Assembly: GCA_023300105.1 (NCBI GenBank)
Contig: JALZWM010000145.1
Location: forward strand, 1-32,518
From: Hellea sp.
Lineage (GTDB): Bacteria > Pseudomonadota > Alphaproteobacteria > Caulobacterales > Maricaulaceae
Direction: 5' to 3'
DNA: 32,518 nt
In this document: positions 1 to 32,518 of the stretch, piece by piece
Position numbering within the stretch: the first letter of the stretch is position 1
Layout: each line of letters begins with the position of its first letter
Position numbers and translations under genes: made by a program
The notes under the pieces: model-generated
Seen by the model: only the letters and a program-made list of their open reading frames with translations
Database searches by the model: none
What the model was told of the DNA's origin: nothing

Positions 1-131
1 CGTCCTTTTGCCGTTAATTTCACCTCTTAAAGCCCTTTCTATAAAGGTTTTTCTCGCTTTTTGAGACAAGCCTTGTTAAAGGCCGCCCAAACTCCCCTAC
101 GGGATTAACATTTTATTAGCGATTTAGCTAT

Positions 132-150
132 CCCGACTAAAATAGTCAAG
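132..150. promoter_or_regulatory. IscR/Rrf2 type-1-like operator (CCCGACTAAAATAGTCAAG)
   Basis: Palindromic GACTA-AAA-TAGTC 50-68 bp upstream of the hydrolase ATG. Matches the core SYYGACTRWWWYAGTCRRS of the E. coli IscR type 1 motif; flanks beyond the core do not match well. Confidence 0.5.
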
Positions 151-199
151 ATTAAGTCTGCACTGCAAAGCTGCGACAAAACAGTAATAAGGGGCATTT

Positions 200-871
200 A
201 TGCCAGAAGTCATTTTTGCAGGTCCTGAAGGTCGTCTCGAAGGTCGTTATAGCCCGTCAGAAGACCCGAACGCGCCTTGCGCGCTTATCCTCTCGCCTCA
301 CCCGAAAGCGGGCGGACATATGGATCACCGCATTACTGTGGCGATGTATGAGCAATATAAGCGCCGTGGCTTTTCTGTGCTTCGCTTTAACTTTCGCGGT
401 ATTGGCCGCTCTATGGGCGCTTATGATAACGGCCAAGGCGAGCTGCAAGACGCCGCTTATGCGCTGGATTACCTCCAGAGCTTTAACCAAAATGCGCCGT
501 TCAGCTGGGTCTCTGGCTATAGCTTCGGCGCTTGGATTGGCATGCAGCTCTTAATGCGCCGCCCAGAAGTCGCGGGCTTTATTTCAATGAGCCTACCGAC
601 AAACACATATGATTTCGCATTCCTCGCGCCCTGCCCAGCCTCTGGCCTCGTGACTTATGGTAGTGAAGACCCAATTGTTCCTGCCGATGATGTTGACCTC
701 GTTGTTGAAAAAATCCGCGTCCAAAAGGGCCACACGATTTACACGCACCGCATTGAAGGCGCAGATCACTTTTACACAAATCACTTAGAAGAAACGATGG
801 ACGTTATCGAAGATTATCTCGATTCAGCGCTAGACCAGCAATATTGTCCACCGCGTCCTTTGCTTGAGTAG
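200..871 (+). CDS. alpha/beta hydrolase (COG2945-like)
   Basis: ORF with LSPHPKAGG...HRITVAMYEQYKRRGFSVLRFNFRGIGRS and SGYSFGAWI nucleophile elbow (GYSFG), C-terminal ADHF histidine; GGGG ribosome-binding site before ATG. Confidence 0.85.
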   Translation: MPEVIFAGPEGRLEGRYSPSEDPNAPCALILSPHPKAGGHMDHRITVAMYEQYKRRGFSVLRFNFRGIGRSMGAYDNGQGELQDAAYALDYLQSFNQNAPFSWVSGYSFGAWIGMQLLMRRPEVAGFISMSLPTNTYDFAFLAPCPASGLVTYGSEDPIVPADDVDLVVEKIRVQKGHTIYTHRIEGADHFYTNHLEETMDVIEDYLDSALDQQYCPPRPLLE

Positions 872-896
872 ACATCGTTAAGTAAATTTGAATTCA

Positions 897-925
897 AGGG
901 ACCCTTTATACGGTCTCTTTTTTTT
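897..925 (+). terminator. Rho-independent terminator of hydrolase gene
   Basis: AGGGACC-ctttatac-GGTCTCT stem (one G-U pair) followed by a T-run. Confidence 0.75.
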
Positions 926-931
926 GCTTAC

Positions 932-2866
932 TTATTCTTCAACTTTGAGAATATCATCAATACGCCGCTGGGCTATCGGGTGATACCCTGGACGTGCGGC
1001 ATCATAAACATCCGCCGTCCAATATTGAAGGTCTTCACGGCCCGTATCTTTCAGCGCGCCGTAGAGACGGTAGATGAATTTACCACGCCCTACAGTTTTT
1101 AGAAATTCTTCGAGGGCGGGATAGGCGGGTTCATAACCACCTTTAATCGCTTGCATATACCAAGCGAAGGCCGTCTCAGCGTTTTGGGTGCCTGTGAAAG
1201 AGTAAGTTGTATCAAGGACTTCCAAGTTTTTAACATCAATATCGCCAAAATCATCTAGGCTATTTAACATGTGTAGCCATTCATGTGTGCTCCATTTTTT
1301 GGAAGCCTCAAACATTTCATCACCATTACTATCCCCTGCGAGCCAAGTACCAAGCAATCTGGTAACGTCTTTGAAAGCATCTGACTCTGGCTTACGCGCG
1401 GTGTCCGGCAAGCCCGGACCATAGACCCACGCGTCAAGTTCTGCGCGCGTCAGCGCGTCAGGGTTATCTTTATGCAAATTTTCATGGAGATAGGTGATGA
1501 AGTCTTCTGTCGTCACGCTTTGGAAGGCATTGTCGTTAAACCAAGCTTTCAAAAACGGATCAAACTTTTCCCGTCCGAAACGATCTTCTAGGAAAAATAG
1601 GAAATTTGCACCTTTAATATAGGATACAAGCGTAAAGGCATCATCAGGATGCTCCATATCATCGGGCAATTTAAGATGCGTCAACTCAGGACGTTTCGCC
1701 TCAGAAATAGCCCGCTTAAGACCTTCCATATCAAGGGCCTGCTCCATCACGGCACGGCGTTCCCCATAAAGATCTTCCATAATGCGGTTTTCGACATAGC
1801 TTGTGAAGCCCTCATTCAGCCACGCATCACGCCAACTTGAATTTGTCACAAGGTTACCTGACCAACTATGGGCGAGCTCGTGAGCCACAACATTGGTAAG
1901 GCTCTTATCACCCGCAATCAATGTAGGTGTCATGAAAGATAGACGTGGGTTCTCCATGCCGCCAAAAGGAAAGCTCGGCGGAAGAACGATCAAGTCATAA
2001 CGTCCCCAACGGTAAGGGCCATAAAGCCGCGTATTGGCTTCTTCCATCAATGGCGTTTCGGAAAACTCTTCAGTGGCCGCATCTAGAATATAATCCTCAG
2101 CATAAACCCCGATATGATCATTGATGGCTTTGAATTTAATATCCCCCACCGCAATCGCAATTAAATAGGATGGAATAGGTTGCGGCATATCGAAATGATA
2201 TTCGCCGTTTTTATCAATCTCGCCCTGAGATGCGCTCATGAGCGGACGGAGTCCATCAGGTACGCGTAACGTCGCAGAATAGGTCATACGCACTGCAGGC
2301 GTATCTTGTAGAGGCGCCATAGTCCGTGCGTTAATCGCTTGGGCTTGTGAGAACAAATAAGGTTTCTCTTTACCCGCTGTTTGCGCAGGTGAGAGCCATT
2401 GCAAGCCTTCAGCTTGAGGTGATGTCCTGTAACTTATAAGAATTTTATCAGTCTTATCTGTCAGCGTTATCCGAAGTGCCTCGCCGAGCACTTTATCGGC
2501 GGCGTCTATTGTATATTCACTTTCCGCTTCGGGCGTGTCCCCTGCGAATAAGCGTACTGATTTAATGAGGAGGTCTTTCGTATCAAGCACCAACATATTG
2601 GCTTCGGGCTTAACCCGTTCAAAGTCTAATGTCGCGATACCGTCTAAAGCTTTGGCATCAAAGTTCACATCCAAATTCAGATCAATATGCGTAAGACGCA
2701 CCTCATCATAATTAGCGTAAGTAAACTTATCGTCCTTAGTAATCACCCGCGCTGGCATCTCGGTCTTTGCAGTTAACTTGGTTGGTACATCACCGCTTGT
2801 GCAAGCTGTTGTTAAAAGGGATGACGCCGCAAAAAGGCTAAATAAGGCAGGTTTTAGAACAGGCAT
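932..2866 (-). CDS. M1 family metallopeptidase (leukotriene A4 hydrolase-like aminopeptidase)
   Basis: GGMENPRLSFMTPTL, HELAHSWSGN...WLNEGF zinc-binding HEXXH-18-E motif. Start placed at MPVLKPALFSLF (2866) with GGAG upstream and a signal peptide; the longer ORF start at 3064 would overlap anmK. Confidence 0.9.
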   Translation of the reverse strand: MPVLKPALFSLFAASSLLTTACTSGDVPTKLTAKTEMPARVITKDDKFTYANYDEVRLTHIDLNLDVNFDAKALDGIATLDFERVKPEANMLVLDTKDLLIKSVRLFAGDTPEAESEYTIDAADKVLGEALRITLTDKTDKILISYRTSPQAEGLQWLSPAQTAGKEKPYLFSQAQAINARTMAPLQDTPAVRMTYSATLRVPDGLRPLMSASQGEIDKNGEYHFDMPQPIPSYLIAIAVGDIKFKAINDHIGVYAEDYILDAATEEFSETPLMEEANTRLYGPYRWGRYDLIVLPPSFPFGGMENPRLSFMTPTLIAGDKSLTNVVAHELAHSWSGNLVTNSSWRDAWLNEGFTSYVENRIMEDLYGERRAVMEQALDMEGLKRAISEAKRPELTHLKLPDDMEHPDDAFTLVSYIKGANFLFFLEDRFGREKFDPFLKAWFNDNAFQSVTTEDFITYLHENLHKDNPDALTRAELDAWVYGPGLPDTARKPESDAFKDVTRLLGTWLAGDSNGDEMFEASKKWSTHEWLHMLNSLDDFGDIDVKNLEVLDTTYSFTGTQNAETAFAWYMQAIKGGYEPAYPALEEFLKTVGRGKFIYRLYGALKDTGREDLQYWTADVYDAARPGYHPIAQRRIDDILKVEE

Positions 2867-2928
2867 GAGGACTCCGTTATTTTTTCTAGAATATAGCACA
2901 TTCCGCCATGACAACAAGCAACCATACG

Positions 2929-4068
2929 TTAAGGCAAAGCGAGAATACCGCCAGACATAGGTTTTTGTATGCCTGTCGTTGTAGGAAATGAGATTGGAAG
3001 TTTCATTTTTGAACGCACCGCTAAATAAGCAAAAGCCTGCGCCTCTATCGCGTCGGAATTCCAACCTACAGCTTCAGCTGTTTTCACGTTTTCGCCTAGC
3101 TGTTCGCGCAGCATCCACATCATCGCTTTATTATGGCGGCCACCTCCGCAAACGATAAGTTCCTTAGGTTTTTCGCGCATAGCCTTAAGTGTGTAAATAG
3201 CCGCTAATGTTGTAAAGGCGGCCAGCGTTGCAGCACCATCCTCAATAGACATCCCCTGCAAATCGCTGATAACTTCAAAATCAAAGCGGTCCGCAGAGCG
3301 CGGTACGGGCTGCTGAAAAAACGGCTTTACGAACCATTTTTGAATGATATGAAAATCCGGTGTACCCGCAACCGCGTGACGACCATTGGAGTCGAATTTA
3401 CCACGCCCATTTTTCTCGATCCAAATATCCAAAGGTCCATTACCAGGCCCCGTATCAGACGCAACAATCGACCCATCTTTTGTAATCAGCGTCACATTCC
3501 CAACACCGCCAATATTAAGAACAGCCACCGGTAGTGAGAGTTTGGCAGCGGACACTAAGGCTTGGTGATAGACTGGCGCAAGCGGCGCGCCCTGTCCGCC
3601 TGCTTTCACATCTGCTGTCCTAAAGTCGTAACAGACAGGCACGCCCAGTGTTTTTGCGAGCGCTTGTCCATCGCCAAGTTGCAAGGTCTGGCCTCTCACT
3701 GCGCCCTCAGGCGGACGGTGCACAACGGTTTGCCCGTGAAACCCTATCAATGACAAGTCTCTGGCCCAAACGGGGTGAGCGTCGCACAATTGCCGAACAG
3801 CGCGTATGTGAGCTTGATGGATGACGGTTTCGGCTAATTCAAAACGTTTCGGCTGCGGCCCATGAAAATTCCACTTCAAGGCATCTTGTGTGGCGTCTTG
3901 AAGAGTTTTTCTTTCAGAATCCGTATAATCCAAGCATAAACTTGGCCCAAAACGGTTAATAGTGTGGCCATCTGTTTCAAGAAAAGCCGCATCAACGCCA
4001 TCTAATGACGTACCGCTCATGAGGCCCAGAGCGATTTGCTTCGGCGGAATATATTTAGGAGTACCCAA
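2929..4068 (-). CDS. anmK: anhydro-N-acetylmuramic acid kinase
   Basis: LGLMSGTSLDGVDAAF, GFHGQTVVHRP, NIGGVGNVT, DTGPGN and VCGGGRHN motifs. Confidence 0.95.
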   Translation of the reverse strand: MGTPKYIPPKQIALGLMSGTSLDGVDAAFLETDGHTINRFGPSLCLDYTDSERKTLQDATQDALKWNFHGPQPKRFELAETVIHQAHIRAVRQLCDAHPVWARDLSLIGFHGQTVVHRPPEGAVRGQTLQLGDGQALAKTLGVPVCYDFRTADVKAGGQGAPLAPVYHQALVSAAKLSLPVAVLNIGGVGNVTLITKDGSIVASDTGPGNGPLDIWIEKNGRGKFDSNGRHAVAGTPDFHIIQKWFVKPFFQQPVPRSADRFDFEVISDLQGMSIEDGAATLAAFTTLAAIYTLKAMREKPKELIVCGGGRHNKAMMWMLREQLGENVKTAEAVGWNSDAIEAQAFAYLAVRSKMKLPISFPTTTGIQKPMSGGILALP

Positions 4069-4134
4069 GCTAACCCTTTGACAGAAATATAGGCCCTGTT
4101 AGAAGCCAAATTCAGAATAACATAGGCATGAGTC

Positions 4135-5400
4135 GTGACAAATTACCAATCAGAATTGATGACAACGCTAACTGAACGCGGGTTTCTCTATCAATGTACC
4201 GATGAAGAGGGCCTTGATAAAGCTGCGTCTGAAGGTGGTATCACTGGATATATTGGATTTGATTGCACAGCGCCAAGTCTACATGTCGGCTCACTCGTCC
4301 AAATCATGATGCTTCGCCACCTCCAACGCGCAGGCGGGCGCCCACTTGTATTGCTTGGCGGTGGAACCACGAAAATTGGCGACCCCTCAATGAAAGATAA
4401 AACGCGGCCCATTTTAACCGATGAGCTAATTGATAAAAACAAACATGGTATCAAACAGGTTTTCTCAAAGTTCATCGATTTTGAAGGCCCCGATGGAGCG
4501 TTATTAGTCGATAATGCAGATTGGCTCGACGGACTCGGCTATATCAAGTTTTTACGCGATGTTGGCCCTCTCTTTACGGTCAACCGCATGATTACAATGG
4601 AGACTGTCAAACGGCGCTTAGAAAACGAGCTGCCGATGACGTTCCTAGAATTTAATTATCCGCTTCTGCAAAGTTACGATTTCGTTGAACTTAACCGTCG
4701 TTACGGGTGTACGCTACAGCTCGGCGGTTCTGACCAATGGGGCAATATTACAACAGGTGTTGACCTATCACGTCGTATGGAAAATGCGGCTTGTTACGGC
4801 TTTACAACGCCGCTTATTACGACCGCATCAGGTGGTAAGATGGGTAAAACAGCAGACGGCGCAGTATGGCTCAATGCTGATCCAAGTTTCGGCGAGGACT
4901 ACTTCCGTAGTCCCTATGAGTACTGGCAGTTCTGGCGCAATACGGATGACGCCGATGTTGGTAAGTTTATGAAATTATTCACAGACCTCTCCTTGGATGA
5001 AATTTCGAAATACGAAGCCATGGAAGGCGCGGATATCAACACAGCTAAAATCCGCTTAGCCAATGAAGCAACAACAATGCTTCACGGCGCAGACGCCGCC
5101 AAAAAAGCCGAAATGACAGCGCTTGAAACCTTTGAAAAAGGCGGTATTTCGGAAGGGCTTCCTACGACTGAAATTTTAAGTGCAGACTTAGTTGGCCTCG
5201 GTATATTAGCCGCTACAGCTATGCTTGGACTTGCCGCGTCAAACGGAGAAGCAAGGCGCCACATTAAAGGCGGCGCACTTAAGCTTAATGACGTAAAAGT
5301 CGAGAGCCATGAACGCGCAATTGAAAGCGCTGATATTATCGATGGAATCGTAAAAATTTCTGTAGGCAAGAAAAAGCATGCTTTACTGAAAGCGGTTTAA
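4135..5400 (+). CDS. tyrS: tyrosyl-tRNA synthetase
   Basis: GYIGFDCTAPSLHVGSLVQIMML (HIGH-like), GGSDQWGNIT, GGKMGKTADGAVWL (KMSKS-like), C-terminal S4 domain; GTG start. Confidence 0.97.
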   Translation: MTNYQSELMTTLTERGFLYQCTDEEGLDKAASEGGITGYIGFDCTAPSLHVGSLVQIMMLRHLQRAGGRPLVLLGGGTTKIGDPSMKDKTRPILTDELIDKNKHGIKQVFSKFIDFEGPDGALLVDNADWLDGLGYIKFLRDVGPLFTVNRMITMETVKRRLENELPMTFLEFNYPLLQSYDFVELNRRYGCTLQLGGSDQWGNITTGVDLSRRMENAACYGFTTPLITTASGGKMGKTADGAVWLNADPSFGEDYFRSPYEYWQFWRNTDDADVGKFMKLFTDLSLDEISKYEAMEGADINTAKIRLANEATTMLHGADAAKKAEMTALETFEKGGISEGLPTTEILSADLVGLGILAATAMLGLAASNGEARRHIKGGALKLNDVKVESHERAIESADIIDGIVKISVGKKKHALLKAV

Positions 5401-8400
5401 TTTGGCGCTACAGCCTTAATTTCTGCAAGAACGTCTTCTGATAATTTATTACGTTTAGGCTTAAAAATACCGCGTAAGAACCCCGGTGTTAAAGCAGAAA
5501 GTGGATTTACAGCCACCTGAACCTCATCAAATTCGCCTTGAATAGTGTAACTGAGCGCAAAAATACCTTCACCTTTTTTACCAACAAAAATGTCTCCAAT
5601 AAGGGGTATATCGCCGAGTAAAGAGTTGGCCGTATAGGCAGGAACTAGTGTACCATCAAGATCAACAAGGCGGTCTTTAAACCGAATTTCGCCATCGCCC
5701 GTCATGCCCAAGGCGGGACCCGAAACACGGGCATTCCGGATATTAAGTTCGCCGTCTCTTAATGAAAACGGAACATAAAACGTGTCAAAGTTCAGGCCTT
5801 CTCCACTGAAAGTATCTACAATTCCAGTTAAAGATCCAATAGATAACATTTGGGCAAAAATCGGTGCGCGAACGAGTTTGAATTTATCAATTTCTGCGAC
5901 CCCCGAAAGTGCGCCTACTTTTCCTATAGGCGGAAGTTCAGCCGTAATTTTAAGCTGTCCGCCTTCAATACTATCTAATCCAAGAAAGGTCTGGGCCGCT
6001 ACTGATGCGCTAGGAATGTTGACAATAACTTCACGGGCTTGTCCCTCTTCGCTCGAGAGAATTTGGAGCTTAAGAGGTCCTTCTTTTGTTTGAGCTTCTA
6101 AACGCGCATTTATAGGCCCTGTACCATCATGTGATAATAATAAGTTTGCATTATTGACAACATAAGCTTCATTCAAAGCCAAGGATTTTAAGTTCGCTGT
6201 TAAAAGTATAGGCACATCTATACCAGCTTTACTATTAGATAACGCGTTTGATACAGCTTGGGATACATTCAAAAAATCACCTATAACGAAAATCGATAAT
6301 TTTTCATTATGGGTGTCAGGTTTTATCTGTACACTAGCATCAATCAAACCTGAAATTTTCGTAGTTGATAGGTCCAGATCAATGAGTTTGAAATTATTCT
6401 CGAAAGCAACACGTCCAGAAACATTTAAGCCAGGTGCAACAATATCTATAGCTTCAAATTGAATACTGCCGTCAACTCCGCGCTTGAAATGCCCATTGAA
6501 TTCGCCTGCAGTGCCTTTTGTTTTACTCCAATATTCGCCTATTTGAATACCCGTATCCTTAAGGTCTGCAGTAACTTCAGCCGATGTGAAGTTAAGACCA
6601 TTACCTATAGCGTCAATTTTCAAGGCTATATCGCCTTCAAAATATTCCCGAAACCCAACACCAAAACTATCCAACGTATCGCGATCCATTTTTCCTAAAA
6701 TTTCATAGCGAGTCGGGGTTTTTCCAAAATCAAATTCCTTTCTCCAATTAAGGTTTGTTTGCCATGGGCCAATATCAACAGGGCCTAGTAGTGTCATACC
6801 TGCGCTATCAGCGGTTAAAGTGATATTCCCGTTTTTAATTTTATGAGGCCCAATTTGTATCGGTGCGGTTACATCAGAAAATGTTCCCGAGATATCATAT
6901 TTAATCTGGTCAGGCGGAAAGACGACTAAAAGCGGACGCGTAATTTTCATATCTATCACGCCAGTACCACCAAAACCTTCAGGCTCCACTCCAAATTTGG
7001 TCGCAAATTCAAACGGCTTTTGGTTGACCAAAGTCAACATTTCAGACGTCGTTCCGCTGCCCTGTAAATTAATAACAATATCGCCGCCACGAGGCTGTAG
7101 AATTGGAATTTCTACAGTTCCCGTTGAGATGGTCAAATTCCCAACATTACCCCCCGCCGTATCAAACCGCACACTGTTCCCAGATAAAACAACACGGCCA
7201 GACACATTTGTGTAATGCGTCATTGTTTGAATATAACTCACATCAGCATCTGCGATATCAATCGCAAGTGTCAGGTTTTCATCCTTCGGAATACCTGTTC
7301 GAAACGTTTCTTCATCAAACACGCCATCAAATGTCAGGTTATTTAAAGAGGCCTTTAGGATAGATTTCTCTATCCAATCACGCGCACCCTTAGCGAATTT
7401 AACAGGCCAAATAGATAAGAGGTCTTTTGGTGTTAACGTGCCATTTGCGTGACCTTTGAGTACGATTTCGCTCCACTTACCGGCTTCATTTTGAGCAAAT
7501 GTTCCGCTTAAATCATACTCATAATGCCCTAAATTTGCTCTCATGCGGTCAAGGGTTAATCTCCTTGCATCGAGATCTAAACGTCCTAACATTTCCATCT
7601 CAGAGAATTTCAACGGCGCAGCCAAACTTGGCGTGCGGTCCAACATAACATCTTTAAAAATCAAATCAAAAACAGGAGAGCTGTTTATATTTCCATCCGT
7701 CATCGCGCCTAATTCACTCAAGGTCCCAGCCCCAGAAAAAGCAAAATTCTTCGATGTTAAGCCTATACTCGTAATATCCATATTTTGAGATTCAGCAGAC
7801 AGAATCGCTGCGAGATTTGCCACGTCAAATTTCGTCTCAAACTCACCAAATTTTACGTGGCCTTTCCCAGCCTTTATATCAACATCAGCTAACCGAACGC
7901 CTTGATCCCGATCAACGTCAAAATTCGCTTTAATATCCAGCGCCGCATCGAAATCCTTTAGTCCAGAATAGCGCCCTCTTTTAGGTGAAATAATTGAAGG
8001 GTTAAGTCCAGAGGTCTCGATATCAAGTGTGTAATCTTTCAGGTCTGAACTAATTTTAAGGTCAAGCTTTAACGGTATCGAGACTTGGTTTTTTTGTAGG
8101 ACAGAAATCATATCAATCTCGATCGACTGCTCATTTTGAGAAAAATTTATATCTGTGTCATTTAGTGTGAGATCAAGCCCATCTACGTTATCAATTATAT
8201 AGGCTGTGGCATTTGTTATTGTGATTGTTTCAATCGTACTAATATCAGCGCTTGTATTTGAATTATCTGCGGCGCCCCGCCAAATAGGACCAAATTTTCC
8301 GACTGTATTGGGCGTGCCTAGGCCTGCAATCAGCTTTCCTTTTTTGTCGCGCAGCCATGTAACAGTTCCCCCGTCAATGACAATACGGCTGGGTATTAGG

Positions 8401-8849
8401 TATCCTTTAATCGCGGCATCCATAGAAATTTCAGTTTGAAGCCGTGGCATAGTTTCAATTTTGGCGCCTTGCTTATCAGTCACAACGACGTCAAAAGCTT
8501 CAAAGAGAATTGTATTTGATGCCGGCAACCAAGTTAGGTTCATGTCCCCTATCTGCGCCGCAGACCCATTGAACGCTTCAGAAAACCACATTTGTGCATT
8601 GGGTTTGAGACCTGATATGTCAACAGACTGCTGCGCCATCAAACTATTGAACGCACAAAACCAAAGAGCTGCAAGCCCTAAAATAATTGCCGTGAGCTCA
8701 GCTATTAATCGGAAAGCACCATAGAGTACCATTTGAGGTAATCTGCGCCATTTAAATTTTTGCGGTTCCACCTTCTCAACACGTTTACGCAGAATCGTTT
8801 TAAAAAAACGTCCTTTCAACGGCTTGCGATGGTTAACAACTTCGGTCAT
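5397..8849 (-). CDS. large AsmA-like / YhdP-family (DUF3971) inner-membrane protein
   Basis: 1150 aa, single N-terminal TM, long beta-rich repeats, C-terminal AsmA-like region (EIRFKDRLVDLDGTLVPAYTANSLLGDIPLIGDIFVGKKGEGIFALSYTIQGEFDEVQVAVNPLSALTPGFLRGIF). Confidence 0.85.
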   Translation of the reverse strand: MTEVVNHRKPLKGRFFKTILRKRVEKVEPQKFKWRRLPQMVLYGAFRLIAELTAIILGLAALWFCAFNSLMAQQSVDISGLKPNAQMWFSEAFNGSAAQIGDMNLTWLPASNTILFEAFDVVVTDKQGAKIETMPRLQTEISMDAAIKGYLIPSRIVIDGGTVTWLRDKKGKLIAGLGTPNTVGKFGPIWRGAADNSNTSADISTIETITITNATAYIIDNVDGLDLTLNDTDINFSQNEQSIEIDMISVLQKNQVSIPLKLDLKISSDLKDYTLDIETSGLNPSIISPKRGRYSGLKDFDAALDIKANFDVDRDQGVRLADVDIKAGKGHVKFGEFETKFDVANLAAILSAESQNMDITSIGLTSKNFAFSGAGTLSELGAMTDGNINSSPVFDLIFKDVMLDRTPSLAAPLKFSEMEMLGRLDLDARRLTLDRMRANLGHYEYDLSGTFAQNEAGKWSEIVLKGHANGTLTPKDLLSIWPVKFAKGARDWIEKSILKASLNNLTFDGVFDEETFRTGIPKDENLTLAIDIADADVSYIQTMTHYTNVSGRVVLSGNSVRFDTAGGNVGNLTISTGTVEIPILQPRGGDIVINLQGSGTTSEMLTLVNQKPFEFATKFGVEPEGFGGTGVIDMKITRPLLVVFPPDQIKYDISGTFSDVTAPIQIGPHKIKNGNITLTADSAGMTLLGPVDIGPWQTNLNWRKEFDFGKTPTRYEILGKMDRDTLDSFGVGFREYFEGDIALKIDAIGNGLNFTSAEVTADLKDTGIQIGEYWSKTKGTAGEFNGHFKRGVDGSIQFEAIDIVAPGLNVSGRVAFENNFKLIDLDLSTTKISGLIDASVQIKPDTHNEKLSIFVIGDFLNVSQAVSNALSNSKAGIDVPILLTANLKSLALNEAYVVNNANLLLSHDGTGPINARLEAQTKEGPLKLQILSSEEGQAREVIVNIPSASVAAQTFLGLDSIEGGQLKITAELPPIGKVGALSGVAEIDKFKLVRAPIFAQMLSIGSLTGIVDTFSGEGLNFDTFYVPFSLRDGELNIRNARVSGPALGMTGDGEIRFKDRLVDLDGTLVPAYTANSLLGDIPLIGDIFVGKKGEGIFALSYTIQGEFDEVQVAVNPLSALTPGFLRGIFKPKRNKLSEDVLAEIKAVAPN

Positions 8850-8940
8850 ATAATCAGTTCCATAAGCGATATAATCTCAAAAATCCTTATTAAGATTCAC
8901 AAATTACACATGTTTAACTTACAACGTTAAAGGACAATTC

Positions 8941-9414
8941 ATGACACTAACGATTGGTGATAAAGCTCCTGACTTTTCTATACCTTCAGATGGCGGCAAA
9001 ACGGTTTCATTATCAGATTATAAGGGCCGCTTTTTAGTTCTCTACTTTTACCCTAAAGATGACACACCGGGATGTACAAAAGAGGCTATTGGTTTCTCCG
9101 AAAATAAAGTTGCCTTTAATAAGCTCGGTGCAGATATTTTAGGCATCTCAAAAGACACAACCGCCAAACATGACAAATTTATTGCTAAACACGATCTGAC
9201 TGTTGCGTTGGGGTCTGATGAAGATGGAAAGGTGATTGAAGATTACGGCGTTTGGGTTGAAAAAAATATGTACGGCAAGAAATACATGGGTATTGAGCGA
9301 GCGACTTACCTCATAGGCCCTGATGGTGCGATTCTAGAAATTTGGCGTAAAGTTCGCGTCAAAGTACATGTCGAAACAGTTTTAGACACGTTAAAGCAAC
9401 ACGCCGCGGCGTAA
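8941..9414 (+). CDS. bcp: thioredoxin-dependent peroxiredoxin, Bcp/PrxQ type
   Basis: FYPKDDTPGCTKEAIGF peroxidatic cysteine motif; GDKAPDFSIP start. Confidence 0.95.
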   Translation: MTLTIGDKAPDFSIPSDGGKTVSLSDYKGRFLVLYFYPKDDTPGCTKEAIGFSENKVAFNKLGADILGISKDTTAKHDKFIAKHDLTVALGSDEDGKVIEDYGVWVEKNMYGKKYMGIERATYLIGPDGAILEIWRKVRVKVHVETVLDTLKQHAAA

Positions 9415-10215
9415 ATGGGTGCCCTTTATAACGCCTTAGCCGTGGTGCAGGCACAAACGGTTCTAACAAAAGTCGAAGCAGCCAATTTCTTAGCGTACCA
9501 ATGGCATTTAAACCAAGATATCGGCGAGCCTGTTACTCCCCTTCCTGACGTCCCTGGGCGCCCATCTTATCCAACTCTTGTTCCGCCTTCTGAAACGCCT
9601 CGCCGCAGGCTTGGGTCCGTGACAGGTAGAACGGCGCTTCTACATGCCGTAGCTCATATTGAATTTAACGCAATAGATTTGGCCGCGGATATGATTGTCC
9701 GGTTTGGTTATCATGCTGATGTAGTTGATTCATCACGTCACGCATTCATCGGAGATTGGATATCTGTATGTCACGATGAAGCCCGCCATTTCATGTTAAT
9801 AGAAACCCGTTTAAAAGAACTAGGTACGTATTATGGCAGTTACACGGCCCATAACGGACTATGGGAAGCGGCCCTCAAGACCAAAGACAATTTCGCAGCA
9901 CGCCTAGCAATCGCGCCAATGGTTCTTGAAGCTAGAGGCTTGGATGTAACCCCAGGAATGATAGAAAAGTTGAATAAAGTCGGGGACTTAGAAAGCGCTG
10001 ACATACTTAAAGTTATTTACAATGATGAAATCAACCATGTCGCAATTGGGGCCAAATGGTTTCAAAAAGTAGCCGAATCCAAATCGGAAAAACCCGAATC
10101 TTATTTTCAATATCTTGTAAGGGAATATTACAAAGGTCAGTTAAAACCTCCCTTTAATGTCCAAGCAAGAACATTAGCGGGTCTAAAACAAGGCTTCTAC
10201 ATGCCTTTAACATGA
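9415..10215 (+). CDS. DUF455 ferritin-like domain protein
   Basis: LLHAVAHIEFNAIDLAADM, CHDEARHFMLIETRL, PMVLEARGLDVTPGM and IYNDEINHVAIGAKWF helix motifs with E/H metal-ligand pattern; ATG directly follows the bcp TAA. Confidence 0.88.
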   Translation: MGALYNALAVVQAQTVLTKVEAANFLAYQWHLNQDIGEPVTPLPDVPGRPSYPTLVPPSETPRRRLGSVTGRTALLHAVAHIEFNAIDLAADMIVRFGYHADVVDSSRHAFIGDWISVCHDEARHFMLIETRLKELGTYYGSYTAHNGLWEAALKTKDNFAARLAIAPMVLEARGLDVTPGMIEKLNKVGDLESADILKVIYNDEINHVAIGAKWFQKVAESKSEKPESYFQYLVREYYKGQLKPPFNVQARTLAGLKQGFYMPLT

Positions 10216-10249
10216 AAAAATGGTCACATAACACGAAAAAGTGGTCACA
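10208..10249 (+). repeat. Tandem direct repeat, 2 x 21 bp, TAACAYGAAAAARTGGTCACA
   Basis: TAACATGAAAAAATGGTCACA (10208-10228) followed directly by TAACACGAAAAAGTGGTCACA (10229-10249); 19/21 identical. First copy contains the DUF455 stop codon. Confidence 0.9.
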
Positions 10250-10356
10250 AACTCTTTAAAGGGTATAAATCTTGCAAAAAAAACTAGGATTTAGCTTGAA
10301 TCTTTCGCTAGGTTTATGGTGTAAGGTGGTTAACACATTATATCGGACGGGGATCC

Positions 10357-11574
10357 ATGATAAACGACGTTTTTGGGGAAATGCGTAAGCAAATCCTACA
10401 TCATTTCCCAGAACGCCAACTCTATCTGCGTTCCGGAGGCGAAGTTAAGTACTACGTTTTTGGAACTAAGATACAGATGGTTATTGTTGGCGGCCTCAGT
10501 GCTGTTGCCCTCTGGTGTATTTTCACCATGTTCAATTTACTATGGGGCTATAACCCCATGAGAGCTCCCTCTAAAGAAATTAAACGCGTTGAAGCGCGCT
10601 ATGAAAGACTTCTTGCAGATGCTCAGGCTAAAGAAAGTAACGCAAGACTGATGTTATCGGAACAACGTCAAAGCTTTGAACAAATAGCAAAAAGTTTTGA
10701 AGAGAAACATCAAACAATTTCTCAAATCATGAAAAAGACCCCGAGCATAGCAACAACGCCTGCTTCGGATAAAAATACATATGCAGGAAGCCGCGTCGTG
10801 ATGGCACCGACAATTCGTGATAGAACTCCACGAACAGCTCGGAAAGCCATGATACAAAAAGCTAACCTAGACACAGGCATGGATTTTGACAGGTCTCTAA
10901 ATAATCTTGGTGATACACAAAACGCTATCCTCGTTACAGCCGAAAGCGATACGCTAGACAGAATTGAACGTAATAGAGCTATAATAAACTCTACAGAATT
11001 AAAGGTTGATACCATCTTGAAAGAAAGCCCCTTTGGTAAAGGCGGTCTTTTCGTTGACCTTGGCGATGGGGCTGATGTTCCAAAAGAAGGTAATTTTGGG
11101 TCTAGAGTTGCAAGCATTAAAGCACGCGTTGCCGAAGCAGAAGCACTAGACAACGCCTTAATCTCGATACCGTTCGGACACCCTGTCGGAGTAAAAACTT
11201 ACCAAACAAGTTCTTACGGCTTGCGGAAAGACCCATTTACAAAGCGCCCTTCATTCCATGAAGGACTTGATTTTGGAGGCCAACGCCAGACCCCCATAGT
11301 CGCAACTGCAGACGGAAAAGTAATATTTGCTGGCCGAAATGGTGGTTATGGACGGTCTGTTGAAATCGACCATGGCCATGGATTTGTGACCCGTTACGGA
11401 CACATGCACAAACTCAATGTTAAGCGTGGACAAGTGATAAAAAAAGGCGATAAGATTGGCGGAATGGGGTCTACTGGACGCAGCACTGCGACTCACCTTC
11501 ATTATGAAATTCACTTCCAGGGCCGTGTGTACGACCCAAATAAATTTTTAAAGGCAGGACATTATGTTCAGTAA
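10357..11574 (+). CDS. M23 family metallopeptidase (bitopic LytM endopeptidase, LmdC-like)
   Basis: N-terminal cytoplasmic segment, one TM, coiled-coil region, C-terminal SSYGLRKDPFTKRPSFHEGLDFGG...HGHGFVTRYGHM...STGRSTATHLHYEIHFQGRVYDP LytM domain. Confidence 0.92.
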   Translation: MINDVFGEMRKQILHHFPERQLYLRSGGEVKYYVFGTKIQMVIVGGLSAVALWCIFTMFNLLWGYNPMRAPSKEIKRVEARYERLLADAQAKESNARLMLSEQRQSFEQIAKSFEEKHQTISQIMKKTPSIATTPASDKNTYAGSRVVMAPTIRDRTPRTARKAMIQKANLDTGMDFDRSLNNLGDTQNAILVTAESDTLDRIERNRAIINSTELKVDTILKESPFGKGGLFVDLGDGADVPKEGNFGSRVASIKARVAEAEALDNALISIPFGHPVGVKTYQTSSYGLRKDPFTKRPSFHEGLDFGGQRQTPIVATADGKVIFAGRNGGYGRSVEIDHGHGFVTRYGHMHKLNVKRGQVIKKGDKIGGMGSTGRSTATHLHYEIHFQGRVYDPNKFLKAGHYVQ

Positions 11575-11986
11575 AAGTAATTCTCCGACGGCTAGTGCCG
11601 CGCCTGAAGCTACTCCCAAAAAGACAAGTGCACCAAGACCTACAGCTGGCGCGCCGTCAATATTAGGTAGCGATTTACTCATTACGGGTGACATTAAAAC
11701 AGATGGCGACATTCAAATTGATGGTCGTCTTGATGGCAACATCAAAGCTGGAAATGTAACAATTGGAGAACAAGGTGCTGTAAACGGAAAAATTACGGCT
11801 ACAACTGTTCATATTCGTGGTAAAGTTACTGGAAAGATTGATGCTAACTCAGTTGACCTCTCTGATACAGCTAATGTCCAAGCAGACCTCATCCAAGATC
11901 AATTGATGATTGCAAATGGTGCATTCTTTGACGGTAAATGTACACGAAAATCTGGTGCATCCCCCTCTAAATCCAACAAAAGCTAA
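11564..11986 (+). CDS. bacA: bactofilin (polymer-forming cytoskeletal protein)
   Basis: ILGSDLLITGDIKTDGDIQIDGRLDGNIKAGNVTIGEQGAVNGKITATTVHIRGKVTGKI bactofilin beta-helix repeats; start overlaps the M23 gene by 11 bp. Confidence 0.93.
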   Translation: MFSKSNSPTASAAPEATPKKTSAPRPTAGAPSILGSDLLITGDIKTDGDIQIDGRLDGNIKAGNVTIGEQGAVNGKITATTVHIRGKVTGKIDANSVDLSDTANVQADLIQDQLMIANGAFFDGKCTRKSGASPSKSNKS

Positions 11987-12001
11987 GACAGTGTTAGCTC
12001 A

Positions 12002-12022
12002 CCCTAAGGTTCATCTTTAGGG
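12002..12022. terminator. Possible bidirectional hairpin between bactofilin and prfB
   Basis: CCCTAA-N9-TTAGGG inverted repeat in the convergent gap; no clear T-run, so terminator function is weakly supported. Confidence 0.3.
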
Positions 12023-12025
12023 CGA

Positions 12026-13130
12026 CTAATCCGTTTCTAAACGTGCACTCAGCGCGGCGGCCATAAACTGATCTAAATCTCCATCAAGTACGCCTGATGT
12101 ATCAGATGTTTCAACACTGGTCCGCAGGTCTTTTACGAGCTGATAAGGCTGTAGAACGTATGATCGTATCTGATGCCCCCAACCTATCTCTGATTTGTTA
12201 TCAGCGAGCTCCTGTGCTTCAGCTTCGCGCTTTTGCATCTCAGCCTCATATAGACGCGAGCGAAGCATGTCCCACGCTAAAGACTTGTTTTTATGTTGTG
12301 AGCGATCCGCCTGACATTGAACAACAATCCCTGTCGGTTCATGCGTAATCCGCACAGCAGAATCCGTTTTATTGATATGCTGCCCCCCAGCACCAGACGC
12401 ACGGTAAGTATCAATTCGGCATTCGGATTCGTTTATATCTATGTCAATCGTATCATCAATTTCGGGGAAGACCCAAACTGAGGCGAAACTTGTATGTCGC
12501 CGCGCACTAGAATCATATGGCGAAATACGCACCAAACGATGAACGCCTGATTCCGTCTTAAGCCAGCCAAAGGCGTTTTCGCCCTTAACACGAATAGTCG
12601 CAGACTTAATCCCTGCCTCGTCGCCAGATTGTTCTTCTAAAATTTCAACTTTTTTACCATGTGCATGCGCCCAACGCGTATACATGCGAAGCAGCATTTC
12701 AGCCCAATCTTGAGCTTCAGTTCCGCCGGCACCGGGGTGAATTTCAATAAAGCAATTATTTCCATCTGCCTCACCAGAAAGAAGTGCTTCAAGTTCAGCC
12801 TTACCAGCTTTATCTTTAACGGATGTCAAAGCCCCAGCCGCAGCCTCTAGGAGCTCTTCATCATCATCCATTTCTGCCAGCTCAGCCAGTTCGATATTCT
12901 CTTCAAGGTCTTTGGAAAGTCCAAATATATTAGCAAACGCAGCCTCTAACCGAGAGCGTTCTTGCATAAGTTTTTGCGCCTTTTGAGGGCTATCCCAAAA
13001 GGTCGGGGACTCACTTAGAGCATTGAGTTCAGCAAGACGGTGTTCAGCAGGCTCCCAGTCAAAGACGCCTCCTCAGCAGCTCAATCGACTGCTCTATCTC
13101 GTCTTTCATTTGTAAAATATCAGCCCGCAT
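12026..13130 (-). CDS. prfB: peptide chain release factor 2, expressed by +1 programmed frameshift
   Basis: [19 protein letters not shown] motif. ORF track begins at an internal Met (12967). Upstream, ATG at 13130 opens [23 protein letters not shown] then in-frame TGA (13061-13059); +1 shift after CTT gives [36 protein letters not shown]. Confidence 0.95.
13059..13073 (-). promoter_or_regulatory. prfB frameshift signal AGGAGG-CGT-CTT-TGA(C)
   Basis: Internal Shine-Dalgarno AGGAGG three nt upstream of CTT TGA C, same architecture as the E. coli prfB site. Confidence 0.95.
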
Positions 13131-13138
13131 ATTGTGTC

Positions 13139-16100
13139 CTAGTAAAGCCCGTCATCAAGGTCTTCTTCCTCTTCTTCGGGAACAGGGGGCTGCGTAGGAG
13201 TATCTTTAGGTGATGGCGTGTTGGTCGCAAGATCTGGAACTTCAATATCAGGAACTTGCACATCAGGAATTTCAACCTCAGGAACTTCAACTTCAGGAAC
13301 TTCAAGCTCAGCTCGATCTTCAGAAGTGCCTTCTGGCGTCTCATCAGAACCCTTAGCATCAGAAGGCGCGTCATCTATAAGCTTATTAGTTTGCGTCTCT
13401 ACAGAAGGCACATCACCTTCCCCGGCCTTTTCAGAAGCTTCGTCTGAAACCTGAGAGTTTTCCTCTTGTTCCGCAGCAACATCCCCTTGAGATACCGCAT
13501 TTTCTGCGTTTTCTAAAATATCTTCAAGCGTCTCTTCTGAATCTGACTCCTCATTTGAACCGTAATCATAAGACCCAAAACTATTATTCCCATCACCGTA
13601 ACTAATATTGGACTTTAAAGCCCCTATTCTAGGCTCTGTCCCTGGCCTAAAGGCCTCTAGGATAAAGTTAGGCGCGCCTATATATGATGGCTCGCCTGTG
13701 TCGCGGTTCACCGGTGACAAAGTCACGCCTTCAGGGATACGGAAGGGGACTTTAGGCTTGGACTTTAAAGCCTCAGCCATGAAATCTCTAAAGATCGGCG
13801 CAGCAGATGAGCTCCCCGTTTCTTTGCCCATTTGTTCAGGGGTATCCATACCCACATAGACGCCAGCTACGAGGTCAGGCGAAAAGCCCATAAACCAGTT
13901 ATCTATCGAATCATTCGTAGTCCCTGTCTTCCCAGCCATAGGACGCCCCAGAACAGATATTTTGCGGCCCGTACCATTATCCACAACGCCCTTAAGCATA
14001 AAGGTTACCTGATAGGCAGTTACAGGATCAATTACGGTCTCTCGGTCATCAGGTAGCTCTGGCGGAGAATTTCCTATATATTCATCTTGCTGGCAATCTT
14101 CACAAATTTTATCTTCATGAACAAAAATCGTTTTACCTTGGCCATCTTGAACACGGTCCAAAATGGTCGGTGTGATAGCTTTACCGCCATTGACTAAAGT
14201 CGAATACGCACTCGCAAGGCGAAGGAGCGTTGTCTCTCCAGCCCCCAAAGCCCAAGCCAGTTCTGGTTTTGTTTCATCATATATACCAAAGCGTCGACCA
14301 TATTCATTTACGGGCGTCATGCCAATATCATTGGCAAGACGCACGGTCATGGCATTACGAGATTTCTCTAACCCTAGGCGCAATGTACTTAGTCCGTAAA
14401 ACTTACCTGTATTATAGTTTGACGGCTTATAAAAACGTTCGCATTCATCTTCTTCCGCAGCGTCTTCACCGTCTGCGAGAGGCTCTCCAAGTTCGCGGGG
14501 AGCTTCAAGTTGACCGTCTTCTTGAACGCCCCGAAGCTCTAGTGCACCGCTTTCATTTTCTTCACACTCAACATCCTGACGTTCTATCACGAAAGGGGCA
14601 TCCAGGACCTGACTGGATGGTGTAAAACCATTATCCAAGGCTGCGGCATAGACGAAAGGTTTAAAGGCTGATCCAGGTTGCCGTTTGGCTTGCGTCACGC
14701 GGTTAAACTGACTTTGCTCGAAACTATAACCGCCAACAAGTGACAGAACGCGGCCTGTATGCGGATCCATGGCGATGATACCGCCATTGACCTTAGGCAC
14801 TTGCCTTAAGTTATACTCGGTTCTTGATTTGGACTTAGGTTTGCGCTGCACCAGAATAATATCACCCGTAGAGACAGCATCCGTTACCTTTTTCGGTTTA
14901 CTGCCCAAAGCCCCTTTGGCGCGTGCTTTTCCAGCCCAAGCAATATCAGTCACATTAAGTGTGCCCGTTTGCGCTAATTTAGCCGTTTTTTGAACGATGT
15001 CATCGGCATCATCTGCAACAACAGTTTGATCATCCACAAAACCAAGTTTAGCTACTTTGTTATTTGTCTCGAGAACAAGAGCTACGCGCCAATTCCCAAT
15101 ATCTTTAGGCGCATTGAAATCGGCGAGCCGTTTTTTCCAATCGTCGAAACTATCAAAATTAGACAATGGACCTCTATATCCATGGCGACGATCAAAAGCT
15201 TCAAGACCATCGCGTAGCGCTTTACGAGCAGCAAGCTGTAGGCGCGTATCCAAAGTCGTGCGAATAGATAGGCCACCAGAATAAAGTTCATCCTTGCCAT
15301 ACAGCTTATATATTTGCTTGCGCGCTTCTTCGACAAAATATTCAGCTGCGAGGTATTCATCCCCTTCAAAACGCTCTGTAACAATTATATCTTGCTCTTT
15401 GGCTTTCGTTGCCGCTGCTTCTGCGGCGTAATCATCCTCAACCATGCGGTTAAGCACGTAGTTTCTACGGTTAAGGGCTCTTGCTTTTTTCTTAGGATTA
15501 CCAACTTGATAATTGCTAGGGGCTTTGGGTAAAACGGCTAAATAAGCGATTTGATCAAGTGTCAAATCTTTCATAGGCTTGCCAAAATAATTCAAGGACG
15601 CCGCCGCAACACCATAAGCGCCTCTACCAAAATATATCTCATTCAAATAAAGTTCTAAAATATGGTCTTTATCCAAAGCTTTTTCGATACGGCCCGCGAT
15701 AACAACTTCACGCACTTTCCGCGTAATGTTACGTTCGTTCCCGACAAGAAAGTTTTTAGCCACTTGTTGCGTAAGTGTAGACCCGCCTTCAAGACGTTCT
15801 TTTTTTATAACATGACCGACATTGGCAACCATCGCGCGGGCGAACCCTTTTTCATCAAAACCATTATGAGTATAAAACCGCTTATCTTCAGCTGCAACGA
15901 AAGCATGTTGGAGTTGTTTCGGTACAGTCTCTATAGGTACAAATACACGCGCCTCAGTCCGAAACTCAGAAATTAACTTACCATCTCCTGCATGCACGCG
16001 GGACATAACAGGCGGACGATATTCAGCCAAAGCTTCGACGCTGGGCAAATTTTTGGTCGCTTTAACAACAAAGACAAATAGCGCTACAAGCAGGATGAGG

Positions 16101-16156
16101 CCTAAAACGCCGCCGATGGCGATAAGCCATTTAAATATGTTCCAAATAGTTTTCAT
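13139..16156 (-). CDS. mrcA: penicillin-binding protein 1A (bifunctional transglycosylase/transpeptidase)
   Basis: AAEDKRFYTHNGFD, EGGSTLTQQVAKNFL, ELYLNEIYFGRGAYGVAAAS (GT51); QPGSAFKPFVYAAALD, SRNAMTVRL, GKTGTTNDSIDNWFMGF (transpeptidase SxxK, SxN, KTG). Confidence 0.95.
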   Translation of the reverse strand: MKTIWNIFKWLIAIGGVLGLILLVALFVFVVKATKNLPSVEALAEYRPPVMSRVHAGDGKLISEFRTEARVFVPIETVPKQLQHAFVAAEDKRFYTHNGFDEKGFARAMVANVGHVIKKERLEGGSTLTQQVAKNFLVGNERNITRKVREVVIAGRIEKALDKDHILELYLNEIYFGRGAYGVAAASLNYFGKPMKDLTLDQIAYLAVLPKAPSNYQVGNPKKKARALNRRNYVLNRMVEDDYAAEAAATKAKEQDIIVTERFEGDEYLAAEYFVEEARKQIYKLYGKDELYSGGLSIRTTLDTRLQLAARKALRDGLEAFDRRHGYRGPLSNFDSFDDWKKRLADFNAPKDIGNWRVALVLETNNKVAKLGFVDDQTVVADDADDIVQKTAKLAQTGTLNVTDIAWAGKARAKGALGSKPKKVTDAVSTGDIILVQRKPKSKSRTEYNLRQVPKVNGGIIAMDPHTGRVLSLVGGYSFEQSQFNRVTQAKRQPGSAFKPFVYAAALDNGFTPSSQVLDAPFVIERQDVECEENESGALELRGVQEDGQLEAPRELGEPLADGEDAAEEDECERFYKPSNYNTGKFYGLSTLRLGLEKSRNAMTVRLANDIGMTPVNEYGRRFGIYDETKPELAWALGAGETTLLRLASAYSTLVNGGKAITPTILDRVQDGQGKTIFVHEDKICEDCQQDEYIGNSPPELPDDRETVIDPVTAYQVTFMLKGVVDNGTGRKISVLGRPMAGKTGTTNDSIDNWFMGFSPDLVAGVYVGMDTPEQMGKETGSSSAAPIFRDFMAEALKSKPKVPFRIPEGVTLSPVNRDTGEPSYIGAPNFILEAFRPGTEPRIGALKSNISYGDGNNSFGSYDYGSNEESDSEETLEDILENAENAVSQGDVAAEQEENSQVSDEASEKAGEGDVPSVETQTNKLIDDAPSDAKGSDETPEGTSEDRAELEVPEVEVPEVEIPDVQVPDIEVPDLATNTPSPKDTPTQPPVPEEEEEDLDDGLY
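13232..13306 (-). repeat. 15-bp minisatellite encoding (V/I)P(E/D)(V/I)x pentapeptide repeats in the PBP1A tail
   Basis: Five consecutive 15-bp units such as atcaggaacttgcac / ctcaggaacttcaac / ttcaggaacttcaag; protein VPEVEVPEVEIPDVQVPDIEVPDL. Confidence 0.9.
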
Positions 16157-16208
16157 TGTGACGTGTATCGTGTCCCAGATATTTATGGCTTAATTAAGGT
16201 CATCTCTG

Positions 16209-16235
16209 CCCTGATTCTGTCCTATCAGAACAGGG
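16209..16235. other. Inverted repeat between amiC and mrcA
   Basis: CCCTG-a-TTCTG-tcctat-CAGAA-CAGGG, about 10 bp stem with a bulge; no T-run on either side. Confidence 0.45.
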
Positions 16236-16236
16236 A

Positions 16237-17403
16237 CTAAGGCTCAACCTTATCAAAGTAGCTATTGATGGAGCGCGTCACCGAGCGCAAGACTTTCTTG
16301 CGATGAGCGCTGGAATTTAGCAGTTTTTCATCTTTGGAGTTAGAAAGGAAGCCAAGTTCTAGCAACACGGCAGGGACGTCTGGAGCCAGCAGTACGAAAT
16401 AACCTGCGCGGCGGTGCGAGTTTCCAATCAATTGTGTCGTGTTCTCTAGATTTTTTAATAAAACATCTGCAAATTGTTCTGATTGTGTCTCTGTATTCCG
16501 TTGAGCGAGATCGACGAGAATATCACCCACAGGGTCACTTTGCTTGGTTAAGTCAACATCCATGATCCAGTTTTGATTGTTAACAATACGTTTCGAACGG
16601 TTCTTTGCCCTATCCGCCAGCGTATAGACTGAGGCACCCCGCGCTGTTTTACTACCCGCTGAATCGGCATGGATCGAGATAAACAAGTCTGCCCCGCCCG
16701 CGCGAGCAATACGTAAACGCTCTTCGTGATCGACATAAACGTCTTTGGTGCGTGTCATTATGACTTTATATCGCCCCGTCGCCAGAAGTTGCTTATAAAG
16801 CTCCGCGGCGGCGGCGGTCGTGATGGTCTTTTCTTTCGTCCCTTTCACGCCAATAGCGCCAGGATCATATCCTCCATGACCGGGATCAATAACGATTACA
16901 GGCTTACGGCGCGGTTTGATAACTTCCTGGCCTGGCCGTAGCCGCGGGTAAGGCACGCTATTTTTAAAATAACGAGGACTAGATACTGTAGACGTCGTGA
17001 TTTCCGTCGTGATTTTCGGCGCTGTAACGCCTTTATTCAGGCTTATAGTTACAATGTTGCCAGAGGCATTATATTTTTTAAAGTTCACTTTATCTTGTAA
17101 ATCCAAGACAACTCTAACGCCCTTATCGCGTGCCGCCAACCGCACACGTTTAACGCCGCCTTGCCCTTCAAGAGTTATCGGCCCATTTTTAAGCGACTTT
17201 CCATTCAGATTAACACGTCCCGTTGGAATATCAATCACCACACGCGGTTTACCTTCGCCAATGGCAAACACTTTGGCTTTAGTTGGTTTTGATAAGGTCA
17301 GAACAACATCAGGCCCCGAATAGGAAACAGACGTCAAGGTCTGAGCAAAGGCTGTTAAGGCCGTCCCAATCCATATTAGGGCTGTCAGTACAATCAGTCT
17401 CAC
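16237..17403 (-). CDS. amiC: N-acetylmuramoyl-L-alanine amidase with AMIN domain
   Basis: Signal peptide; N-terminal AMIN-like region; VIDPGHGGYDPGAIG, SIHADS and LLELGFLSN amidase_3 motifs. Confidence 0.93.
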   Translation of the reverse strand: MRLIVLTALIWIGTALTAFAQTLTSVSYSGPDVVLTLSKPTKAKVFAIGEGKPRVVIDIPTGRVNLNGKSLKNGPITLEGQGGVKRVRLAARDKGVRVVLDLQDKVNFKKYNASGNIVTISLNKGVTAPKITTEITTSTVSSPRYFKNSVPYPRLRPGQEVIKPRRKPVIVIDPGHGGYDPGAIGVKGTKEKTITTAAAAELYKQLLATGRYKVIMTRTKDVYVDHEERLRIARAGGADLFISIHADSAGSKTARGASVYTLADRAKNRSKRIVNNQNWIMDVDLTKQSDPVGDILVDLAQRNTETQSEQFADVLLKNLENTTQLIGNSHRRAGYFVLLAPDVPAVLLELGFLSNSKDEKLLNSSAHRKKVLRSVTRSINSYFDKVEP

Positions 17404-17518
17404 GAATCCTGCCGTTTAAATATAGGCTTCTATGGAGCAAACATAGTTGATAGAGAGTTACTAAGATAACGCTTCATACAGTTATCACCTATTTTAAAAC
17501 ACGGCTTGAAAATCATTC

Positions 17519-18106
17519 ATGATTGAAAAATTGAAAATCGAGATTAAAAATTGTACAGTCTGCACGCGCTCAGACACCCCCTTGCCTGTTACCCCAAACC
17601 CAGTTCTAAGCGGACATACGAAGGCCCGCATCCGTATTATCGGGCAAGCCCCTGGAACTTTAGCCCATGCTAGCGGCCGCCCCTTTACAGATCCGTCGGG
17701 CGTAAGACTGCGCGATTGGCTCGGAGTCACTGAAACCGAATTCTATAATGAAAACCTAATTGCCGTGACACCCATGGGATTTTGTTTTCCAGGGCAAGAT
17801 TCTAAAGGCGGCGACCTCCCGCCCCGCACAGAGTGCGCCCCGCTCTGGCAAGCTAGGCTTACGGCGGCCCTCCCCAACGTTGAACTCACGCTCTTAGTCG
17901 GTATGTACGCCGTCAAACATGTGTTAGAAGAGCGTGCGAAAAGGAACCTTACCGAAACCGTACGCCATTGGCGAGATTACGGACCAAACATCATGCCAAT
18001 CCCTCACCCCAGCTGGCGTAATAATGGCTGGATAAAGCGCCACGATTTCTTTGCTGAAGAGTTAATCCAATTAAAACTACGCGTGCGTGAGATAATTGAG
18101 CGTTAA
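17519..18106 (+). CDS. uracil-DNA glycosylase family protein
   Basis: RIIGQAPGTLAHASGRPFTDPSGVRLRDWLG and IPHPSWRNNGW motifs typical of the UDG-like superfamily; NCTVC near the N terminus. Confidence 0.8.
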   Translation: MIEKLKIEIKNCTVCTRSDTPLPVTPNPVLSGHTKARIRIIGQAPGTLAHASGRPFTDPSGVRLRDWLGVTETEFYNENLIAVTPMGFCFPGQDSKGGDLPPRTECAPLWQARLTAALPNVELTLLVGMYAVKHVLEERAKRNLTETVRHWRDYGPNIMPIPHPSWRNNGWIKRHDFFAEELIQLKLRVREIIER

Positions 18107-18117
18107 AGAGTAACGCA

Positions 18118-18462
18118 TTAGGGTCGATTCACGCCAGAATTGACACCTGCTCGCAAAAGTTCGGCACCAATTTTTCCTGTCAGAAAACAATAAAGCATTT
18201 TAAAATCAGCCGCGAGAGACCAGAGCGGATAAGTAAATGTCGCGGGCTTATTGCGCTCAATCATGCCGTGGCTGCCCCATGCAAAAACGTACCCGCAGAG
18301 AAAAGTAAGCGGGAGGAACATCCACTTTTGAGAGATAATCACAGTCAACAGGGTTAATATCGCCAGACTTGTCCCAACATAATGCCAAGCCCGCGTCGCT
18401 GGCAGGCGATGCTCTTGAAGGTAATAAGGCCAAAATTCAGCAAAGGTCGTGTGTTCGCGCAT
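18118..18462 (-). CDS. DUF962 / Mpo1-like membrane protein
   Basis: FAEFWPYYLQEHRLPATRAWHYVGT...GYVFAWGSHGMIERNKPATFTYPLWSLAADFKM; AAAGGAG ribosome-binding site. Confidence 0.85.
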   Translation of the reverse strand: MREHTTFAEFWPYYLQEHRLPATRAWHYVGTSLAILTLLTVIISQKWMFLPLTFLCGYVFAWGSHGMIERNKPATFTYPLWSLAADFKMLYCFLTGKIGAELLRAGVNSGVNRP

Positions 18463-18526
18463 GATTTACTCCTTTTTTTGGCTTTTATCAGCAAAACTGA
18501 ATCAAACCTCAAATTAAATTTTAATA

Positions 18527-18542
18527 TTAACCTTTAATTAAC
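18527..18542. promoter_or_regulatory. CtrA-type box TTAACCTTTAATTAAC
   Basis: Exact TTAA-N7-TTAA(C) spacing in the intergenic region between DUF962 (-) and the candidate sRNA (+); two further TTAA tetramers at 18514 and 18521. Confidence 0.55.
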
Positions 18543-18559
18543 CTTGTTCGTTAATACAG

Positions 18560-18629
18560 ATTAAGTCTTCTCTAGAAGACACACCATTCACCTAATACCT
18601 TCGGGAGCTCTTGAGCTCCCTTTTTTTTT
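18560..18629 (+). ncRNA. Candidate small RNA (orphan terminator plus upstream stem-loop)
   Basis: No + strand ORF in the interval; 5' stem-loop GTCTTC-TCTA-GAAGAC (18565-18580), unpaired ACACCATTCACCTAATACCTTC linker, then intrinsic terminator with T9. The 5' end is approximate. Confidence 0.5.
18603..18629 (+). terminator. Strong Rho-independent terminator, + strand
   Basis: GGGAGCTC-TT-GAGCTCCC perfect stem (C(UU)G-capped) followed by TTTTTTTTT; no T-run in the - orientation. Confidence 0.9.
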
Positions 18630-18654
18630 GGACAAAACACAATCAATTATTCAG

Positions 18655-20037
18655 TTAGAGTAATATCAGCGCCGAGAATCCAAGGAACGCAAAGAAACCA
18701 ATAATATCCGTAACTGTTGTCACGAAGACCGAAGACGCAACTGCAGGGTCCGCTCCAAAACGCTTTAAGCTCAAGGGTACTAAAATACCTGCAAAGCCCG
18801 CAAAGATATGATTTATGAGCATCGCGATAAATGCGACCAATGCTAGCTTTGGATCCTTAAACCACACATAAGTGATAGCCGCTAAGGTTAGTGCGAATAT
18901 CAGGCCTATAATAAGCGCAGCAACCCCCTCGCGGCGAATAGCTCGCCAAGCTGTTTGGTTTGTAAGATCACGCTCAGTCAAATTTCTAACGGCCACCGCT
19001 AAGGCTTGTGTGCCCGCATTGCCTCCCATAGAGGCTACGATAGGCATAAGCACCGCTAAAGAGACAATCTGGGAAATAGCGAAATCAAATTGCGCGATGA
19101 CAAGCGACGCTAAGATGGCTGTCAGCAAATTTACAAAGAGCCAAGGCGCGCGCGCTTTTACTGTTGTCAAAGCTGTATCCGTCAATCCCGCTTCGGAGAC
19201 GCCAGCCATGGCTAGCATATCTTCTTTGTTTTCGTCTTGGATAATTTCGATAATATCATCCACCGTCATCATCCCCACTAACCGGCCTGCGTCATCAATA
19301 ACAGGGGCTGAAATAAGGTTATATTTCTCAAACAAATAAGCGGCTTCTTCCTGATCCATGTTTTGAGGAATGGAGACCAATTTTTCACCCGAAATATCAG
19401 AAAGTTTAACCTCTCTTTGTTGCCTAATAAGCTGTGAAACAGGCACATAGCCAATGGGTTTAAACCCAGCATCCACGATATAGATGTTAAAAAATAGCTC
19501 AGGTAAATTCTCCCCCGTGTCGCGCATATGATCAATTGTATCGCCTACGCTCCAAAAAGAAGGTGCGGCCACAAATTCACGCTGCATGAGACGGCCAATC
19601 GTCTCATTATCAAATCTTAGTGAGGCCTCAAGCGCCGCGCGGTCATCAGGTTCCAAAGCTTGCAGAACTTGAACACGCTGTCCCGCTTCCATCTCTTCAA
19701 AAATCTGAGTAGCATCATCATTATCAATATCGGTAATCGCTTCCACGATTTGGTTCGATGGCAATAGTGGAAGAATGTCTTCAACGATTTCATCTTCCAG
19801 TTCAACGAGAACGTCACCTGAAATCAATTCAGGCATGTCTTCAATTAAACTTTCACGTTGCTCCGTGGTTAATTGTTCAAATTGATCAGAGAAATCGGCA
19901 GGATGTAACTTGAGCAAATCTGATAAGTTGGGCGTATCTAGGAGTTTTTTAACAATCAAGTTGTCATCGGTTTCGAGTTCAACCCCAGTTTCAGCTTTAG
20001 TTTTGGGCGGTGTTGTGATTTTGGCACTGTCCATCAC
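18655..20037 (-). CDS. mgtE: magnesium transporter MgtE
   Basis: MgtE N domain, CBS pair (SAPVIDDAGRLVGMMTVDDIIEII), TM region with MPIVASMGGNAGTQALAVAVRNL. Confidence 0.95.
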   Translation of the reverse strand: MMDSAKITTPPKTKAETGVELETDDNLIVKKLLDTPNLSDLLKLHPADFSDQFEQLTTEQRESLIEDMPELISGDVLVELEDEIVEDILPLLPSNQIVEAITDIDNDDATQIFEEMEAGQRVQVLQALEPDDRAALEASLRFDNETIGRLMQREFVAAPSFWSVGDTIDHMRDTGENLPELFFNIYIVDAGFKPIGYVPVSQLIRQQREVKLSDISGEKLVSIPQNMDQEEAAYLFEKYNLISAPVIDDAGRLVGMMTVDDIIEIIQDENKEDMLAMAGVSEAGLTDTALTTVKARAPWLFVNLLTAILASLVIAQFDFAISQIVSLAVLMPIVASMGGNAGTQALAVAVRNLTERDLTNQTAWRAIRREGVAALIIGLIFALTLAAITYVWFKDPKLALVAFIAMLINHIFAGFAGILVPLSLKRFGADPAVASSVFVTTVTDIIGFFAFLGFSALILL

Positions 20038-20077
20038 CCGCTCCTATAATATCTGGTTTGAAAAACTTAAGCTTCTT

Positions 20078-20584
20078 ATGACGGGAAGTCTTGCGAATGA
20101 GAAGAGGAAAGGCTTAAGTTTATCTGTGAATGCATTTGAAACATATCTTTTATTTGGTGGCGTCTTATCGACGACCCTTATCTGTCTAGCATGGACCGAC
20201 ATTAAAACCTTTCGCCTCCCTGATAAGCTTACTCTTCCCCTCATAGGTCTTGGTATTTTGCAAGCTTATTTAGTTGCGGACATTCGCGCGAGTCTCATAG
20301 GCGCGTTCATAGGCTATGTCTCATTTGTTTCAATCGAACACGCCTTCAAGGCCTTGCGCGGGAAAGACGGTTTGGGCCGCGGTGATGCTAAGCTCTTAGC
20401 TGCAGGCGGCGCGTGGTGCGGCTGGAGCGGATTGCCGTTGATTGTCTTGATCGGTAGTGGCGCCGGGCTACTGTTAGCCCTCTTGCCTAAATACAAAGAT
20501 ATGGGGCGTATTCCATTTGGTCCTTGCCTCGCTTTTGGAATTTTTATGGTTTGGACAGCTAGCGCCTATGTCGCCATCAGCTAA
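20078..20584 (+). CDS. A24 family prepilin peptidase, short form (no N-methylase domain)
   Basis: DIKTFRLPDKLTLPL and GLGRGDAKLLAAGGAWCGW aspartyl motifs. Start set after the mgtE start; exact start uncertain (ATG 20078 or a later GTG). Confidence 0.85.
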   Translation: MTGSLANEKRKGLSLSVNAFETYLLFGGVLSTTLICLAWTDIKTFRLPDKLTLPLIGLGILQAYLVADIRASLIGAFIGYVSFVSIEHAFKALRGKDGLGRGDAKLLAAGGAWCGWSGLPLIVLIGSGAGLLLALLPKYKDMGRIPFGPCLAFGIFMVWTASAYVAIS

Positions 20585-20594
20585 TTGTTCAAAC

Positions 20595-21026
20595 CTAAGT
20601 CTGACAACTATAAAGCCCGACAACAGGTATCACAGTTTCCCAACCATTCGCATCTAGGTTTGTAATACTTCCTGACTTATACCGTGTGCTCTCTTGGAAC
20701 GTTTGCGCCTCGCGTAATGACAGAGACATTTTCTGACCATTTTTATCCGTGAATAACCGCTCTGTACGAATATCCGTTTTGTCTGCTGGGGTAATGATGG
20801 TCTCCTGACCATTTTGGTAAAACACAGCCTTTTTTTGGTCGACATACAAAATAAACGTCTTTGCCTGATCTGCCTTCCAAACAAACAGGCCACAATCACC
20901 AGAGGCTAGTGTGCGCGGCGCTAGCCCTATACGTTCTGTTTGAGGCACACTCGCTGTATCTACGGTCGCACAGCCCGCAAGAAAGCCGATAAAAGAGGCT
21001 GTAATAATTTTCAAGCAAAGGTGCAT
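20595..21026 (-). CDS. putative lipoprotein downstream of gspN
   Basis: MHLCLKIITASFIGFLAGC lipobox LAGC; start at 21026 favoured over 21044 because GAGG sits 4 nt upstream of that ATG and removes the overlap with gspN. Confidence 0.75.
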   Translation of the reverse strand: MHLCLKIITASFIGFLAGCATVDTASVPQTERIGLAPRTLASGDCGLFVWKADQAKTFILYVDQKKAVFYQNGQETIITPADKTDIRTERLFTDKNGQKMSLSLREAQTFQESTRYKSGSITNLDANGWETVIPVVGLYSCQT

Positions 21027-21034
21027 AATACCTC

Positions 21035-21742
21035 TTAGCGCCATTTACCTTGCTCTGTCAGCTTGAATTCACTGTTCTTTTTTTCAAAGCCATAAAGCGG
21101 TAAAACAAGGCCAGCTTCGGGCTGTGTGGTACGCACGGATATATCAGCGCGATAAGCGCCATTTGGAGCAATCCGCAAATCAGCCTTTATTGTTTGCCCA
21201 TTTTCTGTTCCAGAAAGCCTCGCAAAGAGATCACCGTTCTCACAACTGAGAGGTCCTGATATAACGGGGCCTTGCCATTGCCACCTCGCTTTATTTAGCG
21301 ATAGAAAATTTGTGTTGGCCTGTCCGTTAGCCGACACACAATTCTTGTCAAATTTCATGTTCTCTATTTGAATATTAACATCGCCGGCAAGTTCTTTAAG
21401 ACGTCCATCAGTTGTCGGTAATTTTGCTAATTGTCCTGTAAAGTTAAGTCCTAGAATTTGATTTCGAGACGCTTTACCGGATATTTGCATCGCCCCAGAA
21501 GAGGTTTGAAATGACAAAGGTAGACCGTCTGTAATAACTGACTTCGGATTAAGTTTGAATTGGGCGGCTCCAATAAAGTCCAGTCCAGAAATTTTACCGT
21601 TCCATACCGTTCCCGAGTATTGAATATTTGTTCCAAGACCGTTGGGCATGATATGCGGGGCGGCCCAAGCCAAAGGCAATTGCCTTATAAGGCCAAAACT
21701 AGCTCCACATACAAAAATTAAAACAAGAGGTATTTTTTTCAT
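21035..21742 (-). CDS. gspN: type II secretion system protein N
   Basis: PLAWAAPHIMPNGLGTNIQYSGTVWNGKISGLDF pattern typical of GspN (T2SSN) and location 3' of gspC-gspD. Confidence 0.85.
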   Translation of the reverse strand: MKKIPLVLIFVCGASFGLIRQLPLAWAAPHIMPNGLGTNIQYSGTVWNGKISGLDFIGAAQFKLNPKSVITDGLPLSFQTSSGAMQISGKASRNQILGLNFTGQLAKLPTTDGRLKELAGDVNIQIENMKFDKNCVSANGQANTNFLSLNKARWQWQGPVISGPLSCENGDLFARLSGTENGQTIKADLRIAPNGAYRADISVRTTQPEAGLVLPLYGFEKKNSEFKLTEQGKWR

Positions 21743-21823
21743 TCTTAGCTTCTCATGGATTTACGATTCTAACGCACCTATGATTGGCTGGCACCTATTG
21801 AAACAAATGAATCAAAGTTCAGT

Positions 21824-24349
21824 TTAACACTGACCATTAGGTACGTTGAGACTTTCGCCAACGACAATGTTAAAGTCAGAATCTAAACCATTTAAAGCCT
21901 TCAAATCATTCACACTCACGCAAGCCTTACGCGCTAATGAATAAACCGTATCCCCCTTTATAACGACGTGCATATTATCGATATTTTCTGAAATTACGTT
22001 ATCGGTATATTTTTCAGTATATAGGGGCTTTGTAAAAGACGGGGGTGTTTCACTCGCAGGATAATAATTAGCGAGCTGAAAACTCGCAGACGGAGCTATA
22101 TCAGCGGCTTTATTCGTCTCCTCAAAAGAGGCAATGTCTACTCTCTCCGTTGGATTAATTATTTGAGACGGTAATTCTTGATATGTTGAAATATTACTCT
22201 CAAAATCATTTTGAATTGTTTGGCTAACCGGCCCTTGATAGGTAATACTGCGCGATTGAAGATTAATATCAGCTTGATCAATCCCCTGATTTACAGCTGG
22301 GCTTACATAAACTTTCTCGGTAGCGACATAACTTTGAGCTTGTTCCAAACTTTGAGTTGGTTCTGGCAAAGATTGAATCACCTTAGCGGCATCACCCGAC
22401 TGGTTATAGGCCATTGGCGCGACGTAAGCGTTTGAAGATATAAGGTTTCCATTTATTTGTTGTGAACCCGTCTCATTCAAAAAAGAATCAATTTTAGAAA
22501 CGCCGCGGCCAGATTGTTGTCTGTCTTCAAAACGCATCCGATTAAGGCTTCGTTCCGTAAGAGGCCGTGCATCAGACGCATTTCGAATAATTGTAGGGCG
22601 TAGGAATACCATCAAATTTGTTTTTCTGCGGGACGTACCTTTGGATTGGAACGCTTTGCCCAGAACTGGAATATCCCCTAAGAGAGGGACTTTAGACAGA
22701 CTTATTTCTTCATCATCTTGAAGTAAGCCTCCTAGAACAATTATTTCTTTATCATTGGCTAAAACCGTTGTCTGAATTGAGCGCTTATTTGTCACAAAAT
22801 CACCAGAGATAGACGTCAAAGCCCCAGAAATAGACGAAACTTCCTGATTAATTTCAAGGCGAACAACATCGCCTTCACTAATTTGCGGAAGAACATCGAG
22901 TTGTATTCCAACCTCTTGGCGTTCAAATGTTCTGAAGGGGTTTATGTTACCCGCGCCCGCACCCAGTAAGCTCTCACCCGTTGTAATCGGAATTTCTTGA
23001 CCAACCAAGAATGTAGCGGGGACATTATCCAGAGTTGTTACAAATGGCATAGACAAAATATTTGTATCTTCGTCGGTTTCAAGAGCATTCACGACAGCAC
23101 TGTAAAGCGTATCTCCTGATATACCGCCAATGCCTGCTATTCCCCCATCAAGTCCAACAATAGAACTAATAGCGGCAGCTTGTTCCGTCGCGTCAAATCC
23201 ATCTTGCCCACCTGCAATCACACCCGCTAGTCCCAAAATATTAGGCGCGGCGCGGGAAAAGTTAGAAGATAACAAAGGCACAGCATTTCCGTTCAAACCC
23301 GCGATTGCAAACTCAACGCCGAGCTCCTTTGCAGCTGTATCTGAAATTTCGACAATAATAGCTTCAACCAAAACCTGAGGTCTGCGAACATCAAGACGGC
23401 GAATAATTTGCTCTAGCGCTTCTTGCGTATCACCAGATGCGCTGATGACTAAAGTATTACTACCCTGTTCATAGGCGACAGTCGGTGCGGCTTGTCCGTC
23501 AATCTGATAGGCAGGAAGCAAGGTTGTCAGCAGCTCAATAATATTCTCGCCATTCGCAAAGCGCAGCGGCACAACACTGACAGCGCCGCGCGGTGAAACA
23601 CTTCCAACATCCATACTCGATATAATAGGGCGTAACTTTTCTATATCCAAAGCTCGACCTTGAACAATAAGGCTATTGGTTCCAGGAATGGCAACAACTC
23701 TATATTTAGGTTTTGCCCCTGCGAGAGACTTTAGGGCCTCTTCTGCGTCAATCGCAGATAGACTATTCAACCGGAATGTTTCAACTCGAGTATCACTCGT
23801 ATCCATTGCAGCAATAATTTCACGCGCTTTACGTAAATTTTCAGGAAAATCTGTAATCACCAAGACGTTCCCGCCCGGGTTAGCCGTCAATTGACCTTGG
23901 CTGTGCATAACAGGTTTTATCAACCGCGCCGCTTCAGAGGCATCAGTTTGGGACAGTTTTATAACGGTCGTGGCAAACCGACCATTGACCCCGTCACCTA
24001 CCGTAAATGGAGCATCTTGGGCCGCGCCTTGAATAAGTGTAATTCTGTACTCACCCGTAGCCGTGCGCACTAATGTATAACCGTGAACACGCATCACGTC
24101 TTTGAAAACTTCAAAAACTTCAACGGGGCTAAGAGATTGTTCTGAGGAAATCGTAACTTTACCCTGTACGCGCGGGTCGACAATAAATGTCTTTCCCGTA
24201 ACAATAGACACATTATTAATAAAAGCACGTATGTCCGCCTGCTGCATCGTAATCAGATGATCGCCCGCAGCGAAGCTAGGCATTGTCAACGCGCCACAAG
24301 CTAGGGCTGTTACTGCAATGGAACTTAAAATTTTACGCTTCAGACTCAT
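21824..24349 (-). CDS. gspD: type II secretion system secretin GspD with C-terminal LysM domain
   Basis: N0/N1-N3 repeats (TFIVDPRVQGKVTI, NVLVITDFPENLRKAREIIAAMD), VGQEIPITTGESL, secretin core (IIVLGGLLQDDEEISLSKVPLLGDIPVLGKAFQS...LMVFLRPTII); C-terminal HVVIKGDTVYSLARKACVSVNDLKALNGLDSDFNIVVGESLNVP. Confidence 0.95.
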   Translation of the reverse strand: MSLKRKILSSIAVTALACGALTMPSFAAGDHLITMQQADIRAFINNVSIVTGKTFIVDPRVQGKVTISSEQSLSPVEVFEVFKDVMRVHGYTLVRTATGEYRITLIQGAAQDAPFTVGDGVNGRFATTVIKLSQTDASEAARLIKPVMHSQGQLTANPGGNVLVITDFPENLRKAREIIAAMDTSDTRVETFRLNSLSAIDAEEALKSLAGAKPKYRVVAIPGTNSLIVQGRALDIEKLRPIISSMDVGSVSPRGAVSVVPLRFANGENIIELLTTLLPAYQIDGQAAPTVAYEQGSNTLVISASGDTQEALEQIIRRLDVRRPQVLVEAIIVEISDTAAKELGVEFAIAGLNGNAVPLLSSNFSRAAPNILGLAGVIAGGQDGFDATEQAAAISSIVGLDGGIAGIGGISGDTLYSAVVNALETDEDTNILSMPFVTTLDNVPATFLVGQEIPITTGESLLGAGAGNINPFRTFERQEVGIQLDVLPQISEGDVVRLEINQEVSSISGALTSISGDFVTNKRSIQTTVLANDKEIIVLGGLLQDDEEISLSKVPLLGDIPVLGKAFQSKGTSRRKTNLMVFLRPTIIRNASDARPLTERSLNRMRFEDRQQSGRGVSKIDSFLNETGSQQINGNLISSNAYVAPMAYNQSGDAAKVIQSLPEPTQSLEQAQSYVATEKVYVSPAVNQGIDQADINLQSRSITYQGPVSQTIQNDFESNISTYQELPSQIINPTERVDIASFEETNKAADIAPSASFQLANYYPASETPPSFTKPLYTEKYTDNVISENIDNMHVVIKGDTVYSLARKACVSVNDLKALNGLDSDFNIVVGESLNVPNGQC

Positions 24350-25167
24350 TACTTAGTTCCTAACTGAATTGTTTGCGTTTGACCATTGCGCAATACTGTT
24401 AGATCAACTTGTTTTTTTTGAGATGCCTCTTGGAATAATTTCAAAAGGTCGACATTTCCTTGCGTTATATCTTTACCGTCAAATGCGGTGACAATATCTC
24501 CGCGTTCGAAACCAAATTTTTTCACATCAAGACCAGGGCTATTTGATTTCACTTTATACCCTTGTAACTTTCCGTTCTTCAATGACCTGCGCAAGTTCAC
24601 ACTTTTTAAAAGCGACATCACGTCACCGCTTAGCACAGAATCAGGTGAAGTTTTTTTTTGTTGAGGGGCTGTTTTTGTTCTCGAAAGGCCAATATCCTTG
24701 TCACGTTCAAATGTTAGCCTCTGTAATTGTCCGTTTACTGACAAGACAACAAAATCTTTATTGACCGCTTTCAGAATAACATCAGAGATTACCTCCTCAT
24801 CTATACGGTAAACAGCTTCTTTCTTATCTGAAGTTCGCAAAATTGCGCTTCCATTATCTCCAGCAATACGGCCTGTCATTTTCAAATTCAAAGTTGTCTC
24901 AGGGACATCCTCATTCAAGACAACAGATTTAGTAACGGGCTCCGAATTTGAGGTTTTAAAAGGATCCGTAGTGAAAGAAAAATTAGCCGCTTTTACAACA
25001 GGTGCAACCGGGGCGGATGTTGTAAGGTTATCACTCACCCAAAGGCTTTCAGGATTCGTTAGTGTAATAACGATTTTCGCGATAAAATAAGCAAGCACAG
25101 CCAAGAGCAGTAAAAACACAAGTTTTACAGGCCATTTAACATTACTTTTTGTGGCAGTTACCGCCAT
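24349..25167 (-). CDS. gspC: type II secretion system protein GspC with C-terminal PDZ domain
   Basis: N-terminal TM, HR-like TGRIAGDNGSAIL domain, C-terminal KFGFERGDIVTAFDGKDITQGNVDLLKLF; stop overlaps gspD start (TAATG). Confidence 0.88.
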   Translation of the reverse strand: MAVTATKSNVKWPVKLVFLLLLAVLAYFIAKIVITLTNPESLWVSDNLTTSAPVAPVVKAANFSFTTDPFKTSNSEPVTKSVVLNEDVPETTLNLKMTGRIAGDNGSAILRTSDKKEAVYRIDEEVISDVILKAVNKDFVVLSVNGQLQRLTFERDKDIGLSRTKTAPQQKKTSPDSVLSGDVMSLLKSVNLRRSLKNGKLQGYKVKSNSPGLDVKKFGFERGDIVTAFDGKDITQGNVDLLKLFQEASQKKQVDLTVLRNGQTQTIQLGTK

Positions 25168-25394
25168 GATTTATAGTCCTCATTCTTTAAAGTAATCATC
25201 ACGGTTATAGAATGACTTTGCAACTTCATTGGTTAATTTCACTTAACGCTAAATTCATTTATTTTACAAATTTAAATACGGTAACTATCATGGAATCTAA
25301 TAGCTAAGTTACTTAACAACAAGCTAATTTTTGATATGAGGTCTTTAACTTTGTAATTCAGGCTGTGAGTCTGCTGTGTTTAAAGGAAACTGTG

Positions 25395-26282
25395 ATGAGT
25401 GCGATAAAAATTGATGGCCGGGCCTATGCTGAAGGCCTTAGAGACCGCGTAAAAACAGCCGTAAGCACACTCCCTGGACAGCCAAGCTTAGCTGTCGTTT
25501 TAGTCGGAGAAGACCCCGCAAGCCAAGTTTACGTCGGCAGTAAAGTTAAGTTTACAAAAGAATGTGGCATGCGCTCTGTTGAGCATAAACTCCCCGCAAA
25601 CACCTCCGAAGACGAAGTCGTCGCCATAGTGCGCGCCTTAAATGCTGACCCAGAAGTTGACGGCATATTGGTTCAGCTCCCGCTCCCAAAAGGCTTAAAT
25701 TCAGACCGCGTTATCGAAGAAATTCACCCTGACAAGGATGTCGATGGCCTGACCGAAGCTTCCGCCGGGCGCTTATCTCTAGGTAAACCAGGGTTACGTC
25801 CTTGTACGCCAACAGGCTGTGTTATGCTGGCTAAAGATCAACTCGGCGACCTAACAGGAAAACATTGCGTTGTTCTTGGACGGTCGATTTTGGTTGGCAA
25901 ACCTGCCGCCCTCTTATTCCTTGAACAAAACTGCACTGTCACAATCGTGCATTCACGGACAAAAAACATTGAGGAAGTTTGCCGCGGCGCAGACATTCTG
26001 GTGCCAGCCGTTGGCCGCCCGCAAATGGTCAAAGCAGACTGGATCAAACCCGGAGCTTGCGTCATTGATGTGGGCATAAACCGCGTGCCAAGTATTAAAA
26101 ACCCAGGTAAGACGCGGTTAGTCGGAGATGCGGATTATAAATCTGTTCGTAGCGTCGCGGGTTCACTCACCCCAGTCCCCGGCGGCGTTGGCCCGATGAC
26201 CATAGCTTGCCTGCTTCGCAATACGGTTATTGCCGCTTGCGCAAGACGCAAGTGGGATACACCTACGGGCTTAGATTTTTAG
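25395..26282 (+). CDS. folD: bifunctional methylenetetrahydrofolate dehydrogenase/methenyl-THF cyclohydrolase
   Basis: [72 protein letters not shown]. Start at MSAIKIDG (25395) with AAAGGAAA upstream. Confidence 0.96.
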
Positions 26283-26293
26283 AAAAAGGTTTA

Positions 26294-26316
26294 GATGCAG
26301 CCCTTAAGACTGCATC
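26294..26316 (-). terminator. Hairpin spanning the lpdA stop codon, possible terminator
   Basis: GATGCAG-N9-CTGCATC, lpdA TAA lies in the loop; on the - strand followed by TAAACCTTTTTCT. Confidence 0.45.
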
Positions 26317-27689
26317 GTCCAGCCTTCGACATCCATAGCGGCTTGGCGTACGGCTTCTGTGATTGTTGGATGTGCATGACATGTCCGAGCAATATCTTCT
26401 GACGCAGCTTTAAACTCCATCGCCAAGGCAACTTCAGCAATCAGATCACCAACATGAGCGCCAATCATATGCGCACCGAGAATCTCGTCAGTCTCTTCAT
26501 GCGCGAGGATTTTAACGAAGCCATCTGTTTGATGGTTCGCGCGGGCTCTTGAATTTGCTGCGAAAGCAAACTTGCCTTTTTTATAAGGGATACCCGCTTC
26601 TTTTAAGTCTTCTTCTGTCTTACCCACGCTTGCAATTTCTGGTGCTGTGTAAACAACCCCCGGAATGACATCATAATTGACATGCCCTGCTTTCCCCGCA
26701 ATGATTTCAGCAACGGCAACCCCTTCATCTTCGGCTTTATGCGCCAACATCGGGCCATGCGTACAATCACCAACAGCATATATCCCTGCAACATTCGTTG
26801 TGAAATGACGCGTTTCGACAAAACCACGTTTGTCAGTCGCAACGCCTACATTTTCAAGACCAAGGTTCGCGGTGAAAGGACGGCGGCCAATACAAACCAA
26901 CACAACATCTGCGTCTATGTCTTTTTCTTTACCGCCAGCGCTTGCTTCGGTTTTGACTTTCAGACCTTTGCCTGACTTTTCGACAGCCATAACCTTACGG
27001 CCAAGCTCAAATTTCATTTTCTGTTTTTTGAAAATTCTCAAAGCTTGCTTCTGAACTTCCCCGTCCATGCCGGGCATTATATGATCTAGATATTCAACAA
27101 CCGTGACTTCTGCGCCAAGTCTACGCCAAACGGAACCAAGCTCAAGCCCAATGACGCCACCGCCAATAACCAAGAGTTTTGCAGGAACTGATTTAAGCTC
27201 AAGCGCGCCCGTGGATGAGACAATTTTCTTCTCGTCAATTTCAAGACCAGGAAGCGTTGCAACTTCTGACCCAGTCGCAATAACGATGTTTTTAGTACTA
27301 AGTTTCTTGCCGTCCACTTCAACAGTATTGGCATCAATGATGGTGCCCAAGCCGTTGATATGTTCAACTTTGTTTTTCTTGAATAGAAATTCAATACCAG
27401 AGGTTAAACCAGAAACCGTTTTTTCTTTTGCCGCCATCATTTTCGGGAGGTCAAACCCGACCTCACCTGTTAGGCCCATGCCTGCGAAATCTTTATTAGC
27501 AGTCTCAAGCATTTCAGTTGAATGCAAAAGCGCTTTGGATGGAATACAACCAACGTTTAGACATGTTCCGCCTAATGTTTTACGGCTTTCGATGCAGGCA
27601 ACTTTAAGGCCAAGCTGTCCACTACGAATGGCGCAATTATAGCCGCCGGGACCACCGCCAATAACGATGACATCATATTGATCTGACAT
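26304..27689 (-). CDS. lpdA: dihydrolipoyl dehydrogenase (E3)
   Basis: [98 protein letters not shown]. Confidence 0.97.
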
Positions 27690-27768
27690 GAAAAACTCCG
27701 CGTAACTTTGATATAAACCTCACTTACGCGCGGCAGGTTTTCAGGTCAACAGGGCTTAGGCATTACCC

Positions 27769-28212
27769 TTAACGTAGAATGCCTCTCGACATCATAAAAC
27801 GCGCAAACCAAATGATGAAAATGCATTCGATCCAGATGAAAGCCATAAAGCCATAATCCCCTAAACTCATGACGGCTTTGAAACGATCATCAAAGATCAT
27901 GGGAATAAACCCGATTATAGCTCCAATAAACGAAGCATAGAAAAACGGTAAACACAGGGGCTTTCGAAGCAACAACAGAATAACACCAAACAGACCGCCC
28001 CAAACACCTACCGCATATCCAGACGTAGCCCATAATGGCATAAAGTGCCTCACGCCAAGCATGTCAACGCCAAAGGCATCACCATAAGCTGCATCAGACA
28101 TCATATGTTCCGCCAGATACATACCGCCGCCGATTAAACCCCAAATAAGATAGATGGCCGCTATAGTCCAAAACCACCACTGGGCCTTAGCCCGTCCTAT
28201 ATACTCGACCAT
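27769..28212 (-). CDS. conserved four-TM membrane protein of unknown function in the suc-lpd cluster
   Basis: 147 aa, about four hydrophobic segments (WTIAAIYLIWGLIGGGMYL, GYAVGVWGGLFGVILLLL, PFFYASFIGAIIGFIPMIF, FMAFIWIECIFIIWFARF). Confidence 0.7.
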   Translation of the reverse strand: MVEYIGRAKAQWWFWTIAAIYLIWGLIGGGMYLAEHMMSDAAYGDAFGVDMLGVRHFMPLWATSGYAVGVWGGLFGVILLLLRKPLCLPFFYASFIGAIIGFIPMIFDDRFKAVMSLGDYGFMAFIWIECIFIIWFARFMMSRGILR

Positions 28213-28287
28213 TGTTCCCTCCCCAGAGATTATCTTGGAAGGATAGTCTAAAAAAATAGAGTTTGTCCAGTAGGGCTAAGTTCGTGT

Positions 28288-29799
28288 TTAGAGATCGAGT
28301 AAGAGACGCTCAGGGTCTTCAAGACATTCTTTAACGCGCACCAAGAACGTCACAGCTTCTTTGCCATCGACAATACGGTGATCATAAGACAGCGCCAAAT
28401 ACATCATCGGACGAATAACGATTTTATCGTCAATGACGACAGCCCGCTTTTCGATTTTGTGCATACCTAAGATACCGACTTGAGGCGGGTTCAAGATAGG
28501 CGAACTCATGAGTGAGCCGTAAACACCGCCATTTGAAATCGTAAAGGTTCCGCCCATCATATCATCCATGGACAATTGACCCTCGCGAGCTTTTGCGCCC
28601 AGCGCCCCGATATTTTTCTCAATACCGCCAAGAGACAGCTCATCACAATCGCGCAGCACAGGCACAACAAGTCCCTTTGGCGTTCCAACAGCAATGCTGA
28701 GGTCATAGTAATTCTTATAAATGATATCAGTTCCGTCAATTTCGGCATTAACCGCAGGGACGTCTTTCAAGGCCTGCACACAGGCTTTCACAAAAAAGCT
28801 CATGAAACCAAGCTTTACGCCATGTTTCTTGATGAACACCTCTTTATATTGTTTACGCATCTCCATGATGTTTGTCATGTCGACTTCATTATATGTCGTC
28901 AGCATAGCCGCTGTATTTTGGGCTTCCTTGAGACGACGCGCAATTGTTTGGCGAATACGTGACATACGTACACGTTCTTCACGCGGCCCAAGTTCACGCG
29001 GCGCTGATGGCGCAGCAGACTTAACAGCTGGCGTGCTTATGGATGCAGCAGGGTTAGCTTTCGCAGCGAGCGCGTCACCTTTGGTAATACGTCCGTCTTT
29101 ACCTGAACCTACGATAGCAGAAGCATCAAGATTGTTTTCTTTAATCGCGCGATCTGCACTTGGCATTGGAGATTTACCTGAAGCTACTTTTGGCGCTGAG
29201 GCGGCAGGCGCAGTAGCTTGCGTAGAAGCAGCTCCGCCAGATGCGCCAGCAAGGAGCGTACAAATTGTTTGACCCACAAGCGCTACTTCGCCTTCAGCGA
29301 TAAGGTGCTCACCCATAACACCCGCTTGCGGGGCCACTAACTCTTGTGCCGCTTTATCAGTTTCAAGCTCAACAATAGCTTCATCTTTTTTGACAGTATC
29401 GCCAGGTTGTTTCATCCAAGACGCAACAGTTACTTCAGAGACAGATTCACCAACATTCGGCACGTCAATATTCATGGCACTTACGTCACTCGAAGTTTTT
29501 GCGGGCGCAGCAGGTTTAGCAGCCTTAGTTTTAGACGCCTTAGTTTTAGACGCTGATTTGCCAGCACCACTACCAAGTTTTGCAATCAACTGACCAATCG
29601 TTGCAACATCACCCTCGGCAACAAGAATTTCTTCTAAAACACCATCTTCTGGTGAAACAAGTTCTTGCGCTGCTTTATCAGTCTCTAGCTCAACAAGAGG
29701 CTCATCTTTTTTAACGGACTCGCCGACTTTTTTGAACCATTGAGCGATTGTCACTTCAGAGACGGACTCGCCGACATTTGGGATCTTAATTTCAGTCAT
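28288..29799 (-). CDS. sucB: 2-oxoglutarate dehydrogenase E2 (dihydrolipoamide succinyltransferase) with two lipoyl domains
   Basis: Two lipoyl domains (each with [13 protein letters not shown]), peripheral-subunit-binding domain, catalytic [31 protein letters not shown]...[20 protein letters not shown]. Confidence 0.96.
29522..29551 (-). repeat. Exact 15-bp x2 tandem repeat (gccttagttttagac) in the sucB inter-lipoyl linker
   Basis: gccttagttttagac gccttagttttagac; encodes the [13 protein letters not shown] linker. Confidence 0.85.
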
Positions 29800-29819
29800 A
29801 TCGTTTTCTTTTGGTTCAA

Positions 29820-32518
29820 CTATAATTTAGCGAAGGCATCAGTGAGAATAGCCTGTACTTCTTTTTTATGCTTAGCCGCAATTCCTGTCGCCGTCGAGGC
29901 CGCCGCAGGACGGCCAACATAGACAGGACGTGTATGTTTAGCTTTAATCGCAATGAGGCTTTCTTCCAGATAAGGATTAATAAAGGCCCAAGCTCCCATA
30001 TTTTTTGGTTCTTCCTGACACCAAACCATTTCGGCATTTTTAAACCGTTTAAGTTCAACTTGCACAGAGCTGTCAGGATAAGGGTATAGCTGTTCGACAC
30101 GCAGAAGATAGACATCGTTACGGCCAAGTTTTTCGCGAGCTTCGAAAAGGTCATAATAGACCTTACCAGAACAAATAAGGACACGTTTAATCTCTTTATC
30201 CGCAACGAGTTTAATCTCGCTAACCTCTGGACGATATTCAGCATCATCCCAAAGTAATCTATGAAATTCTGACCCTTTTGCCATTTCGGCAAATGTCGAC
30301 ACACAAAGTTTATGACGCAAGAGACTCTTTGGGCTCATATTAATTAACGGCTTGCGGAAGCTACGTTTAACCTGACGGCGTAACGCATGGAAGTAATTAG
30401 CGGGCGTTGTGATATTCGTCACCTGCATATTATCTTCGGCGCACATTTGCAGATAACGTTCGAGGCGCGCAGAACTATGCTCTGGCCCCTGCCCTTCATA
30501 ACCATGCGGCAAGAGCATAACCAAGCCTGACATACGGAGCCATTTTTGTTCTGCACTTGAAATAAATTGGTCAACCATGACCTGAGCACCATTGGCGAAA
30601 TCACCAAATTGTGCTTCCCAAATCGTCAACCCCTTAGGCGATGCAGCAGAAAAGCCATATTCAAAGCCAAGAACCGCTTCTTCCGAGAGATGCGAGTTGA
30701 GGACCTGATAATATTCTTGATCCGCAGAGAGGTTATTCAAAGGCGTGTATTTATGCTCATCAACTTGGTCGACAAAATTAGACTGACGATGCGCAAATGT
30801 ACCCCGTTCTGAGTCTTGACCAGAGAGGCGCACAGGATGGCCTTCTGTGATCAACGTCCCAAATGCGAGATGTTCCGCGAGGCCCCAATCGATATTTTCG
30901 CCCGACGCCACTTTTTCAGCGCGGGCTTTAATAATTCGTTTTAACGTCCGATGAATATTTACGGAGTTCGGAATTGTTGTAATTTTTTCGCCAATTGATT
31001 TTAAGCGTTCAACCTCAACGGAAGTATCGCCTTGGCGCTTACCGTCTTTTTCACCCGGCTGGGAGAGGCCCTGCCAAACGCCTTGAAGCCAATCTGGTTC
31101 TTTGCTCTCATAGGACTTTGCCTTATCAAACTCAGCGTCCAATATAGCGTAAAACGCTTCAACGTCTTTTTCATGCTCGGCCGCCGTTAAATCCCCCTGC
31201 GCGATGAGACGCTCAGCGTAAATTTCGCGTGTTGTCTTCTTGCCGCCAATCGCTTGATACATAAGAGGCTGGGTGAATGAAGGGTCATCGCCTTCATTAT
31301 GACCGTAGCGGCGATAGCAAATAATATCGAGGACAACATCCTTACCAAATTTCTGGCGGTATTCAGTTGCAACGCGGGCTGCAAAGACAACCGCTTCGGG
31401 GTCATCACCGTTCACGTGGAAAACAGGAGCTTCGACCATAAAGGCCACATCAGAACAATATTGACCTGATCTATACTCATCTGGCGTCGTCGTGAAACCA
31501 ATCTGGTTATTAACGATAACATGCAATGTTCCGCCTGTGCGGTAGCCTACCAATTGACTCATCTGGAAGCATTCCATGACAATGCCTTGGCCTGCAAAGG
31601 CACTATCACCATGAAGGATAACAGCCATGACTTCTTCAGGGTTATGCGATTGATATGTCCCTGATGCCATTTGTTGTTTCGCGCGAGCTTTACCCATGAC
31701 AACGGGCGCAACAACTTCGAGATGTGAAGGGTTTGGCGCTAAAGATAAATGTACATTATTGCCGTCAAATTCGCGGTCATCGGACACGCCTAAATGATAT
31801 TTAACATCGCCAGAGCCATGCGCCTCTGAGCCCGCCGCAACACCGCCTAAAAATTCATAGAATATCGCAGAATATGGCTTCTGCATAACAGAGGCCATAA
31901 CGTTAAGGCGTCCGCGATGCGGCATACCAAAATTAATGTCTTTGAGGCCAAGTTGCCCACCGCGTTTAATAATTTGCTCTAGCGCAGGAAGCAGGCTTTC
32001 GGCGCCGTCAATACCGAAACGTTTCGTGCCGGGATAACGCTTATGGATAAGCTGTTCGAAAGCTTCGCCCTCAATCAATTTTTGTAAAATGGCACGCCGG
32101 CCTTCTTTGGAGAAACTAATCTCCTTGTCTGGTCCTTCGATGCGTTGCTGAAGCCAGCTTTTCTCTTCTGGGTCCGAGACGTGCATGAACTGGATACCAA
32201 ATGTCGAACAATATGTTCGGCGAAGGATTTCCATAATTTGATTAAGCGATGCCGTTTGTAGTCCAAGAACGCCGTCAATAAATATATCGCGGTCCATATC
32301 ATCGGCCGTGAACCCGTAAGATGCAGGGTCTAATTCTGGATGAGTTTCATTCTTTTGTAGATATAATGGGTCCAAATCGGCAATCATATGCCCGCGTATC
32401 CGATACGCCCTAATGAGCATAAGCGCGCGCAAGCTATCTTTCGTCGCTTGCTGAATATCCTCAGCAGATGCGGCGCCTGTTGCTGTGGCAACATGAGCTG
32501 CAACTTTGCTTTTGACCG
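29820..32518 (-). CDS. sucA: 2-oxoglutarate dehydrogenase E1 component, 5'-truncated by window edge
   Basis: [93 protein letters not shown]. The frame stays open to 32518 beyond the tracked start at 32432. Confidence 0.96.

Follow-up and report, generated by a model that had tools for sequence, protein, structure and literature searches.

A small RNA of Hellea preceded by a CtrA-like box: a divergent relative of CC0196 with a candidate Sel1-like mRNA target

Introduction

Does the DNA between a DUF962/Mpo1-like gene and mgtE in Hellea encode a small RNA and, if so, what might this RNA act on? The initial annotation of the window (the whole stretch of 32,518 nucleotides analysed here) had proposed at this place an unannotated, CtrA-associated and cell-cycle-regulated small RNA. 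To our knowledge, few sRNAs have been linked to the Caulobacterales cell cycle, CcnA being the studied case.

Results

Architecture of the predicted RNA

The sequence at 18563-18629 on the + strand corresponds, by covariance model match and by fold, to a small RNA of about 67 nt with a predicted 5' end at 18563-18565. It starts with a 5' hairpin of 6 bp (GTCTTC-TCTA-GAAGAC, 18565-18580, +), recognised from the fold and from compensatory changes. The hairpin is followed by an unpaired linker of about 22 nt (ACACCATTCACCTAATACCTTC, 18581-18602, +), which contains CACCT and represents the putative target-recognition region, and by an intrinsic terminator (GGGAGCT-CTTG-AGCTCCC plus T9, 18603-18629, +; stem-loop 18603-18620, T9 18621-18629) seen in sequence, fold and covariation. 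Upstream on the + strand we found a match to the CtrA box motif TTAA-N7-TTAA (TTAACCTTTAATTAA, 18527-18541), centred near -31 from the predicted start, and a -10-like TTAATA (18551-18556) inside a conserved GTTAATA that is well kept only in Hellea and near genera. The box, the TTAATA, the hairpin, the CACCT-containing linker and the terminator with its T9 all lie where the initial annotation had placed them. The absence of an ATG-initiated ORF was also confirmed, as a search of the + strand of the RNA for ATG returned none.

The predicted fold consists of hairpin, open linker and terminator (MFE -19.5 kcal/mol, z = -4.6). None of 200 shuffles folded as well, and the linker was open in 7/7 members folded. 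The only Hfq-type trait seen in the RNA is the terminator with its long T-tract. As a local motif count alone, terminator-like motifs were not above chance (4 seen vs 2.7 expected). The RNA stands above chance because it is conserved beyond the flanking antisense gene, occurs about once per genome, shows compensatory changes and is preceded by a position-fixed TTAA-N7-TTAA.

Conservation and covariation across the order

A search of relatives with 281 bases showed stronger conservation in the block spanning the CtrA-like box through the terminator than in the flanking DUF962/Mpo1-like gene, and copies in other genera were recovered by exact linker searches. In the ten family copies aligned first, TTCACCTAATACCTTC of the linker is invariant, which is partly a selection effect because these copies were found by their linker, some with a sub-string of TTCACCTAATACCTTC itself. 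Ten copies also served to build the first covariance model; the covariance-model matches in the family and the order are not restricted to the linker of the first copies. Covariance searching placed the RNA in 47/53 good genomes of the window's family (16/19 genera), with about one strong match per genome, and a second model recovered it from 125 of the 150 genomes of the order, with weak matches in family f5. Some genomes from further orders of the class gave matches as well. The window copy itself, being among the training rows of the model, matched at 18563-18628 with an E-value of 2.6e-16. Second, weak matches in two genomes (G070 and G035) are plain terminators and were rejected as copies.

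Among 51 aligned copies, base pairs were standard in 95% of pair cells, compared to 44-55% when the pairs were slid. Both partners had changed in 7 pairs (2.4 in shuffles), a count that leans towards structure because the underlying alignment was fitted to it. Both the two-hairpin structure and the stem compensations that the initial annotation had suggested looking for in relatives are therefore present.

A CtrA box at a fixed position

TTAA-N7-TTAA is matched in at least 7 of 8 positions in 67/68 orthologous loci, as opposed to 0.4% of control windows of the same size, and the full 8/8 motif occurs in 32 of the 68 loci and in no control window. Its position is also fixed: in 67/68 loci, its start precedes the hairpin by 38-40 nt. 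This spacing is that of CtrA-activated promoters. Having TTAA-N7-TTAA at its -35 region, the RNA would belong to the CtrA regulon, and we infer that CtrA binds there. The box behind the label "CtrA-associated" is thus real and conserved; we have corrected the wording, as this label and "cell-cycle-regulated" are to be understood as readings of motif conservation.

The ancestral neighbour is a tRNA-Asn gene

Within the window, the RNA is flanked by the divergent DUF962/Mpo1-like gene (PF06127, 18118-18462, -) and the convergent mgtE (18655-20037, -), which occupies the place of the relatives' tRNA-Asn. In nearly all loci of the order, and in copies outside it, the RNA immediately precedes a tRNA-Asn(GTT) gene in the same orientation; the gene on its other side is often tRNA-Cys. 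The exceptions are the window genome, G009 and G033, the last of these examined with no more than 300 nt of flanking sequence; the whole window was searched for tRNA genes and none was found. Judged by this synteny, the ancestral neighbour is tRNA-Asn, and the adjacency to mgtE is peculiar to the window genome and G009. The location between DUF962 and mgtE initially described is thus accurate for the window but not ancestral. As a search anchor, mgtE synteny was dropped, the RNA being present at only 1/30 mgtE loci. Separately, we observed that the order tRNA-Cys, sRNA, tRNA-Asn is held far outside Caulobacterales, where it would be a good anchor to find the RNA in other orders.

Relation to CC0196 and to other known sRNAs

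CC0196 (RF01519, 58 positions) of Caulobacter has the same hairpin, the CACCCCACCATCACC core, a terminator and an adjoining tRNA-Asn, while its linker 3' of CACCAT and its terminator differ from those of the Hellea RNA. The Rfam family matches Caulobacter vibrioides and, with 52.4 and 40.7 bits (gathering score 35), two Caulobacteraceae-like orthologs of family f3. Its strong matches in the order coincide with the coordinates given by our own model, and RF01519-positive loci are matched at the same coordinates by a model built from the window's family alone. On the other hand, the RF01519 model gave no match in 18100-18800 at E <= 5, leaving the window RNA below the gathering score of 35 bits, nor any in the window genome at E <= 0.1. 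The cut-off was passed in 6/60 genomes of the order, all Caulobacteraceae-like except for one f4 genome. As it was never reached in the window's family, the window RNA lies outside the bounds of RF01519. Continuous homology, the common tRNA-Asn neighbour and the CtrA box nevertheless indicate that the RNA is a divergent ortholog of CC0196, beyond the current Rfam bounds. It follows that "unannotated" remains apt for the Hellea branch, which scores below RF01519, but not for the Caulobacteraceae orthologs, which are RF01519.

The papers listed by a literature search for CC0196 were all unrelated. From its name and position only, we take CCNA_R0004 to be the likely C. crescentus locus of RF01519. 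CCNA_R0004 lies between CCNA_00197 and CCNA_00196 (PMC6237742) and has been labelled "Cell cycle regulated" (PMC5988900).

Two other known sRNAs resemble the Hellea RNA in part. CcnA (CCNA_R0094) of C. crescentus is an ncRNA under CtrA control, as proposed here for the Hellea RNA, and has a C-rich single-stranded region that acts on 5'UTRs (PMC8959179). However, it is 182 nt long and located inside the replication origin (PMC4287350), hence different in length, locus and fold, and it acts on ctrA and gcrA via a CCCC loop (PMC8959179). The alphaR8/mmgR/SisA-D family (RF00519), widespread in Alphaproteobacteria, shares the succession of hairpin, unpaired linker and terminator, but its linker is UUUCCUCCCU and its gene adjoins FGase (PMC12559287), whereas the Hellea linker is CACCAUUCACCUAAUACCUUC. 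The window copy reached 14.4 bits against RF00519 (gathering score 41) and has no UUUCCUCCCU linker, and relatives in the order carry RF00519 at loci separate from the RNA. Identity with alphaR8/mmgR or with ncS16 was therefore rejected, based on Rfam scores under the cut-off and a different linker.

The linker is complementary to the leader of a Sel1-like gene

When Hellea genomes were searched with the 21-nt linker (up to 3 mismatches), the only matches besides the RNA itself were antisense and lay in two 5'UTRs, those of the genes here called A and B; the gene A site thus emerged without a prior target hypothesis. The gene A product, of about 96 aa, matches Sel1 (PF08238) weakly, under the cut-off, and nothing above cut-off in NCBIfam. 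The gene is present in 55/59 genomes of the family and 147/150 of the order and is unlinked to the RNA, lying in the window genome on another contig (G000 contig C111). There, UUCACCUAAUACCUUCGGGAGCUCUUG of the RNA (18587-18613, +) is complementary to the gene A 5'UTR at -41..-15 in 26/27 positions, with one G-U. This pairing scores 59.5. In another 1.27 Mb of fetched sequence, with the loci of gene A, gene B and the sRNA excluded, no site scored above 34.

The complementarity is maintained across genera. In 43 genomes, native linker-UTR pairs scored 38.9 on average vs 20.8 with shuffled UTRs, and the native pairing exceeded all 40 of its own shuffles in 32/43. When linkers and UTRs were swapped between genera, class I linkers scored 42.2 with UTRs of their own class and 27.1 with those of class III; for class III linkers the scores were 34.1 with class III UTRs and 25.5 with class I UTRs. 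The duplexes reach about 30 nt. Outer genera whose linker reads CACCCAATGCCTTTTCGG carry gene A sites such as CCGAAAAGGCATGGCGTGCATGGTGGG; the site of the outer genera is located at -60..-90. Complementarity was also found in some f2 genomes (G083, G115, G153). A conserved unpaired seed that is complementary to, and co-varies with, an unlinked mRNA is thus present. Together with the conserved box, the RNA's own terminator, the covarying hairpins and the conserved linker, it bears out the initial proposal of a trans-acting sRNA of about 65-70 nt.

A few bases separate the end of the Hellea duplex from the Shine-Dalgarno sequence that follows it. The CACCT that had been noted as anti-Shine-Dalgarno-like is indeed in the linker, but it belongs to a pairing with a specific site ending just upstream of the Shine-Dalgarno, and we reject a generic anti-Shine-Dalgarno action alone for Hellea. 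A bipartite pairing, in which the 5' arm of the sRNA would also bind the Shine-Dalgarno in the outer genera, was suggestive in single genomes (G029) but weak overall (native 19.1 vs swapped 17.5) and was not retained.

Gene A pairing is missing in three genera of the family (g4, g12, g16) and was not detected in the sampled f3, f4 and f5 genomes; in the Caulobacteraceae-like f3, where no site was found, the Sel1-like mRNA was rejected as a target. Gene A is therefore not the order-wide function of the RNA. Since the pairing went undetected in most sampled genomes outside two families, other targets must exist, and the retention of the ACCCCACCAU core where no such pairing is seen likewise implies further ones.

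Within Hellea, the RNA and gene A are both present in 6 genomes and both absent in 4 (G001, G002, G005 and G007), G001 and G002 also being devoid of gene B. This pattern looks like co-loss but may reflect general reduction, because the four genomes are small (1.4-2.0 Mb) and partly incomplete.

In 13/13 examined genomes whose linkers are of class I/II, gene A is itself preceded by a CtrA-like box of the TTAACC-TTAT type (7/8) at -119..-147; elsewhere the box is weaker. In the window genome (L086, on C111) TTAACCTTATATTTA lies at -128 and GTAAAACTTGATTAA 27 bases upstream of it, a CtrA-like tandem that is conserved in class I/II genomes.

Discussion

Our analysis finds a CtrA box kept at one position before one RNA across a whole order, and extends an orphan Rfam entry of Caulobacter far beyond Caulobacter. 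What is new here, on sequence grounds, is the complementarity between the linker and the 5'UTR of a Sel1-like mRNA, and the co-variation of linker and target gives a CC0196-type RNA its first specific candidate target.

We consider it highly probable that the RNA is a CtrA-activated, trans-acting base-pairing sRNA, the Hellea ortholog of CC0196, which acts on the Sel1-like mRNA and probably represses it. As the position-fixed box suggests, phosphorylated CtrA would bind TTAA-N7-TTAA over the -35 region and switch on a transcript of about 67 nt ending at its own terminator. This transcript is predicted, with support from covariation, to fold into hairpin, open linker and terminator. The linker, extending into the 5' arm of the terminator, would then pair with the 5'UTR of the mRNA encoding the ~96-aa protein, as the extended complementarity, the co-variation between genera and the apparent co-loss suggest. 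In Hellea, the duplex would most likely block ribosome loading and thereby lower translation while CtrA is active.

We favour repression in Hellea because its duplex precedes the Shine-Dalgarno by only a few bases. For the outer genera, where the site at -60..-90 falls outside the usual initiation zone, a simple block of the ribosome is not a fitting explanation. The same RNA could instead act on the same mRNA by activating its translation or stabilising it: the outer-genera site, 60-90 nt upstream, is placed as in activating pairings, and part of the gene A site is folded in the free UTR of several genomes. However, folding of the gene A duplexes showed the Shine-Dalgarno to be neither consistently released nor consistently masked; its predicted accessibility does not consistently rise on binding, and the Hellea duplex abuts it. 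We therefore regard activation as unlikely, albeit the strongest competitor of repression.

As pairing is symmetric, the 5'UTR of the Sel1-like mRNA might conversely act on the RNA as a sponge. A precedent is known in Caulobacter, where CrfA is an RNA sponge of the SisA-D sRNAs (PMC12559287). Such a role appears improbable to us, as the site is part of a conserved coding gene's leader and no result here favours a sponge.

Because nearly every locus has tRNA-Asn downstream of the RNA and in the same orientation, the RNA could also be a by-product conserved for the sake of tRNA expression, serving the tRNA-Asn transcription unit as leader or attenuator. We judge this very improbable, because the RNA persists intact in the window genome and in G009 with no adjoining tRNA-Asn; moreover, a terminator stands before the tRNA and the linker co-varies with an unlinked mRNA. 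Finally, the chance that the conserved element is a small protein encoded antisense to the RNA (ATGGTGGGG..., preceded by AAGG), to which the resemblance of the linker complement to a ribosome site plus ATG might point, is negligible, given a frame of 5-36 codons that has no conserved phase or C-terminus and is broken by loop-length changes, and given that covariation and T-tract are on the + strand.

Returning to the favoured reading, the CtrA-like boxes before both the RNA and gene A suggest, short of demonstration, a feed-forward loop. Tentatively, and with rather more doubt than confidence, we propose that an order-wide CtrA-driven sRNA shapes the cell-cycle timing of the Sel1-like protein in such a loop, with seed and target co-evolving as a lineage-specific pair.

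Two further observations concern gene B and the window itself. Gene B encodes a MinD-like ATPase (judged by eye) of about 230 aa, without a Pfam match, downstream of a DegP-like protease. It was rejected as a general target, because its site is restricted to G004 and G006 and absent from the window genome and other relatives. In these two genomes the 5'UTR/start region is complementary to the linker at 21/21 (G004; L063, C4) and 19/21 positions (G006; L065, C3), possibly a lineage-specific gain of a target site. Elsewhere in the window, a GspD-type secretin (PF00263, PF21305; 21824-24349, -) is adjoined by GspN (21035-21742) and a type IV prepilin peptidase (19910-20584). After a long linker, this secretin ends in a C-terminal LysM domain (PF01476, 1.1e-10) and thus carries its own peptidoglycan-binding domain.
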